Shown piece after piece: positions 1-64,000 of a stretch of 64,000 bases of DNA. The stretch comes from Ferroplasma sp. (GTDB lineage: Archaea; Thermoplasmatota; Thermoplasmata; Thermoplasmatales; Thermoplasmataceae), in the NCBI RefSeq assembly GCF_031200575.1, contig NZ_CP133597.1, forward strand, positions 682,001 through 746,000. Direction: 5' to 3'. The position numbers and the translations under genes were made by a program. Below the pieces are notes generated by a model. That model saw only the letters and a list, made by a program, of their open reading frames with translations. It searched no databases and had not been told where the DNA came from. The stretch's first letter is position 1, and the number at the start of each line of letters is the position of its first letter.

Positions 1-475
1 GTTCCTCTGCACGTAATGTCCTCTTGTTAATATTAAATTTACGGTGAAACTCTGTTGTAACCTTATATTTATGTGTATTCCTGTATTTCCTTGATGATAC
101 CATACCACCCTTCTTCAATTTTTCAAGGTCCTCCTTATAGTCATATCCGAAATTTTCCCTGAGGTCTCCTGATATTGCCTCACCATTCATCTTGAAAATA
201 TAGGAAAGCATAGCAAGCTGTTTCTCTGAGAATTCCTTCTCTATAAAAGGTTCCACAACTGGAACCATATTCTCACTCAATTTAATCTTATAACTGTTTC
301 CGAACTGCCCAACCTTCAGGGAGCTATTTATGTCCTCATAGTTTCTTGATATCTCCTTTATTGCCCTGCTGAACTCTGCAGTACTGATGCCAAGATACTC
401 TGAAATTTCTGATGCCTTCAATGGCTCCCGTGATGAATAAAGTATAGCCTCAATTTTTTTGGAGATGTCGTTCAT
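1..475 (-). CDS. scpB: Segregation and condensation protein B (ScpB), partial
   Basis: Non-SMC subunit of the SMC-ScpA-ScpB (condensin-like) complex in chromosome organisation. The gene runs off the left edge, so the C-terminus is missing; 158 codons are readable from the ATG at 475. The protein begins MNDISKKIEAILYSSREPLK, the usual ScpB opening (first winged-helix, 'IEAILYSS.EPL...EI...LGIS'). A second winged-helix-like segment around residues 85-150 includes EKQLAMLSYIF and ends in a basic stretch. ScpA and SMC are not in the window. It is transcribed divergently from the permease at 586, and the 110 bp between them holds both promoters. Assignment rests on the N-terminal pattern only. Confidence 0.75.
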   Translation of the reverse strand, partial: MNDISKKIEAILYSSREPLKASEISEYLGISTAEFSRAIKEISRNYEDINSSLKVGQFGNSYKIKLSENMVPVVEPFIEKEFSEKQLAMLSYIFKMNGEAISGDLRENFGYDYKEDLEKLKKGGMVSSRKYRNTHKYKVTTEFHRKFNINKRTLRAEE

Positions 476-585
476 TGTAAATCATTATAAAAAATAGAAT
501 TTAAATGTATTGAATTAAATTTCCATCTTGATTTTAGATTACTGGACATTAGAAAAACTAATTATATAATTTTGCATATCTCGCT

Positions 586-1935
586 ATGCATTTTGAGAAG
601 AAGGACGGTGTAAATCCTCAATATGCATACGGGGAATTCGATCCTGTCCCATATGACATGCGGAAAAATAATTCTTCAGAACTTTTTACCATATGGTTTG
701 CCTCCAACCTGACTGTAGGGGATTTTGCCATCGGGTTTATACCGGTACTGCTTGGCCTTAGCATCCAGATGGCCCTATTTTCAATGATCCTCGGCAGTAT
801 AATGGGGTCTCTCCTGGTAGGGTTTATGTCAAAAACAGGCACGCTTACAGGGCTTCCCCAGATGATACTGGGGAGGCGTGCCTTCGGGAAGCATTTTGGC
901 ATATTCATGACAGGACTTCAGTGGCTAAATACACTGGGCTGGCTTACAGTTAATCTTATACTTGCATCATTTGCCTTTTCACTGGCTTTCCATATACCCT
1001 ATTATGAAATTTCAATACTTGCCATGGCGGTTGTAATATTCCTGATATCTAATTCGGGAAGAAAGGCCATTTCGTATTTTGAAAAAACAATGTCACTTGT
1101 GCTGGGAATTCTGTTTATCTTTATAGTAGCCAATGCCACTTTCCATGCAGGCGAACTTTATGCATATAAACCCATGTATTATGGTTTCGGTGTAGCATTT
1201 GGAATAACACTTGCAACGTCATTTTCGTATCTTATGTCATGGGGCCCCTATGCTGCTGATTATTCCCGTTACAACAAAACCAGGAACTCGTTTATATATA
1301 CCTTCAGTGGTGGGCTTCTGGCTACTGTATGGGCTGAAATTGCGGGACTTTTAGTGGCAATAATGTCCCTGAATCCATCTGGAAACCCGGCAGGCGATCT
1401 CAGCTCTGTCCTTGGGTCTTACGGGGTTATAGGGCTATCTGCGATCTTCCTGGGAGGAATAGCTGCGGATGCCATAAACCTCTACTCAAATTCAATATCA
1501 CTGAAAAGCACAGGCCTGAATCTAAGAAGGATATACACTGTTGCCACAGGGATTATTATAGCAACAGTGCTATCCATAATACTCTATACCAGATTTTATT
1601 CATTTTATGAGGATTTCCTGTTCCTGCTTGACTACTGGATAACTCCGTGGCTCGGAATAATGATTGCCGATTTTTTCATAGTGAATAAAAATAATGCATT
1701 CAATTTCAAATCCATACCGGGATTCAATGTTTCAGGAATATTTTCATACTTTATGGCCCTGGCAATTTCCATACCATTCATGGACCCGGGAATAATTTAT
1801 GAGGGCGTTATATCAAAATTATACCTGGGCGGTGTTGATATAAGCTATTATATATCCTTTATTCTGGCACTTTTACTGTATCCACTTATGAGAAAAATAA
1901 TTAATAGATTCAATATACACATACATGCTGAATGA
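586..1935 (+). CDS. NCS1-family nucleobase/cation symporter (cytosine/purine permease-like)
   Basis: Integral membrane protein of 449 aa with about 12 hydrophobic segments, the normal size for the NCS1 family that imports cytosine, uracil, purines, allantoin or related compounds with H+ or Na+. Family features include an N-terminal 'NxTVGDFAIGF' first helix, a 'GRRAFGKHF' loop around residue 100, and a central SYLMSWGPYAADYSRY segment near 220-235. A TATA-like stretch (560-570) lies about 21 nt before the ATG, suggesting a very short or absent leader. The last 11 nt overlap the dCTP deaminase gene, so the two are probably co-translated and the substrate may be a pyrimidine. The exact substrate cannot be read from sequence. 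Confidence 0.85.
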   Translation: MHFEKKDGVNPQYAYGEFDPVPYDMRKNNSSELFTIWFASNLTVGDFAIGFIPVLLGLSIQMALFSMILGSIMGSLLVGFMSKTGTLTGLPQMILGRRAFGKHFGIFMTGLQWLNTLGWLTVNLILASFAFSLAFHIPYYEISILAMAVVIFLISNSGRKAISYFEKTMSLVLGILFIFIVANATFHAGELYAYKPMYYGFGVAFGITLATSFSYLMSWGPYAADYSRYNKTRNSFIYTFSGGLLATVWAEIAGLLVAIMSLNPSGNPAGDLSSVLGSYGVIGLSAIFLGGIAADAINLYSNSISLKSTGLNLRRIYTVATGIIIATVLSIILYTRFYSFYEDFLFLLDYWITPWLGIMIADFFIVNKNNAFNFKSIPGFNVSGIFSYFMALAISIPFMDPGIIYEGVISKLYLGGVDISYYISFILALLLYPLMRKIINRFNIHIHAE

Positions 1936-2356
1936 CGTGGAAATATCATCCCTAATTATGCAGGGAAAACTGATCTCAGAAAATTATGAACCTGATTGCC
2001 TCACACCTAATGGTTACGATCTGCGCGTTGGTGATCATACAAATGAAACCGTAGAGAAAAATAAGTTATTCTTTATTTCCAGCATGGAACTTTTGAATAT
2101 GCCAGATAACATAGTGGCCTCCCTTTATATAAAATCCAGATACTCCAGACACGGCATATTCTCCTCTTTTGGCTTTGTGGATGCTGGATTCTCCGGAAAT
2201 CTTACAATGGCCTTCTACAATTTCGGCGAGCCAATTGAAATTCGGGCCGGCATGAAGTTTGTACAGATAGTCTTCCACGAAATAAAAATGCCGGAAAAAA
2301 ATTATGCCTCCAGATCCGGGAATTTCCAGGGAAGCCGGGGCATTAATCGAGGGTAA
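1925..2356 (+). CDS. dcd: dCTP deaminase (Dcd/DUT superfamily)
   Basis: Deaminates dCTP to dUTP, feeding thymidylate synthesis. The 143-aa protein has the family core: YDLRVG near residue 30, KSRYSRHGIFSSFGFVDAG at about 70-88 (the SS/R substrate-binding and VDAGF.G motif with its catalytic Glu equivalents nearby), a Q.VF strand, and the C-terminal SGNFQGSRG tail that closes over the nucleotide. It is shorter than the usual 170-200 aa, mainly through a compact region after residue 35, so whether it is a plain deaminase, a bifunctional deaminase/dUTPase or a dUTPase is open. The start overlaps the 3' end of the NCS1 permease by 11 nt. Confidence 0.8.
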   Translation: MLNDVEISSLIMQGKLISENYEPDCLTPNGYDLRVGDHTNETVEKNKLFFISSMELLNMPDNIVASLYIKSRYSRHGIFSSFGFVDAGFSGNLTMAFYNFGEPIEIRAGMKFVQIVFHEIKMPEKNYASRSGNFQGSRGINRG

Positions 2357-2394
2357 TGGAATGGCCATATGCAATATCAGTATAATCATAAAGA

Positions 2395-2404
2395 TTTATT
2401 TATA
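2395..2404 (+). promoter_or_regulatory. TATA-like box of nadM
   Basis: TTTATTTATA centred about 25 nt upstream of the nadM ATG at 2424. At normal archaeal TATA-to-start spacing this puts the transcription start on or next to the ATG, so the mRNA should be leaderless; no Shine-Dalgarno sequence is present. Confidence 0.5.
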
Positions 2405-2423
2405 GAATCCCGATTCAGGTTAA

Positions 2424-2942
2424 ATGAAGGCTTTTATCATAGGTAGATTCCAGCCGTTTCATAACGGGCATCTGGCCATAATAAAACATATACTGGAGCA
2501 TAATGATTATGTGGTTATAGGCATAGGCAGTGCACAGCTCTCGCACACAATAATGAATCCATTTACCGCCGGTGAGCGTTATCTCATGATACTCAATACC
2601 CTTGAGAATAGCGGCATATCAAATTATTATATTGTTCCAATAGAGGATGTTAACTCAAATCCCATGTGGGTTGCACATGTCGAATCACTGACACCTCCAT
2701 TTCACAGGGTTTATACCAATAATCCCCTGGTACGCCGCCTCTTCTATGAAAAGAATTACGAAGTCCTTTCCATGCCCATGATGAATAGGGCATCATGGTC
2801 GGGCACAAAAATCAGGCAAAAAATACTTAATGGGGGGGACTGGAAGCCAGACGTCCCTGAAACAGTGTACAATATAATGAATGATCTGGACGGTATCAAC
2901 CGCATAAAGGATTTGTCCAGGACGGATGAAGACCCTATATAG
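2424..2942 (+). CDS. nadM: Nicotinamide-nucleotide adenylyltransferase (archaeal NadM type)
   Basis: Transfers AMP from ATP to NMN to make NAD+. The 172-aa protein has the nucleotidyltransferase signature GRFQPFHNGH at residues 7-16 (the HxGH motif) and the C-terminal WSGTKIRQKI around 125-134, equivalent to the ISSTKIR phosphate-binding motif. The length is typical of archaeal NadM. The ATG at 2424 follows a TATA-like box by 25 nt and the protein begins directly with the Rossmann strand MKAFIIGRFQ, so this start is well supported. It stands alone between dcd and polB. Confidence 0.92.
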   Translation: MKAFIIGRFQPFHNGHLAIIKHILEHNDYVVIGIGSAQLSHTIMNPFTAGERYLMILNTLENSGISNYYIVPIEDVNSNPMWVAHVESLTPPFHRVYTNNPLVRRLFYEKNYEVLSMPMMNRASWSGTKIRQKILNGGDWKPDVPETVYNIMNDLDGINRIKDLSRTDEDPI

Positions 2943-3027
2943 TCTGTATTACTGTTTTTAAATACGTTTATTAGGACATTATATTATGCCATTATCGTTG
3001 TCCTGATTATGTTAAAAATAGGACAAA

Positions 3028-3038
3028 AATATATATTG
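3028..3038 (+). promoter_or_regulatory. TATA-like box of polB
   Basis: AAATATATATT centred about 26 nt before the ATG at 3059, with no Shine-Dalgarno in between; predicts a leaderless polB transcript. Confidence 0.5.
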
Positions 3039-3058
3039 ATTTAAAATACTATACATAA

Positions 3059-5389
3059 ATGAAAATTAAAATGAGAATTGTTGCAGCCTCGTACAGGCAG
3101 AGTGATGTAACAGTGGAACTTTATGGGCGCACAGAGGAAGGTGAATCAATAACTGCCCTTTATTATGGGTTCAAACCATATTTCGATTATGTTGAACCTG
3201 ACGATGATTGCATTAAAACTATAGAGCATAACCCTGAGTTTATAAGAATGGAAGATAAAAATCTATTTCTTGATGGTAAAAACGTCAGGGTGAAGCGCAT
3301 ATACATTAAATCCCCGTGGAAGGTTCCAGAACTAAGAAAAATATGCTCTTGCCAGGCACTTGCAGCTGATATACCGTTTCACCACAGATTCATATACGAT
3401 TTTGATCTCGGCTCCACAGTAGAAATAGAGGGGGAATCTGCAGATTCAGAAAAGGGCAATTACACAACAGACCTGGTTGTTAAAATCAAGGAAGTTAAAA
3501 AAACAGATGATTTCAACCCTCAGCTGAAGATATTCTCCTTTGATATTGAGAATTCCATATCAACCAGAGAAATTTTTGTAATAGGATATTCCATATATTT
3601 CAAAGGAAATATAACAGAAGGTGCACTTACCGGGAAGGAGCCTGAAATCCTTGAAAAATTCAATAAACTTGTACAGCAGGAGGACCCTGATTTGATTACC
3701 GGGTACAATATAGACGGCTATGATATGCCACTTCTGGAGGAGAGGATGAAGTTTAATAGAATCCAGTTCAGAATTGGAAGGGATTTTATTCCCCCAAGAA
3801 GGATAATGGACCAGTACTGGAGGCTTCATGGAAGGGTAATAGATGACACATGGTGGGAGGTGAGAAAGGTTCTGCACCCCAAGCATGAGACTCTCAATTA
3901 TGTTTCACATCTGCTTCTAAATGAGGGAAAGGAAAATGTAAACAGGCTCGATATAGAAAATGAATGGGCACAGAGGCCTGATGATGTAATTAAATACTGC
4001 ATCAAGGATGCAAGGCTTGCCCTCCTGATATACAGGCAAATAAGGATACTTGACAGGAATTTATACCTGTCAACAGTTTCCATGCTTCCCCTGGATGATG
4101 TTACAAACGGTGGAACAAGCACATATGTGGATTCTCTCCTAATAAGGCGGGCGGACCGTGAAAATATAGGGGTCCCAATGAGCTCATCAAAATTCTCCAA
4201 TGATACATACGCTGGGGGCTACGTCCATACCATGGATCCTGGGCTATTCGATATGATTGTTGTGCTGGATTTTAAAAGCATGTATCCTTCCATGATTATA
4301 AAGTACAACATTTGCTTCACAACCCTCAGCAGTGATGGAACCATTGTTGCCCCAAATGGTGCCAGGTTCCTCTCGGCCGATGTAAAGAAGGGGCTGATAC
4401 CAGACCTTCTGGAGCAGCTAATGAAGAAGCGTGACGAGGTCAAGAGGCAGATGAAAACGGATAAGGCCAACTATGAATATCTTGACGGGCTTCAGGCCGC
4501 AATAAAGGTTCTGATGAATACCTTTTACGGAGTGCTGGGAACATCCTTCTACAGGTTCACAAACAGGGAAATAAGCAGCGCCATTACTGCTTTCGCCAGA
4601 AATACAATCACATCAATTATAGACGATCTCGAAAAAACTGGGAATAAAGTGATTTACGGGGATACAGATTCAATATTCATAGAATCTGGAAAGAAAACCC
4701 TGGAAGAAGCCATAGAGTATGGAAACAAACTGAGCCAGGAAATATCAGATAGGGAAAAGCTTGTCCTTGAATTTGAAAAAATAATGGATCCGTTATTCTC
4801 CCATGGTGCCAAGAAAAGATATGCTGGAAAGATTGTTTATCCACCTTCATCATCAGGTGAAATCCTTGTAAGGGGATACGAAACAAGGAGGACAGATTCC
4901 TTTGACCTTCAGAGCGAGGCCCTCTCAAAGGTATTTGATCTAATACTGTCAAGGGACGTGGAAGGGGCCAAAAAATATGCCGAGGATCTTATACAGGAGG
5001 TTAAAGATGGGAAGATTGATACCAGCAAGCTGGTAATATCAAGAAGTGTAAAGAATTTTTCGCAGTATAAGAATGCAGATTCAATGGCCAACGTAAATGC
5101 TGCAAAGAAGCTTATTGACAGGGGAGAAACGTTCATTCCAGGCATGAAGGTTTCGTGGATAGTGACGGATGCTGGCAAAACACCACAGGGTGTGGAGCCA
5201 TTCATAGATGGACAGGAATTTCAGTATACCCCGGACTATGCATATTATTCTAAACGGCTTCAGGAGACCCTCAACAGGGTGCTGGAAAGCCTGGACAAGG
5301 AGGTAACGGTATTCAAAAACCCGCAGAGTAAAATTACCGACTCTTTTCAGGAGAAACCGGCAAGAAAGAATATAGAGGATTTCTTTTAA
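3059..5389 (+). CDS. polB: Family B DNA polymerase with 3'-5' exonuclease
   Basis: Replicative or repair DNA polymerase of 776 aa, the standard euryarchaeal PolB length. The exonuclease motifs are intact: Exo I FSFDIENS (D162, E164), Exo II YNIDGYD (D222) and Exo III YCIKDARLA (Y313, D317). Polymerase motifs follow: A DFKSMYPSM (D404), B KVLMNTFYG (483-491) and C YGDTDS (533-538). The last eight residues RKNIEDFF fit a PCNA-interacting (PIP) box except that the usual leading Gln is Arg. No intein or split is present. It is a single gene between nadM and an MFS transporter, with its own TATA-like box 26 nt upstream. Confidence 0.95.
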   Translation: MKIKMRIVAASYRQSDVTVELYGRTEEGESITALYYGFKPYFDYVEPDDDCIKTIEHNPEFIRMEDKNLFLDGKNVRVKRIYIKSPWKVPELRKICSCQALAADIPFHHRFIYDFDLGSTVEIEGESADSEKGNYTTDLVVKIKEVKKTDDFNPQLKIFSFDIENSISTREIFVIGYSIYFKGNITEGALTGKEPEILEKFNKLVQQEDPDLITGYNIDGYDMPLLEERMKFNRIQFRIGRDFIPPRRIMDQYWRLHGRVIDDTWWEVRKVLHPKHETLNYVSHLLLNEGKENVNRLDIENEWAQRPDDVIKYCIKDARLALLIYRQIRILDRNLYLSTVSMLPLDDVTNGGTSTYVDSLLIRRADRENIGVPMSSSKFSNDTYAGGYVHTMDPGLFDMIVVLDFKSMYPSMIIKYNICFTTLSSDGTIVAPNGARFLSADVKKGLIPDLLEQLMKKRDEVKRQMKTDKANYEYLDGLQAAIKVLMNTFYGVLGTSFYRFTNREISSAITAFARNTITSIIDDLEKTGNKVIYGDTDSIFIESGKKTLEEAIEYGNKLSQEISDREKLVLEFEKIMDPLFSHGAKKRYAGKIVYPPSSSGEILVRGYETRRTDSFDLQSEALSKVFDLILSRDVEGAKKYAEDLIQEVKDGKIDTSKLVISRSVKNFSQYKNADSMANVNAAKKLIDRGETFIPGMKVSWIVTDAGKTPQGVEPFIDGQEFQYTPDYAYYSKRLQETLNRVLESLDKEVTVFKNPQSKITDSFQEKPARKNIEDFF

Positions 5390-5416
5390 ATAATTAAGCA
5401 GTAAATGATTTAGTAA

Positions 5417-5427
5417 AAATATATATA
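5417..5427 (+). promoter_or_regulatory. TATA-like box of MFS gene
   Basis: AAATATATATA centred about 27 nt upstream of the ATG at 5449; predicts a leaderless or nearly leaderless transcript. Confidence 0.45.
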
Positions 5428-5448
5428 CGTTTTTCCACTTAACTTAAA

Positions 5449-6681
5449 ATGAAGGATACCAGAAAATCTTTAGTATATACATCATTAGGTCATTTTGCAA
5501 ATGATGGCAACTTTTTACTTTTTCCAACCCTGATAGCGTATTACAAGGTTATACCACATGTAAGCATAGCGTTTCTTGGGGTCATGGCCATAATTTACAA
5601 TCTGCTTTCGGGACTGCTTGGACCATCCATAGGGAAGCTGGCTGACAGGATAGACCGTGACGGGCTGCTTATTTTCGCCGGTATATTTATGGAGGCTGTT
5701 TCAGCAATATTATTTGGAACGGTATTCCTGTATAGGGCCGATGCAAATTACATAATACTTGTTGCTTCTGTTGTTCTGGGGGCAGGCCAGGCATTCTATC
5801 ATCCCATTGGAGCATCAATACTGGCGTTTACATACGGAAAAAAAGAGTCATCCACTGCAATGGGTATTAACGGGTCCTTCGGGAGCCTGGGCAGGGCACT
5901 TATCCCATCTGTTCTTGTTTATTCCATGCTGTTTTTCGGTGATTTCCGGGGCCTTGCTATCATCGCCATTTATACCTTCATAGCTGCATTTATTATTTTC
6001 GGAGGCCTGAGTTTCTTTAAAAGAAGCAAATATATAAAGGTAGACAGGGAAAAACACCGCAGAAATACGGTTGAGGATAAGGCATCCCGGGCTGAGTATG
6101 CGAAATATAGCAGATTTCTCTACATACTTACTGCAATAGTTTTCATAAGGGCATTTTTCCTTACAGGAACTGTGACATTTACCCCGGATTATTTTGATAA
6201 CGTATTCCACTCAAAGATAATCATGGGAGATATAGTTACAATCAGTTTCCTTGGAGCCGTATTCGGGCAGCCATATTTCGGAAGGGTTGTGAGAAGATAC
6301 GGTGGCAAATTTACCATTGCAGTCACAACCGTTGCATCCACGGTATTTTTTGGTTTGATGCTAATAACCGATAATGTATATCTGGTGACAGTTATATACT
6401 TGCTATATGCAGTATTTGCATTTACAAGCTTTCCTGTGCTTCTTGGCTATGTTGCACAGACAATTCCACAGAAATTCTCAACACGATCAAATGCCCTGGT
6501 ATGGAGTTTCGGCAACATAGTTGGTGGCGCCATAGGGATAGCCATTATAACACTTTTGCTGTATGTCCATGTATCTCTCTACACGTCCCTGATTATTATG
6601 CTGGTATTTTCAGTAATATCCATAATAATGCTTCCACTCCTGCCATCGCAAAATAAATTAGAGGAAGCCACAGTTTCGTAA
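5449..6681 (+). CDS. MFS transporter, fosmidomycin-resistance (Fsr)-like subgroup
   Basis: Major facilitator superfamily permease of 410 aa with about 12 hydrophobic segments and a charged central loop (around residues 190-220). The first helix contains GHFANDGNFLLFPTL, and a segment near residue 110 reads AGQAFYHPIGAS. Both resemble the 'HF..D' and 'G..FHP.GAS' patterns of Fsr-type drug exporters. Its substrate is unknown, and the Fsr likeness is a subgroup guess. It has its own TATA-like box. It converges with pheS, ending 2 nt before the pheS stop. Confidence 0.75.
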   Translation: MKDTRKSLVYTSLGHFANDGNFLLFPTLIAYYKVIPHVSIAFLGVMAIIYNLLSGLLGPSIGKLADRIDRDGLLIFAGIFMEAVSAILFGTVFLYRADANYIILVASVVLGAGQAFYHPIGASILAFTYGKKESSTAMGINGSFGSLGRALIPSVLVYSMLFFGDFRGLAIIAIYTFIAAFIIFGGLSFFKRSKYIKVDREKHRRNTVEDKASRAEYAKYSRFLYILTAIVFIRAFFLTGTVTFTPDYFDNVFHSKIIMGDIVTISFLGAVFGQPYFGRVVRRYGGKFTIAVTTVASTVFFGLMLITDNVYLVTVIYLLYAVFAFTSFPVLLGYVAQTIPQKFSTRSNALVWSFGNIVGGAIGIAIITLLLYVHVSLYTSLIIMLVFSVISIIMLPLLPSQNKLEEATVS

Positions 6682-6683
6682 AT

Positions 6684-8210
6684 TTAAAATTTTATTTTAT
6701 AATTTTTTAGCCAGTCCAGATCGCTGTTGTATATTTCACGGATGTCATTCAGGCCATAGTATAACATTGCAAGCCTTTCCAGCCCCAGGCCGAACGCCAG
6801 TACAGGTGACCTGAGACCCATGGGCCTTGTAACCTCTGGCCTGAATATTCCCGATCCCCCCAGTTCTACCTCCCTGCCGTTTATATCCACTGCTACGTCC
6901 ATGCTTGGTTCAGTGTATGGGTAATATGAGGGTATCAACCTGATATTATCAAATCCGAGCCTTGAATAAAATTCCCTCAAAAGCCATTTGAGTGTAGACA
7001 GATTGACGTTTGACCCGTAAACTGCTCCCTCTATCTGATACAGCTCTGAAAGATGTTTCCAGTCAACACTCTCATGCCTGAAAACCTTCTCTATAGAAAA
7101 TACGAATTGTGGGCTGTCCCTGTGATTGTACAGGTATCTAACTGTATTAACAGTAGTATGTGTTCTGAGAATAAGCTTTCTCGCCTCATCCTCTGACCAT
7201 TTATAATCCCATCCACTGTACTTACCGTAACCCTTTTCATGAACTTTTTTCACCATATCCAGTATCTCAGGGTTTTCAAATTCAAATTCCCTGCCGGTGT
7301 TTACATAAAAGGTATCCTGCAGGTCTCTGGCCGGGTGGTCTTGAGGAATAAATAACATATCCATGTTCCATCCTGTATACTCTATAAAGTGGCCATGCAT
7401 TTCCGTGAAACCCATCTCCAGAAATATTTTCCTCACATTCTCTATTAAATACGTCAGTGGATGCAGCCCTGCACCGTTGATTTGCTCTACACGTGAATTG
7501 AGGTCATATGGCCTGAATTTCCTGTTTTTCCATTCGCCTGAGGAGATTATTTCGGGAGTCAATACCTCCAGATAATCATTTTGTTCGTATCCCGCCAGGG
7601 CAGCCCTGCCCTGTTCATTTATGTTTATTATCCGCCTTGTTGCCCTGTGCCTTGTAACAAGCCCCCTGTGCATGAACATCTCCAGCATTTCATCTCCAAT
7701 TTTATCTCCATTTTCAATCCCGGAAAGTGCTTCCCTTCTGGATTTAAATTCTTCAAGGAATGGTCCCTCCACGAATTCCAGTGTTCCATTTACGGGCTTT
7801 ATGCCCATCCTAGTTATGTTTGCCATTGCTATCTTATAATCACTGCCGAGATCATTTTTCAGTTCTTCAAGGGTGCATTTATTCTTCTGCATCAACAGCC
7901 TGTAAAGCCTCTCCTCTGGAAATCCATGATCAATATATTTACGGCCCTCGTCGCTCACGGAATATGTACTATAGTTGTCTTTATTTACATCAATTAGCCC
8001 CTTGAACTCAAGATATGATACAGCACTGGATTTAATCCGATCATCCAGGCCGGCATTAAATGAGTCCTCAGGCACATCTTTCTTATCCTTTATATAATCC
8101 AATACCCTGTACTCATTCACGCTAATTTCAGTTTTTTCCATTATACCTTGAATAACAGATGCATTAAATAATTTTTCAATGCCATTATTTTCCTGTATAA
8201 CCATAAACAT
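6684..8210 (-). CDS. pheS: Phenylalanyl-tRNA synthetase alpha subunit
   Basis: Catalytic alpha chain of the alpha2-beta2 PheRS, charging tRNA-Phe. At 508 aa it has the long archaeal/eukaryotic-type N-terminal region with winged-helix-like repeats (residues 1-200). The class II core follows: motif 2 region FSIEKVFRHESVD near 375-390, then a C-terminal block with VELGGSGIFRPEVTRPMG and FGLGLERLAML (motif 3). Two in-frame ATGs, at 8210 and 8204, are close together and cannot be separated. The beta subunit gene pheT is not in the window, so the two chains are encoded apart. The gene is divergent from the PIN-ATPase gene. Confidence 0.93.
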   Translation of the reverse strand: MFMVIQENNGIEKLFNASVIQGIMEKTEISVNEYRVLDYIKDKKDVPEDSFNAGLDDRIKSSAVSYLEFKGLIDVNKDNYSTYSVSDEGRKYIDHGFPEERLYRLLMQKNKCTLEELKNDLGSDYKIAMANITRMGIKPVNGTLEFVEGPFLEEFKSRREALSGIENGDKIGDEMLEMFMHRGLVTRHRATRRIININEQGRAALAGYEQNDYLEVLTPEIISSGEWKNRKFRPYDLNSRVEQINGAGLHPLTYLIENVRKIFLEMGFTEMHGHFIEYTGWNMDMLFIPQDHPARDLQDTFYVNTGREFEFENPEILDMVKKVHEKGYGKYSGWDYKWSEDEARKLILRTHTTVNTVRYLYNHRDSPQFVFSIEKVFRHESVDWKHLSELYQIEGAVYGSNVNLSTLKWLLREFYSRLGFDNIRLIPSYYPYTEPSMDVAVDINGREVELGGSGIFRPEVTRPMGLRSPVLAFGLGLERLAMLYYGLNDIREIYNSDLDWLKNYKIKF

Positions 8211-8250
8211 TCTAAAATCATTGAAAATAAAGGTTTCTTAAAAATTAAAA

Positions 8251-8261
8251 TTATTTAAATA
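8251..8261 (+). promoter_or_regulatory. TATA-like box of PIN-ATPase gene
   Basis: TTATTTAAATA centred about 26 nt before the GTG start at 8282, supporting that GTG as the start of a leaderless message. Confidence 0.5.
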
Positions 8262-8281
8262 ATAATAGACAATTATCTAAT

Positions 8282-10102
8282 GTGGATTACGTACCAGATA
8301 CATCTGTAATAGTCAGTGGGAAATTCAGGGAATACATAGCCGGAAAAAGTGATGTAAGGGTCATTCTCTCGGAAGCTATGATAGCAGAAATAGAGCATCA
8401 GGCAAATGAAGGAAGGTCCATAGGCTTTACTGCCCTGGAGGAACTCAAAAAGCTCAGGGAGCTATCCAATACCGGCAAAATATACATAGATTTTATGGGA
8501 AACCGCCCTATGGAATGGCAGATAAAAAATGCACACAGCGGTGAAATTGATAACATAATAAGGAATATAGCACTGGATAATAATGCAACACTGGTAACAG
8601 GGGATCACATCCAGAGTATAATTGCCTCAATAAAGGGAATCAACGTTGTATATATAAAAGGCGAGGAAAAAGACGTCAAGGATATTCAGGAATTTTTTGA
8701 TGAATATACATCATCCGTGCATTTAAAGGCAGGGATGAAACCACTCATAAAAACAGGAAAACCAGGGGAGGTCGTACTGAAGGAACTTGATTATATTGTA
8801 TCCTATGATGAGCTGGAAAAAATTGCATATAATATAGTACAGCGTGGAAAATTCGAGGACCAGTCATTTATTGAAATGGACATGTTCGGTGCCACAGTTA
8901 TACAGCTCAAAAACCTTAGAATAGTCATAACAAGACCCCCATTCTCGGATATAATGGAAATTACTGCTGTAAGGCCTGTTGTAAAAACCTCAATTGAGGA
9001 CTATAAACTGGACAAGAAGATTATGGACCGCCTTCAGAATAAGGCATATGGAATACTTGTTTCAGGTTCTCCCGGTGCTGGAAAGAGTACATTTGTTACC
9101 GCACTGGCTGAATATTACGCCTCAAAAAACAAAATTGTCAAAACCATGGAAAAGCCGAGGGATTTGCAGGTTAACGATAATATCACCCAGTATACAACAC
9201 TGGAAGGAGATATGGAGAAAACCGGGGATATCCTTCTGCTGGTCCGGGAAGACTACACAGTTTTTGATGAAATGAGGGTAACCTCAGATTTCAAGGTTTA
9301 TTCAGACTTGAGGCTTGCTGGAGTTGGAATGATAGGTGTGGTCCATTCGACACGTGCGGTGGATGCTATTCAGCGTTTCGTAGGCAGGATAGAACTTGGC
9401 CTTATACCGCAGGTGGTGGATACAGTCCTTTTCATAGAAGGTGGAAAGGTTGCACAGGTTCTCACCACAGATTATGAAATCAAGATTCCTTACGGGCTGA
9501 ATCAGGAAGACCTGGCAAGGCCGGTGATAGTTATAAGAGATTTTCTGAAAAACAAACCTGTTGCTGAGATTTATACTTTCGGTGACCAGGTTGTTGTGAT
9601 ACCTGTGGGAGATGAAAAAACAGGTCAGAACCCACTATTCGCACTTGCTGCGGCCAAGATAAGGGATGATATGATGCAGCTTCTTGATACAGATCATGTT
9701 GATGTTCAGGTAATGTCAGAGGGAAGGGTAACCATAAAAGTTCCTGATGCCAAGATACCTAAGCTCATAGGCAGGAAGGGTGAAACAGTAAACGGGCTGG
9801 AAAAATCCTACGGACTGAAGATTGATGTGGATACCCTGTCCGATGATGCAAATGTAATGCAGGATGCCATAATAGAGATTAAAAATAAAACACTGTTCAT
9901 AGATGTTGGGTCCAGGAACCGGCCTGTCAAGCTCTACGTTGATGGGATATCCATACTTTCTGCAAGAAGCTCATCAAAGGGGATGATTAAACTCAGGCTC
10001 AACAGTGACACTGGAAGCACAGTATATAAATATATTAAACAGGGAAAGAAGCTTCAGTACATGATCATGGAGGAACCAGAAATAAATAAATCTGCTAAAT
10101 GA
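8282..10102 (+). CDS. PIN domain - PilT/VirB11-type ATPase - KH domain protein
   Basis: Archaeal three-domain protein of the 'predicted ATPase, PilT family' group; its biological role is unsettled, though PIN plus KH implies RNA binding and possibly cleavage. The PIN domain (about 1-130) has Asp6 in VPDTSVI, Glu36/38 and Asp108 in TGDH. The secretion-ATPase-like domain (about 170-430) has Walker A GSPGAGKST (262-270) and an arginine/histidine-rich segment GVVHSTRAVDAIQRF. A KH-like motif KLIGRKGETVNGLEK lies near 495-510. The GTG at 8282 is chosen because translation then starts MDYVPDTSVI, directly at the first PIN strand, and because of the TATA box 26 nt upstream. An overlapping ATG at 8280 is out of frame. 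Confidence 0.88.
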   Translation: MDYVPDTSVIVSGKFREYIAGKSDVRVILSEAMIAEIEHQANEGRSIGFTALEELKKLRELSNTGKIYIDFMGNRPMEWQIKNAHSGEIDNIIRNIALDNNATLVTGDHIQSIIASIKGINVVYIKGEEKDVKDIQEFFDEYTSSVHLKAGMKPLIKTGKPGEVVLKELDYIVSYDELEKIAYNIVQRGKFEDQSFIEMDMFGATVIQLKNLRIVITRPPFSDIMEITAVRPVVKTSIEDYKLDKKIMDRLQNKAYGILVSGSPGAGKSTFVTALAEYYASKNKIVKTMEKPRDLQVNDNITQYTTLEGDMEKTGDILLLVREDYTVFDEMRVTSDFKVYSDLRLAGVGMIGVVHSTRAVDAIQRFVGRIELGLIPQVVDTVLFIEGGKVAQVLTTDYEIKIPYGLNQEDLARPVIVIRDFLKNKPVAEIYTFGDQVVVIPVGDEKTGQNPLFALAAAKIRDDMMQLLDTDHVDVQVMSEGRVTIKVPDAKIPKLIGRKGETVNGLEKSYGLKIDVDTLSDDANVMQDAIIEIKNKTLFIDVGSRNRPVKLYVDGISILSARSSSKGMIKLRLNSDTGSTVYKYIKQGKKLQYMIMEEPEINKSAK

Positions 10103-10104
10103 AG

Positions 10105-10114
10105 TTTAAATATT
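10105..10114 (+). promoter_or_regulatory. TATA-like box of DUF302 gene
   Basis: TTTAAATATT centred about 24 nt before the ATG at 10133, just after the upstream stop; predicts an independent leaderless transcript. Confidence 0.4.
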
Positions 10115-10132
10115 TTTCTGTAATATACAAAC

Positions 10133-10513
10133 ATGTATTCATATGAAAAAACATTCAATGCGGATGCCGAAGAGATTTTTGGAAAGGTACATAAATTGCT
10201 AAAGGAGGCTAACTGGCTTATACTTTCATATGTGGATGTGAAAGAGGTATTTACAAAGATGGATAAATCAATTGACCCATATTATATACTTGATGTTTGT
10301 TATCCTCCAGCTGCTGTTGACCTCATACATGACAATGAGGACATAGGCGCGTTTATACCGTGCAAAGTTGTCCTGATCCAGCACGGCAAAAGCACAAGGC
10401 TCATAATGCCAAAACCATCTGTACTTTCAAAGGAATACCTTGATACCGACGGAAAGGTTGCAGAAAAATATGAGACAGCATTAATAGAATTACTGGATAA
10501 AATAAATTCATAA
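10133..10513 (+). CDS. DUF302-family protein
   Basis: Small 126-aa soluble protein resembling DUF302, a family of unknown biochemical function found in archaea and bacteria. The visible family pattern is YYILDVCYPPAAVDLI (about 52-67) followed by IGAFIPCKVVLIQHGKSTRL (about 76-95), corresponding to the 'ilg.cnP..A...L......g..lPCkv.v......t.v' core with one conserved Cys in IPCKV. The C-terminal helix is acidic. It has its own TATA-like box. No catalytic residues are known for the family, so no function is assigned. Confidence 0.7.
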   Translation: MYSYEKTFNADAEEIFGKVHKLLKEANWLILSYVDVKEVFTKMDKSIDPYYILDVCYPPAAVDLIHDNEDIGAFIPCKVVLIQHGKSTRLIMPKPSVLSKEYLDTDGKVAEKYETALIELLDKINS

Positions 10514-10545
10514 AGTTTATTCGATGGAATTTATATGCAGTTTAA

Positions 10546-12063
10546 GTGATTGCTAAAAAGTCCCCACTGCTCATTTTCGGGCAGATTATAAATTCCCTTT
10601 TCGGTTATATAGGCCTCTTCTTTATTATAAGGTTTGTAGGATTGGAGGCATGGGGCTTCCTCAGTTTTTCCCTGGCCTTTATAGGTGTCCTGAGCATAGT
10701 AGGAGATCTGGGCTATGGGACTGCCCATCTTAGATTTCTTTCCTCAGGGGAATATGAGGAGGGCCAGTGCAACGGAACCTTCCTGACTGTAAGGGCAGTT
10801 CAAACATTTATTACAGTTTCCATTGTGCTGCTTTCCCTTTTTGTGTGGCTTGATGTACTCCACAGGGGCTTCCAGAGCAATGTGGAGATATATACAATTA
10901 TACTTCTGCTACCATATTTCTTCTTTAACAGATTGAAGGATGTACCAAATATATACTTTAACTCAAAAATGAAATCCGCCCGTATGTCCATACCACAGAT
11001 TACGGAGGCAATAGTGAGAAACTCTCTTTTCATTATTCTGGGAGCTGTATACTTTCTGAAAATACCCGGTTACAATACTGTAAGTGCCGCCGTAATCATG
11101 GCAATAATTTACAGCTTTTCATACTTCCTGTACTTTATAATATCATTCATGTTCGGGCGACCCTGGAAATTCAGCAGGCCATCAATGAAACTTTTCAGGG
11201 CATATACAAAAATAGCATATCCGCTTGCACTTGCCTCAATAATAGGAAGCGTGAGCGGGAACATAGACAAGGTTCTCATAGAATTTTACTGGCATGCAGT
11301 TGCAACAGGGGCATTTGCAAGCCTGCAGAAAATAACCGGTCCAATTACCACATTTGCCGGAACCATCAGTGTATTTTTTATACCGCTTCTCATGCGCAGC
11401 TCTGATCACGAAAAATTCAAGGGCGACGTCTCCTCATTTGAGAGGATAATATCACTATTTATCCTCCCTGCAGTCATTATTTTCATAGAACTGAGAGTTT
11501 ATGTGGCAAATTTGTGGTCCGCTTCTCTCATACCATATTCAGATATCCTTATATTCCTCTCCATTTCCGCATATCTGGTTGCCATTAACGCTGCATATTC
11601 CTCGAGCCTGGTGGCCCGCGGACTCACCAGGAGAATTGGGGAAATAACCGTCATTGCACTTATCATAAATATAATATTTGATCTGTTGCTCATTCCACCA
11701 TCAGTATTCGGCATTACATTTCTCTCACTGGGAGTGCTGGGTGGTGCTGTAAGTACATTTTTGGCAATGCTATTTGAAACAGTTGCCTACCGCCTCATTG
11801 TCATGAGGGCAGAATCCATGAAGCCAAATATAACAATATTTTATCAACTTCTGCCGGCATCCGCCCAGTTTATATTCCTGTATGGTGTTACCTATTATAT
11901 ACCAGTATACAGGATTATACTTTTCCTGCCTGTGGCCGCTGCATCCATTGTCATCTTCCTGGCATTTGCCATTCTAATCAGGCAGATAACCCTCAGGCAG
12001 GTAATCGAATTCATAAAGGCATTAAATCCATTTTCCTTTAAAAAGACATTCCGTAATGAATAA
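10546..12063 (+). CDS. Polysaccharide/lipid-linked oligosaccharide flippase (MATE/MVF-like, Wzx type)
   Basis: Membrane protein of 505 aa with 12-14 hydrophobic segments, matching the RfbX/Wzx class that moves lipid-linked sugars across the membrane. In a wall-less acidophile it could serve surface glycoprotein or glycolipid assembly. The N-terminus IFGQIINSLFGYIGLFFIIR and the following GLEAWGFLSFSLAFIGVL segment are typical, as is DLGYGTAHLRFLSSGE after the second helix. The start is the GTG at 10546; there is no earlier in-frame ATG and a TATA-like stretch lies about 28 nt upstream. No glycosyltransferases adjoin it here; the nearest candidate is at 18543. Confidence 0.8.
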   Translation: MIAKKSPLLIFGQIINSLFGYIGLFFIIRFVGLEAWGFLSFSLAFIGVLSIVGDLGYGTAHLRFLSSGEYEEGQCNGTFLTVRAVQTFITVSIVLLSLFVWLDVLHRGFQSNVEIYTIILLLPYFFFNRLKDVPNIYFNSKMKSARMSIPQITEAIVRNSLFIILGAVYFLKIPGYNTVSAAVIMAIIYSFSYFLYFIISFMFGRPWKFSRPSMKLFRAYTKIAYPLALASIIGSVSGNIDKVLIEFYWHAVATGAFASLQKITGPITTFAGTISVFFIPLLMRSSDHEKFKGDVSSFERIISLFILPAVIIFIELRVYVANLWSASLIPYSDILIFLSISAYLVAINAAYSSSLVARGLTRRIGEITVIALIINIIFDLLLIPPSVFGITFLSLGVLGGAVSTFLAMLFETVAYRLIVMRAESMKPNITIFYQLLPASAQFIFLYGVTYYIPVYRIILFLPVAAASIVIFLAFAILIRQITLRQVIEFIKALNPFSFKKTFRNE

Positions 12064-12074
12064 GTTTATATTTA
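12064..12074 (+). promoter_or_regulatory. TATA-like box of tRNA-binding protein/rfcL pair
   Basis: GTTTATATTTA centred about 24 nt upstream of the ATG at 12093; likely drives the tRNA-binding protein and rfcL together. Confidence 0.45.
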
Positions 12075-12092
12075 ATCGCTAAAATACAGGTT

Positions 12093-12419
12093 ATGGAAGA
12101 GATAAGCATAGATGAGTTCCATAAACTTGATATCAGGGTAGGCAGGGTAGTTGAATGTGAAAAGGTAGAAAAATCAAGAAATTTATTGAAAATAATAGTT
12201 GATCTTGGAGAAGAAAAGAAGCAGATCATTTCCAGCATATCAAATTACTATACGCCGGAGGAGATGATGGGAAAACAGCTAATTATCCTGAACAATCTGG
12301 AGCCGGCCAAATTTATGGGCCTGGAGAGCCAGGGTATGCTTCTGGCTGTGGAAGATGATAATGGCGTTTCCCTCTTAAAGCCTGACAGGGAAATGGCCCC
12401 GGGAACGCGGGTACACTAA
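12093..12419 (+). CDS. tRNA-binding OB-fold protein (MetRS beta/Trbp111-like)
   Basis: Stand-alone 108-aa EMAP/Trbp111-type OB-fold, the same domain as the C-terminal extension of methionyl-tRNA synthetase. Diagnostic pieces are the opening 'FHKLDIRVGRVVECEKV' (residues 9-25), KQIISSISNYYTPEEM near the middle, 'IILNNLEPAKFMGLESQGML' around 65-84 and PGTRVH at the C-terminus. It probably dimerises and binds tRNA non-specifically or assists MetRS; the synthetase gene is not in the window. The stop overlaps the rfcL ATG by one base (TAATG), so the two are translationally coupled. Confidence 0.85.
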   Translation: MEEISIDEFHKLDIRVGRVVECEKVEKSRNLLKIIVDLGEEKKQIISSISNYYTPEEMMGKQLIILNNLEPAKFMGLESQGMLLAVEDDNGVSLLKPDREMAPGTRVH

Positions 12420-13654
12420 TGTCATTTGCTGATGATTACAGGCCTGGGGATATAAATGCGCTGATACTCAGTAACGAGGCAAGGGAGGCAATGATTTCGT
12501 GGATTAATTCCTGGATTAACCACTCCGAAACAAAAAAGGCCTTAATACTCTGGGGGCAGCAGGGCATCGGAAAAACCAGCACTGCCTATGCACTGGCAAA
12601 TTATGCCGGTCTTGGCATCATAGAGATGAACGCGTCCGAACAGAGAAATAGGGAAAATATGAAAAAGGTGGCTCTAATGGCCTCCGAGTACAGGGACCTA
12701 TTTGATGAAAATACGAAGATGCCGGATAAACTTATACTGATTGATGAGGCAGACAATATCTTTGAATCAAGAAATAAATCAACGGGTGGCGACTCTGGTG
12801 GAATATCAGAATTGCTTGACATAATTAAAAATACAAAAAATCCCGTTGTAATAACCATGAATGATTATTATGCATTCAAGGCAAAAAACAATGCCAGGGA
12901 AATAATATCCCGCTCACTGGACATTGAAATGACTCCTTATAGAAGAAAAAATGAGGTCAATTATAAAAACTTCAGGCATTCAGTTGAACAGGTTTTAAAG
13001 AAAATAGCAGGAAATGAAAAAATAGCAATAACCGATATGCAAATAGATGATATTATAAAATCAAATGAACCGGACATCAGGGCCATGATTAATGACCTTT
13101 ACCTGTACAAAGTTCATGAACATGATTATGGCACCAATAGCAGGGATACATCAGAATCCATATATTACCTCACATCAGACACATTCCGGACATCAGACTA
13201 TGACTCACTGGTTCGTTCATTGTCCAGAATGGATGAGGATACAGATTTTTACATGAAATGGATAAATGAAAATATAGGATACGAGTACAGCGATACAGAG
13301 GACCTGGCAAATGCATACGACCTCCTATCCATGGCAGATGTTTACTATGGCAACAGGTTCAGGGATTTCTCGCTGGATAACTACGCTAAGGAGGTAACAG
13401 CCGGCATCTCACTGGTGGTTAAGGCAAAGAACAGCCATTATGTAAAATACAATTTCCCGTCATACATAAAAAAGCTCGGAATGAGGAAGAAGAATGCAGA
13501 AATTTTCAATAATACCATGTTTGCTGGGCGCATGGCCTCCATATCACATACTTCCATATCAACAATTTCGAGAAATATGTGGTTTTACAATATTATAAAA
13601 AGGAAAGATAAGAAGATGTATTCATTAATCTCCTCAATACTGGATACAAAATAA
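12419..13654 (+). CDS. rfcL: Replication factor C large subunit
   Basis: AAA+ subunit of the clamp loader that places PCNA on primed DNA. The 411-aa protein has Walker A GQQGIGKTS (46-54), Walker B LILIDEAD (105-112), a sensor-1 region VVITMNDYYAF near 138-148 and the RFC C-terminal helical collar. Unlike many archaeal RfcL proteins it has no long C-terminal extension with a clear PIP box; the end SLISSILDTK is short. The ATG overlaps the preceding stop as TAATG. The small subunit gene is not in the window. Confidence 0.9.
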   Translation: MSFADDYRPGDINALILSNEAREAMISWINSWINHSETKKALILWGQQGIGKTSTAYALANYAGLGIIEMNASEQRNRENMKKVALMASEYRDLFDENTKMPDKLILIDEADNIFESRNKSTGGDSGGISELLDIIKNTKNPVVITMNDYYAFKAKNNAREIISRSLDIEMTPYRRKNEVNYKNFRHSVEQVLKKIAGNEKIAITDMQIDDIIKSNEPDIRAMINDLYLYKVHEHDYGTNSRDTSESIYYLTSDTFRTSDYDSLVRSLSRMDEDTDFYMKWINENIGYEYSDTEDLANAYDLLSMADVYYGNRFRDFSLDNYAKEVTAGISLVVKAKNSHYVKYNFPSYIKKLGMRKKNAEIFNNTMFAGRMASISHTSISTISRNMWFYNIIKRKDKKMYSLISSILDTK

Positions 13655-13662
13655 TTGCCATT

Positions 13663-13941
13663 TCATGGATGCACCGGATTATTAACAATGCTGTCCATAC
13701 AGGACTTGCATTTTTTTATGGTTCCGCTTACAGTTATTATCTTCCCACCCTTTTTTTCTATTATGTCACAAACGGTTTTTTTATTCATCTGGTTACACAT
13801 CAATATGGAAAAATTGTTGTTTCTGTATTTTCTTTTTACCTGATAACAGTTATATATATACCTGTCATTTTTTTCGGCATCGGATTCCCATAATACCAGT
13901 ATGTATCTCTTTCTTATAACAGATCCTTTCAACAATACCAT
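13663..13941 (-). CDS. rnp2: RNase P protein component 2 (Pop5 homologue)
   Basis: Protein subunit of archaeal RNase P, which removes the 5' leader of pre-tRNAs. The 92-aa basic protein has the Pop5-like first strand RKRYILVLWESD (10-21) and the hallmark C-terminal segment KIITVSGTIKKCKSCM (about 67-82), matching the conserved 'v.gvSGTikka' region. It is shorter than typical archaeal Pop5 (about 115-120 aa). In many euryarchaea pop5 sits beside rpl15e in the exosome superoperon; here it is next to rpl15e but on the opposite strand, supporting the call. It ends 9 nt beyond the rfcL stop on the facing strand. ORFs on the plus strand here look like shadows. Confidence 0.7.
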   Translation of the reverse strand: MVLLKGSVIRKRYILVLWESDAEKNDRYIYNCYQVKRKYRNNNFSILMCNQMNKKTVCDIIEKKGGKIITVSGTIKKCKSCMDSIVNNPVHP

Positions 13942-14040
13942 ATATTCCCTTACTATTTTGATTTTATTGTTAAATGCCAGTGCAATAAACCATAGTTTAT
14001 GTATTGATTTTTATGGCATCTGGAATAAAAATCTATAAAT

Positions 14041-14053
14041 ATTATTTATAAAT
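14041..14053 (+). promoter_or_regulatory. TATA-like box of rpl15e
   Basis: ATTATTTATAAAT centred near 14047, 22 nt before the GTG at 14069 and 31 nt before the ATG at 14078. It cannot by itself choose between the two starts. Confidence 0.45.
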
Positions 14054-14077
14054 AGAGTACCAACTAAAGTGAATAAT

Positions 14078-14665
14078 ATGGAAACTTCATACAGTTTAAT
14101 AAGGGATGAATGGAAACACCTCAAAAAATCAAGCATATACGGTCTTCAAAAGGAAAGAATGATTGGCTGGAGAAGGGGAAATGCCATTGAAAGAGTAGAG
14201 CGCCCCACCAGACTTGACAAGGCAAGAAATGTTGGGTACAAGGCAAAGGAAGGATACCTAGTTGTAAGGGCCAGGGTTAGAAGAGGCGGACAGCACAAGC
14301 CAAAGATAATGGGTGGCAGAAGACCCAGAAGGCTTGCATATACAAAGATGACTCTTAAAAAGAATATCCAGGTTATAGCAGAGGAGAGGGTTGCAGATAA
14401 ATACCCTAATACAGAGGTTTTGAACTCCTACTATGTAGGTGAGGATGGGCTTTACAAATACTACGAGGTAATACTGGTAGACAAGGCAACGCCGGCAATA
14501 TACAATGATCCTAAAATTTCATGGATTGTAGAACCCCAGAATAAGGGAAGGGCATACAGGGGTTTAACATCCGCAGCTTATAAAAACAGGGGACTTGGGC
14601 ACGGGAGGCTTGGAAGTGATAAAAGCAGGCCATCCATAAGATCCAATGGAAGGCTTCGCAAATAA
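14078..14665 (+). CDS. rpl15e: Ribosomal protein L15e
   Basis: Large-subunit ribosomal protein found only in archaea and eukaryotes. The 195-aa basic protein carries the family pattern throughout: an N-terminal [34 protein letters not shown] near 30-50, [19 protein letters not shown] near 68-88 and the C-terminal [20 protein letters not shown]. The ATG at 14078 is preferred because the family starts with a Met two to four residues before the Y..IR.EWK block; a GTG at 14069 would add three residues. It is followed at once by tRNA-Ser. Confidence 0.95.
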
Positions 14666-14673
14666 TTTTTAAT

Positions 14674-14753
14674 GCCACGGTGGCCCAGTGGTACGGCGCC
14701 AGCCTTGAGAGCTGGTTCCCTTGTGGATCGGGTGTTCGAATCACCCCCGTGGC
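14674..14753 (+). tRNA. tRNA-Ser (UGA anticodon)
   Basis: Folds as a class II tRNA of 80 nt. The acceptor stem GCCACGG pairs with CCGTGGC at 14747-14753. The D arm contains AGTGGTA. The anticodon stem CCAGC/GCTGG encloses loop CTTGAGA, giving anticodon TGA. A short variable arm TCC-CTTGT-GGA is present, and the T arm is GGGTG-TTCGAAT-CACCC. The long variable arm agrees with serine. CCA is not encoded. It lies 8 nt after rpl15e and may be processed from the same transcript. Confidence 0.95.
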
Positions 14754-14779
14754 GTTTATAAGATCTGTTTGGTGATACC

Positions 14780-15379
14780 ATGGATGAACTGGATAAATTG
14801 AGGAATAATGCAATAGATTTTCTTTTTAATGTTGATATAATAGAGGATTGTACGTACGTAAGCAGGGATGATTTTGTTCAGGGTGGGCTTGAGTATGACG
14901 ACCTTGATTACCAGGATATAAATATGCTTTTTACTGTTGATGACTTCACAGTGCTGAATCTTAATGGTGATAGGGCTGACAAACTAATAATAAACTTCAA
15001 CGGGATACACGGGGATGACCCTGAAAACTTTGATGATAGGGAATTCTATAAAAACAAATACAGGTCTGTTATGGAAAGGGCCAGCAATGTATCCATGATA
15101 AATATAATACCACTAAGGACAAAGGAAAAGGAAACATTCCTTAACCTGTTCGAGAGGACAGAATTTAATGGCATTGTTACATTTGACTTTATGATAGAAT
15201 CACTGTTCAGGACATATATATTACCGGTAATAGACATAATAAAACCCCATGAGGTTCTCGTGCTTGATCCCATGATAAGCGAATCCCTTAAGGCAATAAT
15301 TGACAAGGACACCAAGTTACAGGAACTTCCAATAAAACTGTATAATGGAATTTCTGAATATATGGAAGAAACCATGTGA
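14780..15379 (+). CDS. Conserved-looking acidic protein of unknown function
   Basis: 199-aa soluble, acidic protein that I do not recognise. No signal peptide, membrane segment or cysteine cluster is evident. The pattern alternates hydrophobic strands and helices (DKLIINFNGIH, ASNVSMINIIPLR, EFNGIVTFDFMI, PHEVLVLDPMIS), suggestive of a compact alpha/beta fold. A GGTGAT Shine-Dalgarno-like sequence at 14771-14776 lies 3 nt before the ATG, and a TATA-like stretch at 14753-14763 could also give a near-leaderless start. Its TGA overlaps a GTG candidate start of the next gene. Position between tRNA-Ser and an acetyltransferase gives no firm hint of function. Confidence 0.6.
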   Translation: MDELDKLRNNAIDFLFNVDIIEDCTYVSRDDFVQGGLEYDDLDYQDINMLFTVDDFTVLNLNGDRADKLIINFNGIHGDDPENFDDREFYKNKYRSVMERASNVSMINIIPLRTKEKETFLNLFERTEFNGIVTFDFMIESLFRTYILPVIDIIKPHEVLVLDPMISESLKAIIDKDTKLQELPIKLYNGISEYMEETM

Positions 15380-15420
15380 CCTTGCAGTCAAATTATATAT
15401 CTATCTGCAATATGATTAAC

Positions 15421-15870
15421 ATGCATGTAAGGTTTTATTCGGATAGGGACTTTAGTTCCATATCCATAGTTGAAAAAAAAGCCTTTGGGGAAGGTGCATA
15501 CAGTAATTATATGCTTAAAATGATGCTCAAAAGCCCTCATAGTTTTACCATGGTTATTGAAGATGGTTCATCTATATATGGATATGCGACAATAGAGCCA
15601 CTGGACTCAAGATCTGTTGATATAGAAAGTATAGGTATAATTCCAGAACAGCATGGCAGGGGCCTGGGCTCACTTTTGATAGAAGCAATGGAGGCAGAAG
15701 CTGCCAGGAGAGGCTACAGAGAGGTATTTCTTGAGGTCAGGGAAAAAAATACGGGTGCCATTAATTTCTATAAGAAACATGGTTATAGCATTTTTGAATT
15801 CCTTCCAGGATATTACACAATAAGCTATGAAGGGTCCACAAATGCATACAGGATGAAAAAAATTATATGA
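15421..15870 (+). CDS. GNAT-family N-acetyltransferase (RimI-like)
   Basis: Acetyl-CoA-dependent acyltransferase, most like RimI/Ard1-type protein N-terminal acetyltransferases. The acetyl-CoA motif is IGIIPEQHGRGLGSLLIEAM (the Q-x-x-G-x-G/A signature), followed by VFLEVREKNTGAINFYKKHGY, the conserved C-terminal 'N..A..fY...GF' segment. The ATG at 15421 is preferred because translation then starts at the first GNAT strand (MHVRFYSDRDF) and a TATA-like element (15391-15400) lies about 25 nt upstream. The same frame is open back to a GTG at 15376 that overlaps the previous stop. Substrate unknown; ribosomal or chromatin proteins are plausible. Confidence 0.8.
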   Translation: MHVRFYSDRDFSSISIVEKKAFGEGAYSNYMLKMMLKSPHSFTMVIEDGSSIYGYATIEPLDSRSVDIESIGIIPEQHGRGLGSLLIEAMEAEAARRGYREVFLEVREKNTGAINFYKKHGYSIFEFLPGYYTISYEGSTNAYRMKKII

Positions 15871-15906
15871 TAACGAAGAAAAAAGGACAGTCACTTATGT
15901 CCCCTA

Positions 15907-16020
15907 TCAATTCCGCCTAATCCGGCCAATTAACTGTTTAAACTCATCCCTGTTTCTCTGTTGCTTAAATACTGCAAGGTCAAAAAAGAGGTATTCTTCC
16001 CTTCTCTTTCTATGTACCAT
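15907..16020 (-). CDS. Possible 37-aa basic protein downstream of the Snf7-like gene
   Basis: A short ORF starting ATG at 16020, 14 nt after the stop of the coiled-coil (Snf7/CdvB-like) gene on the same strand. The product begins MVHRKRREEYLFFDLAVFKQ and ends in a basic amphipathic-looking tail (QLIGRIRRN). The amino acid composition (Arg/Lys-rich with an aromatic LFFDLAVF core) looks protein-like rather than random AT-rich sequence. No Shine-Dalgarno is visible. Its place as last gene of the ESCRT-like cluster is the main reason to list it. Existence is unproven. Confidence 0.35.
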   Translation of the reverse strand: MVHRKRREEYLFFDLAVFKQQRNRDEFKQLIGRIRRN

Positions 16021-16033
16021 AATAATCTAAAAC

Positions 16034-16654
16034 TCATTTCTGAGACTCACTTTCTGTGTTTCTTTTTTCCAGTTCCTTGTCTATTTCATCCACCTTCTGA
16101 TCCTCTGTTTTTGGCCTTGATGCAGTTCTTTTCAGGAAATTCGTAAGAAGCTGATCCTCTGAAATTGGTGATTCTGCACCTTCGTTGAATCCAAGGTTTT
16201 CATTTATTTGTTCCACCTGATCATTGATGGAGTTCAGGTTGCTGTCTGCTATATCCTTTATGCTTGTCAGGGATTTCATATAGGTGGCCTGCTGGTCAGG
16301 TGTAATTTTCAGTGCCTGGAATATAACCTCACTGTTTGCTATAAGATCCATTGCCTTGCCAGCATCATTGAACATATCAAGCTGGGATGAAATAGAATCC
16401 AGAAGTATGTTGGTTCTGTCAAAATATGTGATAAATGATCTCACATCATTAATCTGCTTTGAGAGTCCATGTTCTATATCTGCATAGTTTCTCTCCTCTG
16501 CAGCCTTCCTGCTTTCTTCCAGGGACTGTGCCCTTTTGAGAAGCGCCCTTATGGCCCTCTTTAGGTTCATCTGTAAATCCTTAATTTTTACTTTAGTCTC
16601 CTCAAGCTGCTCCTCCTTTGTGAGCTGGTGCTTTTTTTTAGGCAAAATGGACAT
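16034..16654 (-). CDS. Coiled-coil protein, probable Snf7/ESCRT-III (CdvB-like) homologue
   Basis: 206-aa, helix-rich, charged protein without Cys or membrane segments. The layout resembles ESCRT-III/CdvB: a basic N-terminal helical hairpin (LKRAIRALLKRAQSLEESRK about 31-50, RSFITYFDRTNILLDSISSQ about 72-91), a middle with regular hydrophobic spacing (MDLIANSEVIFQALKI), then an acidic linker and C-terminal helix DEIDKELEKR that could serve as a MIT-interacting motif. The call depends heavily on the neighbouring MIT-AAA ATPase; a generic coiled-coil protein is the alternative. ATG 16654 is chosen because upstream in-frame residues are not protein-like. Confidence 0.6.
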   Translation of the reverse strand: MSILPKKKHQLTKEEQLEETKVKIKDLQMNLKRAIRALLKRAQSLEESRKAAEERNYADIEHGLSKQINDVRSFITYFDRTNILLDSISSQLDMFNDAGKAMDLIANSEVIFQALKITPDQQATYMKSLTSIKDIADSNLNSINDQVEQINENLGFNEGAESPISEDQLLTNFLKRTASRPKTEDQKVDEIDKELEKRNTESESQK

Positions 16655-16811
16655 AATATTTATAGTATTTACCCTGTAATAAACATTTCGGTGTGAAACC
16701 AGGCAGCAATTATACAGGGTACTCTTCAAACCTCAGGTTTTATTGCCCCGGGAATAAAATTTTTATAACCATGGAATATTAGGATTTATCGTCATTCTGG
16801 ATAACCAGGTT

Positions 16812-17909
16812 TCAGTTGCTCAAAATGTAATCCTGATATTTCTTTAGAAGCCCTATGTCTATTGATGGTTTTATCTGGGATATGACCTCAAGTAGATCCT
16901 CTGTTGTAACATCTGCCCTGTTCCCTGTTTTTATTACCTCCATAAACACATTCTGAACGGCCTTCTTGCAGATAAATTCAATGTCTGCACCAGAATACCT
17001 TTCTGTTCTGGCTGCGAGCCCATCGTAATCGATTTCACCAAGATGCTTGATTTCAGATAGTTTTAGCTGGAACAATTTTTTTCGGGATTCATAATCAGGG
17101 GGTGGAACGTATATCTTGACATCAAACCTTCCAGGCCTCATTATGGCCTCATCTATTCCCCACGGGTTGTTCGTGGCAGCTATTATGAAGATGTTCCTGT
17201 CTTTCTGGGATGTGAGCCCACCCACCTCAGTCAGAAGCTGCGATACGCCCCTCCTGGCAGCATCAGATTCTGACCCTGATCTTTTCGGCACCAGTGTATC
17301 AATCTCATCGAAGAAAAGTATTGATGGGGAGAGCAGGTAAGCTGCATGGAAAAGCAGGGAAATATTCTTCTCAAACTGGCCGAACCACTGGCTATACAAT
17401 GTGGATGGGTTTACATTTATAAAATTAGCCTTTACCTCATTGGCTATGGCCTTGACAATAAACGTTTTTCCTGTTCCCGGGGGCCCGTAGAGTAGCATCC
17501 CACCACTGAATTCTATATTATATTCCTGTGAAAGCTCTTTGTATCTCATCGGATATATTATTTTTGACATTATCTCGTTCTTTACGTTTTCCAGTCCGGC
17601 AACGTCCTGAAAAGTAACCCTGGGTATTTCGGGTGCTTCTATATTTAACTGCTCAAGTATTTTTTTCCCCTCCCCGATTCTATCCTTTTCTACGTATTTG
17701 CCTCCTATGGATTCATAGATCTTCTTCAGGCTTTCTGCCTGGTGCAATCTTTTTTCCCTGATTTTTCCGGAGGAATGTGCAGCAATTTCCATTACCTCTT
17801 TATAAGCATCTCTGTATAATTTTGCAGCCTCCTCCCTGTTTCCGGAAGATTCCATATCCATGGCCTTCTTAATTAAGGAACTTGCATGGTCAATTCTGTT
17901 TTCAGTCAT
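16812..17909 (-). CDS. cdvC: MIT-domain AAA ATPase, Vps4/CdvC-like
   Basis: 365-aa AAA ATPase of the Vps4/CdvC type, expected to remodel or disassemble ESCRT-III polymers. Residues 1-70 form a three-helix MIT-like domain (AMDMESSGNREEAAKLYRDA). The AAA core has Walker A GPPGTGKT (142-149), a pore-loop SQWFGQ with the Trp-x-Gly pattern of Vps4, Walker B ILFFDEID (197-204), arginines RRG (219-221) and MRPGRFD (257-263), and sensor-2 SGADIEF. The ATG at 17909 overlaps the preceding stop by 8 nt (ATGACTGA), typical of translational coupling; an upstream ATG at 17930 is possible. The likely substrate is the Snf7-like protein encoded 157 nt downstream. Confidence 0.85.
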   Translation of the reverse strand: MTENRIDHASSLIKKAMDMESSGNREEAAKLYRDAYKEVMEIAAHSSGKIREKRLHQAESLKKIYESIGGKYVEKDRIGEGKKILEQLNIEAPEIPRVTFQDVAGLENVKNEIMSKIIYPMRYKELSQEYNIEFSGGMLLYGPPGTGKTFIVKAIANEVKANFINVNPSTLYSQWFGQFEKNISLLFHAAYLLSPSILFFDEIDTLVPKRSGSESDAARRGVSQLLTEVGGLTSQKDRNIFIIAATNNPWGIDEAIMRPGRFDVKIYVPPPDYESRKKLFQLKLSEIKHLGEIDYDGLAARTERYSGADIEFICKKAVQNVFMEVIKTGNRADVTTEDLLEVISQIKPSIDIGLLKKYQDYILSN

Positions 17910-18354
17910 AATACTGCTCCGTATCATCAAAATTTACAGACGTCTCGCTGTAAAGTTTAATATGCTTCCACCCACATGATATATTTTCAAAATTCATTTT
18001 AATTATGTAATCATTGGGGAAAATCGCATAGGACGTGAGTTTTATTGCAAATTGTTTTGGAAAGAAGAGGTAATCATGATCCTCACCGGCCTGCCCACTG
18101 TAGAATATCATTTTTACGCGGTTTCCGATAATCTGGCTGTAATTTTTTGCGCCAGTTCTTATCTGTGGGTTGAGTGATTCGTTTTCATCTATGAATTTCT
18201 TGATCTGCTCAACTTCTCCATTTAAAACGCACCCAACCTTTACCGGATACATCTCCAGAACCTTTTTTGGAACATTGATGTAAACCTTCGATGCAATATC
18301 ATTCTCAACTTCATGGTCTGATAAACGTATCAACGTCCTGACATTAAGGCTCAT
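17902..18354 (-). CDS. Unrecognised beta-rich protein, first gene of the Vps4-like cluster
   Basis: 150-aa soluble protein that I cannot assign. Sequence alternates short hydrophobic strands (SKVYINVPKKVLEMYPVKVG, NRVKMIFYSGQ, YLFFPKQFAIKL, DYIIKMNFENISCGWKHIKL) with charged turns, suggesting an all-beta or alpha/beta barrel. The end DDTEQYYD is acidic. It overlaps the Vps4-like ATPase by 8 nt and so is very likely co-expressed and stoichiometric with it. In crenarchaea the comparable cluster carries CdvA, which has a PRC-barrel; no homology to CdvA can be claimed by eye. An adaptor or membrane-targeting role is inference only. Confidence 0.65.
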   Translation of the reverse strand: MSLNVRTLIRLSDHEVENDIASKVYINVPKKVLEMYPVKVGCVLNGEVEQIKKFIDENESLNPQIRTGAKNYSQIIGNRVKMIFYSGQAGEDHDYLFFPKQFAIKLTSYAIFPNDYIIKMNFENISCGWKHIKLYSETSVNFDDTEQYYD

Positions 18355-18400
18355 AAATCTCCAGAGTTATAATAATATAACATTATTTAAATTTATTTGT

Positions 18401-18496
18401 AACCGGTCTTTCAGCATATTGGCGGTAAGTAGCATGCGTCAGTTGAAGAAGAAAACTACCTAGCGTAAACAGCGTATTAAACCGGTGACTGGCATA
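18401..18496. repeat. Imperfect direct repeat in an unexplained intergenic segment
   Basis: Two related 17-18 bp blocks, AACCGGTCTTTCAGCATA at 18401-18418 and AACCGGTGACTGGCATA at 18480-18496, bracket a segment of higher GC and Lys-codon-rich content unlike the AT-rich flanks. ACCGGT is itself palindromic. The segment might be an RNA gene, or a transposon-end remnant. No fold or family is recognised. Confidence 0.3.
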
Positions 18497-18542
18497 CCAA
18501 CCAATAAGCTTTAATCTAACATACAATTATCTAACCTGTAAT

Positions 18543-19436
18543 ATGGAATCATATGAAATTAAAAACATGCCTGTATCCTATTCACGGGGAATAAAAATAT
18601 CCTTCTGTGCTGTAGCTGATGAGATAACTGAAAATGTTAAAAAATCAGTGGAAAGCATCATAAATATAGCTGAGGAAATAGGATACCCCTATGAGCTTGT
18701 TGTATCAACACATGATCCTGTGAAATTTAAATCAGAGAATATAAAATTTATCAATGAAGAATTTTCAACCTATGGAGCTGGAAAACAGCTTGCTTATTTA
18801 AGAAGCACTGGCGACTTTCTGATCGTATTTAACCCAAATGTAAGTTACGGGCCGGAAATATCTGATATAATACATAATTTTCTTATTAAATGGGAAAAAA
18901 AGGTTGTACTTTCGGATGTCATGATAATCCCTCGGGATCTGCTGGATAAAACCGGAGGGTGGCGTAACCTCAGGGAATACGAGGATATCGACCTACTTGC
19001 CAGAATGATAGAAAGCGGAGGAATTGTTGCATTCCCATCTGACCATTTTGATTCCTTGAAATACAGGAAGGCACCAGGTGAGAAAATTTTTAACAGGATT
19101 TTAAATTTCAGGGATGCCATAATATCTGCTAACTATAGTTTCAGGGATATTGGAATCCTGCATACAGAGTCACCGTATATTTCCTACACATCATATATGC
19201 TTAGCAAATTTTCCAGGGTAAAACCTTTTAAATTTAGCATAAACAACAAAATAATAGTTATGGAAAGTATTATGGAATCCCTTGTTTTAAAAGATTACGA
19301 AAATTATATCATACCAGAGTTTATACCCAAACTGAAACTAACCAGAAATGAAATAAAGTATATGGAGAAGAGAAGTGAGCTGTGGAATAAGATAAACAAA
19401 AGCATAAGGGGCATAATACAGGAAGTTAATGATTAG
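18543..19436 (+). CDS. Glycosyltransferase family 2-like protein, divergent
   Basis: 297-aa soluble protein with a GT-A-like layout: an opening strand ISFCAVADEITENVKKSVES, EELVVST-type second strand (YELVVSTHDP), then GAGKQLAYLRSTGDFLIVFNPNV around residues 78-100 where GT2 enzymes carry the DxD motif. Here the metal-binding position reads NPNV instead of DxD, and a later WRNLREYEDIDLLARM resembles the '.ED.dl..R' acceptor/catalytic region. No membrane segments are evident. The missing DxD means activity is uncertain. It could act with the flippase at 10546 in surface glycan assembly, but they are not linked. Confidence 0.6.
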   Translation: MESYEIKNMPVSYSRGIKISFCAVADEITENVKKSVESIINIAEEIGYPYELVVSTHDPVKFKSENIKFINEEFSTYGAGKQLAYLRSTGDFLIVFNPNVSYGPEISDIIHNFLIKWEKKVVLSDVMIIPRDLLDKTGGWRNLREYEDIDLLARMIESGGIVAFPSDHFDSLKYRKAPGEKIFNRILNFRDAIISANYSFRDIGILHTESPYISYTSYMLSKFSRVKPFKFSINNKIIVMESIMESLVLKDYENYIIPEFIPKLKLTRNEIKYMEKRSELWNKINKSIRGIIQEVND

Positions 19437-19499
19437 GCCATTTATATCCGATCTTAATAAGGTACAAAAAACTAAATAACACTGTTAACTCAGAATTTT

Positions 19500-19997
19500 A
19501 TGGATGTTGCCAGAATCTGCAGGATTGCAAATTTATCTGATGCAGGCATAGTTGCAGAAATATGGAATCAGGGTATAGCGGATAGCAATGCAACTCTGGA
19601 AACCAAACCAAGAGATGATGAATTCGTAAGGAAATGGTTACTCAACCGGGAAGAAAGATATCCGGTTATGGTGGTGGAGTTATACGGCAAAGTTTCCGGG
19701 TGGTTATCTTTTAATCCATTTAGCCAGCGTGAAGCTTATAAATTTGTTGTGGACATCTCAATTTACGTTAAAAGAGATATGAGGGGTACAGGCACCGGCA
19801 CATTCCTGCTGGACCAGGGAATAATTACAGCGGTAAATAATGGATTCCATAAAATGGTGCTTACAATGATACATGGAAATGAAATAGCAAAAAAACTGTA
19901 TCTTTCTAGGGGATTTTCCTCAGTGGGCATACTGCATGAGCAGGGAATTATAAATGGGAAATGGGTCGATACTGAAATTATGGAAAAAATATTATAA
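19500..19997 (+). CDS. GNAT-family acyltransferase, phosphinothricin acetyltransferase-like
   Basis: 165-aa acyl-CoA N-acyltransferase of the Pat/MddA-like subgroup. Subgroup features are IWNQGIADSNATLET near residues 21-35, VSGWLSFNPFSQREAY near 63-78, the CoA-binding RDMRGTGTGTFLLDQGI around 93-109 and LYLSRGFSSVGILHEQGI near the C-terminus. Pat-like enzymes acylate amino-acid-type amines. It ends 12 nt from the end of the convergent M20 hydrolase/enolase-superfamily pair, and in the described N-succinylamino acid racemase pathway a GNAT N-succinyltransferase is the first enzyme, so that role is worth considering. A weak TATA-like ACTAAATAAC lies about 25 nt upstream. Confidence 0.78.
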   Translation: MDVARICRIANLSDAGIVAEIWNQGIADSNATLETKPRDDEFVRKWLLNREERYPVMVVELYGKVSGWLSFNPFSQREAYKFVVDISIYVKRDMRGTGTGTFLLDQGIITAVNNGFHKMVLTMIHGNEIAKKLYLSRGFSSVGILHEQGIINGKWVDTEIMEKIL

Positions 19998-20009
19998 ATA
20001 CGTCTAATT

Positions 20010-21134
20010 TCAATTTATGTTTTTCAGGATCAAATACAACAGGGCTGTCCTTTCCGGAATTTTATCTATAAACACATACTCATTTTCAGAGTGTGCCCCA
20101 TCACCAACGGCACCCAGCCCATCTATAACAGGGCAGTAATAGGAACAGAAGTTTCCATCGCTGCCACCTGCTACCGAGGCCTGAGATATATTAATACCAT
20201 TTTCAGCTCCCAGTTTTTTTATTCTTTCATATAATTCTTCAGATTCTGCTGTTTTTATCATCGGCGGTCTGAGCGTGTATTCTATTTCCCTTTTTGTTCC
20301 CTGAATTTTTACAGGCATGTCTTTGAGTTCCCTTATAACCCTATCCGACTCCTCAGGAATACGGTAGCGTATATCCATGATGCCCTGGCAGAAATCTGGA
20401 ATAACATTAGACCTGTCTCCACCACTGATAACATCAAGGTTTAATGATGTACCCATATTCTTATCATTCAACTTTATAATTTCAGGAATCATATATGCAA
20501 GTTCATATATTGCATTTGCACCACTTTCAGGGTCCAGCCCGGCATGGGATGCTTTTCCGTAAACCTTAACAGTAATAGTTCCAACACCGCTTCTCTCAGT
20601 TTTCAATGCCCCATTGAGAGACGGCTCCATTACAAGAGTATATAATGACTTTTTTGCCTCACCTATTATGTTATCTTTTGATGATTTTGATTCAATTTCT
20701 TCATCAGAGGTAATCAATAAAACAACAGTATGAAGCAGTTCATTGTTTTTGATAAGTGCTTTCAGTGCATAAATTGTCTGGACTATCCCGGTTTTCATAT
20801 CAAAAACTCCTGGGCCATAGGCCTTTCCATCAGCTATTCTGAAAGGCCTATTTTTTATAGTTCCTTTAGAGAATACCGTATCATAATGGCATAACAGGAG
20901 AACCTGTTTTTCCAGCTTTCCTTTAATGCGCAGACGTAAACCTTTACCGGCGTCAGGGGAGTCAAGAAGTTCAGCGTCGAGCCCGAGCTGCTGTTTTATA
21001 TACCCCTTCATAAAGGAAGCAAATGCATCCAAACTTTCTTTATCTGTGGAAGGGCTTTCTATTTCAATAATAGATTTCAGGTCTGAAATGATGTCATCTT
21101 TTTGTTTCTCGAAATATTCTATTACGTTGTCCAT
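20010..21134 (-). CDS. M20-family metallopeptidase/deacylase
   Basis: 374-aa zinc-dependent hydrolase of the M20 (carboxypeptidase G2/ArgE/DapE) superfamily. Metal and catalytic residues are visible: H83 and D85 in LCHYDTV, D112 in FDMKTG, E145/E146 in TSDEEIES, E170 in MEPS and a late His in GDGAHSENEY. The dimerisation insert with KASHAGLDPESGANAI is present. Its ATG shares one base with the stop of the enolase-superfamily gene (TAATG), so the two enzymes are coupled. In Geobacillus the equivalent neighbour of N-succinylamino acid racemase removes the succinyl group from the L-product; that function is inferred here from context. Confidence 0.85.
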   Translation of the reverse strand: MDNVIEYFEKQKDDIISDLKSIIEIESPSTDKESLDAFASFMKGYIKQQLGLDAELLDSPDAGKGLRLRIKGKLEKQVLLLCHYDTVFSKGTIKNRPFRIADGKAYGPGVFDMKTGIVQTIYALKALIKNNELLHTVVLLITSDEEIESKSSKDNIIGEAKKSLYTLVMEPSLNGALKTERSGVGTITVKVYGKASHAGLDPESGANAIYELAYMIPEIIKLNDKNMGTSLNLDVISGGDRSNVIPDFCQGIMDIRYRIPEESDRVIRELKDMPVKIQGTKREIEYTLRPPMIKTAESEELYERIKKLGAENGINISQASVAGGSDGNFCSYYCPVIDGLGAVGDGAHSENEYVFIDKIPERTALLYLILKNIN

Positions 21135-22216
21135 TATAAAACACCCTCCTCTACTGTATACTTTATTAAATATTCATTATCAATTTCTACTCCTATGCCA
21201 TTGCCTTCATTTGGTTTTATGGTTCCATCAACCATCCTGAATGGATTTTTCACAATATCATGTGTAAAATACTTATCGTTTGGTGATGTGTCTCCGGGAT
21301 AGTTGATATCCTCAAGTGATGCCACAGAGACGTTAAATGCCCTTCCAATTCCGGTTTCAAGCATTCCACCAATCCAAACATGCCCATTGAAGGATTTTAC
21401 AATATTCATTACTTTCAAGGAATTTTCGATACCGCCCAAACGGCCTTCCTTGATATTTATAACCCTGCAGGCTCCCATTTCAAATGCTTTCTGTGCCTTT
21501 TCTGGAGATGTTATTGATTCATCAAGGCATATTGGTGTTGACATTTCCTTTGCCAGCCTTGAATGGTAAATAATATCGTCATGGTAAAGTGGCTGTTCCA
21601 GATACACCAGATCATATCTGTCTATTTTCTTAACAAGGCCAAAATCCTTTTCAGTGTAGTCACTGTTCGCATCAGCACTAAGCACTATTTCCGGGAAGCT
21701 ATCACGAACGGCACTTAGAATTTCCACCTCTTTTCCCTTCATAATTTTTACTTTTATTCTCTTATATCCTCTGTCCAGTGCATCCTGTATTTTTTTGAGT
21801 GTTATATTGATGTCATCCATGCCCAGGGAGATGCCCACATCTGCATAGCCCCTGGTTTTACCCATATATTTACTTAGGGGTCTACCGTCCAGTTTTGCAT
21901 AATAATCATACAGAAGCATCTCCATAGCAGCCTTTGCCATATTGTTTCCCTTTATAAACTTCGATTTAGTGTTGAATTCCCCGGGATCAGGAAGTTCTTT
22001 TACAATAGGTGCAAGATAATTTTTAATGATATGGAAAGCCGTATAATTGTCCTCTGGACCATAAAACGGGTTTTCATCGGTAACGCATTCAGAATATGCT
22101 GTAATGCCATTATTTTCAAGAATAAATACATAAACATCCTTGTCCCTATCTGTTCCAAAACTTGTTGTAAAGGGGCTTATCAGTGGCATTTTAAGTTTTT
22201 TATAGCTTAATTTCAT
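21134..22216 (-). CDS. Enolase-superfamily N-acylamino acid racemase / OSBS-like enzyme
   Basis: 360-aa enzyme of the muconate-lactonising subgroup. The catalytic set is complete: KVK with K155 and K157, metal ligands D182 (ADANSDY), E207 (LEQPL) and D232 (LDESI), and opposing base K256 (NIKEGRLGG). The later IGGMLETGIGRAFNVSVASL and NYPGDTSPNDKY segments are characteristic of the NSAR/o-succinylbenzoate synthase branch rather than dipeptide epimerases. No menaquinone men genes adjoin it, while an M20 hydrolase is coupled downstream, so racemisation of N-acyl amino acids is favoured. ATG 22216 is chosen: the family starts at this point (MKLSYKKLKMP) and a TATA box sits 24 nt upstream. Confidence 0.82.
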   Translation of the reverse strand: MKLSYKKLKMPLISPFTTSFGTDRDKDVYVFILENNGITAYSECVTDENPFYGPEDNYTAFHIIKNYLAPIVKELPDPGEFNTKSKFIKGNNMAKAAMEMLLYDYYAKLDGRPLSKYMGKTRGYADVGISLGMDDINITLKKIQDALDRGYKRIKVKIMKGKEVEILSAVRDSFPEIVLSADANSDYTEKDFGLVKKIDRYDLVYLEQPLYHDDIIYHSRLAKEMSTPICLDESITSPEKAQKAFEMGACRVINIKEGRLGGIENSLKVMNIVKSFNGHVWIGGMLETGIGRAFNVSVASLEDINYPGDTSPNDKYFTHDIVKNPFRMVDGTIKPNEGNGIGVEIDNEYLIKYTVEEGVL

Positions 22217-22232
22217 ATGTTTGTAACACATT

Positions 22233-22246
22233 TTATTATAAATAAG
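22233..22246 (-). promoter_or_regulatory. TATA-like box of the racemase/M20 operon
   Basis: On the minus strand CTTATTTATAATAA, centred about 24 nt upstream of the ATG at 22216; it selects that start over the longer reading and predicts a leaderless mRNA. Confidence 0.5.
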
Positions 22247-22563
22247 TTTGTGAATCATTATAGTATTGATTTTATTCATAACCTGTTAACACAACAATTC
22301 CCATGTATTTGAAGAATGACTTGGTATTTAAATGTAAATCGGATGTGTGGAGCTATGAGAAGGATATAGTATTAGATAATTACGAACTTTCCTGAGTTAA
22401 TAAAAGGAGATAAATTATGCAATTAATCTTCATATAGGGGGTTAGTTTATCCAATAGTATCGCTCAGGATTTTTATACTTATTATTTTCATATAACGATA
22501 AACTAAGGCAATTTATTCATTTTTAATTCAACATATTTAAATATCGTTATTTATTACTTCTCT
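22247..22563. other. AT-rich intergenic region between racemase operon and MFS gene
   Basis: About 320 bp without a convincing gene. It holds the two divergent promoters, including a TATA-like CATATTTAAATATC (22532-22545) 26 nt before the MFS ATG. A 30-codon ORF at 22303-22395 (MYLKNDLVFKCKSDVWSYEK...) could be a remnant of a larger gene, but nothing recognisable is encoded. Confidence 0.4.
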
Positions 22564-23910
22564 ATGAAAGGACAAAGATGGGTTGTGGATGCGTTAACCT
22601 TTCTTCTTTTTGGTTTTCTGTTGTTTGAGTTAATTAAAACAGCAGTACTAATGCCAACAATAAGTAAGCAACTGCATCTGTCGTTATATCAAACAGGTTT
22701 GCTATTAGGTATATTTGCTGGCGGGCCAGGCATTATCATGGGTTTTGTAGGGGGAAACATAGTTGACAAGATTGGAGCCCGATATGGAGGGCTATTCCCA
22801 TTAATAGCATTCACTGTGGTAACAGTTGGTATTGGTTTGTCCTCCACATACCTCGAACTTGCTTCAGCAATTATAATCTTTGGTGTTTTCGAGTCTTTCA
22901 CGAATACGGTAGTGTATAAATTGACTGGAAATTGGTTTGGCAAACATGAGAGAGGGCTTGGCGCTGGAGTAACAAACTCCGCATCACCCTTTTTTACTTT
23001 CCTGGCACCCGCGGTTGCGATACCGCTACTATTATTTTTCCATAATAACTTTCATGACGTTTTCCTGCTGTTTGCTCTATTTTCAATTCCATTAATTATA
23101 CTATGGATAATTTTCATCTACGATAGGCCAGAACAGTCAAGATTCATAACAATGGGGGAACTGCAAACTATTTACAAGGATGAAATGCAATCCGGGTTAA
23201 TATCTCAGGAAGATCTTGATATAGCAATAAAAAAACACATCCCACTAGATTCAATAAATAAAAAGATAAAGGGGTCCAATTCTATAACATTTAAGCAGGC
23301 TTTCGAATATCTATTTAGCAGTAAGGAAAATCTTGGGCTAATTCTTGGAATAGGTGTTATGAATCTCGTATGGGCTAGCTACTCCGAAGTATTACCCACA
23401 TATTTTTCTGACTATCTATTATACTCAACATCAACCCTTGGACTTTTTACAACCATAACATATTTTTCCGGATTCCTCGGCGCTGTGGTAAGCGGTATAC
23501 TGACAATGAGATATAATAAATTGCTAATAATGAAAATAGGAGTTATTGTCAGTCTTATAGCGACAATACCACTTACTTTCATAGATCCAGGGGTGTCATC
23601 AGATATAATATTGCCTATAACAGCTATAGGGTTTTTTGGTATACTGCTATACTTCCCACCATTCTTCTCTTATACAGCTGAATATTTTGGGAAAGCTGTT
23701 TTAGGACGGGCACTCGGATTACAATACAGTTTTATTGCACTTGCATTAGCTTTTGGACCCACCATCATGCTTGATCTTGCCGGAATTTCGTCATGGAAAA
23801 TCTCGTACCTATTTGATACTATTATGGTGGTAGTGGCTATTATTCTCACATTCACTGTAAAAGAAACCGCTAAAATGAGAGAACTAAAAGCAAAGCTCGA
23901 GGCCGAATAA
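22564..23910 (+). CDS. MFS transporter
   Basis: 448-aa major facilitator permease with about 12 membrane segments and a long hydrophilic middle loop (residues 190-250, containing MGELQTIYKDEMQSG). The MFS motif A-like loop after helix 2 is GGNIVDKIGARYGG (about 63-76), and the first helix motif LFELIKTAVLMPTISKQL suggests the anion/organic acid or nitrate-type (NarK/ACS) side of the superfamily. Substrate is unknown. It lies directly upstream of the broken IS element, and by eye its codon choice (more TTA, ATT, AGT) differs from the housekeeping genes, so recent acquisition is possible. TATA-like box 26 nt upstream of the ATG. Confidence 0.78.
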   Translation: MKGQRWVVDALTFLLFGFLLFELIKTAVLMPTISKQLHLSLYQTGLLLGIFAGGPGIIMGFVGGNIVDKIGARYGGLFPLIAFTVVTVGIGLSSTYLELASAIIIFGVFESFTNTVVYKLTGNWFGKHERGLGAGVTNSASPFFTFLAPAVAIPLLLFFHNNFHDVFLLFALFSIPLIILWIIFIYDRPEQSRFITMGELQTIYKDEMQSGLISQEDLDIAIKKHIPLDSINKKIKGSNSITFKQAFEYLFSSKENLGLILGIGVMNLVWASYSEVLPTYFSDYLLYSTSTLGLFTTITYFSGFLGAVVSGILTMRYNKLLIMKIGVIVSLIATIPLTFIDPGVSSDIILPITAIGFFGILLYFPPFFSYTAEYFGKAVLGRALGLQYSFIALALAFGPTIMLDLAGISSWKISYLFDTIMVVVAIILTFTVKETAKMRELKAKLEAE

Positions 23911-23959
23911 AACAATTCCCCAATATTTTTGTACAAATTTAAACATATAACTTACTTTT

Positions 23960-24911
23960 ATGTTATCCCGAATTGAGTTCCTATTTAAAGACCATTTAAA
24001 TATAGATAGAAATGGTCAACCCAGGGTGAAGTTAAACAATAAGAAATTAAAATACATAATAAATCAGAAAAAGAAAGGAGTATCATCTGCTGAATTAGCA
24101 ACAATATACAGGGTAAGTACAGGATATATCAACAGGGTCTATTACAATTACATCAACTACGGTAAAACAGAATTATACATTCCTGGAAGGAAGACAAAGG
24201 CAATAGATGAATATACTGAGGAACTCATAATAGGTATAAGAAATACCCATCCATTGTCAGGGCCTATGGCAATAGAGAACTACCTTATTGAATCAGGAAT
24301 TAAAGTATCCCAATATTATATACATGGTATTGTTTAAATATAATACGGTAGGCCAGAGCATGAACGGGAAAAAGCAGAGGAAGTATGTAAAGCATGAGAG
24401 GAAGCACAGCAACACACTATGGCATATTGACTTGTCTAAGTACATTGATGATGAGAAGTTAATCATCATAGAGGATGATGCTTCAAGGGTCATAGTGGGA
24501 TTTGGAGTATATGAAGAGGAAACAATAGACAATACAATAGAGGTATTAGTGCATGCAATAGAATTATACGGCAAGCCATTAGAAATATTAACAGACCGTG
24601 GTACACAGTTCTTTTCGAATGGAAAGAATGGCATGCCTGGAGACCATAATAAGTTCCAGAAATACCTTGATAACAATGGAATAAAGCATATATTAGCAAG
24701 AGTGGACCATCCACAGACAAATGGAAAATTAGATAGGTTGAATGGTACAGTAAAGCCATTGAAGCCTTACTTCTCCACATGGGAGGAGGCAATATATTAC
24801 TATAATTATAGTAGAAGGCATATGTCTTTATCCATAGATGGAAGGCCGGTTGTAACACCTGCCATGGCATATGAAGAAAAGGGAGGTAAGTTAAATGTTA
24901 AGGAACAATAA
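23960..24911 (+). mobile_element. IS481-like insertion sequence remnant
   Basis: The stretch encodes one DDE integrase-type transposase split over two reading frames. Clear terminal inverted repeats and target duplications could not be identified by eye, so the true element ends are unknown and probably lie outside the coding limits given. It lies between an MFS gene and the trehalose block, with no other mobile-element gene nearby. Confidence 0.65.
23960..24911 (+). pseudogene. IS481-family-like transposase, frameshifted
   Basis: N-terminal part (23960-24337) carries a helix-turn-helix-like region GVSSAELATIYRVSTGYINR. The C-terminal part (readable to 24911) carries the integrase core: WHIDLSKY with the first Asp, ILTDRGTQF with the second, and HPQTNGKLDRLNGTVK where the third acid is expected. 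That position is Asp (NGKLDR) instead of the usual Glu (NGKiER). The frames join at about 24335, where GGTATTGTTTAAAT needs one T removed to continue as ...HGI-V-KYNTVGQ. That is a +1 shift, not the -1 shift usual for programmed transposase frameshifting. Likely inactive. Confidence 0.75.
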
Positions 24912-24967
24912 GAATATATGGGAACTAATTACAGGATATCATAATTTATTGCGTACTTCAAAAACTC

Positions 24968-24978
24968 TTTATATATTA
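24968..24978 (+). promoter_or_regulatory. TATA-like box of GH15 gene
   Basis: TTTATATATTA centred about 22 nt upstream of the ATG at 24995. Confidence 0.45.
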
Positions 24979-24994
24979 TAATGCTTTATTTTCA

Positions 24995-26833
24995 ATGGGT
25001 TCATACAGAGGTTTACATAATATAAAAAATACATACAGTTCAGATTACCTAAAAATAAAAGATCACGGATTTATCGTCAATAACAGAACCGCTGCCCTGG
25101 TGGGATTGGATGGCACCATAGACTGGGCATGTTTTCCAGATTTTAACTCAAACCCAGTTTTTGACTCTATTCTGGATGCACATAAGGGCGGGTACCTTAA
25201 AACAAAGCCGATCTCTGCATGCAACGTGAATCAGTATTATGAGGAATTTACCAATATACTTATTACTGAATTCATAAATTCCAATAAAGTAGTTCTAAGG
25301 CTTACAGATTTTCTCCCGGTTTCAGTATACAGTACCATAAATTTCCCGGAAATACATAGATTCATTGAAGCTCCAAATTCTGATATTGATATTGCTGTAG
25401 ATTTAAAGCCAGATTTTAACTTCGGCGTAGATCACATAAAAATACATGAGAATAGATATGGATACCTTTTTTCATCAAAGGGTAAAACGTTGGGAATTTC
25501 CACAAATTTGAAACTTATAAAAGGAAAGAGCAACGTTTATAATAATTTAACCCTGAAGAAAGGGACATACCAGTGGATGGTAATATTGAGCGGTGTCAGG
25601 CAAATAGGCAACGTTGAACAGTACAGTTCATATGACAGACTTGAGGAAAGCCGGAATTACTGGAGGTCATGGACAGGTAAAATAAATTACAGCGGGCTTT
25701 ATTACGACTATGTACTGAGATCAGCACTTACGCTAAAAGGTCTTTTCTATGAGCCAACAGGGATGATGGTCGCGGCCCCCACTACCAGCTTGCCTGAAAT
25801 AATCGGCGGTGAGCGGAACTGGGATTACCGTTATACGTGGATACGTGATACGGCATATGTAATAGAATCCCTATCTCTTATCGGTCTGAAAGATGAGGCT
25901 TCAAAATTTCTTTACGACTTAATGGCAATTGTCCAGAAAGATTCACGGGTTAGGACCATATATCAGATTAATTCCATGGATGATACCAATGAAATGGAAA
26001 TAAATTTTTCAGGATATATGGATTCACGCCCTGTAAGAATAGGAAATAAAGCCTCAGATCAGCTACAGATAGACCAGTATGGCTCAATTGTAGATGCAGT
26101 GTTCCGGTTTTATGAGGCAGGTGGCCTGGTTACAACGTATCTGTGGGATTTTATTATAGAAATACTGGGCACTTTAAAGAATATGTGGCACCTTCCAGAT
26201 TCCAGCATATGGGAATTCAGATCAGAACCGAAACATTACCTCTATTCTAAATTTATTTCATGGACAGCATTCCACAGGGCCATTCTCATGGGAAAGTCAC
26301 TTGGTTACAGTGCTCCCTACCGTGAATGGATGAGAGTCAGAAGGGAAATCAGGTCTGAGATCATGGAGAAGGGATATAATCCGGATGTAAATGCATTCAC
26401 ACAGTATTACGGCAGTGATGAGGTAGATGGGTCAATTTTAAGAATGCCCCTGACCGGATTTATAAAAGCCACCGACCCGAAATTCATCTCAACCATGGAA
26501 AAAGTTGAGAAAGAACTAAGGAATGAGGATGGCATTTTTATCAGGTACAAAAATGATGATGGTTTGAAGGGAAAGGACAATGGATTTCTTTTGCTTTCCT
26601 TCTGGTACATCGAGGATTTAATCCTTATGGGCCGTTTAAAGGATGCAAAGCAAACTTTTGAAAATTTACTATCATACTCCAACCATCTTATGCTGTTTTC
26701 AGAAGAATTAAATTTCACCGATAGCAGTGAAATGCTGGGAAACTTTCCGCAGGCAATTACACACCTTGGCGTTATAAGAGCCGCTGTTAAATTGAACAGG
26801 GCTATGAGGAAAAAAGGGGTCAAAATTCAATAA
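24995..26833 (+). CDS. Glycoside hydrolase family 15 protein, probable trehalase
   Basis: 612-aa soluble GH15 enzyme: an N-terminal beta-sandwich (1-230; LVGLDGTIDWACFPDF is the family's opening motif) followed by the (alpha/alpha)6 barrel. Catalytic regions are GGERNWDYRYTWIRD at about 270-284 and the late FSEELNFTDSSEMLGNFPQA, which contain the conserved acid/base Glu residues. GH15 includes glucoamylases, but Thermoplasma homologues have been characterised as trehalases, and this gene is followed by otsA and otsB, so trehalose hydrolysis is favoured. No signal peptide is seen, so it is cytoplasmic. A separate TATA-like box precedes otsA, so synthesis and breakdown may be controlled separately. 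Confidence 0.85.
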   Translation: MGSYRGLHNIKNTYSSDYLKIKDHGFIVNNRTAALVGLDGTIDWACFPDFNSNPVFDSILDAHKGGYLKTKPISACNVNQYYEEFTNILITEFINSNKVVLRLTDFLPVSVYSTINFPEIHRFIEAPNSDIDIAVDLKPDFNFGVDHIKIHENRYGYLFSSKGKTLGISTNLKLIKGKSNVYNNLTLKKGTYQWMVILSGVRQIGNVEQYSSYDRLEESRNYWRSWTGKINYSGLYYDYVLRSALTLKGLFYEPTGMMVAAPTTSLPEIIGGERNWDYRYTWIRDTAYVIESLSLIGLKDEASKFLYDLMAIVQKDSRVRTIYQINSMDDTNEMEINFSGYMDSRPVRIGNKASDQLQIDQYGSIVDAVFRFYEAGGLVTTYLWDFIIEILGTLKNMWHLPDSSIWEFRSEPKHYLYSKFISWTAFHRAILMGKSLGYSAPYREWMRVRREIRSEIMEKGYNPDVNAFTQYYGSDEVDGSILRMPLTGFIKATDPKFISTMEKVEKELRNEDGIFIRYKNDDGLKGKDNGFLLLSFWYIEDLILMGRLKDAKQTFENLLSYSNHLMLFSEELNFTDSSEMLGNFPQAITHLGVIRAAVKLNRAMRKKGVKIQ

Positions 26834-26839
26834 ATAAGC

Positions 26840-26850
26840 TTTTTAAATAT
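26840..26850 (+). promoter_or_regulatory. TATA-like box of otsA-otsB
   Basis: CTTTTTAAATA-type box, centred about 22 nt upstream of the ATG at 26867. Confidence 0.4.
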
Positions 26851-26866
26851 CAGGTATTATATTTTC

Positions 26867-28198
26867 ATGGATCGGCTTCTTATTGTTACCAGCAGGGCAC
26901 CATTTTCATACCGGTCCCAGGGAGGGAAAGATATCAGGGTACCAAACGTGGGAGGTGTAGCAACTGCAATGGATAGTGTTCTTAAAAAGTATGGCGGAAC
27001 CTGGATCTGCTGGGGTGATAGTAAAAATGACCTGGAACATAAGGAGGAGGATGTAGGGAGGTATACCATCAGGCGTATATACCTGACCGCCAGGGAGAAA
27101 CTAGGATTTTACAACAGCTATTCAAACAGGGTATTATGGCCACTTTTTCATTATTTCAGGAATAATATACAGATGGATGACACCGGTTTCAAATATTATT
27201 ATATTGCTAATGAAAAATTTGCAAGGGCCATTATGGAAAAAGTTGATGGTAAAACAACCATCTGGGTCCACGATTACCAGCTAATGATGGTACCGTCAAT
27301 ACTTCGCAATATGGGAGTAAATAATAATATCATTTTTTCCTGGCATATCCCCTGGGTATCGCCAGAGTTTTTCAGCATTATCCCTGAGGGCAAATTCCTG
27401 GCAAGGAGTGTGTCAAAGGCAAATATGGTAACATTTCATACCCGTCTTTATGAAAAAAATTTCCGCAATACACTGAAATATAGTAATATTAAGCTTGTAA
27501 GCCATCTAAGGACGCTTTCTGTACCACTGGGCATAGATACAAAAATTTACACCCCGCTGACAGGAAAACACGGATTGCACCATACTAAAAGGGTCCCCAT
27601 CATATTTTCAATAGACAGGATGGATTACACCAAAGGTCTCATTCAGAGGGTCAGGGCCATAGACAAGGTATTAAGCTACAGAAATGATCTCTCGGGGAAA
27701 TTTGTATATCTGATGAACGTAACTCCCAGCAGGGCCGGCATTCCGGAATATGATGATATCAAAAATCACCTGGAGATGGAGATTGGAAGGGTTAACGGTC
27801 TTTACAGCACGGCCACATGGATACCCATAGTATATATGTACCGCAAGATACCCTTCAAATCGCTTTTAAATCTTTATTCAAGTGCTGATATTGCACTTAT
27901 TACCCCTCTTGTTGATGGGCTTAATCTTGTGAGCAAGGAGTTTGTGGCAACAACAAGAAAGGGGATACTTATACTCTCAAAGTTCGCCGGTGCTGCAGAT
28001 GGGTTAAAGGGGGCATTAATCGTGAATCCCAATAATATAAATGAGCTGGCTAATTCTATAGTACGTGCCCTTGAGATGGGCAGTGATGAGCGTAGATTGA
28101 GGCTTGAAAAGATGAAGAAACATATACTTTCCAGAAATAGCAACTGGTGGTACAGAAGAATTATAAATGCTGCTGATAGTAATTATGGTAATGAATGA
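26867..28198 (+). CDS. otsA: Trehalose-6-phosphate synthase (GT20)
   Basis: Transfers glucose from a nucleotide sugar to glucose-6-phosphate to make trehalose-6-phosphate. The 443-aa protein has the GT20/GT-B features WVHDYQLMMVPSIL (about 128-141), SWHIPWVSPEFF (about 156-167, the usual 'f.H.PfPs.E.f'), SIDRMDYTKGLIQR (about 247-260) and the C-terminal nucleotide-sugar site DGLNLVSKEFVA (about 348-359). Substitution of Trp for Phe in HIPWVSP is a mild variation. It overlaps otsB by 8 nt (ATGAATGA), so synthase and phosphatase are made together. Confidence 0.93.
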   Translation: MDRLLIVTSRAPFSYRSQGGKDIRVPNVGGVATAMDSVLKKYGGTWICWGDSKNDLEHKEEDVGRYTIRRIYLTAREKLGFYNSYSNRVLWPLFHYFRNNIQMDDTGFKYYYIANEKFARAIMEKVDGKTTIWVHDYQLMMVPSILRNMGVNNNIIFSWHIPWVSPEFFSIIPEGKFLARSVSKANMVTFHTRLYEKNFRNTLKYSNIKLVSHLRTLSVPLGIDTKIYTPLTGKHGLHHTKRVPIIFSIDRMDYTKGLIQRVRAIDKVLSYRNDLSGKFVYLMNVTPSRAGIPEYDDIKNHLEMEIGRVNGLYSTATWIPIVYMYRKIPFKSLLNLYSSADIALITPLVDGLNLVSKEFVATTRKGILILSKFAGAADGLKGALIVNPNNINELANSIVRALEMGSDERRLRLEKMKKHILSRNSNWWYRRIINAADSNYGNE

Positions 28199-28913
28199 AA
28201 ATAAACTCTTTGAAATTGCCAGGGACATGAAATACATTGTTCCACAGATTTTCCTGGATTATGATGGGACACTTGTTCCCATAGTAAAGGATCCAGAGCT
28301 TAACCAGGCCGATGGAGAGTTGATGAACCTGCTCTCGTCATTTGCTCGTGTATACGAAACTTATATAGTCACTGGAAGGGATTTAAAGGAAATAAGTAAT
28401 TTTATCGGTGAATATAATATAATCGGGCTTCATGGCGCCATATTCCATATAAATGGAGAAACACTTGCCCTCCCGGGTTTTCAAAAATATGAAGAGATCT
28501 CAATGAAGATTTATAGGGAAAGTTATAACATGGTGGATAAATTTCAGGGACTCAGAATCTACAGAAAATCTGGCGGTGTGTTATTCCACACCGGGAATAT
28601 TACAGACAAATGCACCATAAAATCACTAAAAGAAGCAGTCAAATCAATTGCCCTGCGATATAATATGGAGCTGTACACCGGCATAGACATCATAGAATTG
28701 AGAATACCCGGCGTCAATAAGGGCAGTGCAATTAAAATGGTAAGAAATGTAGACAGGCAGGCAATCATTATAGGTGATGATGCCACGGATGAGGATGCCT
28801 TCAAATTGAATCCAGATGCTATAACAGTGAAGGTGGGGCATCAGAGTACAGTTGCCAGATACAGTATATGCTATTCCTCGGTAAGACCATTTTTGCGGGC
28901 ACTTCTCAAATAA
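28191..28913 (+). CDS. otsB: Trehalose-6-phosphate phosphatase (HAD family)
   Basis: Dephosphorylates trehalose-6-phosphate to trehalose. The 240-aa HAD-IIB protein has motif I FLDYDGTLVPI (Asp nucleophile and +2 Asp), motif II TYIVTGRD, a conserved Lys region (GVNKGSAIKMV) and motif IV GDDATDEDAF. The ATG at 28191 is chosen because it overlaps the otsA stop in the usual coupled form; in-frame ATGs at 28185 and 28167 are also possible. Together with OtsA it supplies trehalose, a plausible osmo- and thermoprotectant in an acidophile. Confidence 0.92.
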   Translation: MNENKLFEIARDMKYIVPQIFLDYDGTLVPIVKDPELNQADGELMNLLSSFARVYETYIVTGRDLKEISNFIGEYNIIGLHGAIFHINGETLALPGFQKYEEISMKIYRESYNMVDKFQGLRIYRKSGGVLFHTGNITDKCTIKSLKEAVKSIALRYNMELYTGIDIIELRIPGVNKGSAIKMVRNVDRQAIIIGDDATDEDAFKLNPDAITVKVGHQSTVARYSICYSSVRPFLRALLK

Positions 28914-28934
28914 TTCACCTGGCCCCCGAACGCT

Positions 28935-29738
28935 TTATCTCACAAAATTAAGAAAATCTATATCCTCCAATCCTGTAAACTTGATTTTGTACATTTTTCT
29001 GATCCTGGATGAGTCCATGGAGTAATTCAGGTCACCACCGTTTTTAACCCCTTTAAATGGGCATTCATCATCATGTATGGAATTGTAAAGATGTTTCCCG
29101 AACTGGTACAATGTTATTGCATCATCACCGGCCACATTAATGATATCCCTGTCAATATTATCCATGGATCTCTCTACTATCATGGATAGGTCAGAGTTCA
29201 GTACTGGATTTAATATTACCTGGTTATCAAGTTTCAACGGGATATTTCCCCGTATGGCAGTAAGTATGTCTGTATATATGTTATATGTGCATTTTCCGTA
29301 CACCATGCCACTTCTTATAATGATATAATGTTCATTATCTTTTACAAGTTTTTCTGATTTCAGCATTATTTTTCCAAATTCTGTTTCCGGAACTGTAATT
29401 GATTTCTCTGTTTTCGGTTCGGGCGACGAAGCGTACACCATCTGGGTTGAGATCAGTATCTTCTTTCCATTACTGAACCTGGAATTTATAATTTCCTGAA
29501 TCCTGTCCAACATATTCATATAAACCCTGTTAGGTGAATAAAATGGTACATTGAAGTTATTTATTATATAATCAAAATTGTCGGGGAGTGCCATAATTGA
29601 TTCTAAATAATTTTCAAATCCCTCTCTGGGAAAAAGCAGGTGGATTTTATATATATCGCTAAAGTCCTTTGCAAATCTAAAACCGAAACTCTCATCTCCG
29701 TCCAGAAGAAGAATATTCTTCATATTCAGAAATTCCAT
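28935..29738 (-). CDS. RmlD-like extended SDR protein with altered active site
   Basis: 267-aa Rossmann-fold protein similar in layout to dTDP-4-dehydrorhamnose reductase/NAD-dependent epimerases: N-terminal strand NILLLDGDESFGFRFAKDF, KILISTQMVYAS near residue 93, IIIRSGMVYG near 138 and a substrate-domain end. Two things look degenerate. The glycine motif is GDESFGF, and the catalytic YxxxK position reads EFGKIMLKSEKL, with Phe replacing Tyr and Met in the Lys position. It may be a non-catalytic, regulatory member (as MAT2B is in animals) or use different chemistry. A Met at 29723 is an alternative start. Confidence 0.6.
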   Translation of the reverse strand: MEFLNMKNILLLDGDESFGFRFAKDFSDIYKIHLLFPREGFENYLESIMALPDNFDYIINNFNVPFYSPNRVYMNMLDRIQEIINSRFSNGKKILISTQMVYASSPEPKTEKSITVPETEFGKIMLKSEKLVKDNEHYIIIRSGMVYGKCTYNIYTDILTAIRGNIPLKLDNQVILNPVLNSDLSMIVERSMDNIDRDIINVAGDDAITLYQFGKHLYNSIHDDECPFKGVKNGGDLNYSMDSSRIRKMYKIKFTGLEDIDFLNFVR

Positions 29739-29844
29739 TCATACATATAAGCATATATATAATTTATTGATAAACATTTTATTAAAATATAATTTTCAGA
29801 TAAATATTTATATATTATTCTGTAATATCCTTAAACAGGTATTC

Positions 29845-31050
29845 ATGGAAAAGAAAAATATTAGTTTCATTTATATGGCAATTACAGTAATAATAATGAC
29901 ATTTTCGATGAGGGCAACAAACAATATGATAATCACCACTGTGCCACTTCTTGCAAAAATCGATCTTGGTTTTTCAAGATTTCTTGTGGGAATAATATCT
30001 GCAGTAATATATCTGTTTACCTTCACCGTAACATTTTACATAAACCCCAGGCTCAACTCTACAATCAGGAGAAAACTGTTCATAGGTGCCAATGTGGCAA
30101 TCCTGGTGGCGCTGGTTGGTTATTATTTTGCTGATGGCATAACTGTATGGATAATTTCGGCACTGGCGGGACTTGCCTACGGTATTATGATGCCGAACCT
30201 CATAACCTCTTCATCGCTTCTGAAAGATCAGAGAGATCGTGAAAGATTAATCTCGCTTTATTCAGTTGGGCTAAGTCTCAGCCTTATTTTAGGCCCAACC
30301 ATAGAGGATTATATACTCACTTTTGTAAGCTACAGGGACGTCTTCCTGTTCTTTATACCTGTTGTTGTTGCAGGCCTGATAGTCTCTACAATGATAAAAT
30401 TCCCAAATACAAAGAATGAAACAAGGGCAAACGTCATGAAAAATGATGGACTCAGGGCAAGTATTCTCACTATAACAACATATAACGTCCCATTTGCTGC
30501 GTTGAGCATCTTTCTGACACTTTATGCAATATCCAAATTCCATGTTTCAGGGGCAGTTGCTTATTCTCCATATATCTATTTCTTTTCCGTCTCATTCCTT
30601 ACCAGAATTGCGCTTACCGTGCACCCCTTAAAACATATAAAGATACCTCTTATTATTTCCATAATAATTACAGGGTTTGCCCTTACAATGTTTCCATTTC
30701 TTTCAACATTTACAGATTTTCTGCTTCTAATGATGCTGCTTGGTATTCCACATGGGTCAATATTTCCCATGTCCACTATTATGATTGCAAGAGGAACAAC
30801 TGTAGAACAGAGAAGCGCAGCGAATTCATACTTTATGGCATATAATAATATCCTTTTTATGATAATTCCACTGGTATTCGGCTATATAGTTGGATTCATA
30901 GGATATGACTATTCATTCTTCATACTCATAATACCTGTTATCGCATCGGCCATATATCTTTTCAAAATATATGGAAATAATTCTACAATATTCATTTCTA
31001 ATCTTAAGCATCAACAGAAGGTATCGGTGGAGGACAGGCAGAAAGCATAA
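29845..31050 (+). CDS. MFS transporter
   Basis: 401-aa major facilitator permease with about 12 hydrophobic segments. Helix 1 runs FIYMAITVIIMTFSMRATNN, and the loop after helix 2 (YINPRLNSTIRRKLF) is a loose motif A. The ATG at 29845 is chosen since residues before it are not membrane- or protein-like and a TATA-like ATTTATATATTA (about 29804-29815) lies some 35-30 nt upstream. Substrate unknown. It is divergent from the RmlD-like gene and precedes the proton ATPase on the same strand. Confidence 0.75.
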   Translation: MEKKNISFIYMAITVIIMTFSMRATNNMIITTVPLLAKIDLGFSRFLVGIISAVIYLFTFTVTFYINPRLNSTIRRKLFIGANVAILVALVGYYFADGITVWIISALAGLAYGIMMPNLITSSSLLKDQRDRERLISLYSVGLSLSLILGPTIEDYILTFVSYRDVFLFFIPVVVAGLIVSTMIKFPNTKNETRANVMKNDGLRASILTITTYNVPFAALSIFLTLYAISKFHVSGAVAYSPYIYFFSVSFLTRIALTVHPLKHIKIPLIISIIITGFALTMFPFLSTFTDFLLLMMLLGIPHGSIFPMSTIMIARGTTVEQRSAANSYFMAYNNILFMIIPLVFGYIVGFIGYDYSFFILIIPVIASAIYLFKIYGNNSTIFISNLKHQQKVSVEDRQKA

Positions 31051-31132
31051 TTTAAATAGCCAGGGATTTTACTGAAAATTATTATAATTTTAAATAAATT
31101 TATATTTTATATGAACATTAATTAATGATTTT

Positions 31133-33487
31133 ATGAATGAACCTGATAGCAGCACCCTTGAATCAGCATTTAAGCAGTTAAACACATCACCGGATGGGCT
31201 CACCACCCAAGAGGCAGAAAACAGGATAAAGAAATATGGGTACAATGAGGTTGCCGAAAAAAAACAGAGTAATATCCTGAAATTCCTGAAAAAATTCTGG
31301 GCTCCAATTCCATGGATGCTGGAAGTTACAATTATAATAACATTTTTCCTTCACAAATATGATGATACGCTTATAATACTGTTCCTGGTCATATTCAACG
31401 GAGTTATATCATATACACAGGAGTCAAAGGCCGATAATGCTGTTGAGTTGCTGAAGAAAAAACTCTCAGTCCAGGCAAGGGTTTTGCGTGATAAAAAATG
31501 GGTGGCCATGCCTGCAAGGCTTCTTGTTCCGGGGGATGTTGTCCATCTCAGGCTGGGCGATGTTATACCGGCTGATATAAAAATCATGGATAATGAGCTG
31601 GAAATCGACCAGTCTGCATTGACAGGGGAATCTCTTTCAGTTACAAGGAAGAAAGATGGGACAGTCTATTCCAGTTCCATAGTTAAACGGGGTGAGGCCA
31701 ATGGCCTGGTTATATCAACCGGTGCAAAAACCTACTTCGGAAAAACCACGGAACTTGTTGAAACCGCAAAAATAAAATCACATATAGAAGAACTTATAAT
31801 GAGCATAGTAAAGGACCTGATAACCATAGATGTGATACTTGTTATTGCACTGATATTCTATTCCATATATGCTGGCGTAAGCCTCACAGATGTTATACCC
31901 TTTGCCCTTGTAGTACTTATAGCATCAATTCCTGTTGCACTTCCTGCTACATTCACAATTGCCATGGCACTTGGCGCACTGCATATGTCCAGGCGTGGTG
32001 AAATAGTCACAAGGCTTTCTGCCATAGAGGATGCTGCATCCATGGACACGCTGTGCATGGATAAGACGGGAACAATAACAGAGGACAAGCTGACTCTCCG
32101 TGAACCGAAGGTTTACTCAGGAGACAAGGCAGGACTCATACTCTACGCATCATATGCGTCGGAGAGGGAGAGCGAGGACCCTATAGACAATGCTATTCTG
32201 GATTATGCCGAAACAACCTCTATAAAGCCCGATTATTCCATTAGAACGAAATTCGTACCATTTGACCCTGCTATTAAGAGAACAGAAGCTGTAATACAGG
32301 AAAATGGGGTCCTGACAAGAATAATTAAGGGTGCGCCCCAGGTGGTAGCAGGGCTTTCAGAGAATGTCCCGGATTCTTATACTGACGACGTGAAATATTT
32401 TTCGTCACAGGGTTTCAGGATTATTGCCATTGCGGCTGGAACTGATAAGCTTGAAATAAAAGGGATAATACCATTATACGATCCACCCAGGAAGGATTCA
32501 AAAATGCTTATTTCCGAACTCAAGGAAATAAATGTGTCACCGGTAATGATAACCGGGGATAACAGGCTTATTGCAGAGGAGGTTGCGGGTGAAATCGGGC
32601 TTGACAGGAAATTATGCGATGCTACCAGTGCAAGGAATAATGCGGTTTCATCATCAGACTGCTCTGTGTTTGCCGAGGTATTTCCTGAGGATAAATATTA
32701 TATTGTTAAGGCACTGCAGAAGACCGGCCACATCGTTGGAATGACAGGAGATGGTGTAAACGATTCCCCCGCCCTGAAGCAGGCAGAATTCGGTGTTGCT
32801 GTCTCATCAGCTACCGATGTGGCGAAAGCCTCAGCGAGCGTTGTTTTAACCCATCCCGGCCTTACAGATATAGTTGATGGAATAAAATCAGGGAGGAGAA
32901 TTTACCAGAGAATGCTGACGTACACCCTGAATAAAATTATGAAGACAATTCAGGTTGCATTCTTTCTCACTCTATCATTCTTTGTTGTGCGATTCTTTGT
33001 TACAACCCCCTTTGATGTCATACTTTTGATATTTGCAAATGATTTTGTGACCATGTCGATTGCAACTGATAATGTAGGTTATTCACTAAAGCCAGAACAA
33101 TGGAAAGTTAGGTCTCTTATCTCTTCATCCGTTATACTCTCATCAATGCTTGTTATAGAGGGATTCATATTCCTTTATATTGGGATGTACTCACATCTGG
33201 GAATAAATCAGCTGCATACATTTATCTTCGATATGCTTGTCTTTTCCGGGCAGTTCACCGTGTATATGGTAAGGGAAAGAAAGCGGTTCTTTAGTTCCAG
33301 GCCATCCAATATTTTACTGATCTCCAGCATTCTGGATATACTTGTAATTTCATTGCTATCATACTACGGAATACTTGTCACTGCCATTCCAGCAGAATTT
33401 ATTGTTATAAGTATAGCAGTGACCTTTATCTGGATGGTATTCATGGATTCCATCAAGAATATAGTTTTCAGGCATTATAAAATATAA
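31133..33487 (+). CDS. P3A-type plasma-membrane proton-efflux ATPase
   Basis: 784-aa P-type ATPase that should expel protons at the expense of ATP, useful to an organism holding near-neutral cytoplasm in strong acid. Motifs: TGES (164-167), phosphorylated D310 in DKTGTITED, nucleotide-binding KGAP (399-402) and hinge MTGDGVNDSPA (537-547), plus ten predicted membrane segments. The M4 segment ASIPVALPATF and M5 region LNKIMKTIQVAFFL match H+ pumps rather than metal or calcium pumps. There is no long C-terminal autoinhibitory tail like that of plant and fungal enzymes. A TATA-like stretch lies near 31098-31110. Confidence 0.92.
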   Translation: MNEPDSSTLESAFKQLNTSPDGLTTQEAENRIKKYGYNEVAEKKQSNILKFLKKFWAPIPWMLEVTIIITFFLHKYDDTLIILFLVIFNGVISYTQESKADNAVELLKKKLSVQARVLRDKKWVAMPARLLVPGDVVHLRLGDVIPADIKIMDNELEIDQSALTGESLSVTRKKDGTVYSSSIVKRGEANGLVISTGAKTYFGKTTELVETAKIKSHIEELIMSIVKDLITIDVILVIALIFYSIYAGVSLTDVIPFALVVLIASIPVALPATFTIAMALGALHMSRRGEIVTRLSAIEDAASMDTLCMDKTGTITEDKLTLREPKVYSGDKAGLILYASYASERESEDPIDNAILDYAETTSIKPDYSIRTKFVPFDPAIKRTEAVIQENGVLTRIIKGAPQVVAGLSENVPDSYTDDVKYFSSQGFRIIAIAAGTDKLEIKGIIPLYDPPRKDSKMLISELKEINVSPVMITGDNRLIAEEVAGEIGLDRKLCDATSARNNAVSSSDCSVFAEVFPEDKYYIVKALQKTGHIVGMTGDGVNDSPALKQAEFGVAVSSATDVAKASASVVLTHPGLTDIVDGIKSGRRIYQRMLTYTLNKIMKTIQVAFFLTLSFFVVRFFVTTPFDVILLIFANDFVTMSIATDNVGYSLKPEQWKVRSLISSSVILSSMLVIEGFIFLYIGMYSHLGINQLHTFIFDMLVFSGQFTVYMVRERKRFFSSRPSNILLISSILDILVISLLSYYGILVTAIPAEFIVISIAVTFIWMVFMDSIKNIVFRHYKI

Positions 33488-33490
33488 TTA

Positions 33491-33997
33491 TTAAATTTGT
33501 TTAATTTCAGTTTGAATGGGATTTCTAATTGCATACAGTGCCGGACAGGCCCTTTCTGAAAGTTTGAGTACCTCTTTTATGTCCATATCTGCCTCCACAT
33601 CTATATTTAAGGCCTTGATTATGGGAAAATCTAAGTCCTCCACAACAGGCCCTATATCGTAATAAAGATGTCCGGTGAACTTTAATTTACCCAGTTTTAT
33701 ACCTTTTTTTGCAGCCTGTATTGCGACAGTTGAGGCATAACATGACATTACACCCATCATAAGATAGTTAAGTGGAGTTGGTTGTATTCCCATTCCTCCG
33801 AGAACCCCCGGTTCATCTGCTCCCATGGTAAATGTTGCAATTTCAGATTTTAGTTCTGCTGTAAACATTGGGCTCCCATCAAAATGGAACTCACCGGCTA
33901 TATGTTTTTCTGCAGTAAAATGCCCACCATTTTTTCTTATTTTTTCATCTGTGTTCTTCAGCCGATCCATATCGATATTATTGATTCTTTCAGTCAT
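33491..33997 (-). CDS. OsmC-family peroxiredoxin-like protein
   Basis: 168-aa protein of the OsmC/Ohr family, thiol peroxidases that reduce organic hydroperoxides. The paired redox cysteines are present: C86 in MSCYAST, on the long central helix preceded by PTPLNYLMMGV, and C151 in ERACPALY. The overall length and the 'G....P.......G...C' layout fit OsmC more than Ohr. It converges on the proton ATPase, ending 3 nt beyond its stop. A role in oxidative stress in an iron-oxidising habitat is inference. Confidence 0.88.
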   Translation of the reverse strand: MTERINNIDMDRLKNTDEKIRKNGGHFTAEKHIAGEFHFDGSPMFTAELKSEIATFTMGADEPGVLGGMGIQPTPLNYLMMGVMSCYASTVAIQAAKKGIKLGKLKFTGHLYYDIGPVVEDLDFPIIKALNIDVEADMDIKEVLKLSERACPALYAIRNPIQTEIKQI

Positions 33998-34049
33998 AAA
34001 AATACATATGAATTTATAATTTAAGTTTTTCTATAAAATAAATTCAATA

Positions 34050-35660
34050 TTAATTTGCCGGTGTCTGTTTTTCTGAAGCCGTTAGTTTTTTATTGATGTA
34101 TTCCACGCCTCTTATGCCTGTACTGACCCCGATAAAGTAAAAAATAACTGTTACCACTATGAATACCAGCGAATCATATGGGAATATAATGAGATTGATG
34201 CCACCAAAGAAGCTGCTTCCTATATATGACATAAATAATACAAAAGCAAGGTAGACAGGCATCCATATTCCGTACATGGCATATTTCAAATCAATTTTAT
34301 TGTAATGGTTATAAACAATTATCAGAAGAATCCCTGCAAGGTCAAGTGGTATTATTATTTCAACTGAGCTGAAACCTGACCAGTATACAAGCAAATTTGC
34401 AATGATAAATGCGGTGGGGGCCAGAACTCCAGCAACAGGAACCCTGAACGGCCTCTTTGTATCCGGGTCCGTTTTTCTGAATACCATCAGGCTGACTGCT
34501 CCGGGGGCATATGAAAGGAGGAATCCGTCAACCATTATGCCAATGATAGTGGCCAGGGACTTTCCAAGGGCCACAAGCACCACCGTCACTATTAGAACCA
34601 GAATAATAGAATATATGGGCACACCACGTAAGCTCATTCTGTTAAACAACTTCGGAAGAAATTTATCATCCCTGGATAATACCTCCCCGACTCTTGCTGT
34701 GCTTCCATAATATATTACTCCATCCTTGAACGTTGCAATAAGCGCAACGATTATTGCTATTATTACCAGGGCAGGGAGTATCAGCACCTTGGATATTGTT
34801 GCATAAGGTGAGCTGTACTGGAAGAATGCTGCCCAGTCTCCTGAAGCAATTCCGAAACCAGAAAAATTAACCGCGCCGGCAAATACAAGAGACTCCATTG
34901 TGAATACAAATCCAGAAATAAGTAGTGCAGCTATTATTGCCAGTGGAATGCTTTTCCCCGGGTCCTTCACCTCCTCAGAATAATCTATGGGCTGCCTGAA
35001 GCCTCCGTATCCAAAAACTGTCAGGGTTATTGCCCCGAAAAGCCCGGTGAATCCATAGGGGGCAAATCCACCCACACTTTTTGATACCAGGTTTGATGGT
35101 TTAAAATAAAATGCCAGTGTAATAATCACGATTCCTATAAGTATCAGGGTTATAATGGTGAGAATGAGATTTATCTCTCCCATGTGCTTTATTCTCATAA
35201 CATTGACTGCAAATACCAATACCAGCACGATTTCAGCCACAGCTATGCCCAGATATGTAAGTGTTCCATTGCTGTACAGAGGAGGATAGTAAAAACTCAT
35301 ATATTCCACCACTGCAAAGACAATTACAGGTCCAACAAAAAGATATCCTACCATGGATGCCCAGCCATTCAGTGCACCTACAACCGGTCCATTTGTCCTG
35401 GAAGGGTAATATGCAACACCGCCTGCCCTGGGATACGTAGTTCCAAGCTCTGCGAATACAAGGCCAATAGGTACTATCATGATCATGGCTATTGGCCATG
35501 CCAGTATTCCTGCAGGGCCGGCATATGCCAGGGTATACACAGGGGCGTAGGCTATGGCCGGTCCCAGTATGCCACCCAGGGCGAGCATAATAACACCCCA
35601 CAGTCCTATGTCTTTCCTGTATTCTCTTTTTAAATTTTCATCATTATTTTTACCATCCAT
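34050..35660 (-). CDS. APC-superfamily amino acid permease
   Basis: 536-aa membrane protein with about 12-14 hydrophobic segments. The first helix carries the APC signature MLALGGILGPAIAYAPVY, followed by FAELGTTYPRAGGVAYYPSR at about 70-90 and GYGGFRQPIDYSEEVKDPGKSIP near 215-237, matching the substrate-binding and 'EE...P.r..P' regions of amino acid/polyamine transporters. The substrate cannot be named. A stretch of open plus-strand frame inside it is a shadow. Confidence 0.85.
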   Translation of the reverse strand: MDGKNNDENLKREYRKDIGLWGVIMLALGGILGPAIAYAPVYTLAYAGPAGILAWPIAMIMIVPIGLVFAELGTTYPRAGGVAYYPSRTNGPVVGALNGWASMVGYLFVGPVIVFAVVEYMSFYYPPLYSNGTLTYLGIAVAEIVLVLVFAVNVMRIKHMGEINLILTIITLILIGIVIITLAFYFKPSNLVSKSVGGFAPYGFTGLFGAITLTVFGYGGFRQPIDYSEEVKDPGKSIPLAIIAALLISGFVFTMESLVFAGAVNFSGFGIASGDWAAFFQYSSPYATISKVLILPALVIIAIIVALIATFKDGVIYYGSTARVGEVLSRDDKFLPKLFNRMSLRGVPIYSIILVLIVTVVLVALGKSLATIIGIMVDGFLLSYAPGAVSLMVFRKTDPDTKRPFRVPVAGVLAPTAFIIANLLVYWSGFSSVEIIIPLDLAGILLIIVYNHYNKIDLKYAMYGIWMPVYLAFVLFMSYIGSSFFGGINLIIFPYDSLVFIVVTVIFYFIGVSTGIRGVEYINKKLTASEKQTPAN

Positions 35661-35860
35661 GAAATATAAATCCTATGATATATTAATAGTTTATGACATG
35701 TTTTAGCAAACCATGCTCAAAAATAAATTAAAATCCAAAAATTTTCATTTATGGGTCAACAAGAAAATATAAAGATGAATATTGGTAACATAATGTATTT
35801 CAGTGTAATTACGTGGCAGCTCTGATTGATAAAATAAAACGTTCATTAAAATTAAAGAAA

Positions 35861-35870
35861 TTTATAAATA
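35861..35870 (+). promoter_or_regulatory. TATA-like box of the cyclase-family gene
   Basis: TTTATAAATA centred 25 nt upstream of the ATG at 35891; predicts a leaderless message. Confidence 0.5.
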
Positions 35871-35890
35871 TCTAATTATGTTATAATATT

Positions 35891-36544
35891 ATGAAGGTAA
35901 AGAATTATATCGACCTTTCTGTCGACATAAAAACCAACATGCCATGCTGGCCAACAAATCCTCTGGTAAGGGTAGACCCCATAGGTCTGCTTGCCAGGGA
36001 TGGTTATGCCGTTGAAAAGTATGAATCCGTGACCCACACGGGTACACATATAGATGCACCATATCATATGGTGGATGGTGGAAGAACCGTGGATAAGATA
36101 CCACTGAACCAGATTATCGGATCAGGATACTGTATCATACCCAGTATTGACGGTACAGAAATTCACAGATCAGCCCTGGAAGAGATATGGAAACCTGAAT
36201 ACGATGGGAATATAATACTTGTTAATACCGGGTGGTCAAAAAAACGTGCATATTCAATAGAGTTCCAGTATAATTTTCCTGGTTTCTCGGAAGATGCAGT
36301 GGACTTTTTGATTGACCACCATCCCCGGTTAATCGGAATCGATTCTCTGGGTATAGATCCATACAGCCATGCTGATTTTCGCGTTCATAAGGCACTTCTT
36401 GCCAGGGACATGGCCTTCATTGAGGACCTTAACAACCTGGAACAGCTGACGCCAGGCAAGGAATACTTTATCATTGCATTACCCCTGAAAATTGCCGGAG
36501 CAAGCGGATCAATGGCCCGTGTCGTTGCACTGGAAATTGAATAA
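35891..36544 (+). CDS. Cyclase/kynurenine-formamidase-like metal-dependent hydrolase
   Basis: 217-aa member of the 'putative cyclase' family (which includes bacterial kynurenine formamidase KynB and isatin hydrolase). The metal/catalytic signature HTGTHIDAPYHMVDGG is complete around residues 48-63, and the supporting DLSVDIKTNMPCWPTNP N-terminus and GIDSLGIDPYSHADFRVHKALL segment are typical. The reaction is probably amide or lactone hydrolysis. The substrate is unknown and no tryptophan catabolic genes adjoin. The following SDR and cupin genes on the same strand, each with its own TATA-like box, may form a loose functional group. Confidence 0.85.
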   Translation: MKVKNYIDLSVDIKTNMPCWPTNPLVRVDPIGLLARDGYAVEKYESVTHTGTHIDAPYHMVDGGRTVDKIPLNQIIGSGYCIIPSIDGTEIHRSALEEIWKPEYDGNIILVNTGWSKKRAYSIEFQYNFPGFSEDAVDFLIDHHPRLIGIDSLGIDPYSHADFRVHKALLARDMAFIEDLNNLEQLTPGKEYFIIALPLKIAGASGSMARVVALEIE

Positions 36545-36660
36545 ATGACATCCCTACTGGCTAAAGCAGTTGGCCTCCAGCCCATGATCTAAAAAGTATA
36601 ATTCCCTGTTTGTAATTTTTATTTTCGATATATTAATTTAGATCATTATATTACATTTAT

Positions 36661-37446
36661 ATGGAGGGGCTCAGAGGTAAAAATGGGATAGTGTGTGCAG
36701 GCAGTACGGGTATAGGTAAGGGCGTAATATCAGTGCTTACAAAATACGGTGCAAATATAACCACATTCTCCAGAAACAGAGATAAGGTTGAAAGACTGAA
36801 AACTGCAATTATGGAAGAATCAGGATCTGAAATAAACGCCATAGTAGCCGACCTGTCAAAGAAAGACGATCTTGTTCGGGTTGTGGATTCAGCGCATGAC
36901 AAATACGGGAAGATAGATTTCCTTGTGATGAATTATGGAGACCCGAGGGTTGATCCATTTATGGATCTGAACGATTCAGATTGGGACTATAACATAGAAA
37001 TGATTCTGAAATCCACAGTGAGAATGTCCGGTATGTGTGCTGAAGATATGATCAAATCCCGGGATGGCAGAATCGTTTATATAACATCAATGACAACCAA
37101 GAATCCCTTACAGAATTTTGCCATATCAAACTCATTAAGATCCGCTGTTGTTGCACTAGGCAAAACTCTTTCCATGGAATTTGGCAAATATAATATCACT
37201 GTAAATTCAATATCACAGGGATATTTTTACACTCAGCGGCTGAAAAATATAATAGAAAAAAGGTCAGTAAACTCCGGGAAAAAAACAGAGGAAATTGAAG
37301 CAGAACTCAGGGCTGAAATACCACTTGGGAGATTCGGGAATCCTGAGGAAATTGGCAATCTCGTTGCCTTCCTGTGTTCTGGGCTTGCTTCATACATCAG
37401 CGGGACAAATATACAGATAGACGGTGGCGCAGTTAAATCCATATAG
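36661..37446 (+). CDS. Short-chain dehydrogenase/reductase with atypical active site
   Basis: 261-aa classical-size SDR. The cofactor loop reads AGSTGIGKG, followed by VADLSKKDDL and LVMNYGDPR (the NNAG equivalent, altered to MNYG). Catalytic Ser lies in YITSMTTKN, but the usual YxxxK is replaced by FAISNSLRSAVV, i.e. the Tyr is Phe and Lys is Arg. This resembles a divergent SDR branch with SN-R at this site that is common in archaea. The C-terminus IPLGRFGNPEEIGNLVAFL...SYISGTNIQIDGG is standard. Oxidoreductase activity should not be assumed. TATA-like GATATATTAATTTA lies about 27 nt before the ATG. Confidence 0.82.
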   Translation: MEGLRGKNGIVCAGSTGIGKGVISVLTKYGANITTFSRNRDKVERLKTAIMEESGSEINAIVADLSKKDDLVRVVDSAHDKYGKIDFLVMNYGDPRVDPFMDLNDSDWDYNIEMILKSTVRMSGMCAEDMIKSRDGRIVYITSMTTKNPLQNFAISNSLRSAVVALGKTLSMEFGKYNITVNSISQGYFYTQRLKNIIEKRSVNSGKKTEEIEAELRAEIPLGRFGNPEEIGNLVAFLCSGLASYISGTNIQIDGGAVKSI

Positions 37447-37500
37447 GTCTATTTTCTGCATATGTACAAAAATATATATGCAGCAGTGTCTTGTATTAGC

Positions 37501-37857
37501 ATGGCAGAGGCTAGAAAGTATAAATGGGATACAGTGAAGAGGGAGAAACTATCTGATACATTCTCCCGCCAGATGATTTATGGAAACCGTGTAATGGTTG
37601 CCCAGTTAGATATAAAGAAGGGAAGTGTTGTTCCAGAGCACTCCCATGAAAATGAGCAGGTAACATGGATAATGAAAGGAAGGTTACGCCTAACCGTTGA
37701 TGGTAAGGACATTGATGTGGGAGCGGGAGAGGTATTAATTATACCATCAAATACGAAACACAGTGCAGTAGCGCTTGAGGACACACTGGATATTGATATT
37801 TTTAGCCCCATAAGATCCGACTGGATTAACGGTACTGATTCATATCTCAGAAAATAA
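37501..37857 (+). CDS. Cupin-domain protein
   Basis: 118-aa single-cupin protein. The metal-binding motif 1 is PEHSHENEQVTWIMKGRL (two His and a Glu, with the Gly of 'G.l'), and motif 2 is VLIIPSNTKHSAVALED with the third His. It could be a small metal-dependent dioxygenase, isomerase or sensor; nothing specifies the substrate. The ATG at 37501 is chosen over the earlier in-frame ATG at 37462 since a TATA-like AAAATATATATG (37467-37478) lies about 27 nt before it and the residues added by the longer form are not family-like. Confidence 0.82.
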   Translation: MAEARKYKWDTVKREKLSDTFSRQMIYGNRVMVAQLDIKKGSVVPEHSHENEQVTWIMKGRLRLTVDGKDIDVGAGEVLIIPSNTKHSAVALEDTLDIDIFSPIRSDWINGTDSYLRK

Positions 37858-38100
37858 TCTTATAAAAATTAATTTCATACTGACAATAATTTTTTGATGT
37901 TATCTGGTTAAAAAATATATTATGAACAATAACATGAAATGTATATTTAACAATGATGCTAACATAAAAATAGGTCGGTAATTATTACGAAATTCATACT
38001 AAAATTGCAATATTCGTAGATTTTAAATACTATGTTATAATTAACTGTTAATGATATCATAGTTTTAAAACAAACTTTAGATATCAAAAATAATATTATA

Positions 38101-38144
38101 ACAAACAAATATTTATTAATAATAAATAATTACTATTTGTTTGT
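38101..38144 (+). promoter_or_regulatory. Inverted repeat flanking the lysW TATA region, putative operator
   Basis: ACAAACAAATA (38101-38111) is matched by its exact reverse complement TATTTGTTTGT (38134-38144). The 22-nt spacer TTTATTAATAATAAATAATT.. contains a TATA-like core near 38112-38125. With a TSS about 25 nt after that core (near 38143), the arms would flank the TATA box, where a dimeric or tetrameric repressor/activator would act. Lrp-type LysM controls lys genes in Sulfolobus; which factor binds here is unknown. Confidence 0.55.
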
Positions 38145-38157
38145 AATATATAATAAA

Positions 38158-38163
38158 AGGTGA
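38158..38163 (+). promoter_or_regulatory. Shine-Dalgarno sequence of lysW
   Basis: AGGTGA six nt upstream of the ATG at 38170. Most genes in this window lack such a site, so the lys operon mRNA must have a real 5' leader, consistent with the upstream promoter placement. Confidence 0.65.
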
Positions 38164-38169
38164 CAAAAA

Positions 38170-38343
38170 ATGGAAACAAAGTGTAAAATATGCGGAGAAA
38201 AAATTAGCGTGCCCGATGATTCAATGGTTGGAGAACTTCTTGAATGCGGGTCATGTGGTATGAGCTATGAAATATCATCCATAAACGCCGGAACTGTGGA
38301 AATTAAACCCGCAGAAAATGTGGGTGAGGACTGGGGAGAATAA
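38170..38343 (+). CDS. lysW: Amino-group carrier protein LysW
   Basis: 57-aa carrier that holds alpha-aminoadipate (or glutamate) through an amide to its C-terminal Glu during lysine (or ornithine) synthesis. The protein has two zinc-binding CxxC pairs (CKIC at 5-8 and CGSC at 26-29), an acidic body and ends with the diagnostic EDWGE. It opens the operon lysW-Y-Z-J-X-K and is the only gene here with a strong, well-spaced Shine-Dalgarno (AGGTGA). It is too short for most gene finders but unambiguous. Confidence 0.95.
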   Translation: METKCKICGEKISVPDDSMVGELLECGSCGMSYEISSINAGTVEIKPAENVGEDWGE

Positions 38344-38344
38344 A

Positions 38345-39391
38345 TTGCTCAAAGTTGGCATTGTCGGCGGTTCCGGATACGTTGGGGGGGAACTTATCAG
38401 GCTACTGGTAGGCCATAACAACGTTGAGATTGTCTCTGTTTCTTCTACAAGCCATTCCGGGGAGAAAATTTCGAGAGTCCATCCAGACCTTTACGGCCTG
38501 ACCGATCTGAAATTTGAGAACATTTCTCCGGTAGATATGGCAGGAAAGGTGGATCTGATATTTCTTGCTCTTCCACATGGGACATCAATTAAATATGTCC
38601 CTGATCTGGTGGAAACAGGCGTGAAAATCATTGATATGAGTGCAGATTTCAGATTAAAGGATCATACCCTCTACAGGCAGTGGTACGGGTATGATCATGG
38701 ATATCCCGATATAATCAAAAAATTTGTTTACGGGATGCCAGAACTCCACAGGGAAGAGATCAAAAATGCCAAATTCATTGCAACCCCGGGATGCATAGCA
38801 TCTTCCTCAATTTACAGCATTGCTCCGTTTCTCTCACTGGATACTGACAGCAATATTATAAATGTTGATGCAAAGGTTGGGTCATCCGGCTCTGGATCCG
38901 GCCTGGATGAATCCAAGGTATTTTCTGAAAGGTTCGGTTCTGTCAGGGCTTACAAACCAGTGGGCCACAGGCATACCCCTGAAATAGAGCAGGAGCTGGA
39001 ATATGCATCAGGCAAGAAGGTAAAAATTGCTCTTTCTGCCCATTCAGTGAATATGGTTAGGGGAATACTCACCACATCGAGCATATATGCGTATCAGGAT
39101 GAAATATCTCTATGGGCACTGCTTAAAAAATTCTACGGAAATGAAAAATTTGTAAGGCTAATTATGGACAGGAAGAGCAATTATAAATATCCGGACCCGA
39201 AAACAGTGGTGGGTTCAAACTTTGTGGATATAGGATTTGCCCTGGATAGGTACGTTAAAAGGATTGTTTCATTCGGAGCTATTGACAATCTTATAAAGGG
39301 TGCAGCAGGAAATGCAGTACAGTCAATGAACATCATGAATGGTTTCCCTGAATATGAATCATTAATGGCCCCATCATTATTCCCGGTGTGA
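38345..39391 (+). CDS. lysY: LysW-gamma-L-alpha-aminoadipyl-6-phosphate reductase
   Basis: NADPH-dependent reductase of the ArgC family, turning the LysW-linked acyl phosphate into a semialdehyde. The 348-aa protein starts with the Rossmann motif VGIVGGSGYVGGELIRLL and contains the catalytic Cys in FIATPGCIASSS, plus GHRHTPEIEQEL, a conserved ArgC/LysY segment. The start is taken as TTG at 38345, one nt after the lysW stop, because it gives the family's MLKVGIVGGSG start; an ATG at 38318 would overlap lysW and add residues unlike the family. Confidence 0.92.
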   Translation: MLKVGIVGGSGYVGGELIRLLVGHNNVEIVSVSSTSHSGEKISRVHPDLYGLTDLKFENISPVDMAGKVDLIFLALPHGTSIKYVPDLVETGVKIIDMSADFRLKDHTLYRQWYGYDHGYPDIIKKFVYGMPELHREEIKNAKFIATPGCIASSSIYSIAPFLSLDTDSNIINVDAKVGSSGSGSGLDESKVFSERFGSVRAYKPVGHRHTPEIEQELEYASGKKVKIALSAHSVNMVRGILTTSSIYAYQDEISLWALLKKFYGNEKFVRLIMDRKSNYKYPDPKTVVGSNFVDIGFALDRYVKRIVSFGAIDNLIKGAAGNAVQSMNIMNGFPEYESLMAPSLFPV

Positions 39392-39394
39392 AAT

Positions 39395-40159
39395 ATGAAA
39401 ATCATAAAAATTGGCGGAAGCATACTGGAAAAATTCCTTGAAAATGATAATTTATATACTATTATAGAACAGGTTGATGACCCGGTGGCAATAGTGCATG
39501 GCGGGGGCAACTACCTTGATGCACATGCGGATTCTTTCAACTATCGTCCCAGGTTTGTAACCTCCCCGGAGGGAATAAGGAGCAGATATACGGATAAAAG
39601 CACACTGGAAATATTTACCATGGCGATGAACCTGATCAATCAGAAAATAGTTCTGAATCTTAATCAGCACGGAATACGGGCAGTCACCCTGAATGGCATC
39701 CTGAGGGCCAGGAGAAAGGAAAAATTGATAATTTTGAACGAAAATAATAGAAAAATGGTAATTGATGGAGGATACACAGGGAGGGTAGAATCCGCTGATC
39801 CCGATCCTGTAAAAAGTATAATGCAGGCAGGCTACATACCTGTTATTTCACCTATAGCACTGGGCAGTGGCAGCTATCTTAATGTTGATGCGGACAGGGC
39901 TGCAGCCTACATTGCAGGGTCCTTAAAAGCAGATACACTGACATTTCTTACGAATGTCAATGGCCTTTACTACGGGGATAAAATAATTGAAAGGGCGGAC
40001 ACAGCCTATATAAAAAGCATCCTTAAATTTATTGGGACTGGAATGGACAAAAAACTGATGGCTTCCATAGAGGCACTGGAAATGGGCGTCAGGAAGGTGA
40101 CAATTTCCAGCCCTTACCATAATATGGAAAATGGAACGGTGATATATAATGAATTATGA
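39395..40159 (+). CDS. lysZ: LysW-aminoadipate kinase
   Basis: Amino acid kinase-family enzyme (NAGK/ArgB-like) that phosphorylates the side-chain carboxylate of LysW-bound aminoadipate or glutamate. The 254-aa protein has the ATP-binding start IKIGGSILE, the glycine-rich AIVHGGGNYLD (31-41), a substrate-binding VNQK-like NQKIVLNLNQHGIRAVTLNG, and the late LNVDADRAAAYIA and LTFLTNVNGLYYG segments. It begins 3 nt after lysY and overlaps lysJ by 11 nt. Confidence 0.92.
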   Translation: MKIIKIGGSILEKFLENDNLYTIIEQVDDPVAIVHGGGNYLDAHADSFNYRPRFVTSPEGIRSRYTDKSTLEIFTMAMNLINQKIVLNLNQHGIRAVTLNGILRARRKEKLIILNENNRKMVIDGGYTGRVESADPDPVKSIMQAGYIPVISPIALGSGSYLNVDADRAAAYIAGSLKADTLTFLTNVNGLYYGDKIIERADTAYIKSILKFIGTGMDKKLMASIEALEMGVRKVTISSPYHNMENGTVIYNEL

Positions 40160-41330
40160 AAACGATCATATAGCAAATACATACCAGAGATTGCCTGTGA
40201 ATATTCTGAATGGCAGTGGTGCCATTCTCCATGATATCAATGGGAAACGCTATATAGATATGATGGGTGGTTACGGAGTTGCAATTCTCGGATATGGCAA
40301 TATGCCGGTGAAGGAGGCCGTATGCAAGCAGTTCGATACAATATCCATAGCACATGCATCGGAATACACACCTGCAAGGGAGGAATTCATAAAGGACCTA
40401 ACCGGCATAGTTCCATCTGGCCTGGATAAATTTTACCTGGGCAATACCGGTGCCGAGGCTGTAGAGGCAGCAATAAAAACTGTAATAAAATCATCTAGGA
40501 AACATAAAATAATAGCAATGACCAGTTCATACCATGGTAAAACAGCCGGAGCCCTATCAATCACATACTCAGAAAAATATAGAAAGGCGTTTGAGCCATT
40601 GCTAATGAAGAACGTTGAATTCATAGGATATAACAGTATGGATGATCTGGAAAAACTGGAGAAAGATCCTGATATCGCCGCTGTGTTCTTCGAACCTGTT
40701 CAGGGAGAGGGTGGTATAAATATCCCATCAAAAGAATACGTACAGGAACTTAGAGGCGTAACAGAAAAAAATGGCATCATTCTGGTGGCTGATGAAATAC
40801 AATCCGGACTGGGCAGAACAGGGAAGATGTGGGCACACGAGCATTTTAACATTAAACCTGATATTATAACCATAGGAAAGGGCATAGGTGGTGGTATGCC
40901 ACTATCTGTTACTGCAGGGAAGGCGGAATTCATGGATAACCTATCAAAAGGCGAGCAATCTTCAACAACCGGTGGAAACCCACTGGCTATGGCTGCCGGA
41001 AGTGCTGTGATTAAACAGCTTGACAGTGCAATGATTGAAAATGTTGCGAGAAAAGGAGAAATATTCAGAGATAAATTAAGATCAGGGCTTGTCGATGCCA
41101 GGATAGTTAAGGAAATAAGGGGACTCGGATTAATGGATGCCATAGAACTCAGGATAAAATTCCTGCCCGTATTAATGGAACTGATCAATCGTGGTGTCCT
41201 TCCCCTGTATTCAGGAATAAATATACTGAGAATGCTGCCACCCTATGTAATATCTGATGAGGAACTCAAGGAAGCTGCCTCTATCATGTCGGAGGTAATA
41301 CTTTCTGCAGGGAAGGAGGTCCCATCATGA
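40149..41330 (+). CDS. lysJ: LysW-aminoadipate semialdehyde aminotransferase
   Basis: PLP-dependent class III aminotransferase (ArgD family), using glutamate to aminate the LysW-bound semialdehyde to LysW-lysine (or LysW-ornithine). The 393-aa protein has the GNTGAEAVEAAIK segment, SSYHGKTAGALS, the PLP-phosphate binding FEPVQGEGGI and DEIQSGLGRTGKMWA, and the Schiff-base Lys in IGKGIGGGMPLS. It overlaps lysZ by 11 nt and lysX by 4 nt (ATGA). Confidence 0.93.
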   Translation: MNYENDHIANTYQRLPVNILNGSGAILHDINGKRYIDMMGGYGVAILGYGNMPVKEAVCKQFDTISIAHASEYTPAREEFIKDLTGIVPSGLDKFYLGNTGAEAVEAAIKTVIKSSRKHKIIAMTSSYHGKTAGALSITYSEKYRKAFEPLLMKNVEFIGYNSMDDLEKLEKDPDIAAVFFEPVQGEGGINIPSKEYVQELRGVTEKNGIILVADEIQSGLGRTGKMWAHEHFNIKPDIITIGKGIGGGMPLSVTAGKAEFMDNLSKGEQSSTTGGNPLAMAAGSAVIKQLDSAMIENVARKGEIFRDKLRSGLVDARIVKEIRGLGLMDAIELRIKFLPVLMELINRGVLPLYSGINILRMLPPYVISDEELKEAASIMSEVILSAGKEVPS

Positions 41331-42175
41331 AAATTACAATGCTATTTGACATTATGCGGTGGGAGGAAAGGGCAATACTTAAATCAATGCAGGATAAAAA
41401 TGTTGATGTTCAGCTCCTTAACGTGAAGGACATTAATATGGACCTGCAAAAATTGAACTATGATTTCGGCGATATATCCCTGCAGAGAAGTACAGGATAT
41501 TACAGAAACCTTCATTCCACAGCATATGTTGAGTTTACAGGAAACAAAATTATGAATGATTTCCATTCCACAATTATAACCGGAAACAAAATGTTCACAT
41601 CTACAGTGCTTTCACAGCACGGGGTCAGAATTCCTAAAACTTTTGTTTCATTTACCAATGAAAAATTCCTCGAATCATTCAAATCAGATTTCAATGGGAG
41701 GGCGGTAACCAAACCGGTGACCGGGAGCTGGGGCAGGATGATATCTCTCCTGAATGATTACTATGCTGCCATGGACGTGTCAGAATATAAGGAATATATG
41801 TATCCTATATACCAGGTCAATTATACACAGGAGTACATAAACGATTTTAACAGGGATTTAAGGGTATTTCTGGTAAATGACAGGGCCGTTGCTGGAATTT
41901 ACAGGTACAGATCCGGGGAAGACTGGAGGACCAACACTGCACTGGGAGGCAGGGCAGAGCCATTGAAAATTACACCCGAAATTGAAGATATAGTGGAGAA
42001 GGTGCATAATGCCCTTGGTTCAGGCATTTATGGAATAGACATCCTTGAGTCCAGAGATGGATACTTTGTCAATGAGGTAAACGGCAACACTGAATTCAAA
42101 AACACCGTTCCGGTAACCGGAATCAATATACCTGATTATATTTCTGATTACCTTATATCAGAGGCAAAAAAATGA
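41327..42175 (+). CDS. lysX: LysW-alpha-aminoadipate ligase
   Basis: ATP-grasp (RimK-like) ligase that attaches aminoadipate (or glutamate) to the C-terminal Glu of LysW. The 282-aa protein shows the ATP-grasp pieces AVTKPVTGSWGRMISLL, YTQEYINDFNRDLRVFLVND and the metal-binding NEVNGNTEFKNT near residue 245-256. Placing LysX fourth after lysW-Y-Z-J still means expression from one mRNA. Whether substrate choice is strict for aminoadipate or relaxed for glutamate (dual lysine/arginine synthesis, known in some archaea) cannot be decided here; no separate argX is in the window. Confidence 0.92.
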   Translation: MKITMLFDIMRWEERAILKSMQDKNVDVQLLNVKDINMDLQKLNYDFGDISLQRSTGYYRNLHSTAYVEFTGNKIMNDFHSTIITGNKMFTSTVLSQHGVRIPKTFVSFTNEKFLESFKSDFNGRAVTKPVTGSWGRMISLLNDYYAAMDVSEYKEYMYPIYQVNYTQEYINDFNRDLRVFLVNDRAVAGIYRYRSGEDWRTNTALGGRAEPLKITPEIEDIVEKVHNALGSGIYGIDILESRDGYFVNEVNGNTEFKNTVPVTGINIPDYISDYLISEAKK

Positions 42176-43254
42176 AACCTGAAGATATGCTTATTGAGCT
42201 GCTTAATGTGTACTCGCCCAGTGGAAGTGAGGGAGAGGTTTCCAGGCTGATCCGGGATTACATGGATGACCTGGGTTTCCAGGACCCTGTGATAGACAGT
42301 CAGCTGAATGTGGTGTCAGTTAATGGAAATGGTAAACCAGCGGTATTTATTTGCGGGCATGAGGACACTGTCCCTGGAATCCTTCCTGTGAGGAGGGATG
42401 GAGACCTTTTTTATGGGAGGGGTGCAGTTGATGCCAAATCATCACTTCTGGCACTGATCCTCGGTGCAAAAAGGGCAATGGATAATGGTTTCAATGGAAA
42501 GATCCTCATATCTGCAGCCTCAGGGGAGGAGAGCGACAGTAAGGGAATAAACACCATAATGGAAAATTACTCGGGCTATAATTACGCCATATTCGGCGAA
42601 CCAGGAGGTGCTATGAACATAACTGCAGGCTACAAGGGCAGAATATTGTTGAAAATTGATAAAAGAACTGAAACCCATCATGCCAGTTCGGCCTGGATGG
42701 AGGTAAATGCCATAGACTCGCTCATGGACTTCTGGCTTGCCCTGAGGTCAAAATACGGCAAAAATAAGGATTTCAACTCTATTACTGCCGGGATAACACG
42801 GTTTCAGGGGGGCGAATATGATAACATGACTCCGGAACATGCATCCATGTATATTGATATAAGATATCCCAAATCAATTTCTGAAAATGACCTGATAGCA
42901 GAAATAAAATCAGACATGAAAAACATACTGGTGGAAGATTACTCATTCAATATTGAAAACAGGACAGAACCTTATATTTCTGATATTAAAAGCCCTCTTG
43001 TGAAATCCTTCAAGGAGGCAATAACAAAAAATAATATGTCGCCCAGACTCATATTCAAGAGTGGATCAGGGGATATGAACAATCTGGGAAACCTGTGGCG
43101 CATACCGGTTATTACCTATGGCCCCGGTGACACGAGGCTGTCACACACGCAGAATGAGGTTATTAATATCAGGGATTTCTATAAATCTGTTGATGTTATA
43201 GCCGATTCCCTGAAAATTCTCTCTCGATATAATATGGATGGTAATCAGGGCTGA
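42172..43254 (+). CDS. lysK: LysW-lysine/ornithine hydrolase (M20 family)
   Basis: Zinc metallo-hydrolase that releases lysine (or ornithine) from LysW, ending the pathway. The 360-aa protein has M20 metal/catalytic sites ICGHEDTVPG (64), GRGAVDAKSSLLA, SGEESDSKG and FGEPGG, and a late His-containing LSHTQNEVI. The ATG overlaps the lysX stop by 4 nt. Its 3' end overlaps by 10 nt with the convergent 253-aa gene of unknown function. The upstream half of the pathway (homocitrate synthase and homoaconitase-type enzymes) is not in the window. Confidence 0.9.
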   Translation: MKPEDMLIELLNVYSPSGSEGEVSRLIRDYMDDLGFQDPVIDSQLNVVSVNGNGKPAVFICGHEDTVPGILPVRRDGDLFYGRGAVDAKSSLLALILGAKRAMDNGFNGKILISAASGEESDSKGINTIMENYSGYNYAIFGEPGGAMNITAGYKGRILLKIDKRTETHHASSAWMEVNAIDSLMDFWLALRSKYGKNKDFNSITAGITRFQGGEYDNMTPEHASMYIDIRYPKSISENDLIAEIKSDMKNILVEDYSFNIENRTEPYISDIKSPLVKSFKEAITKNNMSPRLIFKSGSGDMNNLGNLWRIPVITYGPGDTRLSHTQNEVINIRDFYKSVDVIADSLKILSRYNMDGNQG

Positions 43255-44006
43255 ATCCATAGGTATTTCTCTATTTCTTCCTGTCTCTCCATGACAATGC
43301 CGCATATCTCAAGTGGTGAATTACAGTAGGCTGATCTTAGGGCCCTGGAAATATTTGAACCGGATTTTTTATAGAGAGCATAGGCTATGTAAAGTGCAAA
43401 TACCTCCATGTAATCCATACTATCACCATACAGTTCATATGAGAGGGATCTCATCCTCCTTATCCATGGTCCGGAAGGCTCGGCAGTTCGCACAACCTCT
43501 ATAAAAAAACGTCTGCAGGTATCACTGTCAACCTGAATATGTCCTGCCTTTGAGATGAATAGTGATGCGAAGTCAGAATCAGGTGAAAAATTCTTATAAT
43601 AATTCATTGATAATTCAAATAGTAGTGGAAAGGATTTTAAGATTGCCGGAAGCAAAAATACTGTAGCCATGCGGATTCTTCTTTTATCACTGGATAAGAT
43701 TCCCTGGAATCTAGATGGTTTTTTTATATTATTCCTGTGTTTTCTGGTGTATATAAGCATGGAGTATTCCCTGGCGGCAGCATAATAAATGAAATCAGCA
43801 TAATTATCCGGGGATCCGTTAATTTGCCTTTCCAGAATATTTTTTTCTATATTATGCCTGTAAAAATCAAAGGAAATAAGAATTCTTTTGCCTGTAAAAA
43901 ATCTGAAGAATAATGACGAATCTTTTATGCTTTCCCTGATTTTGAGCTCTACTGCCCCGGCATCATCATTGATTCTTCCTTTGTATATATTAGGGTGTAG
44001 GGACAT
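43245..44006 (-). CDS. Hypothetical protein, helix-rich, unknown function
   Basis: 253-aa basic, mostly helical soluble protein that I do not recognise. No signal peptide, long membrane segment, Cys cluster or nucleotide-binding motif is seen. Notable pieces are SLFFRFFTGKRILISFDFYR near the N-terminus, IYYAAAREYSMLIYTRKH near 72-89 and a C-terminal helical half with YMEVFALYIAYALYKKS. A TATA-like ATTTATAATTTT lies about 25 nt upstream of the ATG at 44006, so it is probably expressed on its own. The 3' end overlaps lysK by 10 nt on the facing strand. Confidence 0.6.
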   Translation of the reverse strand: MSLHPNIYKGRINDDAGAVELKIRESIKDSSLFFRFFTGKRILISFDFYRHNIEKNILERQINGSPDNYADFIYYAAAREYSMLIYTRKHRNNIKKPSRFQGILSSDKRRIRMATVFLLPAILKSFPLLFELSMNYYKNFSPDSDFASLFISKAGHIQVDSDTCRRFFIEVVRTAEPSGPWIRRMRSLSYELYGDSMDYMEVFALYIAYALYKKSGSNISRALRSAYCNSPLEICGIVMERQEEIEKYLWIQP

Positions 44007-44088
44007 GCATATGAATTAAAATTATAAATATTAATTATTGCTGTTTTTAACCGGAAGGCAGCAAACCGATTGATGTTAATAAGGGCGG

Positions 44089-46017
44089 TTAATTTCCCTT
44101 GTAATCCGGCTTCCTCTTCTCAAGGAATGCCCTTACTCCCTCCTTCAGGTCGTTACCAGCATATAGCATTCCCATGGAAAGTGCTTCCTCGTCAAGGTTT
44201 ATTTTTGCTGTACTGTATATCAGGCGTTTGGCAACATAAACTGAAGCCGGTGAGATTTTTTCAGAAAGCTCCTTTGCCAGCTTCATGGTGTTTTCCTCAA
44301 TATTTTCAGTATACAGCCTTGTCAGTATGCCGTATTCATAGGCCTTCTGCCCAGTAATCCTTTCGCTGGACAGAATCATGTCCATGGCACGGGAAATGCC
44401 TATAAGATTGGGGAGCCTCTGGCTTCCTCCATATCCGGGGATAAGCCCCAGGGAAGTTTCAGGAAATCCGATAACAGAATCAGGGACAGAAGTTCTTATG
44501 TCACATGCCAGTGCAAGTTCAAATCCGCCTCCCAGTACATATCCCTTTAGTTCAGCTATGAAAATTTTATTCATCCCAGTTATCCTGTCAAATATGTGCT
44601 CCCCTGTGCTTGCTATTTTCATGAACATAAAAGGATTGCTAATAAACTGTGACAGATCTGCGCCTGCTGAAAATGCCCTATCATTTCCCCTTATGATAAC
44701 AACATTAACATTATTTTTCTCCTCTATGAGGTTAAGCTGATGATCCAGTGCTTTTAGCAATTCAAAACTCATGAGATTATTTTTTCCATTCATGAGTGTA
44801 ATTATTCCTACCTTTCCATCTATTTTATAATCCAGGATTCCTGTAGTTTCCTCTTTTTTTATCTCCTCAGATTTTTTATTGAAAGCTTCCCTCAGTTTAT
44901 GTGCCTTCAGTGTATTTGATGGCTGGAATACTTCAAGGCCGTACTGTTTCTGCAGCCGGTCCAGTGTTTCAAGTACCTCATCATTGCTCAATCCATTGGC
45001 AACTGTAATGGGTCCGAAGGGCCTGTTGAGACCATATTTGACTCCTGCCTCTATATCATCAGGTGTTGCAACTCCATCCTCAATCAGCCTCGTCGCCTCA
45101 TTGATTTCCAGTGCAAACATGTCCATCAGGTTGATTTTGTCGCTTTCCTCGGAAGGTGGTATAACTGCCTTCCCGTTTTCCCATTTATATATGCCCTCAC
45201 CGGTCTTTGCTCCAAGTTTTTTGGCCTCTATCAGGCTGTCGAATGCATGGCATTTCCCGTAATCAGGAGAAAGCTCCTTACCATAGTATTTCAGGGAATC
45301 AACAACAGTATCAAGCCCAACATAGTCAAATAGTTGATATGGGCCCATTGGAAGCCCCTGGGATTTGAAATAATTATCTATTGCCTCAGGCTTTGCCACC
45401 TTATTTCCATAAGCATTGCAGAGCAGCAGCATTTCTGGGGCTGATATCCTGTTTACAACGAAACCTGCCTGATCTTTCAGGACCTTAATAGGTATTTTTC
45501 CTATTTTCTTGGAGAGCTCATACAGTTCATTGACATATTCCATTGATGTTTTCTCCCCCTTGATAACCTCAACCAGCTTCATCAGTATTGGTGGGTTAAA
45601 AAAGTGCATTCCAAGGAATCTTTCTGGATTTTTTACCTCTCCTGCCATTTCAGTTATCCTGATATTAGATGTGTTGGATGCTATAATCCTGTCTGTGTTT
45701 TCGGATATCTCCTTCAAAACTTTGACTTTTATGTCATAAACTTCTGGAACAACCTCTATGGATAAATCTGCATTTTTAACTGCCTCCTGGATGCTGTTAA
45801 AAAATTTTATGTGGTCAAGTGCAGATTTTTTACCAGCATTATCTATCTTTTTGGAAGCAACAAGCTTATCAAGGCTATTATTTAACCCGGCCTTAGCTTT
45901 TTCTATTACCTCTGGGTAAAAATCCTCAAGATTCACATCATATCCGTTCAGCGCAAAAACTTCTGCTATGCTATGGCCCATGACTCCGGCGCCTATAACT
46001 GCTACCTGCTTAATCAT
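44089..46017 (-). CDS. 3-hydroxyacyl-CoA dehydrogenase / enoyl-CoA hydratase fusion
   Basis: Bifunctional beta-oxidation enzyme of 642 aa. The N-terminal NAD-dependent dehydrogenase (about 1-390) opens VAVIGAGVMGHSIAEVFALN and includes ASNTSNIRITEMA and GMHFFNPP with the catalytic His region. The C-terminal crotonase domain (about 395-642) includes IRGNDRAFSAGADLSQF and LGGGFELALACDIR with FPETSLGLIPGYGGSQRL, carrying the two acidic catalytic positions. Domain order (dehydrogenase first) is the archaeal arrangement, opposite to bacterial FadB. Divergent from the acyl-CoA ligase gene at 46229. Confidence 0.93.
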   Translation of the reverse strand: MIKQVAVIGAGVMGHSIAEVFALNGYDVNLEDFYPEVIEKAKAGLNNSLDKLVASKKIDNAGKKSALDHIKFFNSIQEAVKNADLSIEVVPEVYDIKVKVLKEISENTDRIIASNTSNIRITEMAGEVKNPERFLGMHFFNPPILMKLVEVIKGEKTSMEYVNELYELSKKIGKIPIKVLKDQAGFVVNRISAPEMLLLCNAYGNKVAKPEAIDNYFKSQGLPMGPYQLFDYVGLDTVVDSLKYYGKELSPDYGKCHAFDSLIEAKKLGAKTGEGIYKWENGKAVIPPSEESDKINLMDMFALEINEATRLIEDGVATPDDIEAGVKYGLNRPFGPITVANGLSNDEVLETLDRLQKQYGLEVFQPSNTLKAHKLREAFNKKSEEIKKEETTGILDYKIDGKVGIITLMNGKNNLMSFELLKALDHQLNLIEEKNNVNVVIIRGNDRAFSAGADLSQFISNPFMFMKIASTGEHIFDRITGMNKIFIAELKGYVLGGGFELALACDIRTSVPDSVIGFPETSLGLIPGYGGSQRLPNLIGISRAMDMILSSERITGQKAYEYGILTRLYTENIEENTMKLAKELSEKISPASVYVAKRLIYSTAKINLDEEALSMGMLYAGNDLKEGVRAFLEKRKPDYKGN

Positions 46018-46200
46018 GACAATACATATTTTTTAACTTTAAAGTCTTTTTCATTCATACTTTACTGATAATACCGTTAATGCTCTTATCATATATTATA
46101 GTCACATCTACCTGGTATGAACAGGCATATTCTTAATATCTGATGTTATATGGTAAATTAATTTGCTTCTTAAAACAAGGTTAACGTTGTAATGGGAAAA

Positions 46201-46211
46201 CTTATAATATA
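46201..46211 (+). promoter_or_regulatory. TATA-like box of the acyl-CoA ligase/thiolase/ACAD operon
   Basis: CTTATAATATA centred about 23 nt upstream of the ATG at 46229; probably drives the four-gene beta-oxidation operon to 51057. Confidence 0.45.
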
Positions 46212-46228
46212 ATTGATTATCATAACCT

Positions 46229-47806
46229 ATGGTAGACTTTAAGCTGACTATAAACAATCTTCTGGACAGTGCTGTCCGGTCAAATGGAGATCAGCAAATA
46301 GTGTACAGGGATAATACCCTGACATACAAATCATTCGCCAAGAATGTAAAAAATTTTGCAGCAAATCTACGGAAGATTGGTGTAAAACCAGGAGATAGAA
46401 TAGCCGTTCTGGATTATGATACCATAAACTATCTGTACTGCTACTACTCAATCCCAATGATCGGTGCGGTAATTCATATGGTCAATATAAGGTATCCACC
46501 CGAGGTGCTTTATTATACGGTAAAAAACTCTGAGGATTCCTACCTGGTGGTCAACGCTGATTTCATGCCACTTATTCTGCAGTACAAGGACATGTTTGAC
46601 TTTATCAAAGGATTTATAGTATATTCTGAAAAAGGGCATGAGAAGTACGACCTCAATAATGTATATTATGCGGATAGCCTGCTGGAGGATGCAGAGTATA
46701 AAGAGGTGGAGCCGGATGAAAATAGTATGGCCACATTATTCTACACATCTGGAACTACCGGCCTGCCAAAGGGCGTTTACTACTCCCATAAACAGCTGGT
46801 GCTTCATAGTCTGGCTTCCTCTGTGGCATTATCAGACGAGCCCATAGCCCTCAAACGCACAGCAGTCATGCTACCTCTTGTTCCCATGTTTCATGTTCAC
46901 GCATGGGGAATACCATATTTCACCATTATGAGAGGAATAAAATACGTCCTTCCCGGAAAATATGAATGGGACAGAATAATAGAAACCATGGAGAGGGAAA
47001 AGGTCACAAATTCTGCCATGGTGCCATCCATACTTTATCTACTTTTGCAGGCAAAACGTGGCCCTGAAGTACTTGGAAAGCTTAAACTGAAATCAGTGAT
47101 TGGAGGTGCCGCACTGAACGAGGGTCTGGCAAAAACTGCAGAATCGCTGGGCATGACAGTTGTAACAGGTTACGGAATGTCTGAAACCGGGCCCATCCTG
47201 ACACTGGCCAATTATAGCAACGATATTATGGACTTCAGCAGTGAAAAGAAACAGGAATACAGAAGAAAAACCGGGATACCTGTACCATTCGTTGATCTGC
47301 GTGTTGTCTCAGATGGAGAGGATGTGGAAAAAAACAATAAGGAGATTGGGGAAATAATTGTCAGGGCACCATGGCTAACGCAGGGTTACATAAAAGATCA
47401 GGAAAAAACTTCAAAATTATGGAAGGATGGCTGGCTGCATACAGGTGATCTTGCAACAATGGATGAATATGGATACGTAAAAATCGTTGATAGGGAAAGC
47501 GATGCAGTTAAATCAGGAGGGGAATTCATACCGTCCATGGTCCTTGAAGACCTTATAAGCACTGTTCCTGGCGTTGGGGAGGTCGCAGTTACAAAGAAGC
47601 CTGACGAAAAGTGGGGGGAGCGCCCTGTTGCGTTCATAAAGGGAACTGCCAGCAGGGAGGACATAGAGAATGAAATGAAAAAATATGTTGAAACAGGGAG
47701 AATAGCCAAATTCTGGCTGCCTGATGATTACATATTTGTGGATGAATTTGAAAAAACAGGAACCGGAAAAATAGATAAGAAGGTTCTAAGAAAAAAATTG
47801 GAGTGA
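46229..47806 (+). CDS. Acyl-CoA synthetase (AMP-forming fatty acid-CoA ligase)
   Basis: Adenylate-forming enzyme that activates a fatty acid to acyl-CoA, the entry step to beta-oxidation. The 525-aa protein has the P-loop FYTSGTTGLPKGVYYSH (about 171-187), GYGMSETGPILT (about 311-322), GWLHTGDLATMDEYGYVKIVDR and the C-terminal catalytic Lys in TGTGKIDKKVL. The overall pattern fits medium/long-chain ligases of the AlkK type. It is the first gene of an operon with thiolase and two acyl-CoA dehydrogenases; its TGA overlaps the next gene's GTG candidate. Confidence 0.9.
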   Translation: MVDFKLTINNLLDSAVRSNGDQQIVYRDNTLTYKSFAKNVKNFAANLRKIGVKPGDRIAVLDYDTINYLYCYYSIPMIGAVIHMVNIRYPPEVLYYTVKNSEDSYLVVNADFMPLILQYKDMFDFIKGFIVYSEKGHEKYDLNNVYYADSLLEDAEYKEVEPDENSMATLFYTSGTTGLPKGVYYSHKQLVLHSLASSVALSDEPIALKRTAVMLPLVPMFHVHAWGIPYFTIMRGIKYVLPGKYEWDRIIETMEREKVTNSAMVPSILYLLLQAKRGPEVLGKLKLKSVIGGAALNEGLAKTAESLGMTVVTGYGMSETGPILTLANYSNDIMDFSSEKKQEYRRKTGIPVPFVDLRVVSDGEDVEKNNKEIGEIIVRAPWLTQGYIKDQEKTSKLWKDGWLHTGDLATMDEYGYVKIVDRESDAVKSGGEFIPSMVLEDLISTVPGVGEVAVTKKPDEKWGERPVAFIKGTASREDIENEMKKYVETGRIAKFWLPDDYIFVDEFEKTGTGKIDKKVLRKKLE

Positions 47807-47811
47807 AAAAT

Positions 47812-48987
47812 ATGGAAGATGTGTATATAGTTGATTATAGAAGAATTCCGTTCTCAAGGGCAAGGCCCAGAGACCCGGAAAAGGATGTTTACAATGATTT
47901 AAGAATGGACAAAATGCTGTCGGAATTGATCAAGCTCTCGGTGAAGGAGACGAAGATTAATCCCGCAGAGATAGAGGATGTTATAACTGGATGTGCATTC
48001 CAGGCTGGAGAAAACTGGACATATGGAGGCAGGCACCCTGTACTGCTTGCTGATTTGCCAGTATCTGTTCCGGCCATGTCATTGGATCGTGCATGCTCCT
48101 CATCATTGAATGCAACCGGCATTGCCTCCATGGAAATAATGACCGGAAAAGCAGGCATTGCAATTGCTGGTGGAATGGAGCACATGACCCATGTACCACT
48201 TGGCATAGACAATCCCTTCATAAAGCCAAATATGGAACTAATGGTCAATCCAAAATATTCTAAATTCAACATGAATGTATCCTATAATATGGGACTCACA
48301 GCAGAGAAGCTTGCAGGACTGAGAAAAATATCAAGAGATGAGATGGATGAATATTCATATAATTCACATAAGCGGGCAGCAAAGGCATATGATGACGGTT
48401 TTATGCAGGGAGAACTCATGCCGGTTACTGTGAACGGAACGGTAATTGACCGTGATGTGGGAATAAGGAAAGATGTTTCACTTGAACAGATAAAATCCCT
48501 AAAACCTGCATTTAGGGAGAATGGCATAATAACGGCTGCTAATTCATCATCATTGAATGACGGTGCATCCATGGTTATGCTGATGTCAGGATCGAAGGTG
48601 AAAGAATACGGATTAAAACCTCTGGCCAGAATAGTAGATTTTGCTGCAGCTGGGGTTGATCCCACCATAATGGGTGAGGGACCTGTTCCGGCAACCGAAA
48701 AGGTTCTGAAAAGAAATAAGCTTTCGCCGGATGATATAGACTACTGGGAGATAAACGAGGCCTTTGCAGTTGTGGTTTTGAATGCAGTACACTCATTCAA
48801 CCTTGATCTTGGAAAGGTAAATATCCACGGTGGTGGAATATCTGTAGGGCACCCCTTGGGGGCTACTGGCGCCAGGCTTGCAGGCACTTTGGGAAGAACC
48901 CTGCAGGATAAAAAGAAAGATCTCGGCATAGCCACACTATGTGTTGGCGGTGGGCAGGGATATTCAATGTTACTGGAGCGTGTTTAA
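47812..48987 (+). CDS. Acetyl-CoA C-acyltransferase (thiolase)
   Basis: Cleaves 3-ketoacyl-CoA with CoA to release acetyl-CoA. The 391-aa thiolase has the nucleophilic Cys in LDRACSSSLNATG (about 88), the His in INEAFAVV, GHPLGATGARLAG and the second catalytic Cys in TLCVGGGQG at the C-terminus. All catalytic residues are intact, unlike archaeal SCP2-type thiolases that lack them. The ATG at 47812 is preferred to an in-frame GTG at 47803 that overlaps the ligase stop. Confidence 0.92.
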   Translation: MEDVYIVDYRRIPFSRARPRDPEKDVYNDLRMDKMLSELIKLSVKETKINPAEIEDVITGCAFQAGENWTYGGRHPVLLADLPVSVPAMSLDRACSSSLNATGIASMEIMTGKAGIAIAGGMEHMTHVPLGIDNPFIKPNMELMVNPKYSKFNMNVSYNMGLTAEKLAGLRKISRDEMDEYSYNSHKRAAKAYDDGFMQGELMPVTVNGTVIDRDVGIRKDVSLEQIKSLKPAFRENGIITAANSSSLNDGASMVMLMSGSKVKEYGLKPLARIVDFAAAGVDPTIMGEGPVPATEKVLKRNKLSPDDIDYWEINEAFAVVVLNAVHSFNLDLGKVNIHGGGISVGHPLGATGARLAGTLGRTLQDKKKDLGIATLCVGGGQGYSMLLERV

Positions 48988-48989
48988 AT

Positions 48990-50069
48990 ATGTTTGAGGA
49001 ACTGGAAGATTATAGGGAGAAAATCAGGGAATTTGCCCTGAAAGAATTTACTGAGGATGTGGCTGCTGAATATGATAGAAAGGAATCCTATCCGGATGGC
49101 CTTCGCAAAAAATCACTGTCACTTGGGATTGTGGATATGCAGAACCCTGCCAAGGTGCTGATTGCCATAGAGGAACTCTGCAGGGTTGATGCTGGTCTCG
49201 GCATAGCTCTCACAACTCCATATTTTGGCAGTGAGGTTATCATGTTATTCGGCAATGACAGGCAGAAGGAAATCCTGAACGATGTATACCGTGGAAAGTA
49301 CATACTCGGGCTTGGTGTAACAGAGCCATCCGGAGGAAGCGATGTTGCAGCCCTGAAGACCACAGCAAAGAAACAGGGGAATAAGTATATACTCAATGGT
49401 TCCAAGATGTTCATAACCAATGGCGCAATAGCTGACTATCTGGTCATACTTGCACGGACATCAGAGGATTCAAATCCGCATCATGGGCTGAGCACATTCC
49501 TTCTCAATACAAAATCTAAGGGCTTCAGTGCCACAAAGCTGGAAGATAAGCTCGGTGTAAGGGCTACCAACACTGCCGAACTTCAGTTCAATAACATAGA
49601 GCTATCAGAGGATGACCTTATAGGTGAAGAGGGAAAGGGCTTTTATTATATCATGATGTTTTTCAACATAAGCAGAATTTATGTTGCTGCACAATCCATA
49701 GGTATAGCCAGGGGGGCCTTTGATAAGATTAAATCCTATATAAAGGAAAATAACGTGAAGGACGAGGATTCCATGTTCAGGCTGTCAGATGTTGGTACCA
49801 GAATAGAGGCATCCAGGCAGATGACATACAATGCAGCATCATATCTGTTTGAATTCAAGCCCAAGCCCGAACTCACAAGCATGGCAAAGGCATACAGCAG
49901 CGAAACTGCAGTATATGCTGCTGAAGAGGCAATGGAAATACTGGGTAATAAATCACTGTATGAGAGTATACAGAGAATATTCAGAAATGCGAAAATCATG
50001 GAAATCTGGGAAGGCACAAGCGAAATTGAGAAACTCGTCATTGCAAGATACATATTAAAGGGTGAATAA
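48990..50069 (+). CDS. Acyl-CoA dehydrogenase, catalytic
   Basis: FAD enzyme of 359 aa performing alpha,beta-dehydrogenation of acyl-CoA. The FAD/acyl-binding LGVTEPSGGSDVAALKT, MFITNGAIADYLVILART and GVRATNTAELQFNNIEL are standard, and the C-terminal EIWEGTSEIEK contains the catalytic Glu and the 'EGT.e' flavin-binding motif. It starts 3 nt after the thiolase stop; the same frame is open further upstream but the family N-terminus begins at MFEELEDYREK. Its electrons would normally go to ETF, which is not in the window. It lies next to a second, apparently non-catalytic acyl-CoA dehydrogenase-like gene. Confidence 0.9.
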   Translation: MFEELEDYREKIREFALKEFTEDVAAEYDRKESYPDGLRKKSLSLGIVDMQNPAKVLIAIEELCRVDAGLGIALTTPYFGSEVIMLFGNDRQKEILNDVYRGKYILGLGVTEPSGGSDVAALKTTAKKQGNKYILNGSKMFITNGAIADYLVILARTSEDSNPHHGLSTFLLNTKSKGFSATKLEDKLGVRATNTAELQFNNIELSEDDLIGEEGKGFYYIMMFFNISRIYVAAQSIGIARGAFDKIKSYIKENNVKDEDSMFRLSDVGTRIEASRQMTYNAASYLFEFKPKPELTSMAKAYSSETAVYAAEEAMEILGNKSLYESIQRIFRNAKIMEIWEGTSEIEKLVIARYILKGE

Positions 50070-50070
50070 A

Positions 50071-51057
50071 ATGGAAGAGGAAAACAATATACTCAGGGAG
50101 ACTGTAGTGGAATTCTGTGAAAAAAACCTGGACGAAAAGAAAATAGAAACAGAAGGAATAACAGAAAAACTAACGGACTTAATTGCATCCCAGGGATTTC
50201 TGGGGTCTGCTATACCGGATAAATACTCAGGATCTGGGCTGGATGAAACATCATATGAAATTATCCTGGAGGAGATAGCGAAATATTCCCCATCTGTGGC
50301 AATGAAGATATTTATTTTAAATTCTATGTACTATCCTGCAGTCAAAGGAACTTCAGCAGAGGATACGCTTAATGATGCATCTACAGGAAAAATAGGCGTT
50401 GCCGTGGATTTTATCAATAAAACCGGCAGTGTTGAATCTGAATCCGGGAAAGCAAAGGGAACACTGAAAAACATACTTGGGTCGGATGCCGAGAAACTTA
50501 TTGTATTCGCAGATAACACATCCATGATTTCCGGTCCGTTCAAGTCAGATTCAAGAGATTTCATGGGATTCCGCGGGTTGAGGTTCGGTGACCTGCATCT
50601 TGACAACAGCATTCAGATACTGGATAAAAACAGTAGAATAGCAGAGATAATGGAAAAATCATACGGTGCCGCATCAGCTATTGCGCTGGGCATGATTTCT
50701 GGAGCACTTCAGAAGGCCATAGACTACACAAATGTGAGGAAGGCATTCGGCAACCAGCTCAGGGATTTCGAGCCGGTTTCATTCAGGCTGGCAAGATTCA
50801 GGTCTGTAGAATCTATTCTGAGAAATTCACTTTACGGCAGGACTGACCCATACTACACATTTAACTTTGCCATGGAGCATCTTGTGGAGATAGCCAGATA
50901 TTCAGTTAATACCCATGGTGGATATGGGTATTTCAAGGATTTCGGTGTGGAGAAATTTTATAGGGATGCTATTGTCATGAAATCTGTATTCTATGGAACA
51001 GAGGAACTTAGAAAATTAACAGAACATGTTTATTCAGAAAAAATAAATTTTGTGTAA
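50071..51057 (+). CDS. Acyl-CoA dehydrogenase-like protein, catalytic Glu missing
   Basis: 328-aa paralogue of the preceding protein and 30 aa shorter. The N-terminal helical domain (FLGSAIPDKYSGSGLDETSY) and C-terminal helices (RKAFGNQLRDFEPVSFRLAR, NTHGGYGYFKDFGVEKFYRD) are clear. The central beta-domain lacks the TEP.gGSD flavin motif and the C-terminal EGT site reads VFYGTEELR, with Tyr where the catalytic Glu should be. Heterodimeric acyl-CoA dehydrogenases with one catalytic and one degenerate chain are known in actinobacteria (FadE pairs). The 1-nt spacing to its partner fits such an alpha-beta complex. Confidence 0.82.
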   Translation: MEEENNILRETVVEFCEKNLDEKKIETEGITEKLTDLIASQGFLGSAIPDKYSGSGLDETSYEIILEEIAKYSPSVAMKIFILNSMYYPAVKGTSAEDTLNDASTGKIGVAVDFINKTGSVESESGKAKGTLKNILGSDAEKLIVFADNTSMISGPFKSDSRDFMGFRGLRFGDLHLDNSIQILDKNSRIAEIMEKSYGAASAIALGMISGALQKAIDYTNVRKAFGNQLRDFEPVSFRLARFRSVESILRNSLYGRTDPYYTFNFAMEHLVEIARYSVNTHGGYGYFKDFGVEKFYRDAIVMKSVFYGTEELRKLTEHVYSEKINFV

Positions 51058-51079
51058 GTTAGGCTTACCTTTATAATTT

Positions 51080-51625
51080 TTATCTAAATATTTTTGCACC
51101 GTAGGCATAAATTGAGGAATTTTTATAGCAATTCTTTCCAAGCCCTGCTTTTCTGCAGGTTTCCATTATAAATTCTTCCATGCTCATACTATTTTCAATA
51201 GCTACCTGTGGAAGCAATGTTCCTGAATATATTCCATTCTCTATGTAAATGCCATATTTGCCCGGGGTGGCAGAACGAATTTCATCATACTTCACCTCTT
51301 TTAATTCACCGATTACTGTTACCTCTATAGAAATTCGCCCGATCTCGTCCTTACCCATGGGGTTGAACCGGGGGTCACGGTATGCCGCATTCCACGCTGC
51401 CTTTTCTACTGCCTTTGCAAGTGGCATTACTGGCCTCAAATATCCTATGCACCCCCTGAGGCTTTTATTTTCACTAAGTGTTACGAAGGCACCCGCCTTG
51501 TTTTGAAGCTTTTCAGGAATATTGCACTGATCCTTTTCATTCTCAGTTATGGCACTCTTTGCGATATTTACCAGAATCTTTCCATCCTCATCATTCAAAC
51601 TTTCAATGAATTCATCCTGCATCAT
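51080..51625 (-). CDS. AMMECR1-domain protein (AmmeMemoRadiSam system)
   Basis: 181-aa AMMECR1-fold protein. The invariant SLRGCIGYLRP lies at about 54-64, followed by NAAYRDPRFNPMGKDEI and EVTVIGELKEV. The protein matches the two-subdomain family of about 180-200 aa throughout. AMMECR1, MEMO1 and a radical SAM enzyme form a conserved trio; here AMMECR1 is on the minus strand, divergent from the other two. The biochemical role of the trio is not settled; a nucleoside or small-molecule modification has been proposed on comparative grounds. Confidence 0.92.
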   Translation of the reverse strand: MMQDEFIESLNDEDGKILVNIAKSAITENEKDQCNIPEKLQNKAGAFVTLSENKSLRGCIGYLRPVMPLAKAVEKAAWNAAYRDPRFNPMGKDEIGRISIEVTVIGELKEVKYDEIRSATPGKYGIYIENGIYSGTLLPQVAIENSMSMEEFIMETCRKAGLGKNCYKNSSIYAYGAKIFR

Positions 51626-51718
51626 GGTTGAATATGCTACGCATTTCTTCTATATAGATTTTTAGTGCATGTAACAGGATTATTGCATTAAAATGCATTT
51701 TTATAACATTTTCTAACC

Positions 51719-51739
51719 TTTATATAAAATTTATATAAA
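51719..51739 (+). promoter_or_regulatory. Tandem TATA-like boxes upstream of the MEMO1 gene
   Basis: Two TTTATATAAA-type boxes in direct succession (about 51719-51729 and 51730-51739). The second is centred 24 nt before the ATG at 51758 and would give a leaderless transcript; the first would start about 10 nt further upstream. Confidence 0.45.
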
Positions 51740-51757
51740 TCATAGTAATCCTTATAT

Positions 51758-52573
51758 ATGGATAATACCAGGGACCCCTATGTTGCCGGGGCATTTTACC
51801 CGGATGATTACAAACAACTAAAAAACGATATAACCAGTTATATGGACATAGAACCTCCTGTTATAAATTACAAAAGATTAATAGGCGCCATAGTCCCTCA
51901 CGCAGGTTATATATACTCGGGCAGAACAGCAGCATATGCTTACAACATAATCAAAAATTGCAAGAAACGGGATTTTTTAATTATAGGGCCCAATCATTCT
52001 GGGTACCCATCCTATCCAGCAATTTATCCGGACGGGTACTGGAATACTCCAATGGGATACGCCAGGGTCAATTCCGCACTTTCAGGTAAAATACTTCTCA
52101 AATCAAATATTATAAGGGATGATAAGGAAGCCCACATGATAGAGCATTCCATTGAGGTTCAGATTCCGTTTCTCCAGTATATATTTAATTCTAATTTCTC
52201 ATTTTCCCCCATAATTCTGGGAAACCAGGGGCAGCCCGTAGCCAGAAATATAGCAGAAACCATAGAGACGCTGGAGGAAAAACCATTTCTGCTCATAAGT
52301 TCAGATCTAAACCATTATAATCAGTACGATAAGAACAATGAACTGGATAGTATTATAATCAAGGACATAGAAGAATTAAATGTGAGAAAATATTATGAGG
52401 ATCTGAAAAAATACGGCATATCTGCCTGCGGCTACGGTGCAATTGCAATATTAATGATGGTCACCAGGCAGATGAAGGGGAAAATCGCACTTCTGAATCA
52501 TAGCAATTCCGGTGATTATGGGTCAGGCCATAGCAGGGTTGTAGGCTACGCATCCATGATAGCCTATAAATAG
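51758..52573 (+). CDS. MEMO1-family protein (AmmeMemoRadiSam system)
   Basis: 271-aa member of the MEMO/LigB-like dioxygenase fold. Family segments are DPYVAGAFYPDDYKQL at the start, GAIVPHAGYIYSGRTAAYAY (metal-site His, about 43-62), LIIGPNHSGYP, HMIEHSIEVQIPFLQYIF (His cluster, about 127-144) and LLISSDLNHYNQYD. The His ligands typical of the family are present (PHAG, GPNHSG, EHS, DLNHY), so metal binding is likely. It is followed 80 nt later by the radical SAM partner, which has its own TATA-like box, and is divergent from AMMECR1. Confidence 0.92.
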   Translation: MDNTRDPYVAGAFYPDDYKQLKNDITSYMDIEPPVINYKRLIGAIVPHAGYIYSGRTAAYAYNIIKNCKKRDFLIIGPNHSGYPSYPAIYPDGYWNTPMGYARVNSALSGKILLKSNIIRDDKEAHMIEHSIEVQIPFLQYIFNSNFSFSPIILGNQGQPVARNIAETIETLEEKPFLLISSDLNHYNQYDKNNELDSIIIKDIEELNVRKYYEDLKKYGISACGYGAIAILMMVTRQMKGKIALLNHSNSGDYGSGHSRVVGYASMIAYK

Positions 52574-52652
52574 TAATTTAACCAGGAATATGTAATTGCC
52601 AGAGAACCTGAACTTGATATAGTATATATATTAGGAATGCGATTAAATATAT

Positions 52653-53669
52653 ATGGAAGCCAGCTTATATGAAAGAAGTGGTGACAGAATAAGGTGCACA
52701 GCCTGTGAGAGATACTGTTACTTAAAGGAGGGTCAGAGTGGCTTCTGTGGGGTAAGAACATACAGGAATGGTGTTTTAAACCTCGACGTTTACAATTATC
52801 CCTTTGGATACAACATAGACCCTATAGAAAAGAAGCCTGTTTTGCATATGTATCCCGGTTCCAGAATCCTTTCCTTTGGGACATCTGGATGTAACTTCGC
52901 CTGCAAATACTGCCAGAATTACGAAATGAGCCAGAGAAAAACTGTTGTAGGCGAATATATGACTCCGGAGAAAATAGTAAAAGAGGCAAGAAAATTGCAT
53001 GTGGACGGCATAGCGTATACATATAATGAACCCACTATTTTTATGGAATTTGCCCGTGATGTGGGAATTCTGGCACACAGGTATGGGATCTTCAATATAT
53101 TCGTGACAAATGGTTATGAAACACCAGAATCCATGCAAATGGCATCTGAATTCCTGGATGCCATGACTGTTGATTTCAAGGGAAATGCTGATGAAAAATT
53201 CTATAATAGATACATATCTGTACTGCACCCTGATTTAATTTATAAAACTATAAAATCTTCCATGGATTATGGCATACACACTGAAATAACAGACCTGGTT
53301 ATCCCCCAGATAGGGGACAATACTGAAGATGCAGAAAAAATGATTTCAAAAATAAAGGACATAGGCGGTGAATATACTCCAATAAGCTTTTTGCGATACC
53401 ATCCGGATTATAAACTGTCCCTGCCTGCAACCCCATTTGATACACTGAAAAAACATTATGACATTGCAAGGCACATGGGCATGCATTATGTTTACCTTGG
53501 CAATGTTAGGGAACAGAACTATGAAAATACATACTGCCCTGAATGCGGGGCGCTCCTGATTAAAAGGCAGCTCTTCAACTCAGAAATTATAGGTTTGAAT
53601 CCAGATGGTAGCTGCACACATTGCGGATTCAAAACTGGCATATTAGTTAAGAAAGGCATTATCCAGTAG
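52653..53669 (+). CDS. AmmeMemoRadiSam system radical SAM enzyme
   Basis: 338-aa radical SAM protein completing the trio. An N-terminal Cys-rich block (RCTACERYCYLKEGQSGFCG) is characteristic, the SAM-cluster motif is CNFACKYCQNYEMS (CxxxCxxC, about 80-93), and DGIAYTYNEPTIFMEFARD and GYETPESM are further family segments. A C-terminal zinc-ribbon-like pair, CPECGALLI and CTHCGFKTG, is also visible. TATA-like AGTATATATA (52621-52630) lies about 27 nt upstream. The target of its radical chemistry is unknown. Confidence 0.92.
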   Translation: MEASLYERSGDRIRCTACERYCYLKEGQSGFCGVRTYRNGVLNLDVYNYPFGYNIDPIEKKPVLHMYPGSRILSFGTSGCNFACKYCQNYEMSQRKTVVGEYMTPEKIVKEARKLHVDGIAYTYNEPTIFMEFARDVGILAHRYGIFNIFVTNGYETPESMQMASEFLDAMTVDFKGNADEKFYNRYISVLHPDLIYKTIKSSMDYGIHTEITDLVIPQIGDNTEDAEKMISKIKDIGGEYTPISFLRYHPDYKLSLPATPFDTLKKHYDIARHMGMHYVYLGNVREQNYENTYCPECGALLIKRQLFNSEIIGLNPDGSCTHCGFKTGILVKKGIIQ

Positions 53670-53903
53670 TTTTTTCATGGTCATTGGCATATTTTTTTCA
53701 ATTATTATTTTTGTGGACATTGCCCGGTTGGCTATATATGCATCAATGAATTCATTGCTCACATAGTATACAAGAAGGAAATCAAGAACGATTTCCTGGT
53801 CTTCAAGGCCCTCTATCTTTTTAAATAGATGATCGCATGATATTTTTGAAACCAGGTATTTGGAAATTTCCCTCCTCATTATTACATATCTCATGTATGT
53901 CAC
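53643..53903 (-). CDS. Small STAS-like (DUF4325-type?) protein, uncertain
   Basis: 86-aa protein with the pattern SKISCDHLFKKIEGLEDQEI followed by VLDFLLVYYVSNEFIDAYI. This resembles the 'iv.DF..V..vs.sFad.l' strand-helix core of STAS-like domains, but this is a by-eye likeness. The GTG at 53903 overlaps the nitrilase-family stop by 4 nt (GTGA), so it is probably co-translated with it; ATGs at 53894 and 53879 are alternatives. Its 3' end overlaps the radical SAM gene by 27 nt on the facing strand. Confidence 0.5.
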   Translation of the reverse strand: MTYMRYVIMRREISKYLVSKISCDHLFKKIEGLEDQEIVLDFLLVYYVSNEFIDAYIANRAMSTKIIIEKNMPMTMKKLLDNAFLN

Positions 53904-54682
53904 AGTTTATAAAGCTCAGGCCTTCTCTGCCTGAGAACAGGCATTTTTTTCCTTACAGCCGCAATTCTTTCAAGGTCAACCGTGGCATATACAATATCTT
54001 CATCCTCTGCAGCGCGGGCCCTGATAGCACCTATAGGATCTGTAAATGAAGATATCCCTGTGAATCCCCCACCGACCATATTGGATGTAGCAAGATAAAC
54101 TGTGTTCTCAAGAGCCCGAACAGAAACAAGAGAGAGCCACTGCTCCTCTTTCATAGTTCCTGCAAACCATGCAGAGATAAGTATAATTATATCTGCATCG
54201 TTCATGGAATAATTCCTGAAAACCTCAGGGAACCTTATGTCGTAACAGATTAACATTCCGAAATTAACGCCTCCCACTCTCGAGATTTTAAATGGCCCGT
54301 TCCCATAGGTATAAATATCTGATTCCTTGTATCCGAAAGCATCGTATAAATGGGATTTTCTGTAGTAATTAGATAGCTCACCATCCTGTATGAATACAGC
54401 TGTGTCGTAATAGTTCCCGTCATAAACCTCATTAATTCCAGCAATAATGCTGATCCTGTTGTTCTGTGAGATTTCCTTAAGCCTTCTCACATAATTGCCG
54501 TTCAGTGACTCTGAGTTCTTTATAACCGCGTCCCTGTACGGTGAATAAAACATATAATACTCAGGGAATACAATAAGCTCTGAAGAATTGGAGGCTGCAA
54601 TGCCGGAATAATACTCTATATTTCTGAGGCTGATGTCCTTATCTGCAACCGGCCTCAGCTGGGTTAATGCTATTTTTAACAT
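53900..54682 (-). CDS. Carbon-nitrogen hydrolase (nitrilase superfamily)
   Basis: 260-aa C-N hydrolase with an intact Glu-Lys-Cys triad: Glu in IVFPEYYMF (about 39-47), Lys in YYRKSHLYDAFG (about 110) and Cys in GMLICYDIRFPEVFRN (about 143). Length and motif spacing fit omega-amidase/N-carbamyl hydrolase/amidase branches, and the branch cannot be fixed by eye. ORF overlap with the small STAS-like gene suggests a two-gene unit. Substrate unknown. Confidence 0.87.
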   Translation of the reverse strand: MLKIALTQLRPVADKDISLRNIEYYSGIAASNSSELIVFPEYYMFYSPYRDAVIKNSESLNGNYVRRLKEISQNNRISIIAGINEVYDGNYYDTAVFIQDGELSNYYRKSHLYDAFGYKESDIYTYGNGPFKISRVGGVNFGMLICYDIRFPEVFRNYSMNDADIIILISAWFAGTMKEEQWLSLVSVRALENTVYLATSNMVGGGFTGISSFTDPIGAIRARAAEDEDIVYATVDLERIAAVRKKMPVLRQRRPELYKL

Positions 54683-54832
54683 AAATATATAATCCGATTA
54701 AATATAAAAATCATGCGGATGATTTATTGGAGCTGGATTATAGTCCGGTTATCACCAGGTACTTGATAATAATTCATGTTACTTCAAATAATTTTTTAAA
54801 ATTGTTTAAATAATATTTCTAGATGTTCATCT

Positions 54833-55699
54833 ATGAAAACTATACGTATAGGCGCTCTGGCAGATTCAGGTGATCTTTACCCATTTATACCCATGATAGA
54901 AGGGAAGGTGAAAAGCGATGATTTCAAACTGGAATTTGAGTTCATACCTACAGTTCAGGAGGTCAATGATAAAATTGTTAAAAAAGAGGTCGATATCTCC
55001 GTGCCCTCAGCTGCACTGTATCCGTACATACAGAGGGATTATTTCATCCTCTCAACAGCAGTCGCCTCGGCAGTGGATGGAATAACAGGGATGCCAGTAC
55101 TGGCTATGAAAGATATGAATATGGATGAAATCATGGATTCAAAGATTATTGTACATGGTTTAAATACTACCGCCTTCAATCTTTATAAATTGCTCATAGG
55201 CAGATATAAAAAACTTGTAGTGGTCCACAGGGTCCTTGATGAGGTAAATGCAATGGTTCAGGAGGGAGGGGTTATGGTTGCAGTGCATGAACTGAAGGCA
55301 ATGTACGATCTAAGGAAAATGGGGGTTGAGCCTCACCGGCTGGCCAGTATGTGGGATATGTGGAAAGAACTCTCAGGAAATAAGCCCATGCCCATGGGAA
55401 CGGTGGTGATAAACTCAGAGATAGGAGAGGAATACGCTTTGAAGTTCAAGAATTTATACAACAGGAGCAAAAAATATGCAGAGTCACATATGGATGAGAT
55501 ACTGCCTGTGGATGTAAAGATCATGAGGGAGGTCCAGAATTCAGATATAAGCCTCGAAGTAATCAAGGGCACAATAGGCGCAGATGTAAAAGAATATAAT
55601 GTATCACTTGATGATGTCAAATCCGGGCTGGAATTTTTCTATAATATAATGTATAAGAAAAACCTGCTTCCTAGAGTCAGTGAAATAAGGTTAATTTAA
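54833..55699 (+). CDS. MqnA/MqnD-family protein (futalosine menaquinone pathway-like)
   Basis: 288-aa soluble protein of the periplasmic-binding-fold MqnA/MqnD superfamily, used in the futalosine route to menaquinone. Consistent features are TIRIGALADSGDLYPFIPMI at the start, VQEVNDKIVKKEVDISVPSAALYPYI (about 42-67; matches the 'lN..a..g.yDvt.iS..aYp.i' region) and MPMGTVVINSEIG near 190. It looks closer to MqnD than MqnA, but this is not certain and no other mqn gene is nearby. TATA-like TTTAAATAATA lies 22 nt upstream. The last 18 nt of the gene are repeated at 56903. Confidence 0.7.
   Translation: MKTIRIGALADSGDLYPFIPMIEGKVKSDDFKLEFEFIPTVQEVNDKIVKKEVDISVPSAALYPYIQRDYFILSTAVASAVDGITGMPVLAMKDMNMDEIMDSKIIVHGLNTTAFNLYKLLIGRYKKLVVVHRVLDEVNAMVQEGGVMVAVHELKAMYDLRKMGVEPHRLASMWDMWKELSGNKPMPMGTVVINSEIGEEYALKFKNLYNRSKKYAESHMDEILPVDVKIMREVQNSDISLEVIKGTIGADVKEYNVSLDDVKSGLEFFYNIMYKKNLLPRVSEIRLI
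55682..55699 (+). repeat. 18-bp direct repeat, copy 1 (marks tandem duplication)
   Basis: GAAATAAGGTTAATTTAA, here the final codons and stop of the MqnA/D-like gene, recurs without mismatch at 56903-56920. Both copies lie just outside the 3' end of a TasA-like gene, so they mark one end of a duplicated unit. Confidence 0.8.
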
Positions 55700-55708
55700 G
55701 AATAAAAT

Positions 55709-56539
55709 TTAAGGGTCAGATACAACATTCAGGTCTATATTTATTGAAACAGATGATTCCTGGCAGCAGTTAACATCCTTTCCATTTGAATCTCCCAGTC
55801 CAAGATATATGTACATAGTTGCTGTGCCGCCCGGGCTGAGTGATGTTCCGAACCCATTTGCCTCAGTTACGTTGTATACATATCCATTATCCATGTAAAG
55901 ATCCTTCATGAATGCATTTCTCGGGACATTATGTGACATGAATTGGTTATTATTATTTCCACTCCAACAGCTGGGCATTCCCCACCACGGCGTAATTCCA
56001 TTATTATTATACCCGGAATTGCCGCTCCATCCGTTGCCGTAATTACCCTGCATTCCGCAACAATTCCCGTTCATCGAATTGTTGTACCACCAATTATTTG
56101 TATTTGGACATGAATTCATAGATACGGGCCCGGTTGAGGATCCAGTAACTATAATCCCTACTGTCCCGGTATTCTTCACGACTGATTTTAATATAACATA
56201 TTCATTGGGTGCCAAATTTGATATATTTAAGGTGTATTCACCCCCACTTAAAGCCGCGTTATATGTATCTGTACCAAGATTTATACTGTAATTCCCACTG
56301 GCATTATAGTTCTCCGAGGTCTGTCCTACCATGTTCTTAACTCCATTGGCTCCCTCTACTGTGATAACAGTGTTACTTGCATTGGTTCCTACAAGATAAA
56401 TCGTGTTCTGCCAGCCTATATGCCCGGCAGTTCCATTAACATCAACACTTGAACTTCCTGAGAATGCAGAGAAAGCGAATGTTCCTCCCATGGCCACAAG
56501 AATCGGAACAACCATTAATACCAATATCTTTTTATTCAT
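55709..56539 (-). CDS. Secreted TasA/camelysin-like protein 1, Cys/Trp/Asn-rich insert
   Basis: 276-aa exported protein. The N-terminus MNKKILVLMVVPILVAMGGT is a hydrophobic signal segment followed by FAFSAFSGSSS, the SipW-type signal pattern of TasA/CalY fibre proteins. A beta-rich domain follows (EYVILKSVVKNTGTVGIIV) and the C-terminus ends with GTSLSPGGTATMYIYLGLGD and IDLNVVSDP. The middle (about 135-205) is low-complexity, rich in Asn, Gly, Trp and Ser, and the mature protein has six Cys. It shares both ends with the protein at 56934 but not the middle. TasA-type proteins form extracellular filaments and an archaeal relative forms bundling pili; function here is inferred. GGTG site 5 nt upstream of the ATG. 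Confidence 0.72.
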   Translation of the reverse strand: MNKKILVLMVVPILVAMGGTFAFSAFSGSSSVDVNGTAGHIGWQNTIYLVGTNASNTVITVEGANGVKNMVGQTSENYNASGNYSINLGTDTYNAALSGGEYTLNISNLAPNEYVILKSVVKNTGTVGIIVTGSSTGPVSMNSCPNTNNWWYNNSMNGNCCGMQGNYGNGWSGNSGYNNNGITPWWGMPSCWSGNNNNQFMSHNVPRNAFMKDLYMDNGYVYNVTEANGFGTSLSPGGTATMYIYLGLGDSNGKDVNCCQESSVSINIDLNVVSDP

Positions 56540-56753
56540 AAATACACCATTCTTAATTATTCTATTTATTTATTAATAATTAAAAAGTGGGATACTTTTA
56601 TCTGGAATACAGATATTTACAAATAATTAATACAAAATGTATGGAATAAAGATACTGTAATTATCTGGTGCTAATTCTGTTAACCTGGAATATTATCATG
56701 CAGAATATTATTACCGATTTATAACATAATTATTGCGGTAAAATCTGCTTTAG

Positions 56754-56870
56754 AAACTTGGAAGGGTAATGGGCGCAAATAATGTGGATTCATGTGCCAT
56801 GATCTGCCAAGAACTATCAGCAAAGACCCTTAATGTCAAATCAGAGATTGAATCTTTATTAATAAAATAA
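56754..56870 (+). pseudogene. Degenerate fragment of an fdhA copy
   Basis: Translates KLGRVMGANNVDSCAMICQE..SAKTL and then unrelated residues to a stop. The first 80 bp or so match the internal segment of the intact fdhA at 58375-58455, KLGRALGTNNVDSCARVCHD..SAKAL, at both DNA and protein level. The rest of the gene is missing. It is a relic of a duplicated fdhA whose mobile-group Cys region alone survives; not expected to be functional. Confidence 0.8.
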
Positions 56871-56902
56871 TTTATAAGGGACATTTATATATTATCGTAA
56901 AA

Positions 56903-56920
56903 GAAATAAGGTTAATTTAA
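56903..56920 (+). repeat. 18-bp direct repeat, copy 2
   Basis: GAAATAAGGTTAATTTAA, identical to 55682-55699, where it is the 3' end of the MqnA/D-like gene. Here it has no coding role and lies 14 nt before the stop of TasA-like gene 2, so it is a remnant of the duplication junction. Confidence 0.8.
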
Positions 56921-56933
56921 ATATAAAAAGAAT

Positions 56934-57710
56934 TTACGGATCAGACATTACATTCAGGTCTATATTCAATGAAATATCTGATCCCTGGTAATAGTTGACA
57001 TCCTTTCCATTTGAATTCCCCAATCCCAAGTATATATACATTGTTGCCGTACCACCGGGGCTAAGAGATGTTCCGAATCCTGTTCCCTCAGTCACATTAT
57101 ATACATAGCCAGTATCCATCTTCAAGGCGCTCATGAAGTTTGTCTCAGATACGCCGGTAGCAGTTATGGGCTGTCCATTCGGGTTATACTGTTTGTCAGA
57201 TGATGTTGTGTTGTTATAAGAATACATTGAAACTCCTGTAGATGGCATCGTGTGGCTTGGAGGTGTTGTATTCATTAATGTGGGTGGAGGTGGAGGTGGT
57301 GGGCTTGGTGGGTCTGTAACTATGATTCCTACAGTTCCAGTGTTGGTTATCACAGCTTTTAGTATAACGTATTCGCCTGGGGCAAAATTGGTTACATTTA
57401 TAACATATTCGTCACCGCTTGTTGCTGTTGTATAGCTTGCTGTTCCAAGGTTCAGATTATAATTCCCGTTGCTATTATGGACATCAGCCCCCTGTCCTAT
57501 TGTTGTTGTAATTCCGTTAGGTCCCTGCACGGTTATTACAGTGTTGTTTGCATTTGTTCCAACAAGATGAACATTGTTCTGCCAGTCCAAATGTCCTGCC
57601 GTTCCGTTAACAGCTATGCTCGAACTCCCGGAGAATGCAGAGAAAGCGAATGTTCCTCCCATAGCCACAAGAATAGGCACAACCATTAATACTAATAATT
57701 TTTTGTTCAT
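56934..57710 (-). CDS. Secreted TasA/camelysin-like protein 2, proline-rich insert
   Basis: 258-aa paralogue of the protein at 55709. Residues 1-40 and the last 60 are nearly the same (signal MNKKLLVLMVVPILVAMGGT, FAFSAFSGSSS, then GFGTSLSPGGTATMYIYLGL and IDLNVMSDP). The middle differs completely: TDPPSPPPPPPPTLMNTTPP followed by a Ser/Thr/Tyr-rich stretch. It has no Cys; the terminal NCCQ of paralogue 1 is NYYQ here. A GGTGA site lies 5 nt upstream of the ATG, so the mRNA has a leader, as in its paralogue. Likely an extracellular fibre or matrix protein. Confidence 0.72.
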   Translation of the reverse strand: MNKKLLVLMVVPILVAMGGTFAFSAFSGSSSIAVNGTAGHLDWQNNVHLVGTNANNTVITVQGPNGITTTIGQGADVHNSNGNYNLNLGTASYTTATSGDEYVINVTNFAPGEYVILKAVITNTGTVGIIVTDPPSPPPPPPPTLMNTTPPSHTMPSTGVSMYSYNNTTSSDKQYNPNGQPITATGVSETNFMSALKMDTGYVYNVTEGTGFGTSLSPGGTATMYIYLGLGNSNGKDVNYYQGSDISLNIDLNVMSDP

Positions 57711-58020
57711 TTATTCACCATGTTTTTATTATTCTCATGTTAATTAAAACGTATGATTAAGATATATTATACAGAGATATTAATAAAAAATTAGTACAAA
57801 CAGTACAGAACACTGATACTTGAAAATACTGTACATGTCTATTAACAACCATTCAATATAAAAATATAGAATAATGATGTGGCAATGCTGGGTAATAAAT
57901 CATGGAAGACAAAGTACTGTTGTGGAGAACCTAAAACGTGATACCTGCCGCCTCTGATTCCAGATACTCTTGGAATTAATTATTCAATATATTCATTAAA
58001 ATGTATAGGGTTAAATATGG
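57711..58020. other. Divergent intergenic region upstream of fdhA
   Basis: 310 bp AT-rich, with the promoter of TasA-like gene 2 at the left and a TATA-like TTCAATATATTC (57978-57991) before fdhA at the right. A more GC-rich patch at 57885-57970 has no recognisable product. No RNA gene is seen. Confidence 0.4.
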
Positions 58021-60012
58021 ATGTTGTTTGAATTAAGTATGAAATCTATATGCCCTTTTTGCGGTGTGGGATGCGGATTAGAGTTGTTACCTGTTAATCA
58101 CATCATTACAGCTGTAAAACCTGTTTCAGAACATGTGGTTAGCCATGGCCATATATGCGGTAAGGGAGCAGCGGCACATGAAGCTCTAACCATGTGGGAC
58201 AGAATTTATTATCCGCTGGTGAGAAATAAAGGCAACCTGGAGAGAACCGACTGGGATAGTGCATTAGATCTGGTTGTGAAAAAAATAAAAGAAATACAGG
58301 CAAAGTATGGCCCAGATTCAGTGGCATTTTATGGGGGTTGCCAGAATACCCTTGAAGAAGTTTACCTGTTCCAGAAACTTGGAAGGGCCCTGGGGACGAA
58401 CAATGTGGATTCCTGTGCCAGGGTTTGCCACGACCCATCAGCAAAGGCACTCAAGGAAATGGTTGGAATAGGGGCAGGTGCAACATCTGTAACTGAAATC
58501 CCAAAGGCAGATGTAATAGTTATCGCCGGAGAATCGATTACGGATAGCCATCCGGTGCTATCACAGTATTTTGTTGAGGCAAAGCAAAATGGTGCCAGGA
58601 TTATAGTAATAGACCCAAGAACTACTAGGACTGACGTTTTTGCAGACGTACATATAAAAATAAAACCACGGACAGATATCTTCCTTTTCAATGCAGTTGG
58701 GAACTACCTCATACAGAACAACCTTATCAACAATGATTTTATAAATGCAAGGACAGATGATTTTGAATCCTATAAGGCTGCAGTTTCATCCTATACCCTT
58801 GAACTTGCAGAGGAGAAAACAGGAATCCCGAAAGAAACCATAAGGCAATTTGCCGACCTTGTTTCTGGTGGGAAGACCATTTTTTCATGGGGCCTGGGTC
58901 TGACGCAGTCAACTGGCACAAAGGGTATAAAATCATATATAGACCTTGTGCTGTTAACCGGCAACATTGGAAGGGAGGGAACCGGGATTATAGTTTACAG
59001 GGGGCAGACAAACGTTCAAAGTTCCGGCGACCTGATAAAACCTGATACGTTCCCAAACGGGCCATTGAATGAGGCAAATAGCGAGGAATTATCCAAAGTA
59101 TGGGGATTCAGGCCACCTGTTTGCAAGGGGACAAATATACCTGAGGCATTTTATGGAAATGACGGAAAGATAAAGGCACTGTTTCTCATGGGCTACAATC
59201 CCGTAAGAAGCCTGCCAGATAAGGCTAGAATAGAGAAATTTCTTAAATCCCTGGAACTGGTTGTCGTCCAGGATATATTCATGACAGAGAATACAGATTA
59301 CGCCCATATAGTATTCCCTGCCGCAGCATGGGCAGAAAAGGATGGTTCGGTTACGAGCCTTGACAGGCTTGTGAAATGGAGATTCAAGGCAGTTGATCCT
59401 CCTGGTGAGGCATTGCCCGACGGTGAAATTATTGCAAGAATAGCCAAAAAAGCTGGTTTTTCCTTTGATTCCTCCCCTGAAGCAAACTTTGAAGAAATGA
59501 AAAAAGTTTCCAAAATATATTCCGGGGTAGATATTAATGATGTAAAGGATTACTCCAAAAATTCAAGATATCCACATGGAGAACTCCATCTGTACAGTGA
59601 AAAGTTCTCACTTCCTGATGGAAAGGCAAAATTCATTCCTGTTGTTGCAAAGGAAGAAAGCAGTGATCTTATACTCTCTACCGGAAGAACTGTTACAAGG
59701 TATAACACAGACGAGGTCATAAACAGGATTCCGGGTATGCAGAAGTATGTCCCTACATTGTGGATAAATCCTGTCGATGCAAAAAAATACGGCGTGAGTG
59801 ACGGTTCCATGGTACTTTTGAAATCCCGGGTTGGGCAGCTTGAAATATCAGCAAGAATTACAGAAGATGTGATCCCAGGAGTTGTATTTTCATATATGCA
59901 TAATGCTGACATAAACTATGTTGTGGACGCAGAACTGGACGATGAAACTGGAACACCGAAATATAAATTCACCCCTGTTACCATAGCTCCGGTGACCCAT
60001 GCATCTTCATGA
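58021..60012 (+). CDS. fdhA: Formate dehydrogenase alpha subunit (molybdopterin oxidoreductase)
   Basis: 663-aa bis-molybdopterin enzyme. The [4Fe-4S] motif is CPFCGVGCGLEL...GHICGKG (about residues 11-49), and the metal-ligand Cys lies in SCARVCHDPSAKAL (about 137-145), the position of Sec/Cys in FdhF-type formate dehydrogenases; the Cys form is used, with no TGA. The downstream His-Arg pair region and C-terminal beta-barrel (TGRTVTRYNTDEVI) fit FdhA. No twin-Arg signal is visible, so it is cytoplasmic, and no electron-transfer subunit adjoins. An in-frame Met six codons in (58039) is an alternative start. Confidence 0.88.
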   Translation: MLFELSMKSICPFCGVGCGLELLPVNHIITAVKPVSEHVVSHGHICGKGAAAHEALTMWDRIYYPLVRNKGNLERTDWDSALDLVVKKIKEIQAKYGPDSVAFYGGCQNTLEEVYLFQKLGRALGTNNVDSCARVCHDPSAKALKEMVGIGAGATSVTEIPKADVIVIAGESITDSHPVLSQYFVEAKQNGARIIVIDPRTTRTDVFADVHIKIKPRTDIFLFNAVGNYLIQNNLINNDFINARTDDFESYKAAVSSYTLELAEEKTGIPKETIRQFADLVSGGKTIFSWGLGLTQSTGTKGIKSYIDLVLLTGNIGREGTGIIVYRGQTNVQSSGDLIKPDTFPNGPLNEANSEELSKVWGFRPPVCKGTNIPEAFYGNDGKIKALFLMGYNPVRSLPDKARIEKFLKSLELVVVQDIFMTENTDYAHIVFPAAAWAEKDGSVTSLDRLVKWRFKAVDPPGEALPDGEIIARIAKKAGFSFDSSPEANFEEMKKVSKIYSGVDINDVKDYSKNSRYPHGELHLYSEKFSLPDGKAKFIPVVAKEESSDLILSTGRTVTRYNTDEVINRIPGMQKYVPTLWINPVDAKKYGVSDGSMVLLKSRVGQLEISARITEDVIPGVVFSYMHNADINYVVDAELDDETGTPKYKFTPVTIAPVTHASS

Positions 60013-60114
60013 ATAAATTTAAAGATGAATGTGCCAGATAAAATAAATCTCCCATATTTTATAAGCAATAAAAATCCATGGAATATCTATCCACACAATG
60101 CCAATCCATAAAAT

Positions 60115-60185
60115 GGGCCCGACCGGATTCGGACCGGTGACCTTCTCCGTGTCAGGGAGACATCATACCACTAGACTACGAGCCC
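60115..60185 (-). tRNA. tRNA-Val (GAC anticodon)
   Basis: Read on the minus strand it folds as a 71-nt class I tRNA: acceptor GGGCTCG pairs with CGGGCCC (one G-U), the D arm contains AGTGGTA, anticodon stem TCTCC/GGAGA encloses loop CTGACAC, giving GAC, and the T arm is ACCGG-TCCGAAT-CCGGT. CCA is not encoded. No intron is present. Confidence 0.95.
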
Positions 60186-60296
60186 TTCTAGGTTCATTTT
60201 AAGATAATATATAATTTTTTACATTGGTCTTTAAAACACCGCTTTAGTTATAATATCATAATAACACTCATATACGTATTATCAATATTATATAGG

Positions 60297-61352
60297 ATGG
60301 TAGTAAGAGATTATTCACTTTACATTAAAGGTCTTATGCATGAGAATAACCGGAAAAACGATGTTAACAAACCGGTGTCCATATGGAAGGAGCTTGATAG
60401 ACTGAGAGGGTATCCGGAGAAGACAGTTGTGTGTATCTTCAGGACTACCGGCTGTGCATGGTATAAATTTACTGCATGCTCCATGTGTGGGTATTTCAAT
60501 GATACATCCCCAGAGATTGTGGACGAAAATCTGATGCATCAGATAGATACACTGTATGATTCACTGGAGGATACCAGGGTCTTAAAAATTTTTACCTCAG
60601 GAAGCTTTCTTGATCCTAATGAGGTTCATCCCCCTGTTAGGGATTATTTCATCGAAAGGATGAAGAATAAGGTTGATAAACTGCTTGTGGAGTCCAGAAC
60701 TGAATATATCAGGCCGGAAACCCTTGAACCATTCAAAAAGGCAGGAATGGATCTCCGTATTGCCATAGGTCTTGAAAGCGCCGACGATTATATAATGAAA
60801 TATTCCGTAAATAAGGGAAGCACGCTGAAAAAATTCATAGATGCTGCAACAATTCTTAACAGGGAAAAAATAGAGTTGCGAACATACCTCCTGTTCAAGC
60901 CACCATTTATTTCGGAAAAAATGGCCATCGAAGATATAATAAAGTCCGTGGAAATTGTGGCACCATATTCAACTGATATATCAATAAATCCAATGAACAT
61001 ACAGAAAAACACACTTGTTGAAAGGCTCTGGAAGAAAGGCCTTTACAGACCCCCAAGACTGTATTCACTGGCAATGCTGCTAATACAGCTTGGTTCCCGT
61101 TATCCTGTGCTTTCCTATCCAACAGGTGGAAACAGGGAGAGGGGAGTGCATAATGATAGTTATGACAGGGAATTGCTGGACCTCATAGTTCAGGGTTCCC
61201 TGGATCATGATTTTACAAAGCTTGCTGATTATTATAATTCCCTTGATCTTGAGGAATACAGGTATCAGGTCGAGCTTGAGGACAGAATGTTTTTCCAGGG
61301 GGATTACGATGCCCTGTTAAAAAGACTATCATCATCTTCCATTACCTATTAA
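60297..61352 (+). CDS. Archaeosine-biosynthesis radical SAM protein (RaSEA-like)
   Basis: 351-aa radical SAM protein of the family that includes RaSEA, which works with ArcS to make archaeosine (G+) at position 15 of tRNA. The cluster-binding cysteines are in TTGCAWYKFTACSMCGYFND (about 51-70), whose wider-than-usual Cys spacing and 'CSMCGY' are typical of this family. Other family segments are FTSGSFLDPNEV, LLVESRTEYIRPETL and GLESADDYIMKYSVNKG. ArcS and other tgt genes are not in the window. A TATA-like CATATACGTATTA (60269-60281) is 22 nt upstream. Confidence 0.82.
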   Translation: MVVRDYSLYIKGLMHENNRKNDVNKPVSIWKELDRLRGYPEKTVVCIFRTTGCAWYKFTACSMCGYFNDTSPEIVDENLMHQIDTLYDSLEDTRVLKIFTSGSFLDPNEVHPPVRDYFIERMKNKVDKLLVESRTEYIRPETLEPFKKAGMDLRIAIGLESADDYIMKYSVNKGSTLKKFIDAATILNREKIELRTYLLFKPPFISEKMAIEDIIKSVEIVAPYSTDISINPMNIQKNTLVERLWKKGLYRPPRLYSLAMLLIQLGSRYPVLSYPTGGNRERGVHNDSYDRELLDLIVQGSLDHDFTKLADYYNSLDLEEYRYQVELEDRMFFQGDYDALLKRLSSSSITY

Positions 61353-61973
61353 CTTTTTAATATTGCGCAGTTTTTCCTCTACTTCCTCTATTATGGACTG
61401 TGTATTTTTATTAAATTTTATAGTATCCAGCATTATATCCTGATTTTCAGCATATTTTATTCCTGATAGTTCAAGCAATTTTTTATGAGAACTTGTTTCC
61501 ATCTTCATTTCTTGGGAATCTGCAATATATGATAGTATATACGGTTTCACCAGCAGCTCAGCCATAAGTTTATCGTGCTCATCAGCGGTTACCGATATCA
61601 TGTTATATCCTGTAAACAAATCACACATCGCCTCCAGCGATCCAGCCGGAGATATATCATTTATAAAGATTATGTCTCTGTTTGTCATATAGGATGATGG
61701 GCCAAACATGGGGTGCATACTTGTTATTTTTTTAGAGAATGCCTTAAGTGGGGATTTCACAGATGTCAGGTCAACAAATCCACCGTAGTCTGGATACATA
61801 TTTATAATATCAAGAGTTGCCTTCAGTGGTACAGCGAGAAAGGCAACTTGGGCCCTACCAAGTTCCTGTTCTAGATTATCCATATTATCCCTATCGACGC
61901 CTGCCGAACCTGGAAAAATCTGCATCAGTGTTTTACCAAGTCTTCCCTCATACCCTATTATAAGAATTCTCAT
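61332..61973 (-). CDS. tyrA: Prephenate dehydrogenase (TyrA)
   Basis: 213-aa NAD(P)-dependent dehydrogenase converting prephenate to 4-hydroxyphenylpyruvate in tyrosine synthesis. It has the Rossmann opening ILIIGYEGRLGKTLM, FLAVPLKATLDII, DLTSVKSPLKAF (the 'D..SvK' motif) and MHPMFGPSSYM with the active-site His. The protein is short (most TyrA are 250-370 aa), a compact archaeal form. It begins one nt after the chorismate mutase stop, so the two form a two-step unit. The 3' end overlaps the RaSEA-like gene on the facing strand by about 20 nt. Confidence 0.87.
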   Translation of the reverse strand: MRILIIGYEGRLGKTLMQIFPGSAGVDRDNMDNLEQELGRAQVAFLAVPLKATLDIINMYPDYGGFVDLTSVKSPLKAFSKKITSMHPMFGPSSYMTNRDIIFINDISPAGSLEAMCDLFTGYNMISVTADEHDKLMAELLVKPYILSYIADSQEMKMETSSHKKLLELSGIKYAENQDIMLDTIKFNKNTQSIIEEVEEKLRNIKKLIGNGR

Positions 61974-61974
61974 A

Positions 61975-62547
61975 TCACTCGATTACAATTTTGTATATGC
62001 TGTTTATATTTATCATAAATCTTTCTGATATCAAAATATAATCCGTTGCTATTTCAATATCCTGTGGAATCCCGCTATTGAGGTTAATTACTATGTCTGG
62101 CTTTTCAATATAATCTACAATGTGGTGCCCTGCCTGTGCCATCATATTGGATATGACTACATCCATGCATTTTATTATGGACCCCGGGTTCAGTATCTTT
62201 GAAAGGAGAAAAATAAGATTACTGTGGTTGCCGCTGTATTTTATGTACTTTAATCCATTTCCATAATCAGAATAATTAAATTTAATATCCTGCGCAGTCC
62301 CTCTCTTCTCATAATGTATGGAAAATTCGAAAAGAACATTGAGTACGAATTCCTCGAAAGGGTCCCGGGAAAGCGTTTTCAGTATATCTATTTCCCTAGC
62401 CCTATTCCTTATATCCATGTTTTCGGAATTCTTAATCTCGCCTATTTTCCCGGCCAGCTCTCTCCTTTTTTCCAGCAATTCCAGTATCTTCTTTGAATTG
62501 AGGTAAATCTCATCCCTTAGATTATCCAGTTCATTGATAAATTTCAT
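61975..62547 (-). CDS. Chorismate mutase domain protein with unrecognised C-terminal domain
   Basis: 190-aa protein. Residues 1-60 form an AroQ-type (all-helical) chorismate mutase: ELDNLRDEIYLNSKKILELL, EKRRELAGKIGEIKNS, NRAREIDILKTLS, with the expected R, K and R active-site residues. The remaining 110 residues (from about 75) have alternating strands and helices (NHSNLIFLLSKIL, IIKCMDVVISNMMAQAGHHI, KPDIVINLNSGIP) that I do not recognise. The 4-residue gap of the ATG to an upstream GTG start (62550) is trivial. It feeds prephenate to the TyrA gene 1 nt downstream. Confidence 0.8.
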   Translation of the reverse strand: MKFINELDNLRDEIYLNSKKILELLEKRRELAGKIGEIKNSENMDIRNRAREIDILKTLSRDPFEEFVLNVLFEFSIHYEKRGTAQDIKFNYSDYGNGLKYIKYSGNHSNLIFLLSKILNPGSIIKCMDVVISNMMAQAGHHIVDYIEKPDIVINLNSGIPQDIEIATDYILISERFMININSIYKIVIE

Positions 62548-62670
62548 CACCTATGATAGAGCATGTCTATCATGTATAAATATTTTCCAATTTAACACTT
62601 AAGCTGAAAGCTCATGGCACCAATTCATATAGGCAGCTGCTGAGGCAATAACAAACTTTAAATTGCCAGG

Positions 62671-62680
62671 ATTTATAACA
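62671..62680 (+). promoter_or_regulatory. TATA-like box of thiL
   Basis: ATTTATAACA centred about 21 nt upstream of the ATG at 62696; supports that start over the earlier TTG at 62663. Confidence 0.4.
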
Positions 62681-62695
62681 AATTCATTGAAGCTA

Positions 62696-63646
62696 ATGAA
62701 CCTCGGGGAACGGGAAATTATAGACATACTCGCAGGCAAAGATCGTGATATAGATGACTGTGCGGTGTTGAAATGTGGTGATACAGATCTTCTTTTATCA
62801 ACTGATCTTATTACACGTGCAACCCATCTTCCAGATGGAACTCCTCCCTTTCTGGCAGGAAAATTCTTTGCAGCCATAAATCTGAGTGACATAGCTGCTA
62901 TGGCGGGAATACCCGAGGGCATGCTCATATCAATTTCCGTTTCACCTGAATACGATATCAAGTATCTGGAAGAATTTTACCGTGGGGCCAAATACGAGCT
63001 TTCCAGGTATGGCGGAATAATACTGGGTGGAGACACCAAGGAAGGTGATGATTTCACTGCCTCAGGAACAATAGTTGGCAGGCAGGTACCAGATCTTATA
63101 AGAAGAAGGTCGTACATAGGACCTGGCCAGCAACTGTTCGTTACCAATTCACTAGGTTCAGCCGGTTCTGGTTATATTTATTATAAGTACGGAACAGATA
63201 AAGAATATGGAATCAGGCAAATGCTGGATATCGAGCCCAGAATCTCAGAAGCACAGAAAATAAGCAAAAACGGGGCAAAATTTATGATGGACTTATCCGA
63301 CGGCATTTATGCGTCCATTTACCAGATGCACAGGGATTTTGGGACTGGATTCAGGATTTATATGGAAAAAATTCCTGTGGCGCATTCTGTTGAAGAAGCC
63401 TCCAGGATTTCTGGTTTTTCAGTTGAGGATATAACACTTTCATTCGGTGGGGATTATGAACTTCTGTTCACCGTTGATAATGAGGATGTTGAGGGCTTTA
63501 TACACGCCATGGATGCTGAACATATTGAGGTTCACAATATAGGCGAAACATATAATGGGATAAATGTAATGCATGATAAGGGGTTATGGCATCCTGTAAA
63601 TAATAGGGGGTACGAACATTTTATGGGCGTACCTCTTAATAAATAA
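62696..63646 (+). CDS. thiL: Thiamine-monophosphate kinase
   Basis: Makes thiamine pyrophosphate from thiamine monophosphate with ATP. The 316-aa PurM/ThiL-fold protein starts MNLGEREIIDILAG and includes DDCAVLKCG, LLLSTDLITRATH (a metal/TMP-binding site), FFAAINLSDIAAMAG, GGIILGGDTKEGDD, and LSFGGDYELLFTV near the C-terminus. The ATG at 62696 gives the family's LGE start and matches the TATA spacing. A single gene between the divergent aromatic genes and grpE. Confidence 0.9.
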   Translation: MNLGEREIIDILAGKDRDIDDCAVLKCGDTDLLLSTDLITRATHLPDGTPPFLAGKFFAAINLSDIAAMAGIPEGMLISISVSPEYDIKYLEEFYRGAKYELSRYGGIILGGDTKEGDDFTASGTIVGRQVPDLIRRRSYIGPGQQLFVTNSLGSAGSGYIYYKYGTDKEYGIRQMLDIEPRISEAQKISKNGAKFMMDLSDGIYASIYQMHRDFGTGFRIYMEKIPVAHSVEEASRISGFSVEDITLSFGGDYELLFTVDNEDVEGFIHAMDAEHIEVHNIGETYNGINVMHDKGLWHPVNNRGYEHFMGVPLNK

Positions 63647-63658
63647 TACCAAAAAAGT

Positions 63659-63689
63659 AAATATTTATATAGAAAATATTTATATAGAA
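63659..63689 (+). promoter_or_regulatory. Duplicated TATA-like element upstream of grpE
   Basis: AATATTTATATAGAA occurs twice in direct tandem (about 63659-63673 and 63674-63688). The second copy's TATA core is centred about 24 nt before the ATG at 63704 and gives a leaderless start; the first would begin transcription about 15 nt earlier. Confidence 0.5.
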
Positions 63690-63703
63690 GAACAAATATA
63701 CTT

Positions 63704-64000
63704 ATGATGAACCATAAAGAATATAGCAGGCCCCTTGAATTCGATATAGAACAGGTAAGGAAGAGAAATAAAATGAAGGACAGGGAAGAAATGAAAAAAT
63801 ATAAAGATCTGTACAATAGTACCATGGCCGATCTCAATGATTACAAAAACCTCTATGTACGTCAGAGAACTGAAATGGAAAATTATTCTAAATACAAGGA
63901 GAAAGAGATCAGTAACATAAGGAAAAATGCAAGCAGTGAACTTATCAAAGAACTCCTGCCTGTTCTTGACACCCTGGATGCAGGTATAGCCCATGACCCG
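63704..64000 (+). CDS. grpE: GrpE nucleotide-exchange factor, partial
   Basis: Co-chaperone that releases ADP from DnaK. Runs off the right edge after 99 codons. The N-terminal 50 residues are charged (EEMKKYKDLYNSTMADLNDY), then YKNLYVRQRTEMENYSKYKE and ELIKELLPVLDTLDAGIAHD match the GrpE long helix and the invariant 'LLPVLD.L..A' segment. Two adjacent ATGs (63704 and 63707) are equivalent. dnaK and dnaJ probably follow beyond the window. Confidence 0.88.
   Translation, partial: MMNHKEYSRPLEFDIEQVRKRNKMKDREEMKKYKDLYNSTMADLNDYKNLYVRQRTEMENYSKYKEKEISNIRKNASSELIKELLPVLDTLDAGIAHDP

Follow-up and report, generated by a model that had tools for sequence, protein, structure and literature searches.

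The closest described counterpart of this locus is the minimal ESCRT system of Thermoplasmata, which comprises Vps4, ESCRT-III and the arCOG07400 beta-barrel protein (Makarova et al., 2024; PMC10936438). The accessible part of that paper names Ferroplasma as lacking FtsZ, SepF and PRC, suggests cell division as the role of the minimal ESCRT, and notes that FtsZ-positive relatives keep the system (PMC10936438). In this study, we analyzed a 64,000-nucleotide stretch (the window) from a Ferroplasma sp. genome that consists of one contig of 1.86 Mb, is 99% complete and is closely related to Ferroplasma acidarmanus (L003). As far as the accessible text allows the comparison, the window holds two of these genes, Vps4 and ESCRT-III, and a probable counterpart of the third, in the same taxa and with the same absence of FtsZ, SepF and PRC, and the locus is a real ESCRT-III/Vps4 module whose core is already published (PMC10936438). 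That part of the text makes no mention of a 37-aa gene, of the hyper-divergence of Ferroplasma ESCRT-III or of a MIM1-like tail; as far as the literature shows, the microprotein encoded by that gene goes beyond it, and so do the rewritten ESCRT-III of Ferroplasma, the MIM1-like tails and the occurrence pattern of BB2, a paralog of the window's 150-aa protein (BB).

The crenarchaeal Cdv system (CdvA-CdvB-CdvC) resembles the locus in that the gene for its MIT-AAA ATPase, of CdvC type, accompanies one for a filament protein of CdvB type. However, the window's genome is without CdvA, the 206-aa filament protein has no room for a winged-helix region, and the crenarchaeal tail is a proline-rich MIM2 whereas that of the Thermoplasmata relatives is MIM1-like. 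The eukaryotic and Asgard ESCRT-III (CHMP3/Vps24) and Vps4 belong to the same protein families as well, but no ESCRT-I or ESCRT-II type genes were seen beside the window cluster, and a single ESCRT-III copy was detected in the genome.

The genes lie on the minus strand in the order BB (150 aa, 17902..18354), MIT-AAA ATPase (365 aa, 16812..17909, with its ATG at 17909), ESCRT-III (206 aa, 16034..16654) and a 37-aa ORF (15907..16020) located 13 nt past the ESCRT-III stop. The stop of BB overlaps the start of Vps4 by 8 nt (17902..17909), which suggests translational coupling of the two genes. This gene order, strand and overlap agree with those of an earlier sequence-only reading of the DNA. A stem-loop followed by a T-run (15882..15905, minus strand) may mark a transcript end past the microprotein gene, as judged by a pattern scan that found four such patterns in the region against 2.4 expected. 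In F. acidarmanus, two ORFs on the opposite strand separate Vps4 from ESCRT-III (L003:6865-7765), which suggests that ESCRT-III has its own promoter.

Pfam annotation of the ATPase returned AAA (4e-40), AAA_lid_3 (1.5e-8) and MIT (1.2e-5). The MIT score of 25.8 bits falls short of the Pfam cut-off, 30, which the gene's close relatives in G042 and G043 exceed. The N-terminal MIT domain (residues 6-53, 17751..17894) is joined to just one AAA domain, in which we located Walker A GPPGTGKT (residues 142-149, 17463..17486), Walker B ILFFDE and an aromatic W-F-G pore loop (residues 175-177, 17379..17387), all on the minus strand. By these sequence features we assign the protein to the Vps4/CdvC type. 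The NCBIfam CdvC model aligned to it over its full length (3e-64), but at 217 bits it did not reach the equivalog cut-off of 650, so that the ATPase is best described as Vps4/CdvC-like and not as the crenarchaeal equivalog. Its sole other matches in its own genome were both AAA domains of one Cdc48/VAT protein. In some relatives a second MIT-AAA ATPase gene of ~420 aa lies a few kb from the ESCRT cluster (L002:1083-2342, L041:5514-6782, L149:467-1747); the window's genome yielded no such gene. In addition, the Vps4 gene of G096, a half-complete assembly, is split into two ORFs (L053:5485-6510), by either a real frameshift or a sequencing error.

The 206-aa protein, which the sequence-only reading had taken to be Snf7/CdvB-like, required profile methods. 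Single-sequence searches linked it weakly (4e-5) to proteins of another genus whose genes occupy the corresponding position, and a Thermoplasmata profile built free of Ferroplasma ranked it best of all window ORFs (1.1e-10), with 35.5 bits against a maximum of 6.9 bits in 500 shuffles and an alignment that was near gap-free over 163 columns. Snf7 was matched by 14 of the 19 relatives in the ESCRT-III family, and the family profile searched against PDB found human CHMP3 (3.6e-6, the best match) and Sulfolobus CdvB (3.5e-4). The AF2 model (pLDDT 76.5) is multi-helical, with predicted helices at residues 13-54, 58-107, 109-114, 119-154, 166-179 and 190-204, and shows the long alpha1-alpha2 hairpin and shorter helices of ESCRT-III in their usual order. 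CdvB, CHMP1B/IST1, CdvB2 and CHMP2A-CHMP3 occupied the top Foldseek ranks for this model with a probability of ~1.0, but with E values of only 0.015-0.1 and TM-scores of ~0.4, modest figures of the kind that flexible hairpins are expected to give. Were the protein instead a non-ESCRT coiled coil substituted for ESCRT-III at the locus, the lack of a Pfam Snf7 match for the protein alone and its merely 14-21% identity to relatives outside Ferroplasma would be explained; yet such a protein would hardly be recovered by the leave-clade-out profile with so gapless an alignment, be modeled as a multi-helix fold best matched by CdvB and CHMP proteins, and sit at the gene position of the relatives' ESCRT-III, and we regard this alternative as very improbable. 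Profile and model evidence together identify the 206-aa protein as ESCRT-III of the Snf7/CdvB family, in keeping with the earlier proposal. In genomes of genera g9 and g5 the ESCRT-III gene has an additional, shorter paralog (L149:11153-11731, L154:7499-8077) whose product ends in a MIM1-type tail, which in L149 reads EDKLKERLRKL. No relatives of ESCRT-III or of BB were found in viral contigs.

The cluster has diverged very unevenly. Compared with non-Ferroplasma relatives that lack FtsZ, the window showed identities of 71-74% for Vps4, 31-41% for BB and 19-21% for ESCRT-III; an outlier on a doubtful contig (G065) gave 62, 36 and 14%, respectively. When those FtsZ-less relatives are compared with one another, ESCRT-III identity reaches 74% between genera, and against genus g15 it is ~50%. 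The branch preceding Ferroplasma ESCRT-III measured 2.3 substitutions per site in the tree, against 0.25 for Vps4. Ferroplasma ESCRT-III may have been either rewritten in place or replaced by a distant copy, and the conserved position and near gap-free alignment favor rewriting.

Most Thermoplasmata ESCRT-III proteins end in a short acidic-amphipathic helix with the pattern [DE]xxLxxLLxxL, which resembles MIM1, the motif used by eukaryotic ESCRT-III to bind the MIT domain of Vps4. The pattern, which was chosen post hoc, was matched by 17 of 27 family members, where shuffling predicts 0.25, and several of the tails that miss it are off by one residue or in spacing. The C-terminal helix of the window protein (residues 190-204, 16043..16087, minus strand) carries a degenerate tail in which the MIM1-like motif is incomplete and the pattern is unmatched. 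The Ferroplasma tail is thus a poor MIM1, and binding of the MIT domain by ESCRT-III is not certain there. The putative MIM1-like tails of Thermoplasmata bear on the argument of Frohn et al. (2022; PMC8970359), who could see no interaction motif among the Cdv proteins of euryarchaea and judged a Cdv-like system unlikely, an argument that also counts against the reading proposed below.

BB had been considered an unrecognised protein standing in the place of CdvA, and neither claim was borne out. It is probably the Thermoplasmata-specific arCOG07400 beta-barrel component, which it fits by description, neighborhood and taxa in the accessible text of PMC10936438, and no evidence was found that it replaces CdvA. 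BB had no match in Pfam or PDB, and an AlphaFold model from five sequences reached a pLDDT of 35. The idea, formed by eye, that it is a two-fold cradle-loop or VAT-N-like barrel was discarded, as it failed an internal-repeat test and a profile comparison in which the hhalign score to the double-psi barrel of the Cdc48/VAT N-domain was equalled or exceeded by 37 of 200 shuffled controls. Homologs of BB were present in 24 of the 117 genomes of the order. A Vps4 gene adjoins BB in all 23 well-matched genomes and also in the more divergent G073, and ESCRT-III genes were found nearby; the linkage to the ATPase that the earlier reading expected in related genomes is conserved. BB is not a strict marker of FtsZ loss, as several genera possess both. 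The gene order differs in two divergent relatives (L054:1-350, L055:4806-5162), where ESCRT-III comes ahead of BB and Vps4 and a ~118-aa protein that looks by eye like a PH/GRAM-type domain follows Vps4.

Divergent second copies, BB2, are homologous to BB (E ~1e-13 in a single profile comparison). The copy of the window's genome lies outside the window (G000:C1:516934-517323; L169:5926-6327), directly behind a gene that is XPD/Rad3 helicase-like by sequence. Within the genus the BB2 profile matched 10 of 10 genomes; in g2 it matched two of three, and in g13 two of two (the latter weakly, at 45-49 bits). BB2 is thereby present in 14 of 15 family members that lack FtsZ; in the family's FtsZ-positive genomes none was found, the sole profile matches being cross-matches to BB. 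Since the BB2-bearing genomes are related, this pattern may reflect one event. The idea that BB2 is indispensable without FtsZ was weakened by G043, where it has been cleanly lost from the syntenic region. G065 (L041) has a Ferroplasma-like BB2, but its ESCRT cluster belongs to another type and lacks the microprotein, a combination that 5% contamination may explain.

The 37-aa ORF had been listed as an unrecognised cluster member, and this part of the reading was upheld. Between the window and three related genomes, pN was 0.17-0.36 and pS 0.64-1.07 in its frame, whereas pN/pS was ~0.9 or higher in the two other frames. In this frame alone, replacement changes are held back although synonymous change approaches saturation, the signature of a genuine protein-coding gene on which purifying selection acts strongly. 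Homologs with the core motif, roughly LFFDLxxFKxxxNxxEFKxxxxxIK, were recovered by an iterated profile in nine more genomes, which belong to two genera (G060, G061, G063, G064, G066, G067, G068, G042 and G043), and begin 13-69 nt past the stop of ESCRT-III; a homolog in G062 is interrupted by an assembly gap, and G041 has a weak match immediately at the stop of ESCRT-III. So short an ORF with no family match in Pfam could also be read as chance or as a conserved RNA element at the 3' side, but neither would account for the frame-specific constraint or for protein-level homologs in another genus, which makes such an origin very unlikely. Every genome with a homolog of the 37-aa gene is without FtsZ, and none was found past ESCRT-III in the FtsZ-positive genera or in G065.

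FtsZ (PF00091), SepF (PF04472) and CdvA (PF18822) were undetected in the whole, complete genome of the window, in line with the earlier statement that no CdvA is visible at the locus; a genome search for ftsZ had been proposed together with it. Across the order, FtsZ is present in 101 of 117 genomes and absent from all of g1, g2 and g13, and SepF is absent from the same genomes. FtsZ- and SepF-positive relatives, for example genus g15, keep the same ESCRT cluster, and division is accordingly not its only possible role. The g13 genomes have no FtsZ and no detectable ESCRT-III but one BB2-like protein, a pattern that appears to fit the statement on Picrophilus in the accessible text of PMC10936438.

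Taken together, the locus probably encodes a minimal Thermoplasmata ESCRT membrane-remodelling machine whose main job here would be cell division. The sequence shows the families to which the ATPase and ESCRT-III belong, their linkage, the selection on the microprotein and the absence of the FtsZ system; binding, filament formation, division and the roles of BB and the microprotein are inferred. ESCRT-III subunits would assemble into a filament that lines the inside of the membrane where it narrows to a neck. Their tails would be bound by the MIT domain of a Vps4-type hexamer, and pulling of the subunits through the hexamer's central pore would constrict and recycle the filament. For BB, whose translation overlaps that of Vps4, a role as adaptor or regulator of the ATPase is probable; the microprotein, encoded just past ESCRT-III, probably acts as a small regulator bound to the filament. 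The sequence-only reading had called the cluster a membrane-remodelling or division module. Remodelling follows from family membership; division remains inferential, as FtsZ-positive relatives keep the cluster. The coexistence of the same cluster with FtsZ and SepF in other genera, together with the g13 genomes that still divide with neither FtsZ nor ESCRT-III, would also suit an ESCRT that serves chiefly in membrane repair or for extracellular vesicles, in cells dividing by another mechanism. We consider this use less likely than division: in a complete genome with no FtsZ, SepF or CdvA, ESCRT is the sole known division candidate. Division is hence the likeliest use of the cluster in this genome, a judgement that rests on the absence of alternatives.

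A more specific history can be offered only tentatively. In the lineage that lost FtsZ, ESCRT might have become the main division machine and acquired BB2 and the microprotein. Joint change of BB and the filament protein in Ferroplasma, beside an ATPase that stayed fixed, might then have given rise to a new way for Vps4 to recognize the filament. The conserved Vps4 beside a rewritten ESCRT-III constitutes a natural experiment on substrate recognition by this ATPase, and the conserved 37-aa gene tied to ESCRT-III provides a concrete new component to tag or remove. Furthermore, the minimal ESCRT of these wall-less acidophiles bears on how archaea without FtsZ and CdvA divide.
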